From the NCBI GenBank assembly GCA_900169975.1, contig LT827125.1:62001-126000 (forward strand): a stretch of DNA of 64,000 bases, given 5' to 3'. The notes beneath the pieces were generated by a model. It was not told where the DNA came from. It did no database searches and was given only the letters and a program-made list of their open reading frames with translations. Of the stretch, positions 1-64,000 are shown piece by piece (the first letter of the stretch is position 1; the number at the start of each line of letters is the position of its first letter). The position numbers and the translations under genes are program-made. This stretch comes from Pseudoflavonifractor sp. Marseille-P3106 (GTDB lineage Bacteria > Bacillota > Clostridia > Oscillospirales > Oscillospiraceae).

Positions 1-1
1 A

Positions 2-856
2 CCATTGGAGCACGCTTCTGTCGGTGGCAGCCTTACTTACCTGCAGGAACAGGGATGGGAAATCGACTTTCTGGACATTACCCGGGACGGAACGGCGGAT
101 CTGCAGCAACTGCGGGAACTGCTGCGGCAGGACACGGTGCTGGCGGCCATCTGCGCAGTAGACAGTGAACTGGGTACGATCCAGCCATTAGACAAGATCA
201 AGGCCATTTTGAAGGATTATCCAAACTGTCATCTGCACATTGATGCCACCCAGGCCTTTGGCCGTATTCCGGTTTCTTTTGCAGGAGTGGATACATTGAG
301 CCTGGCGCCCCACAAGTTTGGCGGACTCAATGGCAGCGGCCTGCTGCTGAAACGGAAAAACCTTGTGCTGGAGCCACAGCTGCATGGCGGCGGGAGTACC
401 ACCATCTACCGCAGCGGAACCCCTGCCGCCGCGCTGGCCGTTTCCATTGAAACAGCTCTGCGACTGGCTCTGCAGCACCGGGCAGAACGATTCGAGCAGG
501 CCGTGCTGTACAACCAAATGCTGCGGGAGTCGCTGATCCGTTATACCGGTGTCCGCATCAACAGCCCGGAAAATTCTGTGCCTCAAATTCTGAACCTGAG
601 TGTACAGAATGTGCGAGGAACCGTCTTTCAAAGGATGTTGGCCGAACGAGGGGTCTGCGTATCTGTTAAATCAGCCTGCTCGGCCCAGGGGACACCTTCC
701 GGGGCCGTTTTTGCGGTCAGCAGAGACCGGAAAAACGCTCTGTCATCGTGGCGCGTCAGCATCAGCCACCGAACCACAGAGGACCAACTGTCGGCCTTCC
801 TGCAAATTTTTGACGATTGTTACCGGAAGCTGACTGGGAAAGAAGGCGCCACATGA
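2..856 (+). CDS. Cysteine desulfurase (NifS/IscS-like, class V aminotransferase), 5'-truncated by window edge
   Basis: PLP enzyme that takes sulfur from cysteine and holds it as a persulfide for Fe-S assembly or tRNA thiolation. The reading frame is open from the first bases, so the true start lies outside the window; about 284 residues are visible. The PLP lysine lies in SLAPHKFGG (near base 312), preceded by the conserved HIDATQAFG strand. The mobile catalytic loop reads SVKSACSAQ, with the cysteine near base 677. Its last codons overlap the start of the TtcA-like gene (ATGA type, base 853), so the two are translationally coupled. The downstream TcdA, IscR-like and rhodanese genes point to a sulfur-relay locus. 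Family is secure; NifS versus IscS versus CsdA cannot be decided from this fragment. Confidence 0.9.
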   Translation, partial: PLEHASVGGSLTYLQEQGWEIDFLDITRDGTADLQQLRELLRQDTVLAAICAVDSELGTIQPLDKIKAILKDYPNCHLHIDATQAFGRIPVSFAGVDTLSLAPHKFGGLNGSGLLLKRKNLVLEPQLHGGGSTTIYRSGTPAAALAVSIETALRLALQHRAERFEQAVLYNQMLRESLIRYTGVRINSPENSVPQILNLSVQNVRGTVFQRMLAERGVCVSVKSACSAQGTPSGAVFAVSRDRKNALSSWRVSISHRTTEDQLSAFLQIFDDCYRKLTGKEGAT

Positions 857-1413
857 GCCGCGAGCTGACGCAACTGAAGCTGATCGAGCGCAGTATTCTC
901 AAAAAGTACCGCAAAGAACTGTGGCGGCCATTTACATACGCCGTCAAGCGATACGAACTGATCCAGCCGGGAGATAAAATCGCGCTGGGCCATCATTTCA
1001 ATGATGTGGTGGAAATGACCGTGATAGGGATGTTTTGCGGTTCTCAGTTGCAGGTCGTGCCGCCCAAGCTTCACAGCACGAACTTTGAGGGAATGGAATT
1101 GATCCGTCCGCTTTACTGCGCCCACGAGGAGGATATTCTGGCGTGGAAGCGATACGATGAGCTGGAGTTTATCCAGTGCGCCTGCCGATTCACAGAAAAC
1201 TGCGCCATGCGCGATAAAGGCGGCGGAGGTTCCAAGCGGCAGGAGGTCAAGACGCTCCTGAAGCGGTTGATGCGAGACAGTCCCAATATAGAGAAGAGTA
1301 TCTTCAACAGCATCCATGCTGTCAGGCTGGGTACTATGGTGGCGCACAAACACAATGGGGTATTTTACACCTTCCTGGATGGCCACAATATAAACAAGAT
1401 AAACAATTCCTGA
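853..1413 (+). pseudogene. TtcA-like tRNA thiolation ATPase with internal in-frame deletion of the PP-loop
   Basis: The 186-residue frame matches both ends of the clostridial TtcA/TilS-type PP-loop family (tRNA 2-thiocytidine synthesis). The N-terminal part (RSILKKYRKELWRPF, then YELIQPGDKIA) is normally followed by the ATP-binding SGGKDS loop and a CxxC cluster motif. Here GDKIA (bases 970-984) runs directly into LGHHFNDVVE, which normally lies about 100 residues further on after a similar KIA. The ATP-binding loop and the first cysteines are therefore missing, while PKLHSTNFEGMELIRPLY and CACRFTEN remain. A deletion between two short similar stretches explains this. The frame is open, so a protein could be made, but it should not bind ATP. 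Start at 853 rather than 817 because the overlap with the desulfurase stop is typical of coupling. Confidence 0.8.
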
Positions 1414-1450
1414 GAATTGTCACTCGAAAAACAAGGAATAATCAGATCAA

Positions 1451-2215
1451 ATGCCAAATCAGTTTTCAAGGACGGAGCTTTTGTTAGGGAAAGAAGTCGT
1501 GCGGAGCCTGCAGCATTCACGAGTTGCTGTTTTTGGAATCGGGGGAGTTGGTGGATCTGCAGTTGAGGCATTGGCGCGAAGTGGTATCGGTGCATTGGAT
1601 TTAGTTGATGATGATCGGGTTTGTCTCGCAAACTTAAACCGACAGATTTTTGCGATTCGAAGTTCGGTTGGAAAATACAAAGTGGATGCGGCGGCAGCAA
1701 GAATTGCCGAGATCAGCCCAGACTGTTCGATTACAGCCATAAAAGCATTTTATCTTCCGTCTGTTGAAGGGCAATTTGATTTTTCTAAATATGACTATAT
1801 AATAGATGCAGTTGATACAGTAGCCTCAAAAATCGAGTTGGTGATGCAGGCCAGGCCGCCCATGTGCCTATTATCAGCTCCATGGGTGCCGGAAGCAAAT
1901 TGAATCCTGCTGCGTTTGAGGTGGCTGATATATACGAGACAAGCGTTTGTCCGCTTGCGCGGGTTATGCGGCTGAGAACTGAAAAAGCGCGGAATTCAGC
2001 AGATGAAGATTGTATATTCAAAGGAGAAACCGCGCAGGCCCATTGATGACATGGCAATTAGCTGCAAAAGCCGCTGCACTTGTCCGCCCGGTGCTGTCCA
2101 TAAATGTACAGATCGCCGTGACATTCCGGGATCTACGGCTTTTGTTTCCCCGGTTGTTGGCTTAATGATTGCGGGTGAAGTTGTCAATGACCTTATTTTA
2201 GAGGCAGTAATTTAA
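1451..2215 (+). pseudogene. tcdA: TcdA/CsdL-like tRNA threonylcarbamoyladenosine dehydratase, broken by two frameshifts
   Basis: E1/ThiF-fold enzyme that activates t6A37 in tRNA with ATP and usually works with a cysteine desulfurase. The nucleotide-binding loop VFGIGGVGGSAVEAL and the DDDRVCLANLNRQI stretch are intact. A one-base loss in a G run near 1853-1855 shifts the frame and stops translation at 1903. The native sequence continues in another frame as VPIISSMGAGSKLNP and SVCPLARVMR. A one-base gain near 1970-1978 then returns it to the first frame for MKIVYSKEKP, the CTCPPGAVHKC cysteine cluster and the C-terminus ending at 2215. The two changes are about 120 bases apart and cancel, but a stop lies between them, so only the N-terminal half is translated. 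Either real decay or two sequencing errors. Confidence 0.82.
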
Positions 2216-2248
2216 ATCTTAACCAGGGAAAAAGGAGGTTGGACCGAC

Positions 2249-2662
2249 GTGATTTCAACACGCGGAAGATATGCCTTGCGTGTCTTAATTGACCTTGCAG
2301 AGCATCAAGATGCGGATTATATCCCGATGAAGCAGGTTGCAGAGCGGCAGGAAATTTCGCTTAAATATCTGGAGCAGATATTACCGCTTTTAACAAGGGG
2401 GAAATTAATTGAAGGCCTCCACGGCAAAGGCGGAGGGTATCGTTTGATTAACCCGGCTGATCGGTGCCGGGTAGGAGATGTCCTGCGGTTGACTGAGGGC
2501 GATTTAGCACCGGTTGCCTGCCTTGGATGTGATGCAAAGACATGCAGTAGGAGCAAACAGTGTAAAACTCTCCCAATGTGGGAAATGTATTATAAAATCA
2601 CAAATGACTACTTTGACCACATTACAATAGCAGATTTGATGAAAGGACCCATTTCGGAATGA
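2249..2662 (+). CDS. Rrf2 family transcriptional regulator, IscR/CymR-like
   Basis: A 137-residue winged-helix regulator opening with ISTRGRYALRVLIDLAEH, the standard Rrf2 start. GTG at 2249 is chosen because AAAGGAGG sits 9 bases upstream. The recognition helix region reads ISLKYLEQILPLL. Four cysteines in ACLGCDAKTCSRSKQC form the loop that in IscR and NsrR holds an Fe-S cluster, so cluster sensing is likely, whereas CymR lacks these residues. It sits directly after the sulfur-relay genes and before a rhodanese, fitting control of Fe-S or sulfur supply. No operator was identified. The gene is intact although its upstream neighbours are broken. Confidence 0.92.
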   Translation: MISTRGRYALRVLIDLAEHQDADYIPMKQVAERQEISLKYLEQILPLLTRGKLIEGLHGKGGGYRLINPADRCRVGDVLRLTEGDLAPVACLGCDAKTCSRSKQCKTLPMWEMYYKITNDYFDHITIADLMKGPISE

Positions 2663-2759
2663 CTTTCCCCAGAAAACCGCAAACAGGCAAATTTCGTTTA
2701 GGAAGGACAGGATACGCGTCTCCAAATGAAAAAGCGACACAATGAGAGGATGCTGAACG

Positions 2760-3101
2760 ATGCAATACCCACCTTGTGACCGGCCATACAGCAGGGTCTC
2801 CTTTGAACAGGCAAAAGCTATCATGGATTCCGGTGATTCATATGCATTTGTAGATGTGCGAACGGAACTAGAATATACCGTGGAGCATGGCGCTGGCGCG
2901 ATTTCCCTGCCGTTGGATGAAATCAATGCAGAATCTGCACAACGGAGTATTCCGGATAAAAATGCTGCCATTTTGCTCTATTGTCGGACAGGAAGAAGAA
3001 GCAAGCTGGCTGCGGACAAGCTCGCTTCATTAGGGTATGTGCGAATTTATGATATTGGCAGCCTTTCAGGATGGCCATATGGAAGAGACTACGGTTGTTA
3101 A
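2760..3101 (+). CDS. Rhodanese-like domain protein
   Basis: Single-domain sulfurtransferase of 113 residues. The fold is marked by YAFVDVRTELEY at the first strand and by the active-site loop YCRTGRRSKLAA, whose cysteine would carry a persulfide. The C-terminal GWPYG matches the usual rhodanese end. It starts about 100 bases after the Rrf2 gene, and with the desulfurase and tRNA-modification genes it completes a sulfur-relay cluster, where it probably passes persulfide to an acceptor. No signal peptide, so cytoplasmic. Substrate unknown. Confidence 0.88.
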   Translation: MQYPPCDRPYSRVSFEQAKAIMDSGDSYAFVDVRTELEYTVEHGAGAISLPLDEINAESAQRSIPDKNAAILLYCRTGRRSKLAADKLASLGYVRIYDIGSLSGWPYGRDYGC

Positions 3102-3475
3102 GACGGGTGATCCATCGCATCTATCGAGGTAAGTCTGAATTTTGAGCTGAGTTTGCAATGGCAGCTTAAAACAATGGCAACGGTGGAGTTTTCTTTCTTT
3201 TACGGTGCCGATACGAGAAAAGTGTCCCTGCAAAGGAAGCAGGTATGCAAATCAGACAACGTGGCAAACGAAAAGAATAAGGGGCCAGGCTGTTGAAACG
3301 CTGCATCCCATTGCTGTGTTTTTAAAAATGTGAATTCTTTTGCAGTTTGGTTTGATCCAGCGTCTCCGCCATAAATTTTTCGATATTCCCAGTCGCTTTT
3401 TATGGAATATGGGGACAGGAACTGTCCCAGGAAGAGGCCATATCTGTATCTGAACTACAGCCGTCAGTACGTATA
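3102..3475 (+). other. Gene-free stretch
   Basis: No supportable coding frame. It is AT-richer than the rest of the window. The only structure seen is a small perfect inverted repeat, GGGACAG (3412-3418) and CTGTCCC (3422-3428). It may be the remains of further decayed genes. Confidence 0.5.
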
Positions 3476-3519
3476 GGAGGGCTCACCGTCGGCTTAACGG
3501 TGAGCCCTCCTGTTATTTT
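3476..3519 (+). terminator. Rho-independent terminator, 14-bp perfect stem
   Basis: GGAGGGCTCACCGT (3476-3489) pairs perfectly with 3497-3510 around a 7-base loop, followed by TGTTATTTTTT on the plus strand. It ends the Rrf2/rhodanese transcript and probably also the converging homocysteine methyltransferase remnant. Confidence 0.85.
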
Positions 3520-4333
3520 TTGAGAGGCAGAACCATTACACGGGATTTTGTGCCATCGGAAATGTGCGTATCGCCGGTCTGACAGCAGCCGCCCACAGCA
3601 GATGCTCCTTCCATCATCCAACGCCGGGCATAGTCCCCAAAGCGAAGAGCTGCCCGAGAGCCGTACCAGGTCTTGGTGGCGGGATCATACACTTCGCCGC
3701 TGTTGGGATAAACGCCGATGGGCAAATTACATGCCTGCCTGAGTTGGCCAATCAATCTGGAAATAAACTGAGGCGGCGTGCAGTTGACGCCGATCATCTT
3801 CAGGTGGGGATGTCCCTTAGACAAGGCGGCGGCACAGTCTGCTATCCGGTCACCCTCGTGGATATGGGCGCCGTCTTTGCAGGAAAAGCTGACCCAGTAC
3901 TCTGCATTCAAGGACTCGGCAATCTGAGTTTCAATCAACACCTCGGACAGGGATGGCTGAGTCTCAATCATCAGCAGGTCACAGCCGGCGTTCCACAGCA
4001 GCTCCATGCGGCGCTGATGAAATTGCCGTACACCTCATCGGACACACCGTAGTTGCCGCGATACTCGGAACCGTCTGCCAGATAGGCCCCGTAAGGACCA
4101 ACAGCGCCTAGGCAGAGAGGATAGACACGCCCGGAAGCTTTGCCCTCGGCCTGCCACCACTCGTCTTGCGCTTCTTTAAAAAATTCAATGGAGCGGATGA
4201 TCAGATTTTCGGCCTCTTTCACAGTATAGCCGGCTTTTGTCAATCCCGGGATGGTATCGCAGCACGATAGATGCCACCAATTATATGTGTGTGTGTTCCG
4301 ATGCGTTGCGAAAAACGAAAGCCAACATTTCAC
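3513..4333 (-). pseudogene. Homocysteine S-methyltransferase (MmuM/BHMT family) remnant
   Basis: Cobalamin-independent enzyme that moves a methyl group from S-methylmethionine or S-adenosylmethionine to homocysteine. Reading leftward, one frame gives TIPGLTKAGYTVKEAE, VGPYGAYLADGSEYRG and YGVSDEVYGNF. It then loses the frame near 4020-4022, where a run of T on the coding strand appears one base short. The second frame continues as HQRRMELLWNAG, IGVNCTPPQF and VGGCCQTGDTH, carrying the three zinc-binding cysteines. The N-terminal part before TIPGL is missing or scrambled, so the gene is both truncated and frameshifted. It lies beside the IS element and other decayed genes. Not functional as written. 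Confidence 0.8.
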
Positions 4334-4353
4334 AAATGTATTCAGTCAAACAG

Positions 4354-4626
4354 TTACGAAATTTTGCCTTGGTCTGCGGCTAACACCCACCCTCCTTTTC
4401 CGTCTGGCTCAGCCAAAATATCTGATGGAAGTGTGACCATGGGGCGTGATGCAGATGGAATATCCGCTTTGCTATAGGCAACATCGATGCTGTATTTCTT
4501 GTTGATTTTTCTGAGTCTGCTATTGTGAATCTGTTCAGCTTGCCCGTTGAGAATGATGTGCCCCTCCCTTTGGAGTTGTTGTTTGATTGCTTGAGCTTCT
4601 TGTTCGGAATAGTGTCCGTGCTTCAT
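4354..4626 (-). CDS. Hypothetical protein, IS inserted directly upstream of its start codon
   Basis: A 90-residue frame starting MKHGHYSEQEAQAIKQQL and ending VLAADQGKIS; no family recognised. The N-terminal third looks helical and charged, with no membrane segment. The ATG at 4626 lies two bases (the TA target duplication) from the IS end at 4629, so the insertion has removed the native promoter and ribosome site. Any expression would depend on the IS. Only 20 bases separate its stop from the methyltransferase remnant, so they may once have been an operon. Confidence 0.45.
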   Translation of the reverse strand: MKHGHYSEQEAQAIKQQLQREGHIILNGQAEQIHNSRLRKINKKYSIDVAYSKADIPSASRPMVTLPSDILAEPDGKGGWVLAADQGKIS

Positions 4627-4628
4627 TA

Positions 4629-5472
4629 GGCCTTGTTTGAAACATAAAAGTTGCACAACAAACCAAGTTATGCGAAGCTAAGGGCATGAAACGATATGAA
4701 CTAACAAAAGAACAATGGGGACGAATCAAGCTGCTGCCACCGGAAGAAACGGGGAAGCGGGGCCGCCCCCGGAAGGATAACCGGACCATGCTAAACGGGA
4801 TGCTTTGGATCGTCCGGAGCGGTGCGCAGTGGCGTGAGCTGCCGGAGACCTATGGCCCTTGGCAGTCTATATACGCCTTATTTGCCAAATGGCGGGATGA
4901 CGGCACCTTGGAAGCGGTATTTTACGCGCTGTCCGACGATGCGGACATGGAGACTCTGAGTGTAGACTCCACTTGCGTAAGGGTACACGAAAGTGCAAAT
5001 GGCGGGGAAAAAAACGGCGGATAAGGCGGTTGGCCGTACCAGAGGTGGGTGGAACACAAAGCTCCACGCTGTCGTAGATGGTCTGGGAAACCCGGTGGAG
5101 TTCCTGCTCTCCGCTGGAAATGACCACGATTCGGTTCACGCTGTTGAACTGCTGAAAAAGGTCAGAATCGGCGGGAGTACCGTGCTGGCGGACCGGGCCT
5201 ATGGCGCCCGGACGATTCGGGAATATATCTCAGCGCACGGGGCCAGCTATGTGATCCCGCCGCAAAGCAACGTCTCCGATCCCTGGCCGGTTGACTGGCA
5301 TCTGTATAAAGAGCGCCATCTGGTGGAGTGTTTTTTCCAGAAAATCAAGTGGTTTCGCAGAATTGCCACCAGATATGACAAGTTGGATGCTTCCTTTCTC
5401 GCCTTCGTTTATCTTGCCGCCATCGCTATTTTGTTGCTTTAGCACATCCTCTATCTTTTTTCAAACAAGGCC
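4629..5472 (+). mobile_element. IS5-family insertion sequence (IS427-like), 844 bp, complete
   Basis: Ends are inverted: GGCCTTGTTTGAAA at 4629 and its complement TTTCAAACAAGGCC ending at 5472. A TA dinucleotide flanks both sides (4627-4628 and 5473-5474), the short target duplication expected for IS427-type elements. It carries two overlapping transposase frames. Ends and duplication are clean, which suggests recent insertion. Confidence 0.9.
4686..5442 (+). CDS. IS5-family transposase, two overlapping frames (orfA 4686-5024, orfB 4993-5442)
   Basis: OrfA (112 residues) holds the N-terminal DUF4096-type region (RYELTKEQWGRIKLLPP, then MLWIVRSGAQWRELPE) and the first catalytic aspartate in LSVDSTCVRVHE. 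OrfB supplies the second aspartate in LADRAYGART and the glutamate in HLVECFFQKIK, giving a full DDE set. The frames meet at a run of seven A (5008-5014) preceded by four G, a typical slippery site, so the active enzyme is expected by ribosomal or transcriptional frameshifting. The shift needed is +1 or -2, not the -1 usually quoted for this group, so a mutated run is possible. Confidence 0.88.
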
Positions 5473-5527
5473 TAGAATCTCGCAGGTTTTTGTTAGGAAA
5501 TAACGAAATAGGTTACAAAACATGAAG

Positions 5528-5580
5528 AAAGGCTACCGAATAGGGGCGAACCCCCAAACGGTAGCCTTTTTTCATTTTTC
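5528..5580. terminator. Terminator hairpin, probably bidirectional
   Basis: AAAGGCTACCG (5528-5538) pairs with 5559-5569. T-rich tails lie on both sides, strongest on the plus strand. On the minus strand it lies about 90 bases past tRNA-Ala and should end that transcript. Confidence 0.8.
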
Positions 5581-5658
5581 CGCTTTGAGCGGACAAGCCA
5601 ATACGAACACGCCGCCAACCATGCAGATAGTCGCTTCCTGGCTCGTATGGCTCTCTTT

Positions 5659-5734
5659 TGGTGGACCTAATCGGGATCGAACCGACGACCTTACGGATGC
5701 GAACCGTACGCTCTCCCAGCTGAGCTATAGGCCC
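5659..5734 (-). tRNA. tRNA-Ala (anticodon CGC)
   Basis: Complete 76-base cloverleaf on the minus strand with encoded CCA. The anticodon stem TACGG/CCGTA closes the loop TTCGCAT, giving anticodon CGC, which reads GCG. The acceptor stem GGGCCTA/TAGGTCC contains the G3-U70 wobble pair, the main identity element for alanyl-tRNA synthetase, which supports the assignment independently. The D arm (AGCTCAGCTGGGAGAGC) and T loop (GGTTCGATCCC) are standard. Confidence 0.95.
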
Positions 5735-5815
5735 ATATTTAGTCATTTTAGATAATTTGAGATGTTTTGCTTTGTTTGATGTGCTAACTTGCTTGGGCTA
5801 CGATAAGGACAGCTG

Positions 5816-5840
5816 GCTCTCCCAACTGAGCTACGCCCCC
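5816..5840 (-). pseudogene. tRNA 5'-half fragment (acceptor strand and D arm only)
   Basis: On the minus strand, 5840 to 5816 reads GGGGGCGTAGCTCAGTTGGG then AGAGC, a normal Ala-like 5' half through the D arm. What follows (CAGCTGTCCTTATCG) forms no anticodon or T arm. It sits between the promoter at 5891-5919 and tRNA-Ala, so it is transcribed as part of that leader. Confidence 0.7.
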
Positions 5841-5890
5841 AGATGAAACTTTGTGTGCTCAAAAAATGGATCACCTTTAAGCACCATGAT

Positions 5891-5919
5891 ATTATAGCAA
5901 GGTTTTGGGCGGGTGTAAA
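5891..5919 (-). promoter_or_regulatory. Sigma-A promoter of the tRNA-Ala transcript
   Basis: Minus strand TTTACA (5919-5914), a 17-base spacer and TATAAT (5896-5891): a near-consensus promoter firing into the tRNA fragment and then tRNA-Ala. Confidence 0.85.
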
Positions 5920-5958
5920 GAGGTTTTTTAAAATCTGTTTAGAAAGCATATTTCACAG

Positions 5959-5987
5959 TTGATAATTTTTGCGAAATGTTGTATGAT
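5959..5987 (+). promoter_or_regulatory. Sigma-A promoter of SRP RNA
   Basis: TTGATA (5959-5964), 17-base spacer, TATGAT (5982-5987). Transcription would begin near 5994, just before the folded SRP RNA, and may read on into dnaX past the terminator. Confidence 0.78.
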
Positions 5988-6023
5988 AACATCATATCAG
6001 CCTGTCAATGGCCCGCGTAAAAC

Positions 6024-6322
6024 GCCGGCCTGAGGCAAGGCCGCGCTAGTCGGGGAGTTAGCGGTGCCCTGTATCTGCAATCCGCTACAGCAGGGATGAA
6101 TCCCGGCCCCCGGAATCGTATTGTGCCGTCTGACCCCGGTAAGCAGTGATGATGGATCGGTCCTGCGCAACGGGCACCCGTGAACCGTGTCAGGCGGGGA
6201 ACCGAGCAGCACTAAGCGGGCCCGCCCGTGTGCCGCGGGGATTCCGCTCCTGAGCCGGCTGCCGGGGTAACGGGCATAATGCGATCTTCAAAGGCCGGTG
6301 CGCGGTCTTGCCATGGGCCGGA
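6024..6322 (+). ncRNA. ffs: Signal recognition particle RNA, large Firmicutes type with Alu domain
   Basis: RNA scaffold of the signal recognition particle, pairing with Ffh. The ends form a long helix: CCGGCC (6025-6030) with 6316-6321 and GGCAAGGCCGCGC (6034-6046) with 6300-6312. The Alu-domain motif CGGGGAGTTAGCGGTGCCC lies near 6051-6071. The S-domain core GTCAGGCGGGGAACCGAGCA lies near 6187-6208, with the GGAA loop and the asymmetric bulge expected for Ffh binding. Position just ahead of dnaX matches Bacillus scr-dnaX. Exact ends are set from the pairing and could be off by about 10 bases. Confidence 0.92.
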
Positions 6323-6373
6323 AACGGGGAAGAAGGGCCTTCGGTTGAGGTTCTTCTTCCCCGTTCCTTTTTT
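6323..6373 (+). terminator. Terminator between SRP RNA and dnaX
   Basis: AACGGGGAAGAA (6323-6334) pairs perfectly with 6354-6365, followed by CCTTTTTT. It ends the SRP transcript. The dnaX ribosome site (GAGGTG) follows within 15 bases, so dnaX depends on read-through or an unseen promoter. Confidence 0.85.
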
Positions 6374-6386
6374 GAGGTGAAACAGT

Positions 6387-8069
6387 ATGTATCAGGCCCT
6401 TTATCGTAAATGGAGACCCCGCGTATTTGACGATGTGGTGGGGCAGAGCCACATCACCGATACCTTGAAGCGCCAGGTCCAGGAGGGACGGCTTTCCCAT
6501 GCCTATCTCTTTACCGGCACCCGGGGGACCGGCAAGACTACCTGTGCCAAGATTTTGGCCCGGGCGGCCAACTGTGAGCATCCGGCGGACGGAAATCCCT
6601 GCAATGCCTGCCCGGCCTGCCTGGGGATCGAAAACGGCTCCATCCTGGATGTGCTGGAGCTGGACGCCGCTTCCAACAACGGTGTGGATCAGGTGCGCGC
6701 CCTTCGGGATGAGGCGGTCTACTCTCCGGCGGCGGTTCGGAAGCGGGTCTATATCGTGGACGAGGTGCATATGCTTTCCACCGCGGCGTTCAACGCGCTG
6801 CTGAAAATTTTGGAGGAGCCGCCGGAACATTTGATGTTTATTCTGGCCACTACCGAACTGCACAAAGTTCCGGCTACCATCAAATCCCGGTGCCAGCAGT
6901 TTTCCTTTAAACGCATTTCTCCCACGGATATTGCGGGGCGGCTGAAATATGTGGCGGGGGAGGAGGGGATCCCTCTCACCTCGGACGGCGCCATGCTGCT
7001 GGCCAGACTGGCCGACGGCGGACTGCGGGATGCCCTCAGCCTGCTGGATCAGTGCGCCACCGGAAGCCCGGGCGGAGATCTGGGAGAGCGGGCGATCCTG
7101 GATGCGTTGGGACTTGCGGGCAATGTGGAGACTGCTGGGCTCATGGGGGCGGTGGCCGACCACGATGCGGGGGACGCGCTGGAGCGGCTGGACCGCCTTT
7201 ACGGAGCGGGAAAGGATGTGGGCAGCCTGCTCGGCGAGCTGTCTGCGCTGGCCCGGGATCTGCTGATCCGCAAGACCGCTCCCAGAGGAGGGGCGGCCCT
7301 GCTCACCGGAGGCTATGACGAGGCGACCCTGCGGGGGCTGGCGGAGCGGCTGACCGCGCCGCGGCTGGCGCAGGTGCTTTCCAGACTTCAGGCCGCCTCT
7401 GCCGATCTGGGCCGCAGTACCAACCGGCGGGTGGACGCCGAACTCTGCCTCATCCGCCTGTGTGACGAGACGCTGGACGACTCCGCCGCCGGACTGAACG
7501 CGCGGCTGGCCCGGCTGGAAGAACTGGCGGCGGGCGGGGGAATGACCGCCGCTCCCTCTGGGGGGGCTCTGCGGCCCGCTCCGGCCCGGACATCGGAGCC
7601 GGAACCTGCGCCGCAGGCGGCCGAAGAACTGCCGCCCTGGGAGATGGAGCCGCCGCCCCGGAAGGTGGAGGAACCGCGCAAGGATAAAAATCAGGCGGCA
7701 CCGGCGGCCGTACCGGCCGGCGGGGGATCGCCGGGGGATTTTTGGCCCGGCCTGACGGCGGGCCTCAAAGGCCGTATTCCCATGGGGGAATATAGTTTTC
7801 TCTCCAATCCGGCTATGGTAAAGGGCACTGTGGACGGCCCCGTTTTGACTTTGTGGGTGCAGAGTGATTTTGTGAAAAATATGATTTCCAAGCCGGGCAT
7901 TCTGGCGGCGGTGGAGAAGGCCGCAAGTTTGCTGCCCGGCGCGCCTTATCGGGCCGTGGTGACGGTGGGAGAGCCTCCCGCCGGTGCATCGGCGCCTGCG
8001 GGCACCGACAGGCTGGAAGAGCTGCTGGCCATAGGACAGCAGTTTGATAATATCATTATTAAAGAATAA
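6387..8069 (+). CDS. dnaX: DNA polymerase III subunit gamma/tau
   Basis: Clamp-loader ATPase of the replisome, 560 residues. The N-terminal MYQALYRKWRP is the standard start. Walker A (GTRGTGKTT) is near residue 44, followed by the four-cysteine zinc module around CEHPADGNPCNACPAC. Walker B reads VYIVDEVHML and sensor 1 lies near ILATTELHK. After about residue 370 comes a proline-, glutamate- and alanine-rich linker and a C-terminal tau-like region that binds the polymerase. Start ATG at 6387 has GAGGTG upstream. It is followed 17 bases later by ybaB, as is usual. Confidence 0.97.
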   Translation: MYQALYRKWRPRVFDDVVGQSHITDTLKRQVQEGRLSHAYLFTGTRGTGKTTCAKILARAANCEHPADGNPCNACPACLGIENGSILDVLELDAASNNGVDQVRALRDEAVYSPAAVRKRVYIVDEVHMLSTAAFNALLKILEEPPEHLMFILATTELHKVPATIKSRCQQFSFKRISPTDIAGRLKYVAGEEGIPLTSDGAMLLARLADGGLRDALSLLDQCATGSPGGDLGERAILDALGLAGNVETAGLMGAVADHDAGDALERLDRLYGAGKDVGSLLGELSALARDLLIRKTAPRGGAALLTGGYDEATLRGLAERLTAPRLAQVLSRLQAASADLGRSTNRRVDAELCLIRLCDETLDDSAAGLNARLARLEELAAGGGMTAAPSGGALRPAPARTSEPEPAPQAAEELPPWEMEPPPRKVEEPRKDKNQAAPAAVPAGGGSPGDFWPGLTAGLKGRIPMGEYSFLSNPAMVKGTVDGPVLTLWVQSDFVKNMISKPGILAAVEKAASLLPGAPYRAVVTVGEPPAGASAPAGTDRLEELLAIGQQFDNIIIKE

Positions 8070-8086
8070 CAGAAGGAGCGAGTGGA

Positions 8087-8437
8087 ATGGCAAAGGGATT
8101 CAACAGCCGCGGCTTTGGCGGCATGGGCGGCGGCGGAATGAATATGAACATGATGAAGCAGGTTCAGAAGATGCAGCAGGACATGGCCCGGATGCAGGAG
8201 GAGCTGGCAAACAAGACCTACACTGCCGCTGCCGGCGGCGGCATGGTCAGTGCGGAGGTCAACGGCCAGCATGAGGTGGTTTCCATTGCCATTGATCCCG
8301 AGGCTGTGGATCCGGAGGACGTGGAGATGCTCCAGGATATGGTGGTGGCCGCTGTCAACGAGGCCATGCGCGCTGCGGAGAACGACGCGGCAAGTTCCAT
8401 GAAGAACATCACCGGCGGCTTGGGTCTGGGCATGTAA
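8087..8437 (+). CDS. ybaB: YbaB/EbfC family nucleoid-associated protein
   Basis: Small DNA-binding protein of 116 residues that forms tweezer-like dimers on the nucleoid. It shows the glycine- and methionine-rich N-terminus (GGMGGGGMNMNMMKQ), an amphipathic helix KMQQDMARMQEELAN and the core VSAEVNGQHEVVSIAIDPEAV. It directly follows dnaX, the common bacterial order. recR, normally next, is absent here. Start ATG 8087 follows AGAAGGAG. Confidence 0.95.
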   Translation: MAKGFNSRGFGGMGGGGMNMNMMKQVQKMQQDMARMQEELANKTYTAAAGGGMVSAEVNGQHEVVSIAIDPEAVDPEDVEMLQDMVVAAVNEAMRAAENDAASSMKNITGGLGLGM

Positions 8438-8442
8438 GAGCA

Positions 8443-9129
8443 GTGAAGAAGCTCACTCACGATCAGGCTGCGGAGACCTTCCTGCTCTCGGCTGTTTTAG
8501 CGCTGGGGGGCGGGTTTCTGGATGCGTATACCTACCTGACCCGAGGCGGAGTATTTGCCAATGCCGAGACCGGAAACATGGTTCTGCTGGGCATCCAGCT
8601 GCTGCGGGGGAACTGGGGAAGGGCACTGACTTATCTGGTGCCGATTCTGGCCTTTGCGCTGGGAGTGTGGGTGGCCGAGGCGGTCTGCGCACGGTTCTCG
8701 AAGCATCCCGGTGTCCACTGGAGACAGCTCACGCTCGGAGGAGAAGTCCTGGTGGTGGCAGCGGTTGCCTTTTTGCCGGAGACACTCAACATGCTGGCCA
8801 ATGTGCTGGTGGCCTTTGTCTGTGCCGTGCAGGTGGAGAGCTTTCGGAGGGTACGGGGCAATGCCTTTGCCTCTACCATGTGTACCGGTAATCTGAGAAG
8901 CGGTACGGAGCAGCTTTTTTACTACCGCCGGACGGGGGATCAGGCTGTGCGGAACAACGCCCTCTGCTATTACGGCATCATTGCTGTCTTTATTGCCGGG
9001 GCGGCCCTGGGGGCGATAACCTGTGACGCGCTGGGGCGGAAAGCGGCTTTGGTGTGCGCCGCCATTTTACTGGCGGGATGCTTTATCTTATCCCTGCGGG
9101 GAGAGCGAAAATTGGAGGAAGACACATGA
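8443..9129 (+). CDS. YoaK/DUF1275 family membrane protein
   Basis: Integral membrane protein of 228 residues with about six hydrophobic helices. Family marks include GGGFLDAYTYLTRGGVFANAE and TGNMVLLG near the N-terminus and TGNLRSGTEQLF in the second half. The start is GTG at 8443, five bases after the ybaB stop. The stop overlaps the next start (ATGA at 9126), implying co-translation with the metallo-hydrolase gene. The molecular function of DUF1275 is not established; a transport role is often supposed. Confidence 0.85.
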   Translation: MKKLTHDQAAETFLLSAVLALGGGFLDAYTYLTRGGVFANAETGNMVLLGIQLLRGNWGRALTYLVPILAFALGVWVAEAVCARFSKHPGVHWRQLTLGGEVLVVAAVAFLPETLNMLANVLVAFVCAVQVESFRRVRGNAFASTMCTGNLRSGTEQLFYYRRTGDQAVRNNALCYYGIIAVFIAGAALGAITCDALGRKAALVCAAILLAGCFILSLRGERKLEEDT

Positions 9130-10143
9130 GCGGGATCGAACAGATCATGCCTGGGTTCTGGCGAATCCCGGTACCCCTTCCCGGCAATCCCCTGAAAGAG
9201 CTGAACAGTTATTTGATCCGTGGTCAGGATGAAAATTTGCTGATCGATACCGGGTTCCGGATAGAGCCGTGCCGGGCGGCCATTACCGAGGCGCTGACCG
9301 AGTTGGGAGTTCGGCGGGAGGAGACAGACATCCTTCTGACCCACCTCCATTCCGACCACTCGGGGCTGGCTCCCGAGCTGGTGGGGCCGGAGCGCAGGAT
9401 TTATGTGGGACGGGTGGATCTGCCCTATCTGGCCAACAGTGCGGTCTGGAAAAAAGATTTTGGGCCGCGATTTTTAAAGATGGGTTTTTCGGAAGCCGAG
9501 GTGGGACGCCGGCAGACGGAAAATCCGGCCCAGTCCATGGCCCCGGAGGACTGCGACCGGTATTTCCCGCTGGATGAGGAAGATACCATCACCTGTGGGC
9601 CTTACACGCTGCGGGCTATTTTTACCCCCGGCCATACTCCGGGACACCTCTGCTTTGCGATGGATGAGGAGCGTATCCTGCTGACGGGGGATCATGTCCT
9701 CTTTGACATCACACCCAATATCGCTACCTGGCGGGAACTGCCGGATGCCTTAGGCAGCTATCTGGACAGTTTGGAGAAGATGGAGGCCTTTGCTGCCTAC
9801 CGGGCGCTTCCGGGACACCGGGGCGGGGGGGGACTTGGCCCGGCGGACGGCGGAACTGAAGGAACACCACGCCGAGCGGCTGACCGAGGCGCTGGACGCG
9901 GTCCGCACCGCACCGGGACGTACGGCCTATGAGCTGGCCGGCCGCATCCGCTGGAAGATCCGCGCCCGGAACTGGGAAGAATTCCCCCTGGCACAGAAGT
10001 GGTTTGCAGTGGGGGAATGTCAGGCCCATCTGGATCGGCTGATGGTTCTGGGGAAGGTGGATCGGCTCTGGGACGGCGCGGTCTGGCGCTATCAGACGGC
10101 AGAAGGGGGCTGCGCCCCTGAAACGGAAATGATCAGATCATAA
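9126..10143 (+). pseudogene. Metallo-beta-lactamase-fold hydrolase, frameshifted at a G8 tract
   Basis: Glyoxalase II/lactonase-like metallo-hydrolase. The zinc motif THLHSDHSG, the second ligand site FTPGHTPGHLC, the bridging aspartate in LLTGDHVLF and the late histidine in ALPGHRG are all present. After ALPGHRG the frame fails at a run of eight G (9835-9842). Removing one G would continue as AGGDLARRTAELKEHHAERL through a C-terminal winged-helix-like segment to 10143, giving about 338 residues. As written, the protein ends at 9932 with an unrelated tail, but all zinc ligands come before the shift, so partial activity is possible. The substrate is unknown; it is not a true beta-lactamase by context. 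Confidence 0.83.
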
Positions 10144-10155
10144 GGAGAGAAAGCT

Positions 10156-11280
10156 ATGGGCCATTCCAATGTTTATTTTACGGATTTCCATGTGCCTGTG
10201 GGCACCAGCCAGCTGGACAAGCTCCGCAGGCTCATTGACCGCGCGGGGCTGGGGACGCTGGACTTTGAACGCAAGCTGGTGTGCATCAAGATGCACTTTG
10301 GCGAGCCCGGAAATCTGACCTTTCTCCGCCCCAACTACGCCAGGGTGGTGGCCGACTATGTCCGGGAAAGGGGCGGTGTCCCGTTCCTGTGCGACTGCAA
10401 CACCCTTTACGCGGGACGGCGCAAAAATGCCCTGGAGCATCTGGACGCCGCCTATGAAAACGGCTTTTCTCCCCTCTCCACCGGATGCCAGATCCTCATC
10501 GGAGACGGCCTCCGGGGCAATGACGACGTGGAGGTCCCGGTTCAGGGCGGCGAGTATGTGGAGAAGGCCAAGATCGGCCGGGCCATTATGGACGCCGACA
10601 TTTTCATCTCCCTGACGCACTTCAAGGGTCATGAACAGACCGGGTTCGGAGGGGCCATCAAAAACATCGGCATGGGCAGCGGTTCCCGCCGGGGAAAGAT
10701 GGAGCAGCACGCCGCCGGCAAGCCGGTGGCGAGCACCAAACGCTGCGTGGGCTGCCGTGCCTGCGCCCGCCACTGCGGGCAGGACGCCATTTCCTACCGG
10801 GAGGACGGGAAGGCGGTCATTGACCAGGACAAGTGCGTGGGCTGCGGCCGCTGCATCGGTGTCTGCAACCTTGACGCCATCCGCAACCCCACTTCCAGCA
10901 CGGTCCAGGCCCTCAACTGCAAGATGGCGGAGTACACCAAGGCGGTGGTGGATGGGCGCCCCTGTTTCCACATCAGCCTGGTGCGGGATATCTCTCCCAA
11001 CTGCGACTGCCATGGGGAGAACGATGTGCCCATTCTCCCGGATGTGGGAATGTTCGCTTCCTTCGATCCGCTGGCTCTGGATCAGGCCTGCGCCGATGCC
11101 TGCCTGGCCCAGACTCCGCTGCCCGGGGGACAACTGGCCCGCCGGATGGCAGAAGAGGGATTTGTGGATCAGCACGACCACTTTGTCAACACTACCGACG
11201 GCACCGAGTGGGAGAGCTGTCTGGCCCACGCCGAGAAGATCGGCCTGGGCAGCCGCCAGTATGAACTCAAGCCTATCTAA
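10156..11280 (+). CDS. DUF362 domain protein with two [4Fe-4S] ferredoxin motifs
   Basis: A 374-residue iron-sulfur protein. The DUF362 core covers about residues 1-180 ([35 protein letters not shown]). The ferredoxin module has [11 protein letters not shown] near residue 197 and [12 protein letters not shown] near residue 227, each a CxxCxxCxxxC cluster site with the matching distal cysteine in the other half. The C-terminal part resumes DUF362 sequence ([17 protein letters not shown]). Such proteins are thought to be electron-transfer partners or assembly factors; the partner is not shown here. AAGGAGAG precedes ATG 10156. Confidence 0.88.
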
Positions 11281-11324
11281 TTTGTAAGGTCTCCCCATTT
11301 GCGGAGAAAGGAAGGAATGAAACC

Positions 11325-11990
11325 ATGGAGCTTAACGAGATTTTGAGTCGGTGCGACCATACCCTGCTCAAGCCGGAATGTACCTGGGAGCAGATCAGGG
11401 AGGTCTGTGACGACGGACTGAAGTTCAACTGTGCCAGCGTGTGTATTCCCGCCGGTTATGTCAAGCAGGCCGGGGACTACTTGGGTGACAGTCTGAAGAT
11501 CTGCACGGTGATCGGGTTTCCCAACGGCTACTCCACGACCGCCGTCAAAGTCTTTGAGACCGAAGATGCCATTCGCAACGGCGCCGATGAGATCGACATG
11601 GTCATCAATATCGGCTGGGTGAAGGACCGGCGCTGGGACGATCTGCTGGCGGAGATCCGGGCGGTCAAGAACAGCTGCAAGGGCCGCATCCTCAAGGTCA
11701 TTGTGGAGGCATGCCTCCTCACGGAGGAGGAGAAGATTCAGATGTGCGAGCTGGTCACCGAGTCCGGGGCCGATTTTATCAAGACCTCCACGGGCTTTTC
11801 CACCGGCGGGGCCACCCGGGAGGATGTGAAGCTGTTCCGGGCGCACATCGGGCCGGGCGTGAAGGTGAAGGCCGCCGGCGGCATCCGCACACTGCAGGAT
11901 GCCGAGGACTTTATTGCTCTGGGGGCCGACCGCTTGGGCACCTCCGCAGTGGTGAAGCTGGCGAAGAACCAGATCCCTCAGGGATATTGA
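11325..11990 (+). CDS. deoC: Deoxyribose-phosphate aldolase
   Basis: TIM-barrel class I aldolase that splits 2-deoxyribose 5-phosphate into acetaldehyde and glyceraldehyde 3-phosphate in deoxynucleoside breakdown. 221 residues, normal length. Key strands are [29 protein letters not shown] and the Schiff-base lysine in FIKTSTGF, with the second lysine in KAAGGIRT. It is followed by a strong terminator, then by a BMP-family nucleoside-binding lipoprotein, which suits nucleoside salvage. GGAAGGAA lies upstream of ATG 11325. Confidence 0.96.
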
Positions 11991-11993
11991 GAG

Positions 11994-12036
11994 AAGAGGC
12001 CCGCCGCGGGAAAACCTGCGGCGGGCTCTTAAAATA
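11994..12036 (+). terminator. deoC terminator
   Basis: A GC-rich stem from GCCCGCCGCGGG (to 12010) with CCTGCGGCGGGC (from 12015) around AAAA, then TCTTAAAAT. One bulged base; weak T tail. Confidence 0.7.
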
Positions 12037-12100
12037 TTTCCAAAGTGTAAAATCAATTCATACTTTTGTAAAACTTTTGCGCCGGAAGCGTAAAATCTTA

Positions 12101-12177
12101 TTGCGCTTTTTTGTGTGACACGGTATAATAAAACCGAACGTCCGGGAGGAAGCAGGCACAGCCGTGGTTCCCGGACA
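12101..12177 (+). promoter_or_regulatory. Promoter and leader hairpin of the BMP lipoprotein gene
   Basis: TTGCGC (12101-12106), 17-base spacer, TATAAT (12124-12129). The leader then holds a hairpin, GTCCGGGA (12139-12146) with TCCCGGAC (12170-12177), closing about 30 bases before the start codon. No known riboswitch core was recognised; the hairpin may stabilise the message. Confidence 0.7.
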
Positions 12178-12206
12178 TTGATTATGAAAGGAAGGTATGT
12201 ACTGAA

Positions 12207-13343
12207 ATGAAGAAGACCAGTAAATTCCTTGCACTGCTCCTGTCCTGCTCCATGACCCTGGCCCTGGCGGCCTGCGGCGGCGGAGCCAAGGAGACTCCGG
12301 CTCCCTCTGAGGCCCCCGCGGAGAGCGCCGCAGCCGAGAGCGCCGCTTCCGGTGAGGCTACCATCGCCATGATCACCGACAAGGGCGACATCAACGACAA
12401 GTCCTTCAACCAGGGCACCTGGGAGGGCATCCAGGCCTATTGCGAGGCCAACGGCAAGGAGTGCAAGTACTACAAGCCCGTGGAGGCCACTACCGACGCC
12501 TACACCGCCATGATCGAGCAGGCCATCAACGACGGCCACAAGATCATTGTCACCCCCGGCTTCCTGTTTGAGGAGCCCATCTACAACGTGCAGGACAAGT
12601 ACCCCGACGTGTCCTTCATCCTCATCGACGGCAATCCTCACAACGCCGATTACAGCGACTACAAGACCGCTGACAACACCGTCGGCATCCTCTTCTCCGA
12701 GGAGCAGGTGGGCTACCTGGCCGGTTACGCCGCCGTCAAGGACGGCTACACCAAGCTGGGCTTCCTGGGCGGCCAGGCTGTCCCCGCCGTGGTCCGCTAT
12801 GGCTACGGCTTCGTGCAGGGCGCTGACGCCGCTGCCGCCGAGATGGGTACCAAGGTCGACATGATGTACTACTACACCGGCGGGTTCGATGCCACGCCCG
12901 AAGCCCAGGCTCTGGCCGCCGGCTGGTACCAGGCCGGCACTGAGGTCATCTTCGGCTGCGGCGGCTCCGTGGGCAACTCCGCCATGGCCGCCGCTGAGCA
13001 GAACAACGGCAAGGTCATCGGCGTGGACGTGGACCAGTCCCCCGAGTCCGCCACCGTCATCTCCTCCGCCATGAAGGGCCTGGCCGAAGCCGTCTCCCAG
13101 ATGCTGGACGCCTACTATGCCGGCAGTTTCCCCGGTGGTCAGAACCTGACTCTGGGTGCCAAGGAAGAGGCTGTTAAGCTTCCCATGGACACCTCCAAGT
13201 GGACCACCTTCACGCAGGCTGACTACGATGCCCTCTATGCCCAACTGGCCGACGGCACCATCACCCTGAAGAAGGACACCGACGCCGAGGCCCCCATGGA
13301 TCTTGGCTGCGCCAACGTCACCGTCCAGTTCATCGAGCAGTAA
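12207..13343 (+). CDS. BMP-family ABC transporter substrate-binding lipoprotein (PnrA-like)
   Basis: Extracytoplasmic binding protein of 378 residues, probably for purine nucleosides. It has a lipoprotein signal with the lipobox LALAACGGG near residue 24, then a short low-complexity Pro/Ala/Glu/Ser linker. The mature domain has the BMP hallmarks ITDKGDINDKSFNQGTWEG, ILIDGNPHNADY, EEQVGYLAGYAA and FGCGGSVGNSA. Codon use is biased to C-ending codons, a sign of high expression. The permease and ATPase genes usually beside it are not in this window. ATG 12207 follows GAAAGGAAGG. The protein is exported and lipid-anchored. Confidence 0.93.
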   Translation: MKKTSKFLALLLSCSMTLALAACGGGAKETPAPSEAPAESAAAESAASGEATIAMITDKGDINDKSFNQGTWEGIQAYCEANGKECKYYKPVEATTDAYTAMIEQAINDGHKIIVTPGFLFEEPIYNVQDKYPDVSFILIDGNPHNADYSDYKTADNTVGILFSEEQVGYLAGYAAVKDGYTKLGFLGGQAVPAVVRYGYGFVQGADAAAAEMGTKVDMMYYYTGGFDATPEAQALAAGWYQAGTEVIFGCGGSVGNSAMAAAEQNNGKVIGVDVDQSPESATVISSAMKGLAEAVSQMLDAYYAGSFPGGQNLTLGAKEEAVKLPMDTSKWTTFTQADYDALYAQLADGTITLKKDTDAEAPMDLGCANVTVQFIEQ

Positions 13344-13399
13344 CTTTCTCCATACCACCAAAGGACCGCCGGATTAGGTGGGTGTCCGTAAAACAGTTA

Positions 13400-13440
13400 A
13401 ACCTCCCTATGGTTTCGATCATAGGGAGGTTTTCATCATT
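13400..13440 (+). terminator. Terminator after the BMP lipoprotein gene
   Basis: AACCTCCCTATG (13400-13411) pairs perfectly with 13420-13431 and is followed by TTCATCATTT. Confidence 0.8.
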
Positions 13441-13451
13441 TGTGCAATGAG

Positions 13452-13606
13452 CGAAGGCTCCCTCTGATGAGGGAGCTGTCAGCGAAGCTGACTGAGGGAG
13501 AGAACCTGGCCCGCAAGCAAAACAATGTGCAGTGGTGTGTCGCAAGTCTCTCCCTCCGTCAAAAATCAAAGATTTTTGCCACCTCCCTCGTCAGAGAGAG
13601 GCTTTG
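13452..13606. repeat. MITE-like interspersed inverted repeat
   Basis: About 155 bases. The left arm runs from AAGGCTCCCTCTGATGAGGG to a GAGGGAGAG end (about 13455-13502). The right arm begins CTCTCCCTCCGTC and ends in a CTCGTCAGAGAGAGGCTTT segment (about 13548-13603). The arms are inverted relative to each other, with inner hairpins (TCAGCGAAGCTGA; AAAAATCAAAGATTTTT). From memory, similar repeats are scattered through Faecalibacterium and related Oscillospiraceae genomes. No coding capacity. Confidence 0.7.
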
Positions 13607-13690
13607 GTACGGTACAAGACCCCACATCGCATGATACAACGAAAGGTGTATGGAAGTGCACCCTTGATTATTTTGCGAAACTGGAATTTG

Positions 13691-14380
13691 TCAACTAAAG
13701 AACTTGGAAAGAACATCCCAATATTCATTCGGGATTTCATAGCAATTTACAGAGTAAAGTTTTGGAGAACCATCCTCATTTCGTGTGTCTGCAGAAATAG
13801 ATGTAGTAATTACCCATTTACCATCAACCTTTCCCATATATCCCTTGAAAATTGTAGTAACGGGGCAATTCTCATATGCAAAATATAATTCCCTCATATG
13901 CTGATTGTCATTTAGCTCATATATTCCATACGTCTGATATGTAAACGATGTGGCTTTTTGTGCATCAATATTAGAAACCGCAGTTAGGAATTCAGTGTCT
14001 GTAATATATGTTCCATTCCAAGAAATAGTTGTTAGTTCTCCGTTTGCCGGAACAGTATAATCATCTGCAACCATAAGATATTGGTCAAGAAAAGAACGAG
14101 CTACAATAAAAGTGTGGGTTGGGTCTTCGTTAACAGAATCTATTACCCAATCTTCTTCACCTTTGGCAATTGTCCTGCCCTCTGAATATTCGCCGCTGAT
14201 ACTTGAGTATTCCCTTCCATTCCACAAAACATAGTTAGAACTAACTTTTGCAGAATGGTCAAATATAAACACGCTACCTTCCCACAACTTGATAACAACT
14301 TGGGCAGCAACCCCAAAAATCAAGATGGAAAGTAATATTATTCTTAAGTGTTTCTTCATAATCGTGTATTTCCTCATCAA
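13691..14380 (-). CDS. Hypothetical membrane-anchored protein, AT-rich orphan
   Basis: A 229-residue protein of no recognised family. An N-terminal segment (HLRIILLSILIFGVAAQVVI) is a signal anchor or uncleaved signal, so the rest is likely extracytoplasmic. The body is beta-rich in appearance with many aromatic residues and includes an SFTYQTYGIYEL stretch. Two cysteines (ENCPVT and SVNCYE) could pair outside the cell. The gene is visibly AT-rich with A/T-ending codons, unlike every neighbour, which suggests recent acquisition. An inner start MKKHLRI lies 7 codons downstream and is equally plausible. It stands alone between the repeat element and addB. Confidence 0.55.
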   Translation of the reverse strand: MMRKYTIMKKHLRIILLSILIFGVAAQVVIKLWEGSVFIFDHSAKVSSNYVLWNGREYSSISGEYSEGRTIAKGEEDWVIDSVNEDPTHTFIVARSFLDQYLMVADDYTVPANGELTTISWNGTYITDTEFLTAVSNIDAQKATSFTYQTYGIYELNDNQHMRELYFAYENCPVTTIFKGYMGKVDGKWVITTSISADTRNEDGSPKLYSVNCYEIPNEYWDVLSKFFS

Positions 14381-14642
14381 ATTTATTGAACTGTATGTAT
14401 CCTACCATAGCTGCCTTACAAATACAACAATCGGCACAGCGAAAAAGGCCGTTGTGCCGATTAACTGTTTTATGACCACCGCCCATTTTCCGGCGGTCCT
14501 TTTTTTGACCCTCATCCGGAATGGAAGGGCGTTCCCAGACGATTGAAAATGTGATACAATGACCAGAGAAAATCCCCTGTATTTGATTTTGGGGAAGCCG
14601 GAGAGTATCCTGGAAAAGAGAGGTCGGAAGGAGGCGTCCGCT
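14381..14642. other. Divergent intergenic region with two hairpins
   Basis: Holds an inverted repeat, ATCGGCACA (about 14430-14438) with TGTGCCGAT, and a terminator-like stem, ACCGCC (14478-14483) with GGCGGT (14492-14497) followed by a T7 run on the plus strand. The addB start region follows, with GGAAGGAGG ahead of the ATG. Confidence 0.55.
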
Positions 14643-17600
14643 ATGCTGAAGCTGCTGCTGGGCCGGGCCGGGACCGGAAAAACGGCCCGGATCCTCCGGG
14701 CCATCGCCGGGCAATCAGGGGGGCGGCCCCAGCTGCTCATTGTTCCGGAGCAGCACTCCCACGATATGGAGCGCAGGCTGTGCGCAGAGGGAGGCAACTC
14801 CGTGAGTCTGTACGCGGAGGTGCTCTCCTTCACCCGGCTTGCCAGCCGGGTCTTTTCCGTGACGGGCGGACTGGCCGCCCCTGCCCTGGACCCGGGCGGG
14901 CGGCTGCTGCTGATGGACGTGGCCCTCAAGTCGGTGGCCGACCAGTTGAAGGTATACGCCCGCCCCTCCCGGAAGCCCCAGTTCCTCACCCGGCTGGCCG
15001 CCACGGTGGACGAGTGCAAGTCCAGCGCTATTTCCCCGGAAAAGCTGTGGGAGGTGGCCCGGGAGACCGGGGGAGAGACCGGGGACAAGTTTTCCGACCT
15101 GGCCCTTATCTGCGGGGCCTATGAGGCGCTGACCCTCCGGCAGGGGGCCGATCCCCGGGACAGGCTCACCCGGCTGACGGCGGCGCTGGCGGAGTGCCGC
15201 TGGGCGGAGGGGCTGGACATCTACCTGGACGGCTTCACCGACTTCACCCCCCAGGAGCGGGGCGTGCTGGAGGAGCTGGTGAAGCAGGCGGGCTCCGTGA
15301 CGGTGGCCCTCACCTGCGACGGGCTGGACGGGGGGGATGAGGACGTATTCGCCCCCGCCCGGCGCACGGCCCGGCAGCTCCTGGCGCTGGCCCGCCGGTG
15401 CGGGACGGCGGCCGAGGCACGGGTCCTGACCCGTCAGGCGGGCTGCGGAAGGGAGGCGCTGGAGCGGGTGGAGGCCCACCTCTTCGATCCGGTGCTCCCC
15501 GCCTTTCCCGGCCGGCCGGAGGGGCTGGAGCTCTACCGGGCCTCCGGACCCTACGCCGAGGTGGAGCGGACGGCGGCCGAGCTGGTCCGGCTGGCGCGGG
15601 AGGAGGGATACCGCTGGCGGGAGCTGGCGGTCACTGCCCGGAGCATGGAGACCTACGGCCCGCTCATCGATTTGATCTTCCCGCGGTATGGGGTCCCGGT
15701 GTTTCTGGCCCGGATGGACGATGTGCTGCAAAAGCCGGTGCTGGCCCTGGTCACCGCCGCTTTGGACACCGTGGCGGGAGACTACCGCTATGAGGACGTG
15801 TTCCGCTATCTCAAGACCGGCCTGGCCGGACTCACCCCGGATGAGACCGACCGGCTGGAGAACTATGTCCTCAAGTGGGACATTCGGGGGAGCCGCTGGA
15901 GCCAGGGGAAAGCCTGGAATTTCCATCCGGAGGGCTACGGCGTGCCCTGGACCGATCGGGACCGGACGCGGACAGAGGAGTTGGACGCCTTGCGCCGCAG
16001 GGTGTCCGGGCCGCTGGAGCAGCTGCGGGGGGCAAAGGAGCACACCGGCGCCGGGCTGGCGCTGGCGCTGTACCGTTTTCTGGAGGAGATCGGTCTGGCC
16101 CAGCGGCTGGCCGCACGGGGGGAGGAACTGAGGCAGAGCGGCGAGGCCGCCCTGGCCGCCGAATATGAGCAGCTCTGGGATATCCTCTGCGGGGCGCTGG
16201 AGCAGTGCAGCGACCTTCTGGGGGAGACTCCCATGGAGTGGGATGAGTTTGCCCGGCTCTTCAGGCTGGTGCTCTCCCAGTACCAGGTGGGCTCCATCCC
16301 GGTGTCTCTGGACCGGGTGACGGCGGGGGAGATGCCCCGGCTGGCCCACAAGCACTGCAAGGTCCTCTTCCTGCTGGGGGCCGACGACGGCGCCCTTCCG
16401 GCCGCCGCCTCCTCCCCGGGCCTGCTGGCCGACGCCGACCGCTCCCTGCTGGCCTTCTTCGGCCTGGAGAGCGCCCCCCGGCTCACGGACAAGCTGTGGC
16501 GGGAGATGACCATCGTCTACGACACTTGCGCCCTGCCCTCGGAACGGCTCACGGTGAGCTGGCCCGCCGCCGGGAGCGGCGGGGAGGAGCGCCGCCCCTC
16601 TTTCCTGGTCAAGAAGCTGCGGACCCTGTTCCCGGACCTGGAGGTGGTGGACGAGCGGGCGCTGGCCGAGGACTTCCGGCTGGCGGCCTCCCGTCCCGCG
16701 CTGGAGCTGGCGGGGCGCTGTCCCGGGGTGGGGCGGGCGCTGAAGGGCCTGCCGGGATACGCCCCTCTGGTGGAGCGGATGGAGCGGGCCGCCGCGCTGG
16801 AGCGGGGGAGCCTCACCCGCCCGGCGGTGGAGGCGCTGTACGGGCGAAGAGTGCCCATGTCGGCCTCCCGGATGGACAAGTACAAATCCTGCCATTTTTC
16901 CTATTTCATGCAGTACGGCCTGAAGGCCCGGCCCAGAAAGCCCGCAGGCTTCCAGGCGCCGGAGTACGGCACCTTCGTCCACTATGTGCTGGAGCACGCC
17001 CTCAGGGAGCGCCAAGGGAAGGAAATTCCCACCCGGGCGCAGGTTTCGGCGGTGGTGGCGCGGTATGTGGAGGAGGAGCTGGGCGGGCTGGAGGGGGAGA
17101 CCCCCCGGTTCCGCTACCTCTTCCGGCGGCTGGAAAAGTCGGTGTATGCCGTGGTGGAGAATGTCTGCCAGGAGCTGGCCCGGTCGGACTTCCAGCCCAT
17201 CGCCTTTGAGCTGGGCTTCGGGCGGGGTCAGGACCTGCCCCCGGTGGAGCTCACCGCCGACGGGGTGACCGTGTCGGTCTCCGGCTTCGTGGACCGGGTG
17301 GACGGCTGGGAAAAGGACGGCAGGCTCTACCTCCGGGTGGTGGATTACAAGACCGGGCGCAAATCCTTCGACCTCACCGACGTGTGGAACGGCCTGGGCC
17401 TGCAGATGCTGCTCTACCTCTTTACCCTGCGGGAAGAGGGGCAGGCGGTGTTTGGAAAGGAGATCGTCCCTTCGGGGGTGCTCTATCTGCCCGCCCGGGA
17501 CGCGGTGATCGCCGGGAGCCGGACCATGACCGAGGCCGAGCGCCGGAAGGAAGTGGATGCCCAGCTGCGCCGCAAGGGGCTGGTGCTGGAGGACGGGGAC

Positions 17601-17954
17601 GTGTTGGAGGCCATGGAGCACACCGATGGGGAGCCCCCCCGGTTTCTGCCCGTGCGGGTGAGCCGGAGTTCCGGGGCGATCACCGGGGACGCCCTGGTGA
17701 GCGCCGAGCGGCTGGGGCGGCTGGAGCAGCACACCCGGCGCATCCTGGCCGACATCGCCGCCGAGCTGGCCGCCGGGAACATTGCCGCCGACCCCTTCTG
17801 GCGCGGGCCGCAGCAGAACGCCTGCCAGTGGTGCGACTACGCCGCCGCCTGCCAGTTCCGGGACGGCGTGGGGGGCGATCGGAGACGGTGGCTTCCCAGC
17901 GTGAAGGCGGAGGAGTTCTGGGCCGGGCTGGAGGCCGGGGACCGGCGGGAATGA
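14643..17954 (+). CDS. addB: ATP-dependent helicase/nuclease subunit B
   Basis: AddB, 1103 residues, partner of AddA in double-strand-break end resection and Chi recognition. Start ATG 14643 is chosen over an in-frame upstream start because GGAAGGAGG lies at the right distance and MLKLLLGRAGTGKT begins with the Walker A-like loop. The RecB-type nuclease lies at the C-terminus, with LYLRVVDYKTGRKSF holding the active-site aspartate and lysine. The Fe-S cluster cysteines appear as KYKSCHFSYF upstream and NACQWCDYAAACQF near the end, the classic AddB pattern. addA follows after an unusually long 187-base gap. Confidence 0.96.
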   Translation: MLKLLLGRAGTGKTARILRAIAGQSGGRPQLLIVPEQHSHDMERRLCAEGGNSVSLYAEVLSFTRLASRVFSVTGGLAAPALDPGGRLLLMDVALKSVADQLKVYARPSRKPQFLTRLAATVDECKSSAISPEKLWEVARETGGETGDKFSDLALICGAYEALTLRQGADPRDRLTRLTAALAECRWAEGLDIYLDGFTDFTPQERGVLEELVKQAGSVTVALTCDGLDGGDEDVFAPARRTARQLLALARRCGTAAEARVLTRQAGCGREALERVEAHLFDPVLPAFPGRPEGLELYRASGPYAEVERTAAELVRLAREEGYRWRELAVTARSMETYGPLIDLIFPRYGVPVFLARMDDVLQKPVLALVTAALDTVAGDYRYEDVFRYLKTGLAGLTPDETDRLENYVLKWDIRGSRWSQGKAWNFHPEGYGVPWTDRDRTRTEELDALRRRVSGPLEQLRGAKEHTGAGLALALYRFLEEIGLAQRLAARGEELRQSGEAALAAEYEQLWDILCGALEQCSDLLGETPMEWDEFARLFRLVLSQYQVGSIPVSLDRVTAGEMPRLAHKHCKVLFLLGADDGALPAAASSPGLLADADRSLLAFFGLESAPRLTDKLWREMTIVYDTCALPSERLTVSWPAAGSGGEERRPSFLVKKLRTLFPDLEVVDERALAEDFRLAASRPALELAGRCPGVGRALKGLPGYAPLVERMERAAALERGSLTRPAVEALYGRRVPMSASRMDKYKSCHFSYFMQYGLKARPRKPAGFQAPEYGTFVHYVLEHALRERQGKEIPTRAQVSAVVARYVEEELGGLEGETPRFRYLFRRLEKSVYAVVENVCQELARSDFQPIAFELGFGRGQDLPPVELTADGVTVSVSGFVDRVDGWEKDGRLYLRVVDYKTGRKSFDLTDVWNGLGLQMLLYLFTLREEGQAVFGKEIVPSGVLYLPARDAVIAGSRTMTEAERRKEVDAQLRRKGLVLEDGDVLEAMEHTDGEPPRFLPVRVSRSSGAITGDALVSAERLGRLEQHTRRILADIAAELAAGNIAADPFWRGPQQNACQWCDYAAACQFRDGVGGDRRRWLPSVKAEEFWAGLEAGDRRE

Positions 17955-18141
17955 GAGAAGTCTGGGCAGGGACGAGCGGGAGATCGCCCGGGAAAGCACC
18001 CCCTGCGTTCCCGGTCGAAAAGAACGGACGCTCCGCGTCCCATACACGGAACAGGCGGGCACCCGGCAGACAAACCACATCCAGACACCAACCGCCCGAA
18101 GAGAACCGCGATCCGGTTCAGAAAAGGAGGGGAGATCCCCG
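17955..18141 (+). other. Spacer between addB and addA
   Basis: 187 bases with no supportable coding frame and no clear promoter. addA has its own AAAAGGAGGGGAG ribosome site. In many Firmicutes the two genes abut or overlap. Confidence 0.5.
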
Positions 18142-21100
18142 ATGGCCTTTCAACTGACTCCCGAACAGCGCGCCGCCGTGGAGGACCGCGGGGGCGGACT
18201 GCTGGTGTCCGCCGCCGCCGGGTCCGGTAAGACCCGGGTGCTGGTGGAGCGCCTGCTGGCCCGGGTGGAGGCCGGTGCGGACATCGACCGCTTCCTGGTC
18301 ATCACCTACACCAAGGCCGCCGCCGCCGAGCTGCGGGGCCGGGTGGTCGCCGAGCTCTCCGACCGGCTGGCCGAGCGTCCGGGGGACGCCTTTCTCCGGC
18401 GGCAGTCCACCCTGGTCTACAAAGCGCAGATCTCCACCATCCACGCCTTCTGCGGCCAGCTTCTCCGGGAGGAGGGGCACCGGCTGGATCTGGATCCCGA
18501 TTTCCGGCTCTGTGATGAAAACGAGGGCCTCATGCTCATGGAGGACGCCCTCAACGCCGTTCTGGATCGCCGCTATGAGACCATCGTGCCGGAGAGCGAT
18601 TTTGCCCAGCTGGTGGATACCATGTCCGCCGGACGGGACGACAGCCGCCTCATGCAGATCGTGCTGGACATCCGGGGGCGGATCCAAAGCCACCCGGACC
18701 CCGAAGCGTGGCTGGATGAGCAGGAGCGGGCCTTTGCCATGGCGGGGGTGACCGACGCCGGGGACACCCCATGGGGAAGGCTGCTGCTGGCCGACGTCCG
18801 CCGTCAGGCCGATTACTGGGCGGGACGGATGGAGGAAGCCCTGGATCTGGCCCAAGAGGAGGAAAAGCTGTCCAAAGCCTACGGCCCCAGTCTGGAGGTC
18901 ACTCTGGACGGCCTGCGGGAGCTGGCCGCCGCGGCGGAGCGGGGCTGGGACGAGGCGGCCGCCTGCGCCGGAGTGGAGTTTCCGCGTCTGGGCAGCTCCC
19001 GGGGCTGCGGGGATCCGGCGGCCCTGGAGCGGATCAAGACCCTCCGGGAGCAGTGCAAGAAGCGGATGGGGAAGCTGGGGGAGCTGTTTTTGGACGACAG
19101 CGCCGGGCTTTTGGAGGACATGCGGGCGGTCTGTCCCGCCATCCGGGGGCTCTTCGCCCTGGTGCGGGACTTTGAGGACGCCTACGCCGCCGAAAAAAGC
19201 CGCCGGGGGCTGCTGGATTTCTCCGACCTGGAGCACATGGCCGCCCGCCTGCTGAGCGGCGGAGACGGCGCCCCCACCGAACTGGCCCGGCGGTGGGGGG
19301 AGCGGTACGACGAGGTGATGGTGGACGAGTATCAGGACACCAACGCCGTCCAGAACGCCATCTTCACCGCTCTCACCGGCGGCGGGAAGAACCTCTTCAT
19401 GGTAGGGGACGTCAAGCAGTCCATCTACCGTTTCCGCCTGGCCGACCCTACCATTTTTCTCGCCAAATACCGCGCCTACAAGCCGTGGAACGAGGCGGAA
19501 GAGGGGGAGCCCCGGCGGGTGGCGCTCTCCCGGAACTTCCGTTCCCGCCTCCAGGTGCTGGAGGGAGCCAACTACATTTTCCGCAGCGTGATGAGCGAGA
19601 CCTTCGGCGAGATGGACTACACCGACGCCGAGGCCCTGATCCCGGGCGGGACCTTCCCGGAGGGGGAGCCGGGGAACTACGCGGTGGAGCTGGACGCGCT
19701 GGACTGCTCCGGGGGCGGGGACGAGGATGGGCCCCGCCCCCCGCGGGACCTGCTGGAGGCCCGGTTTGTGGCCGGACGGGTGCGGCAGCTTCTGGACGAG
19801 GGGTTCCCGGTCTCCGACGGGGAGGGGGGGCTGCGTCCGGTGAGGGGCGGCGACATCGTCATCCTTCTGCGCTCTCCGGGCACGGCGCTCCACCACTATG
19901 CCGCCGCGCTGGGGGAACAGGACATCCCCTGGGAGGCGGAGGGCGGCGGGGACTTCTTCGCCGCCACCGAGATCGAGGTGGCGCTGGCCCTGCTCCAGAT
20001 CATCGACAACCCCCGGCAGGACGTACCCCTCATTGCCGCGCTGCGGTCGGCGGTGTACGCCTTTTCCGCCGATCGGCTGGCCCGGATCCGGGCCGCCGCG
20101 CCGGAGGAGGATTTCTACACCGCCCTCACCCGGGACGGGGGAGAGGACGCCGCCGCCTTTCTGCGGGAGCTGGAGGAGTTCCGCCGCCGGGCGGGGGATG
20201 AGAGCTGCTCCGATCTGCTCTGGCGGGTCTACGACCGGGCCAATCTGCTGGGGGTCTACGGAGCCATGGACGAGGGAGAGACCCGCCGGGGCAACCTGCT
20301 GATGCTGGCTCAGCTGGCCCGGGAGTTCGAGGCGGCGGGCCACCGGGGGCTGTTCGGCTTCCTGGCCTATCTCCAGCGGCTGCGGGAGAACGGAGGCAAG
20401 CTCACCCTCCCCGCCGCGGGGGGGAACGGGGGCGTGCGGATCATGAGCATCCACCGCTCCAAGGGCCTGGAGTTCCCGGTGGTGATTCTGGCCGGGCTGG
20501 CCCGGCAGCTGAACCGGCAGGATACCACCCGGCCCATCCTCTTCCATCCCCGGCTGGGGGTGGGGCCAAAACGGCTGGATCTGGAGCGGATGGTGGAATA
20601 TCCCACGCTGGCCCGGCTGGCGGTGGCGCGGCAGATGGACTACGAGATGGCGGCGGAGGAGCTGCGGCTTTTGTATGTGGCCATGACCCGGGCCAAGGAG
20701 AAGCTGATCCTGAGCTGTGCCCTCACCGGCGGGCGGGGGGACGTGGACAAGCTGCTGCCCAGCGCCGGGACGCCTACGGAGCCGCAGGCCTTGCTCAACT
20801 GCGCCAGCCCCGCGCAGTGGGTGCTGCTGCCCGTGCTGGCCCGGCCGGAGGCGGGGGCGCTGCGGGGGGAGGGACTTTTGCCCCCCGCCGCTGCCGGAAC
20901 GCGCTTCGGCCCGGCCTGGGATCTGCGGTGGGTGGACGGCGCTTCCCTGGCGGAAACGCCTGCCGGACGGATGGCCCGTAGGGAGGAGACGGCGCCAGAG
21001 GAAGGGGGGGCGGATCTGTCCGCCCGGTTTGCCTGGGTCTACCCTCATGCCGGAGATGTGGAGCTTCCCTCCAAGCTCACCGCCACCCAGCTCAAGGGGC

Positions 21101-21705
21101 GGGCGCTGGACGATGAGGCGGCGGAGGAGGCTCCCAGCCCCCCGCGCCCGCTTCGGTTCGAACGGCCCCGGTTTGCCGCCCGGCGGCTGGGCCTCACCCC
21201 CGCCCAGAAGGGAACCGCCCTCCATCTGGTGATGCAGTATATCGATTTCGGCCGCTGCGGCAGCACGGAGGCGGTGGCGGGAGAGATCGCCCGGCTGGTG
21301 GAGCGGCAGTTCCTCACCCCGGAGCAGGGAGAGGCGGTGGGCCCGGCTTTGATCTACGCCTTTTTTGCTTCGGATCTGGGGCGGGAGGCGCTGGCCGCGC
21401 CCACGCTGCGCCGGGAGTTCAAGTTCTCCATCCTGGTTCCCGCCCGGCAGTATTTTTCCCGGGCGGGGGAGGGGGAGCAGGTGCTCCTCCAGGGCGTGGT
21501 GGACTGCTGCTTTGAGACGGGCGAGGGCCTGACGGTGGTGGATTTCAAGACCGACCGGGTCAGGGGCGGGGCGCTGGCCGCCCGGGCGGAGGAGTACCGC
21601 CCTCAGCTGGAGGCCTATGCCAGGGCGCTGGCGGAGATCACCGGGAAGCCGGTGGCCCGGCGGGTGCTGTGGTTTTTCTCCGAAAGGCGGGCTGTGGAAG
21701 TTTAG
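18142..21705 (+). CDS. addA: ATP-dependent helicase/nuclease subunit A
   Basis: UvrD-type 3'-5' helicase with a C-terminal RecB nuclease, 1187 residues. Motif I reads VSAAAGSGKTRVLVE near residue 25, followed by FLVITYTKAAAAELRGR. Motif II reads VMVDEYQDTNAVQN, motif III VGDVKQSIYRFR, motif V IMSIHRSKGLEFPVV and motif VI LLYVAMTRAKEKLI. The nuclease site is LTVVDFKTDRV near residue 1135. Together with AddB it forms the RecBCD-equivalent complex. All motifs are intact over a GC-rich frame with no interruptions. Confidence 0.97.
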   Translation: MAFQLTPEQRAAVEDRGGGLLVSAAAGSGKTRVLVERLLARVEAGADIDRFLVITYTKAAAAELRGRVVAELSDRLAERPGDAFLRRQSTLVYKAQISTIHAFCGQLLREEGHRLDLDPDFRLCDENEGLMLMEDALNAVLDRRYETIVPESDFAQLVDTMSAGRDDSRLMQIVLDIRGRIQSHPDPEAWLDEQERAFAMAGVTDAGDTPWGRLLLADVRRQADYWAGRMEEALDLAQEEEKLSKAYGPSLEVTLDGLRELAAAAERGWDEAAACAGVEFPRLGSSRGCGDPAALERIKTLREQCKKRMGKLGELFLDDSAGLLEDMRAVCPAIRGLFALVRDFEDAYAAEKSRRGLLDFSDLEHMAARLLSGGDGAPTELARRWGERYDEVMVDEYQDTNAVQNAIFTALTGGGKNLFMVGDVKQSIYRFRLADPTIFLAKYRAYKPWNEAEEGEPRRVALSRNFRSRLQVLEGANYIFRSVMSETFGEMDYTDAEALIPGGTFPEGEPGNYAVELDALDCSGGGDEDGPRPPRDLLEARFVAGRVRQLLDEGFPVSDGEGGLRPVRGGDIVILLRSPGTALHHYAAALGEQDIPWEAEGGGDFFAATEIEVALALLQIIDNPRQDVPLIAALRSAVYAFSADRLARIRAAAPEEDFYTALTRDGGEDAAAFLRELEEFRRRAGDESCSDLLWRVYDRANLLGVYGAMDEGETRRGNLLMLAQLAREFEAAGHRGLFGFLAYLQRLRENGGKLTLPAAGGNGGVRIMSIHRSKGLEFPVVILAGLARQLNRQDTTRPILFHPRLGVGPKRLDLERMVEYPTLARLAVARQMDYEMAAEELRLLYVAMTRAKEKLILSCALTGGRGDVDKLLPSAGTPTEPQALLNCASPAQWVLLPVLARPEAGALRGEGLLPPAAAGTRFGPAWDLRWVDGASLAETPAGRMARREETAPEEGGADLSARFAWVYPHAGDVELPSKLTATQLKGRALDDEAAEEAPSPPRPLRFERPRFAARRLGLTPAQKGTALHLVMQYIDFGRCGSTEAVAGEIARLVERQFLTPEQGEAVGPALIYAFFASDLGREALAAPTLRREFKFSILVPARQYFSRAGEGEQVLLQGVVDCCFETGEGLTVVDFKTDRVRGGALAARAEEYRPQLEAYARALAEITGKPVARRVLWFFSERRAVEV

Positions 21706-21722
21706 CGGAAAAATATGGGTTG

Positions 21723-21776
21723 AAATACCTCGGCTGTCTATGTATAGTATACATAGACAGCCGAGGTATTTTCGGA
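21723..21776 (+). terminator. 24-bp perfect palindrome, terminator of addBA
   Basis: AAATACCTCGGCTGTC onward (21723-21746) is perfectly complementary to 21748-21771 with a one-base centre. A short T run and TTCGG follow. Unusually long and perfect for a terminator. Confidence 0.7.
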
Positions 21777-21850
21777 GGGCGAAAAACGGCCCGACGGAAC
21801 GCAAAATCTCTGTGATCCACACGATCCGGTCACATAGAAGGAGGGCAATT

Positions 21851-22183
21851 ATGAAAAAGAAGACCATTGACCACACTGAGCTGCTGGTACTGACGCTCCT
21901 GGCCGGAGAGGACATGTACGGCTACCAGATCATCACCGAGCTGGCGAGAAGGAGCGACCACACCTTCGACATGAAGGAGGGGACCCTCTATCCGGTGCTC
22001 CACGGCCTGTGGAAGGACGGACAGGTGGAGGCCTACGAGGCAGAGGCTCCCACGGGGCGGAAGCGGAAGTATTACCACCTCACAAAAAAAGGCCGGGAGG
22101 CGCTGAAGGCGGAGACGGAGGAGTGGAAGAGCTACGTCCACGGAGTGAACGCCGTCCTCTCCGCCTGTCCGGCACTGGGGTAA
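21851..22183 (+). CDS. PadR family transcriptional regulator
   Basis: A 110-residue winged-helix repressor. The family core runs from HTELLVLTLLAGEDMYGYQI through MKEGTLYPVLHGLWKDGQVE and a beta-wing GRKRKYYHLTKKGREAL. ATG 21851 is preceded by AGAAGGAGGG; the longer upstream frame is not supported. The stop lies four bases before the next gene, whose permease-prefix-like N-terminus is the usual partner of PadR in a repressor/membrane protein pair. Ligand unknown. Confidence 0.9.
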   Translation: MKKKTIDHTELLVLTLLAGEDMYGYQIITELARRSDHTFDMKEGTLYPVLHGLWKDGQVEAYEAEAPTGRKRKYYHLTKKGREALKAETEEWKSYVHGVNAVLSACPALG

Positions 22184-22187
22184 GGCT

Positions 22188-22910
22188 ATGGAACGGGAAG
22201 AATTTTGCCGCCGGGTGATCTGGCAGATGAAGCGTGCCACTTTGCGGGAGCAGGATTGGGTCAAGGCGGAGCTGATGGGCCATCTGGAGGATCACGCAGA
22301 CGCGCTGGAGCAGGCGGGCTACGACCCGGAAGAGGCCCGCTCCCGGGCGGTGGCGGCCATGGGGGAGCCGGAGGAGATCGGGCGGGCGCTCAATGCCCAG
22401 CTGTCTGTTTTTTGGCTGCTGCTATCCAGAATCAGCACCGTTTGCATCATGCTCCTCTGCCTGGGGCTGGTGGGATCTCTGAGTGCGGGGTATCGGGTTT
22501 TTCAAAATGTGCAGGCGAGGTTTGACCCGGGGAGCGGCTTTCACGGGCCCGGGGAGGGCTATGTCCGGCAGGAGGTGGATGTGCGGGGCGCGGCCGGGTC
22601 GGATATCCTGCGGGTCTATTGGGTCGATCTGGCTGAGGGAAAAGCGCTTGCAGAGGTCCATTTCTGCATTTACGACGAAAATCCGTTTGGGCGTGCAGCG
22701 AATGGAACAGAAAATTCCATTCGGGCCCAGGCCCCGGATGGGACCTGGAACCGCTATGGCGGCGGGGGGCAGGGCAGCGATGGCGCGTGGTACTGGCGGC
22801 TGTCCGACATTCCGGTGGAGCCCGGACAAACCAGCCTCGCCCTGCGCTATGACCGCTTTGGAGAGCACCTGACCCTGAAAATCCCTTTGAATTGGGAGGT
22901 GACGGAGTGA
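22188..22910 (+). CDS. PadR-linked membrane protein with permease-prefix-like N-terminus
   Basis: A 240-residue protein. Residues 1-65 (EREEFCRRVIWQMKRA, then MGHLEDHADALEQAGYDPEEA and AVAAMGEPEEIGRALN) resemble the helical prefix domain found before permeases next to PadR regulators. One membrane helix follows (ISTVCIMLLCLGLVGSL). The C-terminal 140 residues are predicted outside the membrane and look beta-rich; no family was recognised. The stop overlaps the GTG start of the next gene, so the three genes form an operon. Probably an envelope sensor or signalling protein rather than a pump, since no transport helices follow. Confidence 0.6.
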   Translation: MEREEFCRRVIWQMKRATLREQDWVKAELMGHLEDHADALEQAGYDPEEARSRAVAAMGEPEEIGRALNAQLSVFWLLLSRISTVCIMLLCLGLVGSLSAGYRVFQNVQARFDPGSGFHGPGEGYVRQEVDVRGAAGSDILRVYWVDLAEGKALAEVHFCIYDENPFGRAANGTENSIRAQAPDGTWNRYGGGGQGSDGAWYWRLSDIPVEPGQTSLALRYDRFGEHLTLKIPLNWEVTE

Positions 22911-23574
22911 ATCGGGAAAAACGATATCCGCCCCGCCGCCGGACGGCCTTGCGGCGGACGGCGGCGGCCATTGCGCTGCTTCTGCTGCTCGGGTTACTGA
23001 ACGGCGGGTCCATTCTGCCTGCGGGGGTTCTTCGATCCCAGGCCGACAGGCAGGGCTGCGGCGCTGTCCGCGTGGTGAAAACGCTGGGGCAGCTGCCCGT
23101 TGGGCGGCGCTGCAGAAGGGTTTCCTCAGCGCCAATGAAAATGCGGTGATGATGAGCACGGCCGATCTTTCCGTGCCCTGGGGGTGGATGGGGGGAAGCG
23201 GCGCTGTGCTGGACTGCTCTGGAGAGGGGAGCCGGCTCCACACCGCCCTCTGGACGATTTCCCATGAGAAAAGGCGCTTTGCCTATTTCTTCGGCCGGGT
23301 GGACGACCCGGAAATTCAGGAGGTGAGCTTTGTTTACGGCTACCGGGATGCCGACGACGATTTGATCCTCCATCCCCTGGACACTTCCTCTCTCACGTCC
23401 CGCCGGACTGATTGGGTGAGGTGGGGCGGCCGCGATTATTTTGTCATTCCATACGACTGCGATGACCGGTATATCAAGGAGAATCCGGGCTGGTTCTACC
23501 CCTGTGTGGATGGAGTGCCGGTGTCTGCTGCGACCACGGTGGACAGTTGGACCAGCACCAGTCTGGGGGATTAA
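22907..23574 (+). pseudogene. Hypothetical secreted or anchored protein, frameshifted
   Basis: Two frames join into one protein. The first, from GTG 22907, has an N-terminal membrane segment (RRTAAAIALLLLLGLLNGGS) and reads to VVKTLGQLPVG. After a one-base shift near 23095-23125 the second frame continues ALQKGFLSANENAV, MMSTADLSVPWGWMGGSG and on to 23574. The combined product would be about 220 residues with a short signal anchor and an extracytoplasmic body containing FAYFFGRVDDPEIQEVSFVY. No family recognised. It is the last gene of the PadR operon. An intact second-half ORF starting at 23146 could still be made alone but would lack the signal. Confidence 0.55.
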
Positions 23575-23701
23575 AGAGCAGGGAAAAACCGAAAAACCAC
23601 TTGCATTTTTGAAAAAACTGTGCTATCATATCAACTGCGTTTATAAGGCGTGGAGGTTTGCTGCGCCGCCTTACCCGGAACGAGAAAGAGGTGAAACAAA
23701 C

Positions 23702-23908
23702 ATGAAGGAAGGAATTCATCCCAACTACAAGCAGACGACCATCACCTGTGCCTGCGGCAACGTGATCGAGACTGGCTCCACCAAGGAGAACATCCGTGTC
23801 GAAGTCTGCTCCAAGTGTCACCCCTTCTTCACCGGCAAGCAGAAGATGGTGGACTCCGGTGGCCGTGTCAGCCGCTTCAACAAGAAGTTCGGCCTGGACA
23901 AGCAGTAA
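23702..23908 (+). CDS. rpmE: 50S ribosomal protein L31
   Basis: 68 residues with the zinc-binding form of L31: CAC near residue 16 and [13 protein letters not shown] near residue 36 give the four cysteines (CxC and CxxC). The start is MKEGIHPNY at 23702, preceded by GAGGTGAAAC. The segment [15 protein letters not shown] closes the protein as in other bacteria. It stands alone with its own terminator. The zinc-containing paralogue is the one used when zinc is plentiful. Confidence 0.97.
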
Positions 23909-23923
23909 TTTTGGGATCATTTT

Positions 23924-23956
23924 GGGCTCGTGCCGGTTACGGTACGGGCCCTTTTG
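23924..23956 (+). terminator. rpmE terminator
   Basis: GGGCTCGTGCCG (23924-23935) pairs with 23940-23951 using two G-U pairs, followed by TTTTG. Confidence 0.78.
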
Positions 23957-23985
23957 CATATCATAGACTGGGAGGCGAATGTAAT

Positions 23986-24486
23986 ATGTTTCAAACAAGA
24001 GACCCGAAGGACTTAAGCGTCAACTTTTTTTCGCTGTTGAGCGACCGCTGGGGGCTGGTCACCGCCGCCGACGGGAAGGGCTGCAACCCCATGACCGTGA
24101 GCTGGGGCGGGGTGGGGGTGCTCTGGAACAAGCCGGTGGCCACCGTCTATCTCCGGCCCCAGCGCTACACCTACGGCCTGATGGAGCAAAATGAGTTTTA
24201 TTCCCTCTCCTTTCTCCCTGCCGACCGCCATGATGTAGTGGCCCTGTGCGGGAGCAAAAGCGGGAGGGACACAGACAAGACGGCCGCCTGCGGTTTGACG
24301 GTGTGCCGGGACCAGAGCGCCCCCTATTTTGCGGAGGCCGAGCTGGTGCTGATCTGCCGGAAGCTCTACGCGCAGGATCTGAAGCCGGAGTGCTTTGTTG
24401 AGAAGGCCCTGGATGGGAAAAACTATCCCAATCACGACTACCACCGGATGTACATCGGGGAGATCGTGAGCGTACTGCAGAAATAA
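23986..24486 (+). CDS. Flavin reductase-like (FMN-binding split barrel) protein
   Basis: A 166-residue FMN-binding protein. Family features are WGLVTAADGKGCNPMTVSWGG, the strand ATVYLRPQRYTYGLMEQ, EFYSLSFLP and the GSKSGRDTDK loop that contacts flavin phosphate. Homologues in Clostridia are annotated as flavin reductase or oxidoreductase; the physiological acceptor is not known. ATG 23986 follows GGGAGG. It stands between rpmE and hflX without clear operon links. Confidence 0.85.
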   Translation: MFQTRDPKDLSVNFFSLLSDRWGLVTAADGKGCNPMTVSWGGVGVLWNKPVATVYLRPQRYTYGLMEQNEFYSLSFLPADRHDVVALCGSKSGRDTDKTAACGLTVCRDQSAPYFAEAELVLICRKLYAQDLKPECFVEKALDGKNYPNHDYHRMYIGEIVSVLQK

Positions 24487-24571
24487 AGGTCCAGATCCGG
24501 GCGGGGCGTCCGGAGGAGGACGGAACGTTCTTTGGCCCTGTTCCGGGAGGAAAAGGGCGGATGGAGGCACT

Positions 24572-25882
24572 ATGTTTGAAAAAACTTTAGATGAGAGCAA
24601 GATCAACCGGGCCGTGCTGGCGGGGCTCAACGCCCCCTGCCTGAGCCGGGAGGAGAACGCCGACGAGGGCTCACTGGAGGAGCTGGAGGCGCTGCTGGAG
24701 ACGGCGGGGGGACAGTGCGTGGGCACTGTCCTGCAAAACAAGACTACCCCCGATCCCCGGACCTTTTTGGGCGAGGGCAAGGTGGGGGAGGTCAAACAGC
24801 TTGTGGAGGCCGCGGGGGCCGACCTGGTGATCTTCGACAACGACCTCTCTCCCTCCCAGCAGAGGGCCCTCACCGAGGACTTGGGGGTCCAGGTGCTGGA
24901 TCGCTCGGCCCTCATCCTGGACATCTTCGCCCAGCGGGCCCGCACCAGCGAGGGGCGGCTCCAGGTGGAGCTGGCCCAGTACAAATATCTGCTGCCCCGC
25001 CTCACCGGCATGTGGGGCCATCTGGTGCGGCAGAACGCGTCCGGCGGCAAGTCCCCCATCGGCACCCGCGGCCCCGGCGAGACCCAGCTGGAGACCGACC
25101 GGCGGCTCATCCGCGGCAAGATCACCAAGCTGGAGGGGGAGCTGCGGGAGGTCCGCCGGGTGCGGGCCACCCAGCGCCAGCGCCGGGAGAAAAACGAGGT
25201 GCCGGTGGTGGCCATCGTGGGCTACACCAACGCGGGCAAGTCCACCCTCCTGAACGCCCTCACCGGCTCGGACATCCCGGCCAACAACCGCCTTTTCGAC
25301 ACCCTGGACACCACTACCCGGACACTGGAGCTCTCCGACACCTGCACGGTGCTCGTCTCCGACACCGTGGGCTTTATCTCCAAGCTGCCCCACCACCTGG
25401 TGGAGGCATTCAAGGCCACACTGGAGGAGTTGGAGTACGCAGACCTGCTGCTCCACGTCATCGACGCCTCCAACCCGGGGTGGCGGGAGCAGGCCGAGGT
25501 GGTGGAGCGGCTCATCACCGAACTGGACGCCTGGGAGACCCCCAGGGTGGATGTGTTCAACAAGGCCGACCTGCTGGACGGGGACATTCTGCCTCACGGG
25601 GAGGACATCGTCACCATCTCCGCCCGGACCGGACAGGGACTGGAGGAGCTGAAGGAAAAGCTGCGCAGCCGCCTGGATCTGGGGAACCACCGGGTGACGC
25701 TGGCCCTGCCCTATGACCAGGGCGGGTTGATGGACATGCTTTACCGGGAGGCCAGGGTGGAGCAGGTAGAGTACGGCGAGACCATCGACGTGGTGGCGGT
25801 GTGTACGCCCAAGGTGCTGGGCCGGGTGCGGGCGTATATCACCGACGGCTGGACGCCCCCCAGAGAATTTTGGGAGGACTGA
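24572..25882 (+). CDS. hflX: Ribosome-dissociating GTPase HflX
   Basis: A 436-residue GTPase that splits stalled ribosomes under stress. The N-terminal domain carries PDPRTFLGEGKVGEV and NDLSPSQQRALTED. A glycine-rich linker reads IGTRGPGETQLETDRR. The G domain has Walker A (VGYTNAGKSTLLNAL, near residue 215), the DTVGF motif and NKADLL. The C-terminal domain ends near WTPPREFWED. Stop is followed without a gap by the GNAT gene at 25883, so they are co-transcribed. Confidence 0.96.
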   Translation: MFEKTLDESKINRAVLAGLNAPCLSREENADEGSLEELEALLETAGGQCVGTVLQNKTTPDPRTFLGEGKVGEVKQLVEAAGADLVIFDNDLSPSQQRALTEDLGVQVLDRSALILDIFAQRARTSEGRLQVELAQYKYLLPRLTGMWGHLVRQNASGGKSPIGTRGPGETQLETDRRLIRGKITKLEGELREVRRVRATQRQRREKNEVPVVAIVGYTNAGKSTLLNALTGSDIPANNRLFDTLDTTTRTLELSDTCTVLVSDTVGFISKLPHHLVEAFKATLEELEYADLLLHVIDASNPGWREQAEVVERLITELDAWETPRVDVFNKADLLDGDILPHGEDIVTISARTGQGLEELKEKLRSRLDLGNHRVTLALPYDQGGLMDMLYREARVEQVEYGETIDVVAVCTPKVLGRVRAYITDGWTPPREFWED

Positions 25883-26428
25883 ATGGAACGGCTGGAAACG
25901 GCCCGGCTGATCCTCCGCCCCTTTACGGCGGCGGACGCCGGGGATCTGTATGAATATGCCGCCGATCCCCGGGTGGGACCGGCGGCGGGGTGGCCCGCCC
26001 ACAAGAGCCTGGAGGAGAGCCGGGAGATCATCCGCACGGTGTTTTCCGAACCCTGGGTCTACGCGCTGGAGGACCGGGGGACGGGAAAAGTTCTCGGTTC
26101 AGCGGGCTTTGTGAACCGCCACCCGGATGGGATCGATCCCGCCTGCCCCGACGACGAGATCGGCTATGCCCTGAACCCCGCTTTCTGGGGCCGGGGCCTG
26201 ATGCCGGAGGCGGTGGAGGAGCTGCTCCGCTTCGGCTTTGAGGAGCGGGGGCTCTCCCGGATCTGGTGCGGGCACTACGAGGGAAACGAGAAGTCTAAGC
26301 GCGTGATCTGCAAGTGCGGTTTTTCCTACCGCTTTACAGAGCGGTCCTGGGTGGCGGCCATGGGGGAGTACCGGGTGGAACGCCACTATCTTCTCCGGCG
26401 GGAGGACTGGCGTACACAAATGAAATGA
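25883..26428 (+). CDS. GNAT family N-acetyltransferase, RimJ/RimL type
   Basis: A 181-residue acetyl-CoA-dependent transferase starting one base after the hflX stop. It opens with the RimJ-type LETARLILRPFTAADAGDL. The acetyl-CoA loop is in YALNPAFWGRGLMPEAVEE, followed by FGFEERGLSRIWCGHYEGNEKSKRV, where the NxxS element is typical. The acceptor could be a ribosomal protein, another protein N-terminus or a small molecule. Confidence 0.88.
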   Translation: MERLETARLILRPFTAADAGDLYEYAADPRVGPAAGWPAHKSLEESREIIRTVFSEPWVYALEDRGTGKVLGSAGFVNRHPDGIDPACPDDEIGYALNPAFWGRGLMPEAVEELLRFGFEERGLSRIWCGHYEGNEKSKRVICKCGFSYRFTERSWVAAMGEYRVERHYLLRREDWRTQMK

Positions 26429-26446
26429 GAGAACGGGAGGTCCGGG

Positions 26447-27082
26447 ATGACGGAATATCAGATCCCCACCGGGGCGGCGGAGACCGAGTTTACCGAAAAG
26501 CGCTCCCGGTTTATCGGCCATGTCTGGCCGGTGGAGACCGAAGCGGAGGCCCGCGCCTGCATTGAGGAGACGAAAAAACGCTATCATGACGCCCGGCACA
26601 ACTGCTGGTGCTACCTTATCCGGGAGGGCGGCGTGATCCGCTATTCCGATGACGGGGAGCCTCAGGGGACGGCGGGTCAGCCCATGCTGGGGGTGTTCCA
26701 GAAGGAGGGGGTGGAGAACGTCTGCTGTGTGGTCACCCGCTACTTCGGCGGCGTGCTGCTGGGGGCCGGCGGGCTCACCCGGGCCTACGGCCGCTCTGCC
26801 AAGGACGCCCTGGACGCCGCCGGGATCTCGGTGGTGCGCCCCTGGACGATGGCGGAGGTGGACTGCCCGTATCCCCTCTTCGAGCGGGTGCGGCTGGAGA
26901 TCCCCGCACTGGGGGGCGTGGAGGGGGAGCACGACTTTGGCTTTCTGGTCACGGTTCGGGCTTTGCTGCCCGAGGGTGCGGCCGAGCCCTTTGCCCGGCG
27001 GATGCAGGAGCTCTCCGCCGGGGGTGTTGCCCCCCGCATCGTGGGAGAACAGTGGAAAGCGGTGCCCCGACAGGACAGATAA
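26447..27082 (+). CDS. YigZ/IMPACT family protein
   Basis: A 211-residue protein of the UPF0029/IMPACT family. The N-terminal domain has KRSRFIGHVWPVETEAEA, HDARHNCWCYL, YSDDGEPQGTAGQP and RYFGGVLLGAGGLTRAYG, all hallmark segments. The C-terminal UPF0029 domain is shorter and more variable. The bacterial function is not firmly known; the eukaryotic relative regulates translation through GCN1. It follows the GNAT gene by 18 bases. Confidence 0.92.
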   Translation: MTEYQIPTGAAETEFTEKRSRFIGHVWPVETEAEARACIEETKKRYHDARHNCWCYLIREGGVIRYSDDGEPQGTAGQPMLGVFQKEGVENVCCVVTRYFGGVLLGAGGLTRAYGRSAKDALDAAGISVVRPWTMAEVDCPYPLFERVRLEIPALGGVEGEHDFGFLVTVRALLPEGAAEPFARRMQELSAGGVAPRIVGEQWKAVPRQDR

Positions 27083-27120
27083 AAAGAATTTAAAAACTTT
27101 TAACCGGAAAAAGAGGGTTT

Positions 27121-27149
27121 TTGACCTCCGCGTCGTATAACAATTATAT
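27121..27149 (+). promoter_or_regulatory. Promoter upstream of the dGTPase gene
   Basis: TTGACC (27121-27126), 17-base spacer, TTATAT (27144-27149), 21 bases before the start codon. Confidence 0.65.
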
Positions 27150-27170
27150 CGAAACCGAGGAGGCGAGCGC

Positions 27171-28175
27171 ATGACCATCCGGGAACAGCTGGAGGAACGG
27201 GAACGCAAGGACCTGTCACCCCTGGCCTGCCTGTCCGCTGAGTCCCGGGGGCGGATACGGCCTGTGGAGCCCTGCCCTATGCGGACCTGCTTTCAGCGGG
27301 ACACCGACCGGATCGTCCACTCCAAAGCGTTTCGACGGCTCAAGCACAAGACCCAGGTTTTCCTCCAGCCGGAGGGGGACCATTACCGCACCCGTATGAC
27401 CCACACGCTGGAGGTGGCCCGGGTGGCCCGGACCATTGCCCGGGGCCTGGGACTCAACGAGGATCTCACAGAGGCCGCCGCCCTGGGGCACGATTTGGGG
27501 CACACACCCTTCGGTCACGCGGGGGAGAGGCTTTTGAACGAGATCATGCCCGGTGGCTTCCGTCACAACGAACAGTCCCTCCGGGTGGTGGACCGGCTGG
27601 AGAACGATGGCGCGGGGCTCAACCTGACCTATGAAGTCCGCCGGGGCATCCTCTGCCACTCCGGGCCGGAGGCCGCCGAGACCCTGGAGGGCCAGGCGGT
27701 CCGCATCGCCGACAAGATCGCCTATTTGAGCGCCGACATCGACGACGCGCTCCGGGGCGGCATCATCTATCCGCTGGACATCCCGGCCCATGTGGCGCAG
27801 GAGCTGGGGAACACGCACTCCGAACGCATCAACACCCTGGTGATGGACATCATCCGTACCAGCCGCGGCCAGGGGAAGATCCGGCAGTCTGAGGCGAAGG
27901 GGCGGGCCATGAGCGATCTGCGGGCGTTTATGTTCGAGTCGGTCTACCGAAACCCTGTGGCCAAGGGGGAAGAGGGAAAGGCGCAGGAGATGATCCGACG
28001 GCTGTTCGAGTACTACCTGTCGGATCTGGATCAGCTGCCTCCGGAGTTTCAGGAGATCCGGGTGGCGGAGGGGAAAGAGCGTGCCGTCTGTGACTACATC
28101 GCGGGAATGACCGACGCATTCGCGGTGGAGCGCTATCTGGATCTGTTCATCCCCAAGTCCTGGTCGGTCAAATAG
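27171..28175 (+). CDS. dgt: Deoxyguanosinetriphosphate triphosphohydrolase-like HD protein
   Basis: A 334-residue HD-domain dNTPase that removes triphosphate from dGTP and related dNTPs. The N-terminal DRIVHSKAFRRLKHKTQVF leads to the metal site: H in TRMTHTLEVARVA, HD in AALGHDLGHTPFGH and the distant D in LSADIDDAL. The length fits the short Gram-positive type (YpgQ/EF1143-like) rather than E. coli Dgt. It sits just before dnaG-rpoD, an order common in Clostridia, consistent with linking dNTP pools to replication. Confidence 0.93.
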   Translation: MTIREQLEERERKDLSPLACLSAESRGRIRPVEPCPMRTCFQRDTDRIVHSKAFRRLKHKTQVFLQPEGDHYRTRMTHTLEVARVARTIARGLGLNEDLTEAAALGHDLGHTPFGHAGERLLNEIMPGGFRHNEQSLRVVDRLENDGAGLNLTYEVRRGILCHSGPEAAETLEGQAVRIADKIAYLSADIDDALRGGIIYPLDIPAHVAQELGNTHSERINTLVMDIIRTSRGQGKIRQSEAKGRAMSDLRAFMFESVYRNPVAKGEEGKAQEMIRRLFEYYLSDLDQLPPEFQEIRVAEGKERAVCDYIAGMTDAFAVERYLDLFIPKSWSVK

Positions 28176-28276
28176 GCGTACATAGAATTTTTGGGCCCCC
28201 ATGGGGCCATACTTCCTCCTGTCAATGGTATAACCTTGTCATAGTTTGGCAATCATAGCGGAAAGGAGGAGGGAAT

Positions 28277-30058
28277 GTGCCCATTCCAGAGCGATTTATC
28301 GACGAGCTGGTAGCGCGCAGCGAGTTGTCCGGCGTAGTGGGCGAATATGTCCACCTGACGCCCAAGGGGGGCAGCCTGTGGGGCTGCTGTCCCTTCCACA
28401 ACGAAAAGACCCCCTCCTTCCACGTGGTGCCGGAGAAGCAGATCTACCACTGCTTTGGCTGCGGCAAAGGGGGAGGCGTCATCTCCTTTGTCATGGAGAT
28501 GGAGCATGTATCCTTTACCGATGCCGTACGGCTGCTGGCCAAGCGGGCGGGGATGGAGGTCCCTGATGCCGCCGGAGATGAGGCCGGGCGGAAGAAGTTC
28601 CGCCGGGTGCTGGAGGCCAACCGGGAGGCCGCCCGATTCTATCATGACTATTTGAAGCGCCCCGGGGGCCAAGCTGTCCGGGACTATATCGCCCACCGGC
28701 GGATCGGGACGAAGTTTGCCACCCGGTTCGGTCTGGGGGCCGCTCCCGACGAGTGGGACGTTCTCACCCGGGCGCTGACGGAGAAGGGCTTTTCCAAGAT
28801 GGAGCTTATCGACGCCGGGCTGGCGGTGGCGGGAAAGAACGGGGGCATCTACGACAAGTTCCGATCCCGGCTGATGCTCCCCGTCATCGATGTGCGGGGG
28901 GATGTGGTGGGGTTTACCAGCCGTCTGCTTCCGGGATTGGAGGGGGCTAAGTACCTCAACAGTCCGGACACGGTGACTTTCAAAAAGAGCCGTCTTATCT
29001 ACGCGCTCAACTTCGCCAAGAACACCAAGCGGCCCAACCTGGTTTTGGTGGAGGGCAACATCGATGTCATCACCCTCCACCAGGCGGGATTTGACAACGT
29101 GGTGGCCACCATGGGCACCGCCCTCACCGAAGAGCACGCCCGCATCCTCTCCCGGTACACGAAGGAGCTGGTGCTCTGCTACGACAACGATGCGGCCGGG
29201 AAGAAGTCCACCGACCGGGTGCTGGGCATCCTGAAAAACACGAACCTGGCGGTTCGGGTGCTCCAGCTCCCCAACGCCTATGACGCCGACGGGAAACCCC
29301 TCAAGCAGGACCCGGACGACTTTGTGAAGAAATTCGGCCCCGCTGCCTTTGAGAAGTGCCTCAACGGAAGCGCGGGCCAGAACGACTACCGGCTGGACAC
29401 CCTGCTTCAGGGGGCCGACCTCTCCGGCAACGAGGGGCGGATGGCGTTCCTGCGGTCGGCGGTGGAGACCGTGGGGGCGCTGGCCAGCCCCATCGAGCGG
29501 GAAATTTACGGCAACAAGGCGGCGGCCGCTGCCGGGATCTCCGGCGCCGCCTTCGCCCAGGAGGTGGAGCGGTGGCGGAAGGGACAGGTGAGGCAGGCCC
29601 GCAGGAAAGAACAACGCCGGGATCTCACCCCTGCCACGTTTCTCCAGCCCCGGAGCCGGGAACTCAGATACGAGAACCTCCGTTCCGCCCGGGCGGAGGA
29701 GGGGATCCTTCGGTTGGTCCTGCTGGACCCTGCCCTCTTTGCCGCGGCCCGGATCGAGCCGGAGGGATTTTCCTCCCCCGTGCTGGGAAAGGCCTTTGGC
29801 CTGCTGCGCCAGCGGCATGAGAAGGGGCTGAGCGTCCAGCTGGCTGCGCTGGCGGGAGATCTGACCGGCGAGGAGATGAGCCATCTGACTCAGGTGGTGA
29901 CCCAGCCGGAATCCCTGGCCAACGGACGGAAAGCCATGAACGACTACATACAGACCATCGAGACCGAAGCGATTGAGCGCAGAGCCCCCCAGAGTGGAGA
30001 AGCACTGCTGGCCCTTCGGGCCAAACAAAGAGAAAAAACAATGGAGGATGGACAATGA
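28277..30058 (+). CDS. dnaG: DNA primase
   Basis: A 593-residue replicative primase. GTG 28277 follows AAAGGAGGAGGG. The N-terminal zinc ribbon is [14 protein letters not shown] with [10 protein letters not shown] near residue 40 (CHCC type). The RNA polymerase core includes FTSRLLPG, the TOPRIM glutamate in [11 protein letters not shown] and the acidic [10 protein letters not shown] (DxD) motif. The C-terminal helicase-binding domain is degenerate but of normal length. The stop overlaps the rpoD start by four bases, forming the macromolecular-synthesis operon. Confidence 0.97.
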
Positions 30059-31401
30059 GCGAGAAGAAGACCGCCGGCAAGGCCGCCGACAAGCGCGTTA
30101 AGGGGAAGGATCAGGAATCTCTCACCCTCTCCGTCGAGCAGATGGAGGCCGGAAAGGCGGAGCTGATGCGCCTTCTGGAGGGTGTCCCCGGTGCGGAAAA
30201 GGTGGCCGACCTGCTGGACAAGGGCAAAAAGAAGGGAAAGCTGTCCGCCTCCGAGATGATGGAAGTCCTGGATGAGCTCAACCTGGAGAGCGATCAGATG
30301 GACAAGATCTACGACGTCATGGAGAACCTGGGAATTGACGCCGCTGGGGACGAGGAGGATCTGCCCGACCTGGACGATCTGGAGAGCCTGGCCGACGTGG
30401 ATCTGGTGCCGCCTGCCGAGGAGATCGTGGAGATCGAGGAGACTGCCGAGGAGGAGACTGTGGATCCCAGCAGTCTGGCCGATGCCTTCGGCATCGATGA
30501 TCCGGTGCGGATGTACCTCAAGGAGATCGGCAAGGTGGACCTGCTCAGCGGGGACGAGGAGGTCGTGCTGGCGCAGGATATGGGCCTGGGCGCGGAAGCA
30601 GCCGCCGCACTGAAGGAGGCGGGAGACGACCTGCCCCCCGAGACCCGGAACGAGCTGGAGAGAGCGGTGAAGAAGGGCGAGCGGGCCAAGCAGCGCCTGG
30701 CCGAGGCCAACCTTCGTCTGGTGGTCTCCATCGCCAAGCGGTATGTTGGCCGGGGGATGCTTTTCCTCGACCTGATCCAGGAGGGCAACCTGGGTCTCAT
30801 CAAGGCCGTGGAGAAGTTCGACTATACCAAGGGCTACAAATTCTCCACCTATGCCACCTGGTGGATCCGGCAGGCCATCACCCGCGCCATTGCCGACCAG
30901 GCCCGCACCATCCGCATCCCCGTGCATATGGTGGAGACCATCAACAAGGTCATCCGGGTCTCCCGCCAGCTCCTGCAGGAGCTGGGCCACGATCCTACCC
31001 CCGAGGAGATCGCCGAGGAGATGGGGATGCCGGTGGACAAGGTGCGGGAGATCCTGAAGATCGCCCAGGAGCCCGTGAGCCTTGAGACCCCCATCGGAGA
31101 AGAGGAGGACAGCCACCTGGGCGACTTCATCCCAGACGAGGATGCCTCCGAACCGGCCGAGGCCGCCAGCTACACCCTTTTGAAGGAACAGCTCATCGAT
31201 GTGCTGGACACCCTCACCCCACGGGAGGAGAAGGTGCTCAAGCTGCGCTTCGGCCTGGAGGATGGCCGAACCCGCACGCTGGAAGAGGTGGGCAAGGAGT
31301 TCAACGTCACCCGGGAGCGGATCCGCCAGATCGAGGCCAAGGCGCTGCGGAAGCTCCGTCACCCCAGCCGGAGCAAGAAACTCAAGGACTTTTTGAACTG
31401 A
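30055..31401 (+). CDS. rpoD: RNA polymerase primary sigma factor (sigma-A)
   Basis: A 448-residue housekeeping sigma factor. A lysine-rich start and acidic region 1.1-like part precede region 1.2 ([18 protein letters not shown]). Region 2 reads [20 protein letters not shown] and [19 protein letters not shown], the parts that contact and melt the -10 element. Region 3 is [20 protein letters not shown]. Region 4 ends with [20 protein letters not shown], the -35 helix-turn-helix. These features fit the TTGACA/TATAAT promoters seen through the window. It overlaps dnaG (ATGA). Confidence 0.98.
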
Positions 31402-31404
31402 GAA

Positions 31405-31452
31405 CACAAGGAGGGCCCCGGAGAGCAGACGCTCTCCGGGGCCCTCCTTGTG
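31405..31452. terminator. 22-bp perfect hairpin after rpoD
   Basis: CACAAGGAGGGCCCCGGAGA GC (31405-31426) pairs perfectly with 31431-31452 around AGAC. There is no T run after it on the plus strand, so it may block read-through or protect the 3' end rather than act as a simple intrinsic terminator. Confidence 0.6.
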
Positions 31453-31459
31453 ATTGAGC

Positions 31460-31506
31460 TTGACAAAGCCTTCCTACAAGTGTAAGATTTTGATACTACA
31501 TATGTA
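31460..31506 (+). promoter_or_regulatory. Promoter and two BlaI-type operators of module 1
   Basis: TTGACA (31460-31465), 17-base spacer, TAAGAT (31483-31488). Two dyads of form TACA-N2-TGTA, as in bla/mec operators, lie at 31475-31484 (TACAAGTGTA, reaching into the -10) and 31497-31506 (TACATATGTA, at the transcription start). BlaI dimers here would block polymerase. Confidence 0.82.
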
Positions 31507-31520
31507 GGAGCTGATTTTTT

Positions 31521-31880
31521 TTGAAAATGACGGAGAGCGAGTGGGCCGTGCTGGAGGTCCTGTGGACCGGGGAGGCGTTTGCCCTGGGCGAGGTGGCCCG
31601 ACAGCTGGAACCTGTGACGGGCTGGAGCCGGAACACGGTGTTTACCTATTTGAGCCGGATGGAGAAGAAGGGGCTTGTCTCCATCGACCGGACCCGGGAG
31701 AAACCCTACTCCGCGGCGGTGGATCGGGAGGACTGCGCGCGGGAGGAGCGGGGCGAACTGCTCAGCCGGGTGTATGGGGGGGCTGCCGGTGATCTGGTGG
31801 CAGCCTTTTTGAAGGAGACCGTCATCTCCCGGGAAGAGCGGGAGCGCCTGCGGGGGCTGCTGGACGACATGGAGGTCTGA
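31521..31880 (+). CDS. BlaI/MecI family repressor (module 1)
   Basis: A winged-helix repressor of about 119 residues. The frame opens TTG-AAA-ATG; TTG 31521 is favoured because GGAG lies 10 bases upstream, with ATG 31527 as the alternative. KMTESEWAVLEVLW is the family start, the recognition helix region reads GWSRNTVFTYLSRMEKKGLV and the wing is REKPYSAAV. The C-terminal dimerisation helices contain the segment cleaved in BlaI/MecI when the receptor fires. It has its own double operator and is followed one base later by an M56 receptor, so it is autoregulated. Confidence 0.92.
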   Translation: MKMTESEWAVLEVLWTGEAFALGEVARQLEPVTGWSRNTVFTYLSRMEKKGLVSIDRTREKPYSAAVDREDCAREERGELLSRVYGGAAGDLVAAFLKETVISREERERLRGLLDDMEV

Positions 31881-31881
31881 C

Positions 31882-33884
31882 ATGAGGAGCCTCTGGGGAT
31901 TTCTGGTGCAGACCTTGACCGTGTCGCTGGTGGCGGCACTTTTGCTGGTGGTGAAGGAGCTGCTGGCGGATAAGCTCTCCCCTCGCTGGCAGTATGGGAT
32001 CTGGGGCGTGCTCGCGCTGCGGATCCTGATGCCGGTGTCCATGTCCCGGCATGTGCTTCTTCCGGTCCCGCTCTGGGTGGAGACATGGAAGGGAGCGGTG
32101 GAACGTACGATGGACTCCGCCTATGCCGAAGTGTACCGGGCAACCTCCGTCCAAGGGCCGGTGCCCCTCCTGGAAGGCGGCCCCCGGAGCATCACCGACT
32201 GGCTGTTTGTGATATATGCCGCGGGCGTGGCGGCAGTGCTGCTGTGGTATGCGGTATCTTATCTCCGGCTGAACGGATCCTGCGCCGTGGGCGTCCGGCT
32301 TCGGAGGAGACGCGGAAACGCATCCAGTCTGTCTGTACCGCATGTTCTTTGCGCGCCTGCCGCACTGTGGCGGTGCCGGGCCTGCCCTCCGCCTTTGTGT
32401 GCGGGGTGTTTCACCCCGTACTGGCGTTGCCCGCGGACACCGAGACCGACGACAAAGTGCTGCTCCATGAGCTGCTGCATTTTCAGCATCGGGATGCCCT
32501 GCAAAGTGTATTCTGGTGTGTCCTGCGGGCGCTTCATTGGTGCAACCCCTTTTTGCAGGCGGTGTTTGACCGCATCGGCAACGACATGGAGTCCCTTTGT
32601 GACCAGCGGGTGCTGGAGCGGCTGGAGGGCGAGGAGCGCCGGGAATACGGCGGCATTTTGCTGGAGATGGCCAATGACCGCTACCCCAGGGTGCCCGGAA
32701 CCACCTCGGTTTCCAACGGCGGGAAGAATATTGCCCGCCGGATCACGGCAATCGTGCGGTTTAAGAAGTATCCGAAGGGAATGGGGCTGGTGTCGCTGTG
32801 CATCGCCTTCGTTTTGGCGGTCCCAGTGCTGGCGGGGACCGCGGAAAGCTATGAGGGAGGTCTCTATCGCCCCCGCGATACGGGATTGAAATTCACGCAG
32901 GCAATGGCTCTGGCCCGTATCCGGCGGTGCACCACCGTGGCCGGAGCGCTGGACACCTATGCCAAGGGACTGATGTATGAAAACGGCATTTATATTGCCA
33001 CGGCGTCGCCGCTGGGCAGGCATGAGGAGATCGAAGCGGAGATTCGAAAGAATGTGGAAACGGAAAACTGGGTGGCCTACCATCTGGACGCGGGGGATGA
33101 ACTGGAATATTTATCCCGGGACAACGGATACCAGGTCTGCAATCTGGATTTGCAGGACGACGGCAGCTATAAAGCGCTGATCGTGTTCTATGCGACCGCG
33201 TTTTTGAATCCGGACGGTGAGGGCCGGTGGTGTGATAAAGACGGAAATGCCTATGCCGGCTGTGTCGCCGTTCCCGTCATCATTCGCCGGGAGAACGGCT
33301 GGGTGGTGGAGGAGCGTGGGTTACGGCAGCGTTTCCCCGGCATAGACGCCTCCGCGCTGCTGTATGCGGAAGAGCCCTCCGCTATCTTGAGAAAATATCG
33401 TGCAAATGGGGAAAGGGGGAGCGTGGAGGTGTGCGTCAGTACATGCTATACCGTTGATAATACCGTGGAGGGCGGCGACTGGGGCCTGTTCGGATCGTCC
33501 CCTTTTGATGAGACGCCAAAGCCAAACGCCGCGTTTGACCACTGTACAGAACACAGATACACAACATATGTCTTTGGCGGAAGTTTGCAGCAGCGGAAAA
33601 AACTGACGTATGCCGCCATGGAGTCCAGTCCTCTGGATTCACTGGGTGATGAGCCGGTGTTTACGGGAAAAGCCAACGTGGGAGACAGCGGCTGGAGCAG
33701 AAGCGGCGGGAGCTCCGGCTGCGGCAGAGTGGTAACACCGGACTGGGATGGGACGCTCACCGACGGCAGCGGCGGCACGGCGGAAATGAGGGATGGTCTG
33801 GCCCGGCTTCCGGCGGGCTATGCCGTGCGGCTCTATTGGAACGGTAAAGCGGTGGAAGATTTTATTCTTGAGGAGATTGGCTGA
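31882..33884 (+). pseudogene. M56 (BlaR1/MecR1-like) receptor with novel C-terminal domain, one frameshift (module 1)
   Basis: Membrane zinc-protease receptor. The first frame gives three membrane helices (VSLVAALLLVVKEL; WGVLALRILMPV; LFVIYAAGVAAVLLWYAV). A one-base shift near 32270-32300 passes to a second frame that carries the zinc site LLHELLHFQHRD, the ALHWCNPFLQAVF helix and the DMESLCDQRVLE motif, then a fourth helix (LVSLCIAFVLAVPVLAG). The roughly 330-residue C-terminal part is not a penicillin-binding domain; it includes GLMYENGIYIATASPLG and a late Gly/Ser/Trp-rich stretch. No family recognised. As written the receptor is split, so module 1 may be stuck in repression unless slippage repairs it or the shift is an assembly error. 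Confidence 0.75.
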
Positions 33885-33885
33885 G

Positions 33886-34437
33886 ATGGGGCGGGAGGAA
33901 CTGGCGGACGCCGTGAAGCGGATCGCCTGGGGCTATGTGCTGCTCCATGTCAACGTCAATCTCGGCAGCCTGAACATCCTGCCAAACTGGCTGGGCTATC
34001 TCCTGATCCTGGGGGTGCTCCCCATGCTTGGAGAAAGAGAGCCCTCCGCTCTGCTTCTGCGCCCGCTGGGGATCTTGCTGGCGCTCTGGGAGGGGGTGCT
34101 CTGGGCCCTGACCTTGTTTGGCATCCCTTTTGACAGCATCACATTGAGCATCATTGCCGCAGCGGTGGGACTGTACTTCCACTTTCAGCTGCTGACCAAC
34201 CTGGCGGAGATTGCCGGACGGTACGGCTGTCCGGAACAGCGAAAAATTTTGTGCCTTCACACGGTGCGGACCCTCCTGGTTACAGGACTCTCTCTGCCGG
34301 TGCCCTGGGCGCGTTATGCGGGACTGACCCTGGGTGTGGCCGTGGTCGATCTGGCAGCGGCGCTTTGGATCTGTTCTCTGCTGTTTTCCCTGCGGAGCTC
34401 TCTGGAGGGAGCCGGGAGGCTCGCCGGAACGGAATGA
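33886..34437 (+). CDS. Hypothetical polytopic membrane protein downstream of module 1
   Basis: A 183-residue protein with four to five hydrophobic helices, including WLGYLLILGVLPML, LRPLGILLALWEGVLWALTLFG and LSIIAAAVGLYFHFQLL. It starts one base after the receptor stop (TGAG-ATG), so it belongs to the BlaI operon and is likely a target or accessory of the sensor. The N-terminal EELADAVKRIAWGYVLLHVN is amphipathic. No family recognised. There is no cleavable signal. Confidence 0.6.
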   Translation: MGREELADAVKRIAWGYVLLHVNVNLGSLNILPNWLGYLLILGVLPMLGEREPSALLLRPLGILLALWEGVLWALTLFGIPFDSITLSIIAAAVGLYFHFQLLTNLAEIAGRYGCPEQRKILCLHTVRTLLVTGLSLPVPWARYAGLTLGVAVVDLAAALWICSLLFSLRSSLEGAGRLAGTE

Positions 34438-34440
34438 GGG

Positions 34441-34476
34441 AAAAAGAGTCTGAGAAATGTATCCCAGGCTCTTTCT
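34441..34476 (+). terminator. Probable terminator of module 1
   Basis: AAAGAGTCTG pairs with CAGGCTCTTT (one G-U pair) around an ATCCC-containing loop, then CTCTG. Weak T tail. Confidence 0.5.
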
Positions 34477-34639
34477 CTGTACAAAAAATGCATTAAAAAT
34501 GAAGAAAGACAAGTTAACTGATACGATATTGACGTTTTGGCGCACTGTGTACAAAACAGATACAATACTATTTGAGACCCCCGAAAATTCTTGAATTTAG
34601 AAGTAAAAGGGACAAATCCGGCGGGGAGAAAAGAATTTC

Positions 34640-35045
34640 ATGACAAGAGAACAGGCGGTGGCGGTGGGAAAAGAACTGCTGCCCCATACGCTGACGTTTT
34701 GGGGGATCCTGGTTTTTGTGGCGGCCTACACCGTGCTTTTCGGCGGGGGAGAGGCCCTGGCCGCCGTTTCTCCGGTGATCGGGCTGTGCATGCCCGCCGC
34801 AAATGGACCTGGGCATGGAGCGGCGTTCCACCGCCGGAACGCGGCTTCTTCTCTTTGCCGGGATGAGGGTTTTGGCACCGCTTTCCCTCCGGAATCCCTG
34901 GCCGGGGATCGTGGTGAATGCCGCCGTGGCGGGCGGGATCCTTCTGCTCACCGGGGAGCTGTTGGAGCGGCGCACAGAAGCTGTTTCTCCGCTGGAGCGG
35001 GCGGCGGACGGGAACGGACAGGATGGCCCCTCCGCCGAAATGTAA
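34640..35045 (+). pseudogene. Small membrane protein, apparently frameshifted
   Basis: From ATG 34640 (preceded by GGCGGGGAG) the first frame gives a helix TFWGILVFVAAYTVLFGGGEAL and ends its family-like part near CMPA. A second frame from 34803 gives MDLGMERRSTAGTRLLLF, LAPLSLRNPWPGIV and another helix, VVNAAVAGGILLLTGELL. Joined by a small shift near 34790-34803, they make a two- to three-helix protein of about 134 residues. No family recognised. A weak promoter (TTGGCG at 34537, 18-base spacer, TACAAT at 34561) lies upstream. Confidence 0.45.
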
Positions 35046-35114
35046 AAAAGAAGTCAAAATTTAATGGCACACCTTGTCGGAATCTCTGAAAATGGAGAAA
35101 ACGGGGTTTTTCCG

Positions 35115-35143
35115 TTGCAATCCGGAGGGAAGTCCGATATAGT
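35115..35143 (+). promoter_or_regulatory. Promoter of the purine operon
   Basis: TTGCAA (35115-35120), 17-base spacer, TATAGT (35138-35143). Transcription from about 35150 gives a 200-base leader before purE. Confidence 0.75.
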
Positions 35144-35185
35144 AAAAAGGAATTAAAACGAAACTTTTGAAGGGGAGGCGAGGGC

Positions 35186-35302
35186 ATGACCGGCAGTCAG
35201 TTCTGGCGCGGCAGCGTGGCTGTCACCGGAGTTCCTGCCTGCTGTGCAGGGGTGGAGTCTGCCCATCTGAGCCGAATCTTCAAACGAGTGAAAAGGACAT
35301 GA
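35186..35302 (+). CDS. 38-codon leader ORF ahead of purE, overlapping the terminator
   Basis: Starts with ATG 35186 behind AAGGGGAGGCGAGGG and reads MTGSQFWRGSVAVTGVPACC, then a basic end (IFKRVKRT). The stop TGA (35300-35302) lies inside the left arm of the terminator hairpin, so a ribosome finishing or stalling here would melt the stem. That geometry is that of an attenuation leader peptide. No run of a single regulatory codon is obvious. The coding potential of so short a frame is weak evidence on its own. Confidence 0.45.
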   Translation: MTGSQFWRGSVAVTGVPACCAGVESAHLSRIFKRVKRT

Positions 35303-35326
35303 CGCACTTGCGTCATGTCCTTTTTC
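35291..35326 (+). terminator. Leader terminator (candidate attenuator) before purE
   Basis: GGACATGACGC (35295-35305) pairs perfectly with 35310-35320 around ACTT, followed by TTTTT. It lies after the promoter and before purE, so it must be bypassed for operon expression. Confidence 0.8.
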
Positions 35327-35351
35327 TGTTATTTGGAACGGGAGGAACAGC

Positions 35352-35858
35352 ATGAAAAAAGTCGCCATCATCATGGGCAGCGACAGCGATTGGCCGGTGG
35401 TCAAAGCTGCGGCCCAGCAGCTCAGGGCCTGGGAGATCCCCTTCGAGGCCCACATTCTAAGCGCCCATCGCACCCCGGAAGCCGCGGGAGAATTTGCCCG
35501 CACTGCCCGGGGGAATGGTTTCGGCGTCATCATCGCCGCCGCGGGAATGGCCGCCCACCTGGCGGGCGTGCTGGCCGGGAACACCACACTGCCCGTCATC
35601 GGGATCCCCATGAAGGGGGGCGCGGCCGACGGGCTGGACGCCCTGCTGGCCACGGTGCAGATGCCCTTCGGGGTGCCGGTGGCCACGGTGGCCATCAACG
35701 GAGCCAAAAACGCCGCCGTCCTGGCCGCCCAGATCCTCGCCGTGAATGAGGAAGGATTGGCCGCACGCCTCACGGAGGCCAAGGCCGAGATGAAGGCCCA
35801 GATCGAGCAAAAAGACGCCAAGCTCCAGGAAGAGCTGGCCGCCCTTTCCAACAATTAA
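35352..35858 (+). CDS. purE: N5-carboxyaminoimidazole ribonucleotide mutase (PurE)
   Basis: 168-residue AIR carboxylase subunit. [20 protein letters not shown] holds the SDSD substrate loop, SAHRTPE the catalytic histidine, and [16 protein letters not shown] the third conserved strand. First gene of the purine operon; GGAGGAAC precedes ATG 35352. No purK follows, so this may be the class II enzyme that uses CO2 directly, or purK lies elsewhere. Confidence 0.96.
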
Positions 35859-35876
35859 AAAAGGAGATAGAGGAAC

Positions 35877-36587
35877 ATGGAGAAGAGAGAGCTGCTTTAC
35901 GAGGGAAAGGCCAAGAAGGTCTACGCCACCGACGACGCCAACCTGATCATCGTGGACTACAAGGACGACGCCACCGCCGGAAACGGCGCGAAAAGGGGCA
36001 CGATCCGGGGGAAGGGTGTCGTGAACAATAAGGTCACCAACTCTCTCATGCAGATGCTGGAGAAGGAAGGAGTCCCCACTCACTTCGTTCAGCAGCTTTC
36101 TGAACGGGAGACTGTGGTGAAGAAGGTTTGCATCGTGCCTCTGGAGGTCATCGTGCGCAACGTGGCCGCCGGCAGCTTCACCGCCCGGCTGGGCGTGAAG
36201 GAGGGCACCCGTTTTGCCCAGCCCACCCTGGAATACAGCTATAAGGACGACGCCCTGGGCGATCCCCTCATCAATCACTCCCACGCCCTGGCGCTGGGGG
36301 CCGCCACCGCTGAAGAGCTGGCCACCATCGACCGCTACGCCCTCAAGATCAACGAGGTGCTGAAAAACTACCTCAAGGGTTATAACATCGACCTCATCGA
36401 CTTCAAGCTGGAGTTTGGCCGCCTGCCTGACGGCACCATCGTTCTGGCCGACGAGATCAGCCCCGACACCTGTCGGTTCTGGGACGCCGCCACCGGCGCC
36501 CACCTGGACAAGGATCTGTTCCGCCGGGATCTGGGCGGCGAAGTGGAGGCCTATCAGGAAGTGATGAAGCGCCTTCTGGGGGAATAA
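35877..36587 (+). CDS. purC: SAICAR synthetase
   Basis: Joins aspartate to CAIR with ATP. 236 residues, standard bacterial length. Conserved segments are [13 protein letters not shown], the [11 protein letters not shown] loop, [37 protein letters not shown] and [12 protein letters not shown]. It starts 18 bases after purE with AAAGGAGAT upstream, and its stop abuts purF. Confidence 0.97.
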
Positions 36588-36588
36588 G

Positions 36589-38037
36589 ATGGAGCCGATC
36601 TGGGACAAGCTCCACGAGGAGTGCGGCGTTCTCGGCATCTATGACGCCGGGGACATCGAGGACATCATCTCCGACACCTATTACGGCCTCTATGCCCTCC
36701 AGCACCGGGGGCAGGAGAGCTGCGGCGTGGCGGTCAACGACGACGGCGTCATCCAGCTCCACAAGGACGTGGGGTTGGTCAGCGAGGTCTTTGCCCGGGA
36801 TGTGCTGGAGCGTCTGCCCCGGGGGAAAATGACGGTCGGCCACTGCCGCTACGCCACCACCGGAACCCGTAACGCCGCCAACGCCCAGCCTCTGGTGGTG
36901 CGGCATGTAAAGGGCTCCATGGCGCTGGCCCACAACGGAAACCTCACCAACGCAGCCCGGCTTCGCCGGGACTACGAGCTCCAGGGTGCCATCTTCCACT
37001 CCACCAGCGACACCGAGGTCATCGCCTACACCATCACCCGCCAGCGGCTCCGGACCCCCTCCATTCAGGAGGCGGTGGTGGCCGCCATGTCCGAACTTCA
37101 GGGGGCCTATTCCCTGGTCATCATGTCTCCCCGCAAGCTCATTGCAGCCCGGGACCCCATGGGGTTCCGGCCCCTGTGTATGGGCCGTCTGGGGGAGAGC
37201 GTGGTGTTCGCCAGCGAGAGCTGCGCCCTGGACGCCATCGGTGCCCATTTTGTCCGGGATATCGACCCGGGGGAGGTGGTCGTGGTCTCCGACGGCGGGA
37301 GCGTGGAGTCCATCCGCACCCACTGTCAGGGGGCGAAGCGCTCCTTCTGCGTGTTTGAGTACATCTACTTTGCCCGGCCCGACTCGGTGATCGACGGCTC
37401 CGCCGTCCACACTGCCCGCCAGCGCGCGGGGGCCCTGCTGGCCCTCAGCCACCCGGCACAGGCCGACGTGGTGGTTGGCGTTCCCGACTCCGGACTGGAC
37501 GCCGCCCTGGGCTACGCTCAGCAGAGCGGCATCCCCTACGGCATCGGCTTTTTGAAGAATAAGTACATCGGCCGCACCTTTATTGCGCCCAACCAGAAGC
37601 AGCGGGAAAACGACGTGCGGATCAAGCTGAACCCCATCGCCGCCACCGTCCGGGGCAAGCGGGTGGTGCTGGTGGACGACTCCATCGTCCGGGGAACCAC
37701 CAGCCTGAAGATCGTCCGGCTGCTGCGGGAAGCGGGGGCCGCCGAGGTTCACATGCGCCTGTCTGCGCCTCCCTTCCGCTATCCCTGTTACTTCGGCACG
37801 GATATCGACTCCAGCGAAAACCTCATCGCCTTCAAACACTCGGTGGAGGAGATCGCGGAGATGATCGGCGTGGATTCTCTGGGCTACCTGCCGGTGGAGG
37901 ACCTGCCCAGGCTCCCGGAGGGGGGCTGCACCGGACTGTGCGATGCCTGCTTTACCGGCGTCTATCCCGTGGAGCCGCCCCAGCCCGGGGCCAAGAGCCG
38001 ATTCGAGACCAAGTTTTCCGAAAATACCGGAGATTGA
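36589..38037 (+). CDS. purF: Amidophosphoribosyltransferase
   Basis: Commits PRPP to purine synthesis using glutamine ammonia. 482 residues. A short N-terminal propeptide (EPIWDKLHEE) precedes the catalytic cysteine in ECGVLGIYD, as in the Bacillus-type enzyme that needs processing. The glutaminase has GHCRYATTGTRNAANAQP. The PRPP loop is VVLVDDSIVRGTTSLKIV. Cysteines in KRSFCVFEYIYFARPDS, RYPCYFGTD and the late GLCDACFTG fit the oxygen-sensitive Fe-S form. Confidence 0.97.
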   Translation: MEPIWDKLHEECGVLGIYDAGDIEDIISDTYYGLYALQHRGQESCGVAVNDDGVIQLHKDVGLVSEVFARDVLERLPRGKMTVGHCRYATTGTRNAANAQPLVVRHVKGSMALAHNGNLTNAARLRRDYELQGAIFHSTSDTEVIAYTITRQRLRTPSIQEAVVAAMSELQGAYSLVIMSPRKLIAARDPMGFRPLCMGRLGESVVFASESCALDAIGAHFVRDIDPGEVVVVSDGGSVESIRTHCQGAKRSFCVFEYIYFARPDSVIDGSAVHTARQRAGALLALSHPAQADVVVGVPDSGLDAALGYAQQSGIPYGIGFLKNKYIGRTFIAPNQKQRENDVRIKLNPIAATVRGKRVVLVDDSIVRGTTSLKIVRLLREAGAAEVHMRLSAPPFRYPCYFGTDIDSSENLIAFKHSVEEIAEMIGVDSLGYLPVEDLPRLPEGGCTGLCDACFTGVYPVEPPQPGAKSRFETKFSENTGD

Positions 38038-38047
38038 GGAGAAGAGT

Positions 38048-39085
38048 ATGGAGAAGAGTTTTTCTGAGAGCTACAAGGCCGCCGGAGTGGACATCACTGC
38101 GGGCTATCAGGCTGTTGAGCTGATGAAGGAGCATGTCAGGCGTACCATGATCCCCGGCGTACTGGGGGGACTGGGCGGCTTCGGCGGCCTCTTCGAGCTG
38201 GACGTCCACGACATGCCCCACCCTGTGCTGGTTTCGGGCACCGACGGCGTGGGCACCAAGCTGAAGCTGGCCTTTCTCCTGGACAAGCACGACACTGTGG
38301 GCATCGACTGTGTGGCCATGTGCGTCAACGATGTGCTGGCCTGCGGGGCCAGGCCGCTGGTATTTCTGGACTACATCGCCTGCGGAAAGATCATCCCCGA
38401 GCGCATTGCCGCCATCGTCTCCGGCGTGGCTGAGGGCTGCGTCCAGGCGGGCTGCGCCCTGGTGGGGGGCGAGACCGCCGAGATGCCCGGCTTCTACCCG
38501 GAGAGCGAGTACGATCTGGCGGGATTTACCGTGGGTGCGGTGGACAAGGCAAAGATCCTCGATACCGGCAGGATGCAGGCTGGGGACCTCATTCTGGCCC
38601 TGCCCTCCACCGGCGTCCACTCCAACGGTTTCTCCCTGGTCCGCAGGGTATTTGATCTGGAGGGGAAGGACCTGCACCGGAATGTCCCCGAGCTGGGCGG
38701 CGAACTGGGCCCCGCGCTTTTGACGCCCACCCGGATCTACGTCAAGCCGGTTTTGAAGCTCATGGAGTCGGTGGAGGTCCGCGGCGTCAGCCACATCACC
38801 GGCGGGGGCTTCTACGAGAACATCCCCCGCTGCCTCCCCGACGGCCTGCGGGCCCGGATCGACCGCTCCGCCGTGCGGGTGCCGCCCCTCTTTGATCTGA
38901 TCGCCCGGGAGGGGAACATCCCCGAGCGGGACATGTTCAACACCTTCAACATGGGAGTGGGCATGGCCCTGGTGGTGCCTGCCGCCGCCACCGACCGGGC
39001 GCTGGCCCTTCTCCGTGCCGAGGGGGAGGATGCCTACCCCATGGGCGAGATCGTCGCCGGCGAGAAGGGCGTGGAGCTATGCTGA
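38048..39085 (+). CDS. purM: AIR synthetase (FGAM cyclo-ligase)
   Basis: 345 residues. Start ATG 38048 follows GAGGAGAAG. It opens MEKSFSESYKAAGVDITAGY, with the catalytic DGVGTKLKLAF loop, MCVNDVLACGARPL, LVGGETAEMPGFY, GVHSNGFSLVR and SHITGGGFYENIPRCLP. It makes AIR from FGAM. The end overlaps purN by seven bases. Confidence 0.97.
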   Translation: MEKSFSESYKAAGVDITAGYQAVELMKEHVRRTMIPGVLGGLGGFGGLFELDVHDMPHPVLVSGTDGVGTKLKLAFLLDKHDTVGIDCVAMCVNDVLACGARPLVFLDYIACGKIIPERIAAIVSGVAEGCVQAGCALVGGETAEMPGFYPESEYDLAGFTVGAVDKAKILDTGRMQAGDLILALPSTGVHSNGFSLVRRVFDLEGKDLHRNVPELGGELGPALLTPTRIYVKPVLKLMESVEVRGVSHITGGGFYENIPRCLPDGLRARIDRSAVRVPPLFDLIAREGNIPERDMFNTFNMGVGMALVVPAAATDRALALLRAEGEDAYPMGEIVAGEKGVELC

Positions 39086-39714
39086 ACATCGCCGTTCTGG
39101 TCTCGGGCGGCGGCACCAATCTCCAGGCCCTGCTGGACGCCGAGGCCCGGGGAGAGCTCCCCGGCGGGCGCATTGCCCTGGTGGCGGCCAGTAAGCCGGG
39201 GGTGTACGCCCTGGAGCGGGCGAAACAGGCGGGGGTCCCCTCGGCCGTGGTGTGCCGGAGGGATTACCCCGACGACGGCGCATTCTGCGATGCCATGCTG
39301 ACGGTTTTGAAGGCCCGCGACATCGGCCTTGTGGTTCTGGCGGGCTTTTTGTCCATTCTGGACGAACATTTCGTCCGGGCTTTTGAAAACCGCGTCATCA
39401 ATGTCCATCCCAGCCTGATCCCGGCCTTCTGCGGCAGGGGCTGCTATGGGCTGAGGGTCCATGAGCGGGTGCTGGAGCGGGGGGTCAAGGTGACCGGGGC
39501 CACCGTCCACTTTGTCAACGAAGGGGCGGACGAGGGGCCCATCATCCTGCAAAAGGCCGTGGAGGTTTTGCCGGGGGATACCCCGGAGAGTCTGCAAAAA
39601 CGGGTCATGGAGGAGGCGGAGTGGAAGCTCCTTCCCCGGGCCGTGGCCCTCTTCTGCGCCGGGCGCCTCTCGGTGGAGGGCCGGCGTGTTATCATGAGGG
39701 AGGAGCTCGAATGA
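39079..39714 (+). CDS. purN: GAR formyltransferase
   Basis: 211 residues, folate-dependent. LVSGGGTNLQALLDA binds substrate phosphate. The catalytic triad region is INVHPSLIPAFCGRGCYG (Asn-His) with the aspartate in FVNEGADEGPIILQKAV. Overlaps purM at its start and the small membrane gene at its stop (ATGA at 39711), so it is tightly coupled. Confidence 0.96.
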   Translation: MLNIAVLVSGGGTNLQALLDAEARGELPGGRIALVAASKPGVYALERAKQAGVPSAVVCRRDYPDDGAFCDAMLTVLKARDIGLVVLAGFLSILDEHFVRAFENRVINVHPSLIPAFCGRGCYGLRVHERVLERGVKVTGATVHFVNEGADEGPIILQKAVEVLPGDTPESLQKRVMEEAEWKLLPRAVALFCAGRLSVEGRRVIMREELE

Positions 39715-39980
39715 AGACCATGGAACGGCTGGTTGGCGTGGTCGCCGCCGGATTTTTGCTTTTGTTTGGTGCGGCCCTGACGTTTGGGGCTCTGTATGGG
39801 CCCCTTGGGCAGCTCTCTCTGGTCGCGGGCGGGGCCGTGATGATCGCCAGCCTGGTGATCCTGCTGCGGGAAGCTGCCCTTTACATGATCGATCTGATCC
39901 CCCCGGATCCCCCGGAGGAGGCCGCGGGGAGCGATTCCGTACAGAAAGAAGAGGATGGGAGACATGGAACAACTGACTGA
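39711..39980 (+). CDS. Small two-helix membrane protein inside the purine operon
   Basis: An 89-residue protein with two hydrophobic helices (LVGVVAAGFLLLFGAALTFG and LSLVAGGAVMIASLVILLRE), then an acidic, proline-rich tail. Its start overlaps the purN stop and its end overlaps the start of purO, so it is embedded in the operon at the translational level. No family recognised. It might tether purine enzymes to the membrane or be a chance passenger; the tight overlaps favour a conserved role. Confidence 0.6.
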   Translation: MKTMERLVGVVAAGFLLLFGAALTFGALYGPLGQLSLVAGGAVMIASLVILLREAALYMIDLIPPDPPEEAAGSDSVQKEEDGRHGTTD

Positions 39981-40665
39981 GCTGTTATCCGGCAACCCCT
40001 ACCCCGGCCGGGGCATTGCCCTGGGGCGGTCCGCCGACGGAAAACGGGCGGTGATGGTCTACTTTATCATGGGCCGCAGCGAGAACAGCCGCAACCGCAT
40101 TTTCGAGGAGACGGCGGACGGCATCCGCACCAGAGCCTTCGATGAGAGCAGGATGACCGATCCCTCTCTCATCATCTACCACCCCGTCCGGGTGGTGGAG
40201 GGGACCACCATCGTCACCAACGGAGACCAGACCGACACGGTGGCCGACGCCTTCCGGGCCGGACAGTCCTTTGTCCGCGCCCTGCGCACCCGGGCGTTTG
40301 AGCCGGACGGGCCCAACTGGACCCCCCGGATCTCCGGCGTAGTGCGGCCGGACGGCGGCTACACGCTGTCCATTCTGAAGAGTGCTGATGGCGACAGCGC
40401 CTGCTGCCAGCGCTTTTTCTTTGAATATGATACTCCCATTGCCGGGAGCGGCCACTTCATCAGCACCTATGAGACAGACGGGGACCCGCTGCCCTCCTTC
40501 CGGGGTGAGCCCCGCCGGGTGTCCTTCGGGGATGAGAGCGCGGAGGAGCTGGCCCAAAAGGTCTGGAACGCCCTCGACGAGGGCAACAAGGTCTCTCTTT
40601 TCGTCCGCACGGTGGAGCTGACCACCGGAAAGACCGACACCGCCATTGTCAACAAGCACGCTTGA
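39964..40665 (+). CDS. purO: IMP cyclohydrolase, PurO type
   Basis: A 233-residue single-function cyclohydrolase converting FAICAR to IMP, of the fold first known from archaea and unrelated to the PurH N-domain. Features are GNPYPGRGIALGRSADGK, VYFIMGRSENSRNRIF, LIIYHPVRV, TNGDQTDTV and TPRISGVV. ATG 39964 is preferred over 39955 because AGAGG lies 9 bases upstream. It is followed after 10 bases by a stand-alone AICAR transformylase, the two together replacing bifunctional PurH. Confidence 0.9.
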   Translation: MEQLTELLSGNPYPGRGIALGRSADGKRAVMVYFIMGRSENSRNRIFEETADGIRTRAFDESRMTDPSLIIYHPVRVVEGTTIVTNGDQTDTVADAFRAGQSFVRALRTRAFEPDGPNWTPRISGVVRPDGGYTLSILKSADGDSACCQRFFFEYDTPIAGSGHFISTYETDGDPLPSFRGEPRRVSFGDESAEELAQKVWNALDEGNKVSLFVRTVELTTGKTDTAIVNKHA

Positions 40666-40675
40666 GGAGGAGAAA

Positions 40676-41851
40676 ATGACTGAACTGGAACTGAAATACG
40701 GCTGCAACCCCAACCAGAAGCCTGCCCGCATCTTTATGCAGGAGGGGGAACTGCCCGTCACCGTTCTCAACGGCAAGCCGGGGTACATCAACTTCCTGGA
40801 CGCCTTCAACTCCTGGCAGCTGGTGAAGGAACTCAAGGAGGCCGCCGGCCTGCCTGCCGCCGCTTCTTTTAAACACGTCTCTCCCGCCGGAGCCGCCCTG
40901 GGCCTGCCCCTGGACGACGCTCTCAAGCAGATGTATTTTGTGGGGGAGATCCCCCTCACCCCGCTGGCCTGTGCCTATGCCCGGGCCCGGGGAGCCGACC
41001 GGATGAGCTCCTTCGGCGACTGGGCCGCCCTGTCCGATGTGTGTGACGAACCCACCGCCCGGCTTCTCCAGCACGAGGTGTCCGACGGCGTGATCGCCCC
41101 CGGCTACACCGACGCGGCCCTGGCCATTCTCAAGACCAAGAAAAAGGGCAATTACAACATCGTGCGGATCGACCCCTCCTACGTGCCCGCGCCCATCGAG
41201 CGCAAGGACGTGTTCGGCGTCACCTTCGAGCAGGGACGGAACGATTTCAAGATCGACGAGAGCCTGCTGGCCAATGTGGTGACCGAAAACAAGACCCTCA
41301 CCGGGGAGCAGAAGCGGGATCTGCTGCTGTGTCTCATCACCCTCAAATACACCCAGTCCAACTCGGTGTGCTACGCCCAGGGGGGCCAGACCATCGGCGT
41401 GGGCGCGGGGCAGCAGAGCCGGATCCACTGCACCCGCCTGGCCGGGAACAAGGCCGACCTCTGGCAGCTGCGGCACCATCCCAAGGTACTGGCTCTGCCC
41501 TTCCGGGCTGATCTGGGCCGGGCTGACCGAGACAACACAGTGGATCTCTACCTCTCCGACGAGGAGAGCGGCGACGTGCTGGACGAGGGCAAGTGGCAGA
41601 GCCGGTTCACCGTCCGCCCCGAGCCCCTGACCAGGGCCGAGAAACGGGCGTATCTGGACGCTGTCACCGGGGTGTGTCTGGGCTCGGACGCCTTCTTCCC
41701 CTTCGGGGACAATGTGGAGCGGGCCTGCCGCAGCGGCGTCACCGCCATTGTGCAGCCCGGCGGCTCCATCCGGGACGATCAGGTCATCGAGACCTGCAAC
41801 GCCCACGGCGTGGCGATGGCCTTCTGCGGGATGCGGCTGTTCCATCATTGA
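40676..41851 (+). CDS. AICAR transformylase without cyclohydrolase domain
   Basis: A 391-residue protein equal to the C-terminal formyltransferase half of PurH. It opens ELELKYGCNPNQKPARIFM. The catalytic lysine-histidine pair is in FKHVSPAGAALG. Other conserved parts are TQSNSVCYAQGGQTIGVGAG, DAFFPFGDNVERA and TAIVQPGGSIRDDQVIE. The N-terminal IMP cyclohydrolase domain is missing, but purO just upstream supplies it. GAGGAGAA precedes ATG 40676. Often annotated as a PurH-like or stand-alone formyltransferase. Confidence 0.92.
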   Translation: MTELELKYGCNPNQKPARIFMQEGELPVTVLNGKPGYINFLDAFNSWQLVKELKEAAGLPAAASFKHVSPAGAALGLPLDDALKQMYFVGEIPLTPLACAYARARGADRMSSFGDWAALSDVCDEPTARLLQHEVSDGVIAPGYTDAALAILKTKKKGNYNIVRIDPSYVPAPIERKDVFGVTFEQGRNDFKIDESLLANVVTENKTLTGEQKRDLLLCLITLKYTQSNSVCYAQGGQTIGVGAGQQSRIHCTRLAGNKADLWQLRHHPKVLALPFRADLGRADRDNTVDLYLSDEESGDVLDEGKWQSRFTVRPEPLTRAEKRAYLDAVTGVCLGSDAFFPFGDNVERACRSGVTAIVQPGGSIRDDQVIETCNAHGVAMAFCGMRLFHH

Positions 41852-41941
41852 GCCTGTTGGATCCCTGATCCTGTAGAAAATGTTTGCTTTTTCGATTTTG
41901 CCCCCACTGATTGTGAGTTTACCCAAAGAGGTGTTGATACC

Positions 41942-43225
41942 ATGAAAGTTCTGGTTGTCGGCGGCGGCGGACGGGAACACGCCATCCTCCGCAAGCTGAA
42001 AGAAAATCCGGAGGTGACGGAGCTTTTTGCCGCCCCGGGCAACGGCGGCATCGGCTATGACGCCGTCCGGGTCCCCATCCCCGCCACCGATGTGGAGGGC
42101 ATCGCCCGCTGGGCCAGCCTGGAGGGGATGGACTATGTGGTGGTGGCCCCCGACGACCCCCTGGCCATGGGATTGGTGGACCGGCTGACGGACAAGGGGA
42201 TCCCCGCCTTCGGCCCCACCGCCGCCGCCGCCCGGATCGAGGCCAGCAAGGCATTTTCCAAGGATCTGATGAAAAAGTATCATATCCCCACGGCGGAGTA
42301 CGAGACCTTCACCGAAGTCTCGGCGGCCAGGGAGTATCTGACCCGGAACCAGCGCTGGCCCATCGTGGTCAAGGCCGACGGTCTGGCTCTGGGGAAGGGC
42401 GTGCTCATCTGCCGGAGCCGGGAAGAGGCGCTGGAAGCGGTGGAGGAGATGATGGTGGGCGGCAGATTCGGCGCCTCCGGAAACACCGTGGTCATCGAGG
42501 AGTTTTTGACCGGACCCGAGGTCTCCGTCCTCTCCTTCACCGATGGCAGGACGCTGGTGCCCATGGTGTCTTCCATGGACCACAAGCGGGCGCTGGACGG
42601 GGATCGGGGCCTCAACACCGGCGGCATGGGCGCCATCGCCCCCAACCCCTATTACACCCCCGGGATCGCCCGGGTGTGCATGGAGACCATCTTCCTGCCC
42701 ACCATGGAGGCCATGAACGCCGAGGGCAGGACCTTCCGGGGCTGTCTCTACTTCGGCCTGATGCTCACCCCAGACGGGCCCAAGGTCATCGAGTACAACT
42801 GCCGTTTCGGTGACCCCGAGACCCAGGTGGTCCTTCCCCTGCTGGAGACCGACCTCTTCACCGTCATGCGGGCGGTGACCGAGGGCAGTCTCCGCACGGT
42901 GGACGTGACCTTCTCCCACCGGAGCGCCGCCTGTGTGGTGCTGGCCTCCGGCGGCTACCCCGAACACTACGAAAAGGGCAAGGTCATCACCGGTCTGGTG
43001 AACGGCCAGCTCCCCGAGTCGGACGCCGTGGTCTACCACGCGGGCACCGCTCTCCGGGAGGGAGAGCTGGTGACGGCGGGCGGCCGGGTCCTGGGGGTCA
43101 CCGCCTTGGGGGACACGCTGGAGCAGGCAGTGGAGAACGCCTACCGGGCCGCCGACGGGATCTCCTTCGAGGGCATGCACCGGCGGGGCGATATCGGGGC
43201 CAGGGCGCTGGCCGCAGGGAAATGA
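41942..43225 (+). CDS. purD: GAR synthetase
   Basis: 427-residue ATP-grasp enzyme joining glycine to phosphoribosylamine. MKVLVVGGGGREHAILRKL binds substrate. PIVVKADGLALGKGVLIC is the ATP-grasp loop, VVIEEFLTGPEVSVLSFTD a further ATP-binding segment, and EYNCRFGDPETQVVLPLL the metal site. A 90-base gap after the transformylase holds no obvious signal; AAAGAGGTG precedes the ATG. Confidence 0.97.
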   Translation: MKVLVVGGGGREHAILRKLKENPEVTELFAAPGNGGIGYDAVRVPIPATDVEGIARWASLEGMDYVVVAPDDPLAMGLVDRLTDKGIPAFGPTAAAARIEASKAFSKDLMKKYHIPTAEYETFTEVSAAREYLTRNQRWPIVVKADGLALGKGVLICRSREEALEAVEEMMVGGRFGASGNTVVIEEFLTGPEVSVLSFTDGRTLVPMVSSMDHKRALDGDRGLNTGGMGAIAPNPYYTPGIARVCMETIFLPTMEAMNAEGRTFRGCLYFGLMLTPDGPKVIEYNCRFGDPETQVVLPLLETDLFTVMRAVTEGSLRTVDVTFSHRSAACVVLASGGYPEHYEKGKVITGLVNGQLPESDAVVYHAGTALREGELVTAGGRVLGVTALGDTLEQAVENAYRAADGISFEGMHRRGDIGARALAAGK

Positions 43226-43234
43226 GGAGAGAGC

Positions 43235-46200
43235 ATGGTTTATCGTGTATACGCGGAGAAAAAAACGCCTTATGCCGTGGAGGCCCGGGCCCTGCTGGAA
43301 GAACTGAAAAGTCTCCTGGGGATGAAAAAGCTCACCGGGGTGCGGATCATCAACCGTTACGATGTGGAGGGGTTGGATGAAGAACTCTTCCGCCGGTGCG
43401 TCCCCGTGGTGTTCAGCGAGCCCGCCGTGGATCAGGTCTACGACTGCCTGCCTCAGGGGGACTTTGCCGCCTTTGCGGTGGAGTATCTCCCCGGCCAGTT
43501 CGACCAGCGGGCGGCCTCGGCCGGCGAGTGCGTCCAGCTCATCAGTGCCGGGGAGCGTCCGGCGGTGCGCTCGGCCCGGGTGTATCTCCTGTCCGGGGCG
43601 CTGACCGTCGGCGAGGTGGAGCGGATCAAGCATTACGTCATCAACCCGGTGGAGGCCCGGGAGGCGGCCCTGGACAAGCCCGAGACCCTGGCGGTCCGGT
43701 ATGAGGCCCCGGACACGGTGGCGGTGCTGGAGGGTTTCACGGCCCTGGACGCCGGGGGGCTGCGCCGCCTGGGCGGGGACATGGGTCTGGCCATGGACGA
43801 GGCCGACCTGGCCTTCTGTCAGAACTATTTCCGCGCTGAGGGCCGGGACCCCACCGTCACCGAGGTGCGGGTGCTGGACACCTACTGGTCCGATCACTGC
43901 CGCCACACCACCTTCGGCACGACCCTCGACGAGGTGACCATTGAGGAACCTGCGGTGCAGGAGGCCTACGACCTCTATCTGAGGCTCCGGGCCCGGACCG
44001 GCCGGGACAAAAAGCCCATCTGCCTCATGGATCTGGCCACCATTGGGGCCAAGTACCTCAAGCAGACGGGCAAACTGAAGGATCTGGATGAGAGCGACGA
44101 GATCAACGCCTGCTCGGTCCGCATTCAGGTGGACAACGGCGGGAAAGAGGAGGACTGGCTCCTTCTCTTCAAGAACGAGACCCACAACCACCCCACCGAG
44201 ATCGAGCCCTTCGGCGGGGCGGCCACCTGCATCGGCGGGGCCATCCGGGACCCGCTGGCCAACCGGGGCTACGTCTTTTCCGCCATGCGGGTCACCGGCG
44301 CGGGAGATCCCCTGGCTCCGGTGGAGGAGACGCTGGCGGGCAAGCTGCCCCAGCGCAAGCTGGTGACCACCGCCGCCCACGGCTACTCCAGCTACGGCAA
44401 CCAGATCGGCCTGGCCACCGGGCAGGTCACCGAGCTCTACCACCCGGGCTATGTGGCCAAGCGGATGGAGATCGGCGCGGTCATGGGGGCGGTGCCCGAG
44501 GCCAACGTCCGCCGGGAGGAGCCGGCGGCGGGGGATGTGGTGATCCTGCTGGGCGGCCGCACCGGCCGGGACGGCTGCGGCGGGGCCACCGGCTCCTCCA
44601 AGGCCCACAAGGTGGAGAGCCTGGAGCGCTGCGGGGCGGAGGTCCAGAAGGGCAACGCTCCCGAGGAGCGCAAGCTCCAGCGGCTCTTCCGGGACCCCAG
44701 AGCCACCGCCCTCATTAAGCGCTGCAACGACTTCGGCGCGGGCGGCGTGTCCGTGGCCGTGGGCGAGCTGGCCGACGGCCTGGTCATCGACCTGGACGCC
44801 GTGCCCAGAAAGTACGAGGGCCTGGACGGCACCGAACTGGCCATCTCCGAGAGTCAGGAGCGCATGGCGGTGGTGGTGGAGGCCGGGGCGGCGGACGCCT
44901 TCATCGCCCTGGCCCACGGCGAGAATCTGGAGGCCACGGTGGTGGCCGTGGTGATCGACGAGCCCCGGATGGTGATGCGCTGGAAGGGAAAGACCATCTG
45001 CGACATCGCCCGGAGCTTTCTGGCCTCCAACGGCGCGGAAAAGCACGCCAAGGCGGCGGTTGGTCCGGCCCGCCCCGTGGCGGAACAGACCTCCGACGCC
45101 CCCCTGGCCCGGCGGCTGGAGGAACTGGTCACCGACCTGAACGTCTGCTCTCAGCAGGGGCTGGCCCAGCGGTTCGACGCCACCATCGGCGCGGCCACGG
45201 TGCTTATGCCCTTCGGCGGGGCCCATCAGACCACCCCTGCCCAGGTCATGGCCCACAAGCTGCCAGTGCCCGGAGAGACCACGACCTGCGCGGGCATGGC
45301 CTTCGGCTTTGACCCCTATGTCAGTGAGGCCGATGAGTTCCGCGGCGCCTGGCTGGCGGTGTGCGAGAGCGTGGCCAAGCTGACGGCAGCGGGCTTCCGG
45401 CGGGAGAAGATGTACCTCACCTTCCAGGAGTATTTCAAGCGGCTTGGCACGGATCCCGCCCGCTGGGGCAGCCCCCTGGCCGCCCTGCTGGGTGCTTTGA
45501 AGGCCCAGGTGGAGCTGGGGGTGGCCGCCATCGGCGGCAAGGACAGCATGTCCGGCACCTTCGAGCACATTGACGTGCCCCCCACCCTGGTCTCCTTCGC
45601 CGTGGCCTCCGGCCGGACCGGGGACCTCATTTCACCGGAATTCAAGGGCGCCGGACACCGTGTCGTTCTGCTGGCGCCCCAATACGACGGATCCCTCCCC
45701 GTGGCCGAGAGCTTTAACGCCATCAGTACCCGGGTGGAGGAGCTGATCGCCGGCAAACAGGTCCTCTCGGCCTGGGCCGTGGTCCACGGCGGCGTGGCCG
45801 AGGGCCTCTTCAAGATGTGTCTGGGCAACCGGGTGGGCTTTGCCGCTGAGGCGGGGGAAACGGCCGACGATTTGTTTGCCGTCCGCCGGGGGGCGTTCCT
45901 GCTGGAGCTGAGGGAGGACGCGCCTGAAATCGGCACGCTGCTGGGACGCACCGTGGCGGACTACACCTTCACCGCCTGCGGGGAGACCGCCGGCCTGGCA
46001 GAGCTGGAGCGCGCCTATGAGGGCAGGCTGGCGCCGGTGTTCCCCATTGCGGCGGCGGGGGAGGGGGAGGCCCCCACGCTGTCCGGGGCCCACAAGACCC
46101 ATCCGGCCCCCCAGCTGCACATTGCCCGGCCCCGGGTGCTCATCCCCGTCTTCCCCGGCACCAACTGCGAGTACGACAGCGCCAAGGCCATGGAGCGGGC

Positions 46201-46924
46201 CGGGGCGGTGCCCCGGGTGCTGGTGGTGAACAATCTGACCCCCGCGCATGTGGCCCAGAGCGTGGCTGCGCTGGCGCAGGCGGTGAAGGAGAGCCAGATG
46301 ATCTTCCTGCCGGGCGGCTTCTCCGGCGGCGACGAGCCCGAGGGGAGCGCCAAGTTCATTGCCGCCCTCTTCCGTGCCCCCGTTCTGGCCGAGGCGGTCA
46401 CCGGGCTGCTGGAGCGCCGGGACGGGCTGATGCTGGGTGTGTGCAACGGCTTCCAGGCCCTTGTCAAGCTGGGGTTGGTGCCCTTCGGGACCATCCGGGA
46501 CATGACAGACGACAGTCCCACCCTTACCTTCAACACCATCGGCCGCCACCAGAGCATGCTGGTGCGCACCCGGGTGTCCAGCGTCCTCTCGCCCTGGATG
46601 GCCGGGGCGGCGGTGGGGGATGTGTACACCGTGCCCGTCAGCCACGGCGAGGGCCGGTTCGTGGCGCCTCAGGCGATGCTGGAAGCCCTGGCCGCCAACG
46701 GCCAGATCGCCGCCCAGTACGTGGATTCCGCAGGGGCGGCCACCATGGACGGCCGGTATAACCCCAACGGCAGCTACTGGGCCGTGGAGGCCATCACCAG
46801 CCCGGACGGCCGGGTGCTGGGCAAGATGGGTCACAGCGAACGGACAGGAGAGGATCTCTATCAAAACGTCCCCGGCCGCTTGGACCGGCAGCTCTTTGCT
46901 TCCGGCGTAAAGTATTTCCAATAA
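43235..46924 (+). CDS. purL: FGAM synthase, single-chain (PurSLQ fusion)
   Basis: 1229 residues, the long clostridial form. The N-terminal part replaces PurS. The synthetase core has DTYWSDHCRHTTFGT, KNETHNHPTEIEPFGGAATC, GGRTGRDGCGGATGSS and IGGKDSMSGTFE. The glutaminase domain begins RVLIPVFPGTNCEYDSAK and carries the nucleophile cysteine in LGVCNGFQALVKLG, with the His/Glu site near SHGEGRF. It consumes FGAR, glutamine and ATP. Last gene of the operon; followed by a strong hairpin. Confidence 0.96.
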   Translation: MVYRVYAEKKTPYAVEARALLEELKSLLGMKKLTGVRIINRYDVEGLDEELFRRCVPVVFSEPAVDQVYDCLPQGDFAAFAVEYLPGQFDQRAASAGECVQLISAGERPAVRSARVYLLSGALTVGEVERIKHYVINPVEAREAALDKPETLAVRYEAPDTVAVLEGFTALDAGGLRRLGGDMGLAMDEADLAFCQNYFRAEGRDPTVTEVRVLDTYWSDHCRHTTFGTTLDEVTIEEPAVQEAYDLYLRLRARTGRDKKPICLMDLATIGAKYLKQTGKLKDLDESDEINACSVRIQVDNGGKEEDWLLLFKNETHNHPTEIEPFGGAATCIGGAIRDPLANRGYVFSAMRVTGAGDPLAPVEETLAGKLPQRKLVTTAAHGYSSYGNQIGLATGQVTELYHPGYVAKRMEIGAVMGAVPEANVRREEPAAGDVVILLGGRTGRDGCGGATGSSKAHKVESLERCGAEVQKGNAPEERKLQRLFRDPRATALIKRCNDFGAGGVSVAVGELADGLVIDLDAVPRKYEGLDGTELAISESQERMAVVVEAGAADAFIALAHGENLEATVVAVVIDEPRMVMRWKGKTICDIARSFLASNGAEKHAKAAVGPARPVAEQTSDAPLARRLEELVTDLNVCSQQGLAQRFDATIGAATVLMPFGGAHQTTPAQVMAHKLPVPGETTTCAGMAFGFDPYVSEADEFRGAWLAVCESVAKLTAAGFRREKMYLTFQEYFKRLGTDPARWGSPLAALLGALKAQVELGVAAIGGKDSMSGTFEHIDVPPTLVSFAVASGRTGDLISPEFKGAGHRVVLLAPQYDGSLPVAESFNAISTRVEELIAGKQVLSAWAVVHGGVAEGLFKMCLGNRVGFAAEAGETADDLFAVRRGAFLLELREDAPEIGTLLGRTVADYTFTACGETAGLAELERAYEGRLAPVFPIAAAGEGEAPTLSGAHKTHPAPQLHIARPRVLIPVFPGTNCEYDSAKAMERAGAVPRVLVVNNLTPAHVAQSVAALAQAVKESQMIFLPGGFSGGDEPEGSAKFIAALFRAPVLAEAVTGLLERRDGLMLGVCNGFQALVKLGLVPFGTIRDMTDDSPTLTFNTIGRHQSMLVRTRVSSVLSPWMAGAAVGDVYTVPVSHGEGRFVAPQAMLEALAANGQIAAQYVDSAGAATMDGRYNPNGSYWAVEAITSPDGRVLGKMGHSERTGEDLYQNVPGRLDRQLFASGVKYFQ

Positions 46925-46960
46925 AAAGATTTTTGCAAAACGGACACGGGAGTCGTACAA

Positions 46961-47006
46961 ACGGACAGAGGGGGGCATCATTTTGACGCCCCCCTCTGTC
47001 CGTTTC
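46961..47006. terminator. Purine operon terminator
   Basis: ACGGACAGAGGGGGGC (46961-46976) pairs perfectly with 46988-47003. A poor T tail on the plus strand; probably shared with the converging gene at 47021. Confidence 0.75.
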
Positions 47007-47020
47007 GGGTGCTGGGTGCG

Positions 47021-47707
47021 TTACACCGGATTTTTGCCGCGCTCATGCCGTATGCGTTCCTCCAGAGCCTGATAATCGTCCTGCAGGCGGGGAGAGCACC
47101 AGATTCCACGGGCAGTCTTCAGCCATACTTCGGCCTGGTCAAGTTCTCCTCTTTCGATGGCCGCAGACACGTCCAGCACTGCAATGTTGCCGCCGTATGG
47201 AGCCCGATCCCGAAAAGGGCGAAAGGTTTCCAAACTCTCCTGATAAAGCGCCAGGGCTTTCTCAACCTGCCGATCATAGAAATAACAGGCACAGAGGTTG
47301 AGACGGCGCACCATTTTGAGGACCCCGTAAAAACGCGGGTCAGTGAGGCTCTCCAGCAGCTCAATGGCCGTTTGATATTCGTGCAGATCGCAATAACCGG
47401 CAGACAGATTGACGGTAAAGACGGTGCTCAGATAGCGCCCCCTTGCGGTTCGGCGCAAGTTTTCGACCGCCGCAAGGTATTCCCGGGGATGTCCGGATTC
47501 CAAAAGTGCCGCCGCAGAGGACATCTTTTTCTCGTACGCACGAATATACAGGAAATTGAAGAAGATCGCGCCCACGATCACCACTGCGCCAAAAATCCAG
47601 TAGAAATGCAGGAAGATGTCCTTCGGAACTTGAAAGGCCCGCTGTACAAGAAGGGAAAGAACACCGATCCCGATGCCTAGGGCAAATATCTTCAGCACTC
47701 GTTTCAT
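47021..47707 (-). CDS. Membrane-anchored TPR-like protein
   Basis: A 228-residue hypothetical protein. Two N-terminal hydrophobic helices (LKIFALGIGIGVLSLLV and FYWIFGAVVIVGAIFFNFLY) are followed by a cytoplasmic helical part with TPR-like repeats: LLESGHPREYLAAVENLRR, EYQTAIELLESL, QVEKALALYQESLETF and RGELDQAEVWLKTARGIW. Repeats of this kind bind proteins. No family name is assigned. It converges on purL and is divergent from the cysE leader. Confidence 0.65.
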   Translation of the reverse strand: MKRVLKIFALGIGIGVLSLLVQRAFQVPKDIFLHFYWIFGAVVIVGAIFFNFLYIRAYEKKMSSAAALLESGHPREYLAAVENLRRTARGRYLSTVFTVNLSAGYCDLHEYQTAIELLESLTDPRFYGVLKMVRRLNLCACYFYDRQVEKALALYQESLETFRPFRDRAPYGGNIAVLDVSAAIERGELDQAEVWLKTARGIWCSPRLQDDYQALEERIRHERGKNPV

Positions 47708-47801
47708 TCGGGCTCCTCCGCGCGAACGTTATTTTTTAAATATCATATCATGCATTTTTGTTTTCATCAATAGAAGCAAAAGAAGAGTTCTCGGCGGATG
47801 C

Positions 47802-47830
47802 TTGACACAAAAGACCCGACGTGCTAATAT
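47802..47830 (+). promoter_or_regulatory. Promoter of the T-box-cysE-cysS transcript
   Basis: TTGACA (47802-47807), 17-base spacer, TAATAT (47825-47830). Confidence 0.85.
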
Positions 47831-47837
47831 ACTGTGA

Positions 47838-48067
47838 CAAGGAAACCAAGCGCAGAGAACGGAAAGAGTAGCGGCTTCGGCAATACCGGATAGAGAGGGA
47901 CCGTCACCGGCTGAAAGCGGTCCTGCGGAAAGCCTGTCGTGAAGTGCATCCGGGAGCGCGGGGGTAATGCCCCACGGGTCGGCCCCGTTATCGGCCTTTG
48001 AGTGAAATACGAGAGTGGAACCGCGTTACGACGCCTCTCATGCCAAACGGCATGAGAGGCGTTTTTA
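47838..48067 (+). promoter_or_regulatory. T-box riboswitch, cysteine specific
   Basis: Leader RNA that senses uncharged tRNA-Cys. The stem I AGTA-type bulge is near AAAGAGTAGCGG. The specifier loop has GAAGTGCATC with the Cys codon TGC at 47945-47947. The conserved T-box AGAGTGGAACCGCG is at 48012-48025. The terminator ACGCCTCTCATGCC (48031-48044) pairs with 48049-48062 and ends in a T run. Low charged tRNA-Cys would stabilise the antiterminator and turn on cysE-cysS, which matches the codon. Confidence 0.93.
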
Positions 48068-48084
48068 TCATCTGGAGGGAAATC

Positions 48085-48735
48085 ATGACACGATTGGGCG
48101 AGACCCTGCGGGCCTATCAGGCCCGCGACCCGGCGGCACGGAGCCGCCTGGAGATCTTTTTGCTGTATCCCGGCGTTCACGCCATCATCTTTCACCGGGT
48201 GAGCCACTGGCTCTGGACCCATCATCTGTGCTTTCTGGCCCGGCTGAATTCCCAGATCAGCCGGCATCTCACCGGCATCGAGATCCATCCCGGAGCCCGG
48301 ATCGGCCGACGGTTCGTGGTGGATCACGGCATGGGGATCGTCATTGGAGAGACCGCCGAGGTGGGCGACGATGTGCTCCTCTATCACGGCGTCACCCTGG
48401 GCGGCACCGGCAAGGACACCGGAAAGCGCCACCCAACCATCGGCAACAATGTGATGATCGCCTGCGGCGCCAAGGTGCTGGGGCCCTTTACCGTGGGGGA
48501 CAATTCCCGCATTGCCGCCAACGCGGTGGTCCTCTCGGAGATCCCCTCGGACGCCACCGCCGTGGGCGTGCCCGCCCGGGTGGTCCGGGTGGCGGGAGAA
48601 AAAACCGACTATGCCGACCGGGTGGATCAGATCCACATCACAGATCCGATTCAGAAGGAATTGCAGATCTTGCAGTCCAGACTGGAATTTTTGGAAGAAC
48701 AAATGGAGAAGGAGAAGGAACATGAAGCTGTATAA
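48085..48735 (+). CDS. cysE: Serine O-acetyltransferase
   Basis: 216-residue hexapeptide-repeat enzyme making O-acetylserine for cysteine synthesis. ATG 48085 with TGGAGGG upstream. The N-terminal helices include LEIFLLYPGVHAIIFHRVSH; the left-handed helix has EIHPGARIGRRFVVDHGMGI, VIGETAEVGDDVLLYHGVTL and the acetyl-CoA loop GGTGKDTGKRHPTIG. The C-terminus is lengthened by a charged helix. It overlaps cysS by 14 bases, and both are under the Cys T-box. Confidence 0.96.
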   Translation: MTRLGETLRAYQARDPAARSRLEIFLLYPGVHAIIFHRVSHWLWTHHLCFLARLNSQISRHLTGIEIHPGARIGRRFVVDHGMGIVIGETAEVGDDVLLYHGVTLGGTGKDTGKRHPTIGNNVMIACGAKVLGPFTVGDNSRIAANAVVLSEIPSDATAVGVPARVVRVAGEKTDYADRVDQIHITDPIQKELQILQSRLEFLEEQMEKEKEHEAV

Positions 48736-50137
48736 TTCCCTGTCCCATGAGAAGGAAGAGTTCAAAACCTATGAGCCGGGCAAGGTGTCCATGTATACCT
48801 GCGGTCCTACGGTCTACCACTTTGCCCATATCGGCAACCTCCGGTCCTACATCATGGAGGATGTGCTGGAAAAGGCCCTGCGCTGGGAGGGCTATGAGGT
48901 CAAGCGGGTAATGAACATCACCGACGTGGGCCACCTCAGCTCAGACGCCGACACCGGCGAGGATAAGATGCTCAAGGGAGCCCGCCGGGAGCACAAGACT
49001 GTGCTGGAGATCGCCCAGTTCTATACCGATGCCTTTTTTGACGACTGTAAAAAGCTCAATATCAAATACCCCGACGTGGTGCAGCCCGCCACTGGGATGA
49101 TCGACTCCTATATCAAGGTCATTACCAAGCTCATGGACACCGGGTACGCCTACTTTGCCGGGGGCAACGTCTACTTCGACACATCCAAGCTGAAGAAGTA
49201 CTATGTGTTTAACGACCACGATGTGGAGGCCCTGGAGGTAGGCGTCCGGGACAGTGTGGAGGAGGACCCGAACAAGCGCAACAAAAACGATTTTGTCCTC
49301 TGGTTCACCAAGTCCAAATTTGAGGATCAGGCCCTGAAGTGGGACTCTCCCTGGGGCGTGGGGTATCCCGGCTGGCACATCGAGTGCTCCTGCATCTCCA
49401 TGAAGTTCCTGGGGGAGCACCTGGACCTCCACTGCGGCGGCATCGACAACGCCTTTCCCCACCACACCAACGAGATCGCCCAGTCCGAGTCCTATCTGGG
49501 CCACCCCTGGTGCTCCCACTGGTTCCATGTCCACCATCTCAACACCGCCAGCGGCAAGATGAGCAAATCCAAGGGGGAGTTTCTGACGGTCTCTCTGTTG
49601 GAGGAGAAGGGATACGACCCCCTGGTCTACCGCCTGTTCTGCCTCCAGTCTCACTACCGCAAGGCGCTGACCTTCTCCTGGGAGAACCTGGACAACGCCG
49701 CCGCCGCCTACGACAAGCTGGTGCGCCGGATCGCCGCCCTGTCCAGGGAGGGGACTGCCGACGCCGCTGCCCAGGGACCCTGGCGCACCCAGTTCCGGGA
49801 AGTCCTGGACAACGACCTCAATACCTCTCTGGCCGTCACCGCACTCTACGATGTGCTCAAGGCCGATCTCTCCGACGCCGACAAGCGTGCCCTCATCGGC
49901 GACTTTGACCGGGTGCTGGGGCTGGAGCTGCTGGAGCACGCCGCGGCTCTGTCCGAGGGGGAGAAGGCCGCGCCCGCCGGAGAGGACGCTGGTGAGATCG
50001 AGAACCTCATCGCCCAGCGCGCCCAGGCCAAAAAGGACAAAAACTGGGCCGAGGCCGACCGCATCCGGGATGCGCTCAAAGCCCGGGGCATCGAGCTTAT
50101 CGACACCAAGGAGGGCACCACCTGGAAAAAGGCGTGA
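48722..50137 (+). CDS. cysS: Cysteinyl-tRNA synthetase
   Basis: 471-residue class I synthetase. Zinc and ATP sites: YTCGPTVYHFAHIGNLRSY (HIGN signature), ECSCISMKFLGEHLDLHCGG with the zinc ligands, and the KMSKS loop (GKMSKSKGEFL). The C-terminal anticodon-binding part is normal. The start inside the cysE end (48722) is supported by GGAGAAGGAA upstream. Expression is tied to Cys-tRNA charging by the leader. Confidence 0.97.
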   Translation: MKLYNSLSHEKEEFKTYEPGKVSMYTCGPTVYHFAHIGNLRSYIMEDVLEKALRWEGYEVKRVMNITDVGHLSSDADTGEDKMLKGARREHKTVLEIAQFYTDAFFDDCKKLNIKYPDVVQPATGMIDSYIKVITKLMDTGYAYFAGGNVYFDTSKLKKYYVFNDHDVEALEVGVRDSVEEDPNKRNKNDFVLWFTKSKFEDQALKWDSPWGVGYPGWHIECSCISMKFLGEHLDLHCGGIDNAFPHHTNEIAQSESYLGHPWCSHWFHVHHLNTASGKMSKSKGEFLTVSLLEEKGYDPLVYRLFCLQSHYRKALTFSWENLDNAAAAYDKLVRRIAALSREGTADAAAQGPWRTQFREVLDNDLNTSLAVTALYDVLKADLSDADKRALIGDFDRVLGLELLEHAAALSEGEKAAPAGEDAGEIENLIAQRAQAKKDKNWAEADRIRDALKARGIELIDTKEGTTWKKA

Positions 50138-50160
50138 GGGCCCGCCTCAAGAAGAAAATC

Positions 50161-50202
50161 AAAGGAAGCACGGACTGCCGGCAGTCCGTGCTTCCTTTTG
50201 CC
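50161..50202 (+). terminator. cysS terminator
   Basis: AAAGGAAGCACGGACTGCC (50161-50179) is a perfect palindrome with 50180-50198, then TG. In RNA a four-base loop opens at the centre. Confidence 0.8.
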
Positions 50203-50269
50203 GTACACGGGTGGAGATCCTGTGGAGAGAGGAAGAACGGGGACCCGTAAAGTTTGTGTAAAAATACGG

Positions 50270-50298
50270 TTTGCAGGGGGGAACATTCGTGCTACAAT
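50270..50298 (+). promoter_or_regulatory. Promoter of the MATE gene
   Basis: TTTGCA (50270-50275), 17-base spacer, TACAAT (50293-50298). Confidence 0.75.
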
Positions 50299-50347
50299 AA
50301 AAGAACTCTTGTGTTGTGCAGGAAAAAAAGGGGACAGAGGTGCGTCC

Positions 50348-51733
50348 ATGGAGACAGCGTTGCAAGTAAAAAATCCCATGTTCAGCCGTCAGGCTCTGAC
50401 TCGCCTGATGGTTCCCCTGATCATTGAGCAGCTGCTGATGATGACGGTGGGGATGGCCGACACCATGATGGTGACCACAGCCGGGGAGGCGGTGGTGTCC
50501 GGCGTTTCCCTGGTGGACAACATCAATATCTTGATCATCAACATTTTCTCCGCCCTCTCCACCGGAGGTGCCGTGGTGGTCTCCCAGTACATTGGGCGGC
50601 AGGACATGGAAAAGGCCCGTTCCGCTGCCAAACAGCTGCTCTACGTGGCTTTGATCGTGGGGGTGAGCCTGATGGGTGCGGCTTTGCTGTTTCGGCAGCA
50701 CATCCTCCGCCTGGTATTCGGCAGCATTTCCCAGGACATTATGGAGCCCGCACTGGTCTATTTTCTGCTGACGGCCGCGGCCTATCCCTTCATTGCCGTT
50801 TACAATGCGGGTGCGGCACTTTTCCGGGCCATGGGCAACAGCAAGGTCTCCATGTTCAACTCCCTTATTGTCAATATTGTAAACATTACTGTGAATGCCA
50901 TTTTGATCTATGGTTTTCAAATGGGGGCCGCGGGCGCGGGGATCGGTACGATGGTCTCCCGCATTGTGGCGGCGCTCATCATCGGCGTTATGATCACCCG
51001 GCCCACCCATCTGGTGTTCATTGAAAAGCTCTTCCGACCGGAGCTGCAATGGCCCATGGTGAAGTCCATCCTGGGCATCGGGGTCCCCAACGGGGTGGAA
51101 AACGGAATGTTCCAGATCGGCAAGCTGCTGGTGCTGAATCTGATCACCTCTTTCGATCTGGGGGTGGATCTGGCTGTGAAGGGCTCGGCTGTGGCGGCCA
51201 ACGCCATTGCCAACAGCATTGCAGGTGTGGTCAACGTCCCCGGGCAGGGAACCGGCCTGACGATGATCACGGTGGTGGGCCAGTGCATGGGGGCGGGAGA
51301 CGACAGGCAGGCAGTGGGTTACACGAAAAAGCTGCTGGCAGTGACCTATGCGGCCATGGGCGCTTTGAGCGTGGCACTGTTTTTCGTCTCACCGGTACTG
51401 GTGCCGCTTTTTCACCTGACCCCGGCCACCGCGGCTCTGGCGGTGACGGTGCTGCGCTGGTTCGCGGTGTTCAGCGCTACCATCTGGCCGCTGTCGTTTG
51501 CACTGCCCAACGCCCTGCGAGCCTCGGGAGACGCCAGGTTTACCATGATCACCTCCATGATTTCCATGTGGGTCTGCCGGGTGGGCATGAGCTATCTGCT
51601 GGGTGCCTCCTGGGGGCTGAACCTGGGCCTTCTGGGCGTGTGGCTTGCCATGTTTGCCGACTGGGTCGTCCGGGCATCGTCGTTCCTGATCCGATTTCTC
51701 CAGGGCGGATGGAAGAACCACTCCGTCATATAA
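50348..51733 (+). CDS. MATE family efflux transporter
   Basis: A 461-residue, 12-helix cation-coupled exporter. It opens with RQALTRLMVPLIIEQLLMMTVGMADTMMVTTAG-type sequence typical of the bacterial DinF/NorM-like branch, with SALSTGGAVVVSQYIGR closing the first bundle and VPGQGTGLTMITVVGQCMGAG starting the second half. ATG 50348 is chosen over the long upstream frame because it follows GAGGTGCG and the hydrophobic region begins soon after. Substrate unknown (drug, toxin or metabolite). Confidence 0.92.
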   Translation: METALQVKNPMFSRQALTRLMVPLIIEQLLMMTVGMADTMMVTTAGEAVVSGVSLVDNINILIINIFSALSTGGAVVVSQYIGRQDMEKARSAAKQLLYVALIVGVSLMGAALLFRQHILRLVFGSISQDIMEPALVYFLLTAAAYPFIAVYNAGAALFRAMGNSKVSMFNSLIVNIVNITVNAILIYGFQMGAAGAGIGTMVSRIVAALIIGVMITRPTHLVFIEKLFRPELQWPMVKSILGIGVPNGVENGMFQIGKLLVLNLITSFDLGVDLAVKGSAVAANAIANSIAGVVNVPGQGTGLTMITVVGQCMGAGDDRQAVGYTKKLLAVTYAAMGALSVALFFVSPVLVPLFHLTPATAALAVTVLRWFAVFSATIWPLSFALPNALRASGDARFTMITSMISMWVCRVGMSYLLGASWGLNLGLLGVWLAMFADWVVRASSFLIRFLQGGWKNHSVI

Positions 51734-51772
51734 AAAAAGTGCCGTCCGGTTTTCCGGACGGCACTTTTTTTG
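51732..51772. terminator. Bidirectional terminator between MATE and DUF378 genes
   Basis: AAGTGCCGTCCGG pairs with CCGGACGGCACTT with A and T runs on each side, so it works in both directions. Confidence 0.88.
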
Positions 51773-51775
51773 GAC

Positions 51776-51988
51776 TCAGGTTCGGTCTTCCACCGGGTCT
51801 TTCTCCCGAAACAGCAGGGAGATGCACCAGATGGCCGCCAGACCGACCAGCGTGTAGATGACTCGGCTGATGGCGCTGTTGGCGCCTCCAAACAGGAAGG
51901 CCACCACGTCAAAGCCGAAAATACCGATGCTGCCCCAGTTCAATCCGCCGATGATGGCGAGGACCAGAGCGATCTTGTCCATGATCAT
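51776..51988 (-). CDS. DUF378 family membrane protein
   Basis: A 70-residue protein with two membrane helices around the family motif IGGLNWGSIGIFGFDVVAFLFGG and a C-terminal VIYTLVGLAAIWCISLLF. ATG 51988 is preceded by GAGGAGG; an alternative inner ATG lies two codons on. Function unknown throughout the family. It stands alone between two terminating genes. Confidence 0.9.
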   Translation of the reverse strand: MIMDKIALVLAIIGGLNWGSIGIFGFDVVAFLFGGANSAISRVIYTLVGLAAIWCISLLFREKDPVEDRT

Positions 51989-52047
51989 GTCCCAAGAACC
52001 TCCTCAAAATGGATTCCCGGACTTATCATCACCACAAAACAAGATGA

Positions 52048-52650
52048 TTATACCTTCGAAGCTGATTTTTTGCACAGATACATTCTCCGGTCCGCCAGTC
52101 CAAAGGCATCTCTGACCGTGTGGACGCCCTGTTCCCCCAGAAAAGCGCGGCCTGCGGATACGGACAGTTCGATCCCCAGTTCGATGCTCCTGCGGTGGAG
52201 AAGCATATTGACCAGAGAGAGTCGGGCGGTCGTCTCAGCCGGACTCAGGCCGTGCAGGATCAGGGCAAATTCGTCGCCGCCGATGCGAAACAGCTCATGG
52301 TCATCATCCTCATTAAAAATTTTTTGCAGAGTGCAGGCGATGTTCTGGAGGGCGATATCTCCGGCGTGATGGCCATTTTCATCATTGACGGACTTAAAGC
52401 GGTCAGCATCCAGAACCACACAGCAGATATCGGCGCCGGAGTGTCGGTCTGTGAGGAGATCCAGGCGCTCTTCATAAGCGGCCCGGTTGGAAAGTCCGGT
52501 CAGCGGATCCGTATGAGCGAGCCGGTGCTCCTGCTGGAGCCTCTGTTCCAGAGCCTGGATGCGGATCTTTTGGCGCCTGCAGCGAAAAACAAGCATCAGA
52601 CACAAAGCCAAGAGAGCGGTGGAAAAGACAAAAAAAGTAGAAAATTTCAT
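52048..52650 (-). CDS. Membrane-anchored diguanylate cyclase (GGDEF)
   Basis: A 200-residue protein: one N-terminal helix (FFVFSTALLALCLMLVF), a short coiled-coil (IRIQALEQRLQQEHRLAH) and a GGDEF domain. The active site is intact (FRIGGDEFALIL), as are TDPLTGLSNRAAYEERL and VVLDADRFKSVNDENGH with the metal aspartate. It should make c-di-GMP from GTP. No RxxD inhibitory site is seen at the usual place. No separate sensor domain, so input would come through the helix or dimerisation. Its promoter carries a palindrome next to an XRE regulator gene. Confidence 0.92.
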   Translation of the reverse strand: MKFSTFFVFSTALLALCLMLVFRCRRQKIRIQALEQRLQQEHRLAHTDPLTGLSNRAAYEERLDLLTDRHSGADICCVVLDADRFKSVNDENGHHAGDIALQNIACTLQKIFNEDDDHELFRIGGDEFALILHGLSPAETTARLSLVNMLLHRRSIELGIELSVSAGRAFLGEQGVHTVRDAFGLADRRMYLCKKSASKV

Positions 52651-52685
52651 GCCCGCATCTCCTCTACATAAAACATTCTTTTTAA

Positions 52686-52714
52686 ATTTTAAGGGAATTC
52701 CCCTTAAAAGTCAA
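52686..52714 (-). promoter_or_regulatory. Promoter of the GGDEF gene containing a perfect inverted repeat
   Basis: Minus strand TTGACT (52714-52709), 17-base spacer, TAAAAT (52691-52686). The inverted repeat TTTTAAGGG (52687-52695) / CCCTTAAAA (52701-52709) fills the space between the boxes, so a bound dimer would exclude polymerase. The divergent XRE gene next door is the likely binder. Confidence 0.65.
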
Positions 52715-52758
52715 TAAGAGTATATCCCTTACCGCATACTAAAACACAGGTGATAAGG

Positions 52759-52980
52759 ATGTACGAAAGAATGCGGACCCTCCGGGAGGATCGGGATCTC
52801 ACCCAGCGGCAGCTGGCACAGCTGCTGCGCATCCATCAGACCACATATTCCGATTACGAGCTGGGGCGCCTCAATGTGCCCACCGTTGTTTGGGAAAGAC
52901 TGGCGGATTTTTACGGCGTCAGTGTGGACTATCTGCTGGGACGCACCGACAGGGAAAAGCCGTATCCCCCGAGGCGGTAA
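52759..52980 (+). CDS. XRE family helix-turn-helix regulator
   Basis: A 73-residue Cro/C1-type protein: MRTLREDRDLTQRQLAQLL, recognition helix IHQTTYSDYELGRLNVP and the trailing WERLADFYGVSVDYLLGRTD. ATG 52759 is preferred to the GTG at 52750 because AGG lies 8 bases upstream. It is divergent from the GGDEF gene with a palindrome between them. It is too short to hold a sensor domain. Confidence 0.9.
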   Translation: MYERMRTLREDRDLTQRQLAQLLRIHQTTYSDYELGRLNVPTVVWERLADFYGVSVDYLLGRTDREKPYPPRR

Positions 52981-52981
52981 A

Positions 52982-53020
52982 AAAGGTCCGCTGCGTTGAT
53001 CCGCAGCGGGCCTTTTTATC
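52982..53020. terminator. Bidirectional terminator between XRE and cdd
   Basis: GGTCCGCTGCG pairs with CGCAGCGGGCC around TTGATC, with A and T runs on both sides. Confidence 0.85.
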
Positions 53021-53037
53021 AGGCGGGTGTATTGGGA

Positions 53038-53433
53038 TCAGACCAGACTTTTCGGCCCAAAGCCATGGGGAAGAAGTTCGGAGAGTTTGAGGGAAACAAA
53101 GGTCCGGTCTCCCCGGCCCACCAGCAGTTCCAGGCCGGGGGCAAACTCATAGAGCATCTGGCGGCAGGCACCGCAGGGCCAGCAGGGTTCAGAAGAGTTG
53201 CCGACCACCGCCAGTTTGACGAAATCATCCCGATGGCCCTCGCTCACCGCCTTGACCAGGGCGGTGCGTTCGGCGCAAATGGTGGAGCCGTAGGCGGCGT
53301 TTTCCACGTTGCAGCCGGTAAAGACACTGCCGTCCGCGCACAGAAGGGCGGCACCCACGGGAAACTTGGAGTAGGGCACATAGGAGCGCTCCAGCATGGA
53401 GTAGGCCAGATCAGCCAGTTCGCGGTCGGTCAT
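53038..53433 (-). CDS. cdd: Cytidine deaminase
   Basis: 131 residues, the tetrameric type. Zinc site: CAERTAL (cysteine and the catalytic glutamate) and PCGACRQ (two cysteines). MTDRELADLAYSMLERSYVPY and the AALLCADGSVFTGCNVENAAYGS strand are standard. Start at 53433 (AGGAGATC upstream); the longer frame is not supported. It converts (deoxy)cytidine to (deoxy)uridine in salvage, in keeping with deoC elsewhere in the window. Confidence 0.96.
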   Translation of the reverse strand: MTDRELADLAYSMLERSYVPYSKFPVGAALLCADGSVFTGCNVENAAYGSTICAERTALVKAVSEGHRDDFVKLAVVGNSSEPCWPCGACRQMLYEFAPGLELLVGRGDRTFVSLKLSELLPHGFGPKSLV

Positions 53434-53467
53434 GAAAAGATCTCCTTTCCGATTGAGGGGCCGGAGC

Positions 53468-54685
53468 TCACTTCGGCCCATTGGGGTTGCGGTCATATGC
53501 CCGGTTGGGTCGCACGTCGAGGTCGATGATGTCCCAGGTGTCATAGAACTGCAGATAGTCCTTCCGTCGCCAGCGGAGGGTCGTGCCGTCCGGATGGAGC
53601 CGGTCGATGATGACGGCGGAGATCTGCTTTTTCACCTGTTCATAAGAGTTGATGCCCACGGAGGCAAAAATGCGGAAGCCCTTGCTTTGAAGGTACTTAA
53701 ACTGGGGGCCGGGCTCTCTTTGGTCGTGGTCTCCGTCGGGCCGGGCGCCGTGAGGGTAAAACAGGATCTGAGTGGGGCCCACGAGGCTCCCGACCTCATC
53801 GAACCAGCGCTGTGTGTCCCGCTGGAGCCGCTCGTCGGAGATGGTGGACAGCCGCACATGACCCCAGGTGTGGGAGCCGAAATACCAGCCGGTCTCCTTC
53901 AGCTTTTGGACAATGGGTTTTACCGCCGCGATCTCCTTTTGACGGTTGGCTTCAAACTCTGCCTCGGGGTGGTCGGTGTCGGTCTGGGTGCGGTAGCCCA
54001 GAATGCCTTGGTAGCCAGTGAGGGAAAGACAGCCCTTGACCCCATTGAGAGAGAAGTCGGGGTGTTCCTCCACAAATTTATCCAAAATGGTGATGGCATC
54101 CAGATCCTGGGAGATGACCTCCTTCCCCTGGGGATCCTTTCCGTAGCTCCAGATCTCCCCGTCGTCCCCGAGGATGAGCTTCCAGGTAAAGCCGTTGTCC
54201 AGCATGTAGGGATAGTAGTTGGTGTCGTCATAAGAAATGACCAGAGGCTTTTTCCCCTCCGGCAGCATCAGTGTGTTCCGGCGCATCCGGGTCTCACCGT
54301 TCTCGGTGGTGTACTCCGACCACACATCATTCATGTTGACCAGAATATAGTTGTTGTCATAGCAGTGCTGGAGGATCTTATTGTACTCATCCACCGTGAC
54401 CATGTAATCGTCGATGCCGTTGGCCTCACTGTCCCCGTCAAAGGCCAGTTCCGGGTAGGCCACCAGAGGATGGAAGAAGAGGTGTTCCACCACCTGGTCG
54501 GTGCCCCAGGGCACCAGAGGGACGGCCGGGGCTGTGGGCTCGGGCTCAGGGGTCTGGGATGGAGCGGAGCTCTCCGGGGCCGTGCTCTCTGCCGCGGGGG
54601 CCTTTCCACCACCGCAGGCGGAGAGAGGAAGAGCGCATAAAAGGGCGAGGGCCAGCGCCGACGCCCGTTTTTTCAGATGTGTCAT
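53468..54685 (-). CDS. Polysaccharide deacetylase-family lipoprotein
   Basis: A 405-residue exported protein. The signal ends in the lipobox ALPLSACGGG (cysteine near residue 24), followed by a Pro/Glu/Ser/Thr-rich linker. The NodB-homology domain has PLVISYDDTNYYPY for the metal aspartate pair and FGSHTWGHVRLS for the HxxxH pair, then ILFYPHGARPDGD and FRIFASVGIN. It should remove acetyl groups from an envelope glycan such as peptidoglycan. The N-terminal part (VEHLFFHPLVAYPELAFDGD) is common in clostridial homologues. It is divergent from the membrane protein gene at 54876. Confidence 0.88.
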   Translation of the reverse strand: MTHLKKRASALALALLCALPLSACGGGKAPAAESTAPESSAPSQTPEPEPTAPAVPLVPWGTDQVVEHLFFHPLVAYPELAFDGDSEANGIDDYMVTVDEYNKILQHCYDNNYILVNMNDVWSEYTTENGETRMRRNTLMLPEGKKPLVISYDDTNYYPYMLDNGFTWKLILGDDGEIWSYGKDPQGKEVISQDLDAITILDKFVEEHPDFSLNGVKGCLSLTGYQGILGYRTQTDTDHPEAEFEANRQKEIAAVKPIVQKLKETGWYFGSHTWGHVRLSTISDERLQRDTQRWFDEVGSLVGPTQILFYPHGARPDGDHDQREPGPQFKYLQSKGFRIFASVGINSYEQVKKQISAVIIDRLHPDGTTLRWRRKDYLQFYDTWDIIDLDVRPNRAYDRNPNGPK

Positions 54686-54720
54686 GACGGAATTCCTTTC
54701 TCTTTTGTTTTCTGAAATCC

Positions 54721-54749
54721 ATTATACAGCCTCATGGACGGAAAACAAC
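54721..54749 (-). promoter_or_regulatory. Promoter of the deacetylase gene
   Basis: Minus strand TTGTTT (54748-54743), 16-base spacer, TATAAT (54726-54721), about 35 bases before the start codon. Confidence 0.65.
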
Positions 54750-54797
54750 AACAAAACTCTTACATTTTGATAACGGGCTGCGTCCAGGTTTTTATGG

Positions 54798-54826
54798 TTG
54801 CAAAAGAACATGTTTTCTGCTAAAAT
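54798..54826 (+). promoter_or_regulatory. Promoter of the membrane protein gene at 54876
   Basis: TTGCAA (54798-54803), 17-base spacer, TAAAAT (54821-54826). Confidence 0.7.
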
Positions 54827-54875
54827 AGATAAGAAACATTTTACCCTCGCAGAGTATGTCACAGGAGATGTGTAA

Positions 54876-55661
54876 ATGGACAAGAACGCAAAGCAGCTGA
54901 AGGCGGCCAAAGAACGTCAGGAGGAAGCCGCCCTCAACCGTGTCCTCTGCTGGATCGCCGGCGGAGCGGTGCTGGAGTTCCTGCTGCTGCTCCTCAACCG
55001 GTATTACAGCCATTATACAGTAGCTCAGATTGAATTGAGAGTCGCGCTGGGAAGTGCTGTGAAGATCCTGGCGGTTGCCGCGCTTGCCTGCGCGGCGGCG
55101 GGTGCCTTTTGGTGGAACAACACCAGAAAGAATCAGAAGAGGGGGACCCTGCCGGGGATCCTGACCCTGTTTCTGGCCGGGGTCTCCATCAGCTGCTTTG
55201 CCACCTGGCTGTTTGATACGGCGGGTCTGCGTCTGATGTATCTGGGCGTGCCCTGTGTCATTGTGCTGGTGATGATCTATTATCTCTATCAGCATGAGTT
55301 TTTTCTGGTGGCCTGCGTGTCCGCGCTGGCGCTGCTGGGAACCTGGGTGAGCAGCAGGGGATTGGGCGGCGCCTATGCCGCGCTGACCTATGTGGTGGTG
55401 ATCGTGTCCGCGCTGGTGGTCCTGGCGGGAGCACTTCTCTGCCGGAAGGCCCAGGCCGGGGACGGGACCGTGGAGTTTCGCGGGAAAAAGATTCGTGTCT
55501 TTGCCAAGGATGCCAACTACGCGCTGCTCTACCTGAGCGCCGCCATTGCGCTGGTTGTTCTGGCCGCGGCGGCTCTGGGTGTGATGACGGTGATTCTCCG
55601 GGCTGTGATGGTGGCTTGGCTGCTGATCATGGCAGTCTACTACACGATGAAACTGATGTGA
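54876..55661 (+). CDS. Hypothetical polytopic membrane protein
   Basis: 261 residues with seven or eight hydrophobic helices, for example CWIAGGAVLEFLLLLLNRYY, ILAVAALACAAAGAFWW, LMYLGVPCVIVLVMIYYLYQ and LVVLAAAALGVMTVILRAVM. A basic, lysine-rich N-terminus faces the cytoplasm. No cofactor or catalytic motif seen and no family recognised. Single gene with its own promoter and a strong terminator. It could be a transporter-like or envelope structural protein. Confidence 0.7.
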   Translation: MDKNAKQLKAAKERQEEAALNRVLCWIAGGAVLEFLLLLLNRYYSHYTVAQIELRVALGSAVKILAVAALACAAAGAFWWNNTRKNQKRGTLPGILTLFLAGVSISCFATWLFDTAGLRLMYLGVPCVIVLVMIYYLYQHEFFLVACVSALALLGTWVSSRGLGGAYAALTYVVVIVSALVVLAGALLCRKAQAGDGTVEFRGKKIRVFAKDANYALLYLSAAIALVVLAAAALGVMTVILRAVMVAWLLIMAVYYTMKLM

Positions 55662-55702
55662 GCGGACAGCCCATTCGTGGGGTTCACACAAGAGCACAAA
55701 GA

Positions 55703-55740
55703 GGAAGCCCTCCGACCATCGGGTCGGAGGGCTTCCTTGG
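55703..55740. terminator. Terminator shared by the membrane protein gene and ribU
   Basis: GGAAGCCCTCCGACC (55703-55717) pairs perfectly with 55722-55736 around ATCG. Confidence 0.8.
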
Positions 55741-55754
55741 TTGCAATTTATGCT

Positions 55755-56456
55755 TTACAGGATCCCCATCATGGCCAGCGCCATGAGGATGCCGGTGACC
55801 AGCACCACGGCCGAGATAACAGTGGGGACGTAGTTGAACTTGGCCTTGACCTCGCCGGGGGCGGACTGGTGTGCGGGGACCAGCTGGATCTTCCGCAGGG
55901 CGGTGGAAACCGGCGGGTACAGCAGCATGATCAGCGCCGAGTTGAGGATGCCCTTGACCAGATTGAAGGGGATGATAAGAGGGACCAGCATATCCACCAC
56001 GGCCTCCCGGGGCATGCCCCAGAAAATGGGGGTCATGATGTAATTCCACAACACCATCAGAACCGTGAGGCAAACGATGCCGGTGATCAGACCAACCACG
56101 GCGGCAGAGGTCTTATGCTTGCGGCGGTAAAGGTAAACGGCCGGGCAGACAAAACCGGCGGTGGCAATGATGTTCATCAAAAGGCCGATCCAGCCGGTAT
56201 CACTGACCGTGAGAAATTCCAGGAAGGAGACGGCCACGGACATCAGCAGGGCGGCCAGAGGCCCGTAGAGGAAGCCGCCGATGGCGATCACAGTGTCCTT
56301 CAGATCCAGGCTGAGGAAGCCGCCGATGGGGGGGATGACCTTGCAGACCGCCATGACTGCGTAGGCCAGGGCCGTGAGCATGGCCATGGTGACGAGGCTC
56401 TTGGTGTTGTATAAAGACCGGGTGTGCTGCGTGGGGGTGATGGCGTCGGAAGGCAT
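55755..56456 (-). CDS. ribU: Riboflavin ECF transporter S component
   Basis: A 233-residue, six-helix substrate-binding subunit of an ECF importer for riboflavin. The segments SLVTMAMLTALAYAVMAVCK, IGGFLSLDLKDTVIAIGGFL and MSVAVSFLEFLTVSDTGWIG match RibU. Start 56456 follows AAGGAG in a short leader. It lies just behind an FMN riboswitch, which independently supports the substrate. The ATPase and T subunits are not here, as is usual for group II ECF systems. Confidence 0.93.
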   Translation of the reverse strand: MPSDAITPTQHTRSLYNTKSLVTMAMLTALAYAVMAVCKVIPPIGGFLSLDLKDTVIAIGGFLYGPLAALLMSVAVSFLEFLTVSDTGWIGLLMNIIATAGFVCPAVYLYRRKHKTSAAVVGLITGIVCLTVLMVLWNYIMTPIFWGMPREAVVDMLVPLIIPFNLVKGILNSALIMLLYPPVSTALRKIQLVPAHQSAPGEVKAKFNYVPTVISAVVLVTGILMALAMMGIL

Positions 56457-56546
56457 AAAAAAACACTCCTTTTCTGTTGGTAACACCCAAAAGACGAATG
56501 CCTTCCAGGTGTAAAACAAAAAGGAGCGTGCGCATGCTTCACACAT

Positions 56547-56674
56547 CTTCTTCCATCCAGACTTCGCATCCAAAAGGATACGTCACTGTCGGTCCCGGAA
56601 TCACACCGGGTCAGTGGCCAGCTTGGCCAGTCGCGGACTTTACCGCCGATCGGGATTTTCACCCTGCCCTGAAG
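56547..56674 (-). promoter_or_regulatory. FMN riboswitch (RFN element)
   Basis: On the minus strand the RFN core runs from CTTCAGGGCAGGGTGAAAAT (56674) through GATCGGCGGTAAAGTCCGCG and CACTGACCCGGTGTGATTCC to GAAGTCTGGATGGAAGAAG (56547). All conserved boxes of the six-stem junction are present. FMN binding should turn off ribU, since the ribosome site follows about 80 bases on. Confidence 0.95.
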
Positions 56675-56702
56675 ACATTTTCATTCAGTTGTTCCGAAAC
56701 TT

Positions 56703-56731
56703 ATTATAGCGAAGAATAAGGAAAAAAGCAA
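56703..56731 (-). promoter_or_regulatory. Promoter of the FMN riboswitch-ribU transcript
   Basis: Minus strand TTGCTT (56731-56726), 17-base spacer, TATAAT (56708-56703). Confidence 0.75.
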
Positions 56732-56768
56732 GGGAAAATTTTGGGATGCACAAGCGTTTCACACTTTA

Positions 56769-56797
56769 TTGACTTACTTATCGACATTGGGTACAAT
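56769..56797 (+). promoter_or_regulatory. Promoter of the SLOG-family gene
   Basis: TTGACT (56769-56774), 17-base spacer, TACAAT (56792-56797). Confidence 0.8.
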
Positions 56798-56824
56798 AGC
56801 GAATAGAAAAAAGGAGGTGTGCCT

Positions 56825-57322
56825 GTGGAGAGGGAGACCACCTGTTGTTTTACGGGACACCGGCCCAACAAGCTTCCCTGGGGGACAGAGGAAAGCGATT
56901 CCCGCTGTGTCGATCTCAAGCTCCGGATCGCGGGGGAGGTGGCGCGAGCCTACGACAGGGGCTATCGCCATTATATCTGCGGGATGGCCCGGGGGGCTGA
57001 CTTTTATTTTTGTGAAGCGGTGCTCACGCTTCGGGATGAGCGCCCCGGCATTACGCTGGAAGCGGCCATTCCCTGTGAGGAGCAGGCCGCCCGCTGGACG
57101 GAGCGGGATCGAGAGCGTTACTTCGGCCTGGTGGGACAGTGTGATTTTGAGACAGTGGTGCAGCGCCACTATGACCGGGGCTGCATGCTCCGGCGCAACC
57201 GGTATATGGTGGACCGGTCGTCTCTGCTCATTGCCGCCTTTGACGGGACGCTGGGAGGAACCATGTATACCATCACCTATGCCATGCGGCAGGGGGCGGT
57301 GGTCGTGACGCTGGACGTGTAA
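56825..57322 (+). CDS. SLOG/YpsA-like Rossmann-fold protein (DUF1273-like)
   Basis: A 165-residue single-domain protein. CCFTGHRPNKLPW is the SLOG-type phosphate loop; YICGMARGADFYFCEAVL is the second signature. LEAAIPCEEQAARW and DRSSLLIAAFDGTLGGTMYT complete the fold. GTG 56825 is preferred to GTG 56819 because AAGGAGG lies 7 bases upstream of the former and only one base from the latter. Relatives include YpsA (cell division) and SLOG sensors of nucleotide-derived ligands. Function here unknown. Confidence 0.82.
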   Translation: MERETTCCFTGHRPNKLPWGTEESDSRCVDLKLRIAGEVARAYDRGYRHYICGMARGADFYFCEAVLTLRDERPGITLEAAIPCEEQAARWTERDRERYFGLVGQCDFETVVQRHYDRGCMLRRNRYMVDRSSLLIAAFDGTLGGTMYTITYAMRQGAVVVTLDV

Positions 57323-57365
57323 GGATAAGGGGGTGGAGACCGGCCGCCCTCTTGTTTAAACCGCA

Positions 57366-57419
57366 TTTTCTGCAAAGGCAGAAAATGCTCTTGACAAAGA
57401 ACTTCTGCAAATGTAGAAT
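57366..57419 (+). promoter_or_regulatory. Promoter and two operators of BlaI module 2
   Basis: TTGACA (57391-57396), 17-base spacer, TAGAAT (57414-57419). Two similar dyads occur: TTTTCTGC-AAAG-GCAGAAAA (about 57366-57385), just upstream of -35, and TTCTGC-AAAT-GTAGAA (57403-57418), covering the -10. Their shared TTCTGC-N4-GYAGAA form suggests a BlaI-type dimer with a half-site different from module 1. Confidence 0.78.
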
Positions 57420-57443
57420 TAAAATCAGAAGGGGGGAGATGGA

Positions 57444-57833
57444 ATGGGAGAAGAGAAGGCTCTCTGCCGTCTGCCGGAATCCGAGCTGGATCTGATGCTG
57501 ACGGTTTGGGGGCGGGGCGGCGAGGCCAGCGCCCCGGAGATCGGGGAGGCGCTGGGCCGTCCGCTGACGGCCAGCGCGCTCCACAGCTACCTCAAACGTC
57601 TGGAGGAAAAGGGGTTTCTGTCCTGCCGCAAGGAGGGCAAAGTGAATGTGTATACCGCCCTGGTCACCGAAGAGGACTACCGGGGCCGGGAGGGGGGCGC
57701 GGTGCTGAACAAGCTCTACGGCGGTTCCCTCAAGACCTTTGCCGCCGCCCTCTGGGACGGTGGAAAGCTGAGCCGGGACGAGGTGAGTGAGCTCCAGAAT
57801 TATCTGGAGGCGCTGACCAGGGAGGGACCGTGA
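57444..57833 (+). CDS. BlaI/MecI family repressor (module 2)
   Basis: A 129-residue winged-helix repressor. LPESELDLMLTVWGRGGEAS is the family N-terminus, with the recognition helix region LTASALHSYLKRLEEKGFLS and the wing REGKVNVYTALV-like. The C-terminal helices LNKLYGGSLKTFAAALWDGG form the dimer and receptor-cleavable part. It has its own operators 30-80 bases upstream. The stop overlaps the receptor start by one base (TGATG), so the two are co-translated. Confidence 0.9.
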   Translation: MGEEKALCRLPESELDLMLTVWGRGGEASAPEIGEALGRPLTASALHSYLKRLEEKGFLSCRKEGKVNVYTALVTEEDYRGREGGAVLNKLYGGSLKTFAAALWDGGKLSRDEVSELQNYLEALTREGP

Positions 57834-60460
57834 TGGAAAAAGTATTTCTGCGGGTGCTGGCGGTGTCCTTGGTGGTCTCGGTTCCGCTGCTGCCGCTGCT
57901 GCTGCTGCGCAGACGGCTGGAGGGGCGTTACGCCCCGGAGACCAGGTGGGGACTGTGGATCGGCATTGCCATTCTGCTGCTGAGCGCACCTTTTTTGGAG
58001 ACGGTTAGGCCTCTGATTGTGGTGGAGCCTCCGGCCTATACTGTAACCCTGCCTGCCTCGTCCCCCCAGCCTGTTCGGGATTTGGCTTCGATGGAACTGC
58101 GGCCATCGGCTCAGCTCGGAGCGCCCAGGCAGATGTCCATGGCGGAGACGGCGGCAATTCCGAAGGGCGAAACGGAGCTGCGCACATCCTTCTCTCTGAC
58201 CGAGCTGGCCGCAGGCGTGTGGCTGGCGGTGGCGGTATGGCTGGCGGCGGTTCGAGTGTTCCGCTATGGGGCCGCCCGGCGCCGGCTGCTGCGGGACAGC
58301 GTGCCGGCAGCGGGAATGGAGTCACTGGAGAAGGAACTGGAGTTGGACTTTAAGGTCTCTTTCCGCCGCCGGGCGGGGTTGGAGACCCCGATGACCCTGG
58401 GGGTGTTTCGGCCGGTGATCCTTCTGCCGGAAGGAGATGCGGCGCCGCTGGCCCTGCGCCATGAGCTCCTCCATGTGAAGCGCGGGGATATTTCAGGTCA
58501 GGTGATCCTCTTTGCGGCCTGCGCGTTTCACTGGTTCAACCCGCTGGTATGGTACATGGCCCGGGGGGCGAGAGAGGACATGGAGGCCGCCTGCGACGCC
58601 CAGGTGGCCAAGGGACTGGACACCGCGGGGAAGCGGGATTACGGGGCGCTGCTCATTGCCGCCGCCGCAGGGGAAACATTCACTCCGTTTTCGACTTGTT
58701 TCGGAGGGGGCGCAGACCAGATGCGCCGCCGGCTGACCCAACTCTTCCACCCGGGGAAATCGGCCAAGGTGCTGGCATGTCTGCTGACGCTGTCGATTCT
58801 GCTGGGCACCGCCCTGGTGGCCTGTCAGCCCAAACAGTCGGACGACATGCCGTCCCTGCCCTTGGAGACCGGCTCCGGATTGACGGCGGGGGATCTGGCC
58901 GGACTTTCTATGGGGGCGGTCATGCCCGAACTGGACTATCTCTCCGACACGCTGCTGGTGTTCCACGACTACTGGGGCATGGGTGTTTACCACGTGGAGA
59001 ACGGTGTGCTGGAGCTGGTGGACACCGCCGCGTTGGGGATGAACCTGATGCAGGGAGACCAGTATACACAGGTTTCGTTGACCGGGGATGAAAAAACAGT
59101 CTATCTCCAAAATCTGCCTGCCTGGGGGGACCACTCCGGCTATTCCTATGATGTGTCCACCGGGGATGTGAAGCCGGTGGAGCAGATACCGGAGGTGGCG
59201 GATCAGATGATCCATGTGTCTGAGGAAGAGGCCAGGAGCTATCCCGTACTGTGGGACGGATGGAAGAGCAATGTGTTGGCGCTGCCGGAGGGAGGGTATG
59301 CCTATCTCTGCCTCCCTCCGGAGCTGGGGGACACCATGAACTGGCTCCAGCTTATCCGCATTGACGCCGCCGGTTTCAGACGGACCCGCTTTCTGGCGGG
59401 AACGCCCGCCGGCGGGCGGGAGTACACCGATGCCGACTGGGGTTTTACCCTCCGGCTGCCGGAAAACTGGGAGAACAAATATCTGGCGGTCAGGGGCGCT
59501 GGCTCCTGGGCCTTCTACCAGACCGACAGTTACAGCGATATGGGGGACGGCTGGATCTTTACCCTGGCGGTTGAAGAACACGACGCGCTCTACAATGCCT
59601 ACAATGGCGACCCGGAGGGAAACTGGCCGGTGCAGATGACCATTCTGGGCGAGCGGGACGGGCTGGTATACTATGTTGAATTCGTCTCCGATGTGCGGTG
59701 GAACGAGGAGACGCGGGAGAGCTATCAGGCGATGGAGGAGAGCGCCCGGCAGCTGAGCGCGGATGATTTCCGCTTCTCCGGAACGGACGGTGTGACCGCC
59801 CGGGAGGGCTGGTGGATGGAGGTGGGGACCTCGGATGGGGAAACGTTCGAGCTCTCCTGGACGGACGGCTCCGGCAGGGGCCCCCTGACGCTGGCCACCC
59901 CCCAGGCCCTGGTGCAGCTGCGGGGCGAAAACGGCGCGGGCACTTTCGCAGATCTTTGGCAGCAGCTGCCCGGCTCCCGCTGCCGCATCTATCTGCGGGA
60001 TGGGCAGGTCATCGCGGCACTGGAGCTTGTGCGGCCGGGGACTTTCCCGGAGCAGGCGGTCTGGCCCGCCGGCGGAGCCAACCGGGAGGTGCAGACTCCT
60101 TTCCTGGATGTTGACGGAATTTATCACGGGGGGATCGACATTCCGGCCCCGGCGGGAACGCCGGTGCTGGCAGCCCTGAGCGGACGAGTCACCGAGACGG
60201 CGGGGGATTCCGTCACCGTCTGGCACGAGGACGGCTGGTGGGCCTTTCGGTATGCGGGTCTCGCCGGGATCACCGTGAGGCCCGGCGACACGGTGGCCAG
60301 GGGCCGGACGTTGGGTACGACGGCCGTCTGGGAGGAGGGGGAGGTCCTGCACCTGGAAGCCCTCTGGGGCGGGGAGCCTGTTGATCCCCTGAATACGGCT
60401 CTGCGGCCCTATCTGGATGAGAGCGGCGCAGCGGTGGAACTGATCGTGCCCCAGGAGTGA
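57833..60460 (+). CDS. M56 receptor with C-terminal LytM/M23-like pseudo-peptidase domain (module 2)
   Basis: An 875-residue BlaR1-like signalling protease. Helices lie near residues 4-25, 41-58, 122-142 and 311-330. The M56 zinc site is LRHELLHVKRGD near residue 210, with the AFHWFNPLVWYM helix and DMEAACDAQVAK after it. Outside the cell, after a cysteine-containing VACQPKQSDD, come about 430 residues with propeller-like and DWGFTLRLPENWE segments. The final domain (about 755-855) is LytM/M23-like: YHGGIDIPAPAGTPVLAALS and VLHLEALWGGEPVDPLN. Zinc ligands H765, D769 and H840 are kept, but the catalytic histidines are replaced (YAGL for YxHL; V838 for the first His of HxH). Presumably a ligand-sensing domain. 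Start ATG 57833. Confidence 0.85.
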   Translation: MEKVFLRVLAVSLVVSVPLLPLLLLRRRLEGRYAPETRWGLWIGIAILLLSAPFLETVRPLIVVEPPAYTVTLPASSPQPVRDLASMELRPSAQLGAPRQMSMAETAAIPKGETELRTSFSLTELAAGVWLAVAVWLAAVRVFRYGAARRRLLRDSVPAAGMESLEKELELDFKVSFRRRAGLETPMTLGVFRPVILLPEGDAAPLALRHELLHVKRGDISGQVILFAACAFHWFNPLVWYMARGAREDMEAACDAQVAKGLDTAGKRDYGALLIAAAAGETFTPFSTCFGGGADQMRRRLTQLFHPGKSAKVLACLLTLSILLGTALVACQPKQSDDMPSLPLETGSGLTAGDLAGLSMGAVMPELDYLSDTLLVFHDYWGMGVYHVENGVLELVDTAALGMNLMQGDQYTQVSLTGDEKTVYLQNLPAWGDHSGYSYDVSTGDVKPVEQIPEVADQMIHVSEEEARSYPVLWDGWKSNVLALPEGGYAYLCLPPELGDTMNWLQLIRIDAAGFRRTRFLAGTPAGGREYTDADWGFTLRLPENWENKYLAVRGAGSWAFYQTDSYSDMGDGWIFTLAVEEHDALYNAYNGDPEGNWPVQMTILGERDGLVYYVEFVSDVRWNEETRESYQAMEESARQLSADDFRFSGTDGVTAREGWWMEVGTSDGETFELSWTDGSGRGPLTLATPQALVQLRGENGAGTFADLWQQLPGSRCRIYLRDGQVIAALELVRPGTFPEQAVWPAGGANREVQTPFLDVDGIYHGGIDIPAPAGTPVLAALSGRVTETAGDSVTVWHEDGWWAFRYAGLAGITVRPGDTVARGRTLGTTAVWEEGEVLHLEALWGGEPVDPLNTALRPYLDESGAAVELIVPQE

Positions 60461-60465
60461 AGCTT

Positions 60466-60507
60466 AAAAAGCGGCCCGGAACCAAGTGGTTCCGGGCCGC
60501 TTTTTAA
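60466..60507. terminator. Bidirectional terminator between module 2 and clpE
   Basis: AAAAAGCGGCCCGGAACC (60466-60483) pairs perfectly with 60488-60505, with A and T runs at the ends. Confidence 0.9.
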
Positions 60508-60513
60508 TCGTCT

Positions 60514-63069
60514 TTAATCAGATTCCACGGTCAGAGTTTCACCGTCCGCAGTGGCGGTGATGTGGGTGACAGGTTCCAGATAGCTGTCAATGATCTGGGT
60601 GGCGATGGGGTCCTCCAGATCCTTCTGGATCTGGCGGCGCAGGTTCCGGGCCCCGTAGGTCTGAGAGAAGGACTTCTTCACCAGGTAGTCCAGAAGCCCT
60701 TCGTTGTAGGTAAACACAATCCCCTTATCTCTGAGATTGTCGGTAAGCTCCTGAAGCATGATCCTGGCAATGTGCTTGAAGTTGTCCTCGGTGAGCTTGT
60801 TGAAGTAGACGATCTCGTCCACGCGGTTGATGAACTCGGGGCGGAGGAAGCCCTCCAGCGCCTTCATGGCCTTGGCCTTGCCCTGCTCGTCTCCGGTGCG
60901 GCCGAAGCCCACGGCTCCTGTGGAGCCGGTGGTGGAGCCTGCGTTGGAGGTCATGACGATGACCGTGTTCTCGAAGTTCACGTTCCGGCCCTGGGCGTCG
61001 GTGATGTGGCCGTCGTCCAGAATTTGCAGAAGGATGTTCAGCACGTCGGGGTGGGCCTTCTCGATCTCGTCAAAGAGAATGACGCAGTAGGGCTTCCGGC
61101 GTACCTTCTCGGTGAGCTGTCCGGCCTCGTCATAGCCTACATAGCCCGGGGGGGAGCCGATGATCCGGGAGACCGAGAACTTCTCCATGAATTCCGACAT
61201 GTCCAGACGAATCAGGGACTCGGGGGAGTTGAACATGTCCTGGGCCAGACGTTTGACAAGCTCTGTCTTGCCCACGCCGGTGGAGCCAACAAAGATGAAG
61301 GACACGGGCTTGCGCTTGGAGGCGATGCCCACTCTTCCCCGGCGGACGGCGGCGGCCACTTCCCTCACCGCCTGATCCTGGCCCACGATGTGCTCCTTGA
61401 GCCGGTCCTCCAGATGGGCCAGACGCTCGTATTCCTGCTCCTGGATCTGGCTGGCCGGGATCTTGGTCCAAAGCTCGATGACCCGGGCCAGATGCTCCAT
61501 GGTGAGGGGCGGGGCGGACTGGGCTTCCAGCTTTTGCAGCTCGTCCTGGAGCTGAAGCTCCCGGCTCTTGATCTGGGCCAGACGCTCGTAGCCCTGATCC
61601 TCCTGCCCGGCGGAGAGGAGGCGGGTGCGCTCGGTCCCCAGCCGCTCCAGTTCGGCGTTCAAATTGCTCTGCTCCCGCTCGTTGTCCTTCAGACCAGGGG
61701 CCTGGGCGGGATCAATGGACAGGGCGGCGTGCTGCCCGGCCAGGGAGGAGAGCTTCCGGCGGATCTCGGCCTGCCGGGCCTCGTTGGCCTTGAGATCGGT
61801 CTGCCGTTTGTAGTCCCGGTTGTTGTTTTCATTGACCAGGCTCTCCCGCTGGGCCGCCAGGTCCTCCAGCTGCTTCTTCACCTGGCTTTCCCGGGCCAGG
61901 GACTTGTTGTGGAGGTTGACGTCGGAGCAGGCCTCGTCGATGAGGTCGATGGCCTTGTCGGGGAGGTAGCGGTCGCTGATATACCGCTCCGACATGGTGA
62001 CCGCCGCCCGGCACATGGCGGGGGAGATGGAGACGAAGTGGTACTTCTCATAGTAGGGCGCGATGCCGGTGAGGATCTTCACGCTGTCCTCAATGGACGG
62101 CTCATCCACCATCACCGGTTGGAAGCGGCGCTCCAAGGCGGAGTCCTTCTCAATGTGCTTGCGGTATTCGGTGAGCGTGGTGGCGCCGATGACCTGGATC
62201 TCGCCCCGGGAAAGAGCGGGCTTGAGGATGTTGGCGGCATTCATGCTGCCCTCGGCGTCGCCGGCGCCCACAATGTTGTGGACCTCGTCGATCATGAGGA
62301 TGATATTGCCCAGCTTCTTGACCTCGTCAATGAGGCCCTTCATCCGGCTTTCAAACTGGCCGCGGAACTGGGTCCCGGCCACCAGGGCGGTGAGATCCAG
62401 CAGATAGACCTCCTTGTCCTGGAGCTTATAGGGCACCTCTCCGCTCTGGATGCGCAGGGCCAGCCCCTCGGCAATGGCGGTCTTGCCCACGCCGGGCTCA
62501 CCAATGAGGCAGGGATTGTTTTTCTGCCGGCGGTTCAGGATCTGAATGGTCCGGGCGATCTCCTCATCCCGGCCCACGATCTTGTCCAGCTTGCCTTCGG
62601 CAGCCTTTTGGGTCAGGGAGATGCAGTAGCTCTCCAAAAATTTCCGCTTGCCCTCTTTGGCCTTGCCGCCCTTCTCTTCCCGGGTGCCGCGGCCGGAGGA
62701 TTCGCCGCCCCGCTCGGAGGCCGGATCCTGACCGGGGGCGGCGGAGCCGCCGAAGAGCTTGTTGAGGAAGGGGAAGGTGGCGGTTTTGCCCTCGTCTTCC
62801 TCCCCGTCATCATCGTTGTTCTGCTCCTGTCCGGAGAGGCCTTCGATGCCCTCGGCACCGCCGAAGGCGGACATCATCTCATTGGTGAGGTTGGCCACGT
62901 CGTCGTCGGAGAGGCCCATCTTCTGGATCATATCGTCCACAGGCTTGATGCCCAGTTCTCTGGCACAGTTGAGGCAGAGACCCTCGGTCTTGGTCTCGCT
63001 GTTCTCAATGCGCTGGATGAACACCACCGCCACGTTTTTATGACATCTGGAACAAAGGGTAGGCTGCAT
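60514..63069 (-). CDS. ClpE-like AAA+ protease ATPase with N-terminal zinc finger
   Basis: 851-residue Hsp100 unfoldase. Start 63069 (AAGGAG upstream) gives an N-terminal zinc ribbon, LCSRCHK and [10 protein letters not shown], as in ClpE, then a UVR-like acidic region and a long Gly/Glu/Lys-rich linker. ATPase 1 has [14 protein letters not shown] and [14 protein letters not shown]; a coiled middle domain follows with [16 protein letters not shown]. ATPase 2 has [16 protein letters not shown] and [14 protein letters not shown]. It likely feeds ClpP. No ClpC N-domain. No CtsR-type repeat was seen upstream. Confidence 0.9.
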
Positions 63070-63186
63070 TTTGGTCAACTCCTTTTCGGCCCGGGCCGTC
63101 TGCCCGGCCGTCATCGGGGCATGCGGTACCCCTCTGAGGCATTTATTCTAATTCGAAATTATGAACTGCGTATGAAAAATATAAAA

Positions 63187-63735
63187 TTATTTTTTGGAAT
63201 CTGAGGGATTCTCAGACTTTATCGCTGTGCGGAAGACCGCGGCATAGCGGAAGAGAGCGGCGAAGGACAGGAGCAGGGCAAAGGTGATCAGACCCACCGC
63301 CCAGGGGTAGGGAATGGGGAAAAGGACCATCGCCGCCAGCACCACAAAAAAGACGCCGGTAGAGGCCTTGCCCAGCCAGTTGGAAGGGATGACGTCCCGG
63401 GTGCGCCGGAGCAGGAACAGCCCGCCCAGGCCCATCAACAGTTCTTTGCAGAAGAAAGCGGCCACTGCCCAGAGGGGCAGCATGCCGTCGACGGCGACGC
63501 ACAGGATGACGGTAAAAGTCATCAGCTTGTCCGCCAGCGGATCAAGGACCCGCCCCAGCCGGGTCACCATGTGGAACCGACGGGCAATGTAGCCGTCGGC
63601 GATGTCGGTGACGAAGGCCACGGCATAGAGGAAGCCGGCCCACTGGTGGGCGGAGGGGAGGGGCAGGAAAAAGACCCGGGCAAATACCGGCACCAGAAGG
63701 AGACGGATCAGAGAGAGAAAATTGGGAAGATTCAC
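63187..63735 (-). CDS. pgsA: CDP-diacylglycerol-glycerol-3-phosphate 3-phosphatidyltransferase
   Basis: 182-residue membrane enzyme of phosphatidylglycerol synthesis. The CDP-alcohol phosphotransferase signature is complete: DIADGYIARRFHM then GRVLDPLADK, giving DxxDGxxAR...GxxxDxxxD. MNLPNFLSLIRLLLVPVF is the usual N-terminus. Several helices follow (LPLWAVAAFFCKELLMGLGG and AVGLITFALLLSFAALFRY). It lies on the same strand as clpE and the cvpA-like gene. Confidence 0.95.
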   Translation of the reverse strand: MNLPNFLSLIRLLLVPVFARVFFLPLPSAHQWAGFLYAVAFVTDIADGYIARRFHMVTRLGRVLDPLADKLMTFTVILCVAVDGMLPLWAVAAFFCKELLMGLGGLFLLRRTRDVIPSNWLGKASTGVFFVVLAAMVLFPIPYPWAVGLITFALLLSFAALFRYAAVFRTAIKSENPSDSKK

Positions 63736-63761
63736 AGGATCACCATTCTTTCGTCAGGCGC

Positions 63762-64000
63762 CTACACCAGCATCAGCAGTTCCATGGGGCTGTGCTCGGT
63801 GAGGAAGCGGAGCAGCTGGGTCTGGGATACCGTTTCGGAGGGAAGAAGACCGGTGAGATCGCACAGGACCCAGGCGGCCAGGTAGACCACCAAAAGGCCC
63901 TTGAGCAAGCCCAGCAATCCGCCGGCCATACGGTTGAGACCGCTGAGACCGGGGAGGCGGGCCACCAGATCCAGCGCATGGCTGAGCAGCGTCCAGACCA
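63762..64000 (-). CDS. CvpA-family membrane protein, truncated by window edge
   Basis: Only the C-terminal 78 or so residues are visible; the start lies beyond 64000. SHALDLVARLPGLSGLNRMAG, followed by GLLGLLKGLLVVYLAAWVLCD, matches the last two helices of CvpA-like proteins, with the conserved glycine-rich turn before the final membrane segment. It precedes pgsA on the same strand. CvpA proteins are linked to envelope functions of uncertain mechanism. Identification is moderate because only the end is seen. Confidence 0.6.
   Translation of the reverse strand, partial: VWTLLSHALDLVARLPGLSGLNRMAGGLLGLLKGLLVVYLAAWVLCDLTGLLPSETVSQTQLLRFLTEHSPMELLMLV

Follow-up and report, generated by a model that had tools for sequence, protein, structure and literature searches.

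The window analysed here is a stretch of 64,000 nucleotides from Pseudoflavonifractor sp. Marseille-P3106 (GCA_900169975.1, contig LT827125.1, positions 62,001 to 126,000 of the forward strand). It carries a two-gene operon in which a blaI-type repressor gene, overlapped at its 3' end by the start of the next reading frame, is followed by the gene of an M56 receptor (Table 1; row L001 in the census of relatives below). A repressor of the kind invoked by the earlier note on this DNA is thus encoded directly next to the receptor, as a member of the Penicillinase_R family. A YpsA/SLOG gene (PF06908, E 1.6e-19) lies upstream and a convergent ClpC-type AAA+ gene downstream, and a CDP-alcohol phosphatidyltransferase gene is also present among the neighbours.

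Table 1. Features of the blaI-receptor operon and of its promoter, in positions of the window
Feature	Position	Strand	Basis or remark
Upstream BlaI-type dyad TTCTGCAAAGGCAGAA	57368..57383	+	35 bases 5' of the second dyad
Sigma-70-type promoter TTGACA-17-TAGAAT	57391..57419	+	11/12 consensus match; 0.1 expected in shuffles
BlaI-type dyad TTCTGCAAATGTAGAA, covering part of the -10 hexamer	57403..57418	+	Same sequence 5' of blaI in relatives
blaI-type repressor gene, 129 aa	57444..57833	+	Pfam Penicillinase_R E 8.6e-22; PDB MecI 1sd6 E 1.9e-9
M56 receptor with C-terminal M23/LytM fold, 875 aa	57833..60460	+	ORF from ATG at 57833
Peptidase_M56 region, residues 8-302, HELLH 210-214	57854..58738	+	Pfam and BlaR1 fold match
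Fourth helix (312-330) ending in lipobox-like LVAC 328-331 (58814-58825)	58766..58825	+	Model and sequence
Outer part, residues 332-525, without Pfam family	58826..59407	+	Model mostly pLDDT <50
Outer domain, residues 526-661, common to several relatives	59408..59815	+	Model blocks pLDDT 61-90
M23/LytM fold, residues 764-852	60122..60388	+	H765, D769, H840 kept; G809, V838 at catalytic positions
Terminator-like stem of 20 pairs, separating the receptor gene from convergent clpC	60464..60507	+	

The association of repressor and receptor extends to the relatives, since blaI is the best neighbour in all 27 M56 loci examined, 20 of them fusions of M56 and M23; in L075 it stands 664 bases from the receptor gene. 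The YpsA/SLOG gene is found in 13 of the 20 distinct fusion loci, and clpC too in 11 of those 13, several loci being incomplete. In L070-L091, which share one chromosomal location, the receptors of different genera have outer parts of different length and domains (frames of 595-1325 aa), but blaI and the operator change little.

The operator pattern TTCTGCAAATGYARAA occurs exactly at 21 sites in 14 of 150 family genomes, against two sites for the reversed pattern used as a control in 150 family genomes. Seventeen of these sites, in 10 genomes, lie at blaI promoters, and the four away from blaI (G074, G081, G108 and G146) are close in number to the two of the control. Judged from these sequences, the conserved direct target looks to be the blaI-receptor operon itself, and the circuit looks mainly self-regulating. 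The earlier proposal that the receptor frees a BlaI repressor may then end in autoregulation, because the exact operators stand mainly at this operon. In the genome of the window, 16 forward and 15 reverse matches with up to two mismatches were found, the reversed pattern giving 10 and 9, so that the weak operator-like sites are mostly noise; among those inspected there, neither the other one-mismatch site (C19:183846) nor three two-mismatch sites revealed a convincing target. The gene ftsE was considered as a conserved target and rejected: its start is readable in 15 of 20 genomes, among which G074 alone has an exact site 25 bases before it (L187, G074:C7:472463), the other 14 having at least four mismatches.

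BlaR1 and MecR1 are read as β-lactam sensors, and the membrane half of the receptor is of their type. Its Peptidase_M56 match reaches 123 bits (E 1.8e-35), with the HELLH motif near residue 210 as announced. The full-length model (mean pLDDT 61.8) contains long helices at residues 2-24, 35-50, 122-154 and 312-330, in keeping with the four membrane passes claimed before. Residues 4-298 of this model superpose on S. aureus BlaR1 (8ext) with a Z score of 18.4 and an rmsd of 3.5 over 233 aligned residues. From the charges and from BlaR1, we infer that the sensor part lies outside the membrane. The window's system therefore resembles BlaR1/MecR1 (MEROPS M56) and BlaI/MecI by its HExxH protease, its four passes, its fold, the blaI-type repressor gene in front and the dyads at the promoter. 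It differs from them by the absence of penicillin-binding motifs, by an outer part ending in a LytM fold, by an operon without β-lactamase or PBP gene, and by the weakness of the sequence match to BlaR1 (8exp, E 2.8).

The outer part comprises 544 residues, close to the 540 first estimated. The penicillin-binding motifs SxxK, [SY]xN and K[TS]G are all absent from residues 332-875, and no transpeptidase family is found there by Pfam, which gives nothing significant between Peptidase_M56 and Peptidase_M23. The latter family is assigned to the C-terminal end with 52.7 bits, for a gathering score of 28.7 (E 5e-14). The model of residues 332-875 is poor overall, with a mean pLDDT of 57.4, but the blocks covering residues 762-851 reach 73-93. 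It superposes on LytM (2b13; Z 15.5, rmsd 2.2, 113 aligned residues), on DipM (7qrl, Z 15.0), on EnvC (4bh5, Z 14.7), on EnvC-AmiB (8c0j, Z 14.7) and on SpoIIQ (3tuf, Z 14.4), and the LytM fold was also found by Foldseek; as the alignment behind the model included M23 relatives, this match cannot count as fully independent evidence beside that of the sequence.

The three zinc ligands H765, D769 and H840 are all present, and the two catalytic histidines are replaced by G809 (in YAGL) and V838 (in VLH, V838-L-H840). The only histidines within residues 730-875 are those at 765, 798 and 840, and H798 is not a relocated catalytic residue, because active stand-alone M23s, in an alignment read by eye, also carry a histidine there. 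The domain thus agrees with M23 peptidases such as LytM, ShyA and lysostaphin in Pfam family, fold and zinc ligands, and differs from them by the loss of both catalytic histidines and by its tethering to an M56 protease. On this sequence evidence it is probably catalytically dead, and the earlier reading of the C-terminal end as a degenerate LytM domain proved right to the residue: the profile and the fold both lead to LytM/M23, and no spare histidine is available.

The domain could nevertheless be a hydrolase of unusual mechanism, since its three zinc ligands remain and 4 of 21 relatives keep all the active-site residues. We consider this highly improbable, both catalytic histidines being gone with none to spare, and the zinc ligands themselves being lost in 8 of the 21.

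The search for proteins combining M56 and M23 that had been suggested yielded 21 distinct receptors, whose product name at NCBI we take to be M23/M56 family metallopeptidase. A fusion was defined by profile scan as an M23 domain in the same ORF as M56, which gave 20 distinct loci plus L229. Each locus was counted once, L103 duplicating L074, and L104 duplicating L073. The family search, made with the C-terminal part of the receptor, gave 39 rows among the matches listed, 30 of them with loci, and the relatives' genomes were the best 80 of at least 581. In a class-wide search of 391 genomes, 34 had matches at E 1e-60, 43 rows in all, and the 30 rows with loci were scanned; M23 followed M56 in the window's own gene and in L229 and in no other of the 30 loci; two candidates per genome were scored with short flanks, so that rarer fusions can be missed.

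All five active-site residues are kept in 4 of the 21 fusions (L085, L086, L087 and L229, the last read by eye), and these may still be enzymes, to judge by their sequences. Nine keep the zinc ligands and have lost catalysis: the window's receptor, L074, L076, L081, L083, L084, L113, L124 and L161 (L074 and L076 were read by eye as H, D, N, V, H, the automatic columns being off by a gap). In the remaining eight (L070, L071, L073, L075, L088, L089, L090 and L105) the zinc ligands are lost, with the reservation that L071 stops at a contig end and its third ligand is not readable. The replacements are diverse: glycine and valine in the window, asparagine and valine in L074/L076, glutamine in L083 and L113, cysteine in L084/L124 and, in the HxH motif, cysteine in L081 and valine in L161. 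By sequence, catalytic loss is thus not peculiar to the window's receptor, 17 of the 21 fusions lacking one or more of the five residues. The six relatives of the same genus that possess M23 (L070, L071, L073, L088, L089 and L090) all lost zinc ligands and kept the YxHL motif, which, at the level of sequence, is the pattern opposite to that of the window. Among stand-alone M23s from the same search, 13 of 17 are intact versus 4 of 21 fusions (Fisher p 0.0008, kinship ignored), a comparison in which the stand-alone set was chosen by similarity to the window's M23 and one of its members (L042) is cut by the contig start.

In a tree of 43 M56 domains (L229 absent), 18 of 40 inner branches are well supported and the window's row sits on a long branch, grouped with the same-genus zinc-broken rows with a support of 100/100. 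A supported clade (99/98) unites the intact L085 with L083 (YAQL) and L084/L124 (YGCL). Catalysis was therefore lost at least twice in that clade, or lost and regained, because an intact member is nested among dead ones. Over the whole tree, the count of changes is seven for zinc-only, two for zinc-broken and two for intact; these are changes of label and not strictly losses, regain being possible.

The dN/dS ratios, computed by sequence pairs and given without error bars, are for the M23 core and the M56 domain respectively 0.282 and 0.279 in L074/L076, 0.158 and 0.179 in L084/L124, 0.213 and 0.276 in L073/L089, and 0.441 and 1.143 (very few changes) in L071/L090; in the intact pair L086/L087 they are 0.226 and 0.124. 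The dead M23 domains appear, from these sequences, to be maintained by purifying selection, since the ratio of their cores stays between 0.16 and 0.44 in the four dead pairs, and in three of the four the constraint is about that on the M56 protease. The pair L071/L090 is odd in that the pS of its M23 core is 0.169, against 0.009-0.011 elsewhere, which probably results from the contig end or from recombination.

This constraint bears on a first alternative, in which the LytM fold would be a mere wall anchor holding the receptor against the peptidoglycan while residues 332-661 sense the signal. Indeed, the middle domain (probe of residues 528-660) recurs in relatives with M23 and in others without it (L072, L079 and L091), and the same-genus relatives do without zinc ligands. 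Furthermore, M23 is undetectable in some relatives at the same clpC locus (e.g. L072, L079, L080 and L091). The sensor is thus able to work without this fold, the true sensor being perhaps the middle domain or residues 332-525, and this weighs against the reading preferred below. On the other hand, M23 comes soon after helix 4, with little else, in L085, L086, L087, L113 and L161, and an anchor fits poorly with dead cores constrained like M56 in three of four pairs; we hold this alternative to be unlikely.

A second alternative starts from the degenerate LytM regulators EnvC, NlpD, DipM, SpoIIQ and Csd2, which, like the window's domain, have a LytM fold with an incomplete active site and use it as a non-enzymatic part, and three of which (EnvC, DipM and SpoIIQ) match it with Z scores of 14-15. 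The dead fold would dock, like EnvC or NlpD, on a wall hydrolase or division protein and report or control its activity. The match to the LytM domain of EnvC, in both of its structures, and to that of DipM favours this possibility, as does the working of degenerate M23s through protein contacts (PMC9662197). The window's domain differs from these regulators by its preserved zinc ligands and its place in a receptor protease, which is not known to have a partner. However, no conserved partner gene adjoins (the neighbours are the YpsA/SLOG, clpC and CDP-alcohol phosphatidyltransferase genes), although for the binding and activation of an amidase such a lack is not decisive, and an operator-like site precedes ftsE in a single one of the 15 readable genomes; we take such docking to be quite unlikely.

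The third alternative concerns helix 4, which ends in KVLACLLTLSILLGTALVAC. If this helix were a lipoprotein signal, signal peptidase II would cut before C331, the outer part would become a separate lipoprotein, and M56 would be freed by its sensor or run without it. LVAC is invariant at the helix end in the eight rows of A1, and a lipobox pattern is found there in 35 of 113 M56 rows, among them 13 of the set's 20 fusions, compared with 4 of 118 rows within the first 160 residues of M56 (five M56 rows were left out, and the rows are related, so that the counts are not independent). Yet the pattern is missing in 7 of the 20 fusions and in most M56 rows, the same position reads LVVC in L077 and L082 and LVAW in L091, and helix 4 transmits the signal in the BlaR1 models (PMC7593790). 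We regard this cleavage as very unlikely. In many other M56 rows, helix 4 ends by eye in a FATS-like stretch with the look of a signal peptidase I site.

The reading we prefer, to which we give a probability of roughly 45%, is that of a one-step receptor circuit of the BlaI/BlaR1 type in which a retired surface M23/LytM fold serves as a wall-reading, that is binding, module. The LytM fold, probably with its zinc, would bind some element of the peptidoglycan or a protein attached to the wall, and such an engagement is the most likely surface event; a muropeptide is a plausible ligand. Zinc may shape the groove in the window's domain and is not needed in all members, because the same-genus relatives lost its ligands. 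The state of the wall would shift the position of the LytM fold, helix 4 would relay this movement to the M56 domain by analogy with BlaR1, and the activated protease would inactivate BlaI by proteolysis. The residues of the window's BlaI that align in 1sd6 with the MecI/BlaI cleavage site, which we take to be N101-F102, are Ala-Leu, and this counts against the preferred reading. Derepression of the operon would have as its first effect more receptor and more repressor, because exact operators are found at blaI promoters and hardly elsewhere. The wall could also act through a second signal, in the cytoplasm, because a peptidoglycan dipeptide is reported to bind BlaI/MecI directly (PMC3305447).

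The similar losses in many relatives suggest that the receptor senses the cell wall instead of antibiotics. Syntenic BlaI/M56 receptors with retired hydrolase folds would suggest that this switch of protease and repressor can respond to the wall itself as well, and would join the report of that dipeptide binding BlaI/MecI. Furthermore, because one family includes intact, zinc-only and zinc-less members, it becomes testable when a hydrolase changes into a sensor. Could an M23 cutter have been converted time and again, in the M56 receptors of the Oscillospiraceae, into a gauge that grips peptidoglycan, reads the state of the wall and, by way of M56, sets its own BlaI operon independently of antibiotics, with helix 4 often doubling as a lipoprotein signal and the sensor maybe cut off and held by its lipid? 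We consider this wider proposal doubtful, though far from negligible.

What is new here is the combination of M56 and M23 with a repeated loss of catalysis, the BlaI/BlaR1 switch and the LytM pseudoenzyme fold being known. The earlier note knew of no described sensor with this architecture. The combination itself has been mentioned, since a 2022 review of M23 lists M56 among the associated domains, which together with others make up less than 1% of matches, and so notes the same two domains in one protein; the part of it available to us contains no function, active-site survey or operator for these proteins, and to that extent the statement holds (PMC9662197). A full-text literature search, mostly at survey depth, found no description of the function of M56-M23 receptors.

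Two other blaI-M56 pairs were observed in the same genome. At 31521-33884 of the window, a second blaI (PF03965, E 5.7e-24) precedes an M56 gene that is broken into two frames, 31882-32889 and 32085-33884, which overlap; one has the N-terminal M56 part and the other the HELLH part, owing to a frameshift or an assembly error. The third pair (L097, contig C19, about 399000-409000) has an M56 protein of 312 aa without outer sensor, after which come two same-strand ORFs that weakly match part of M56.
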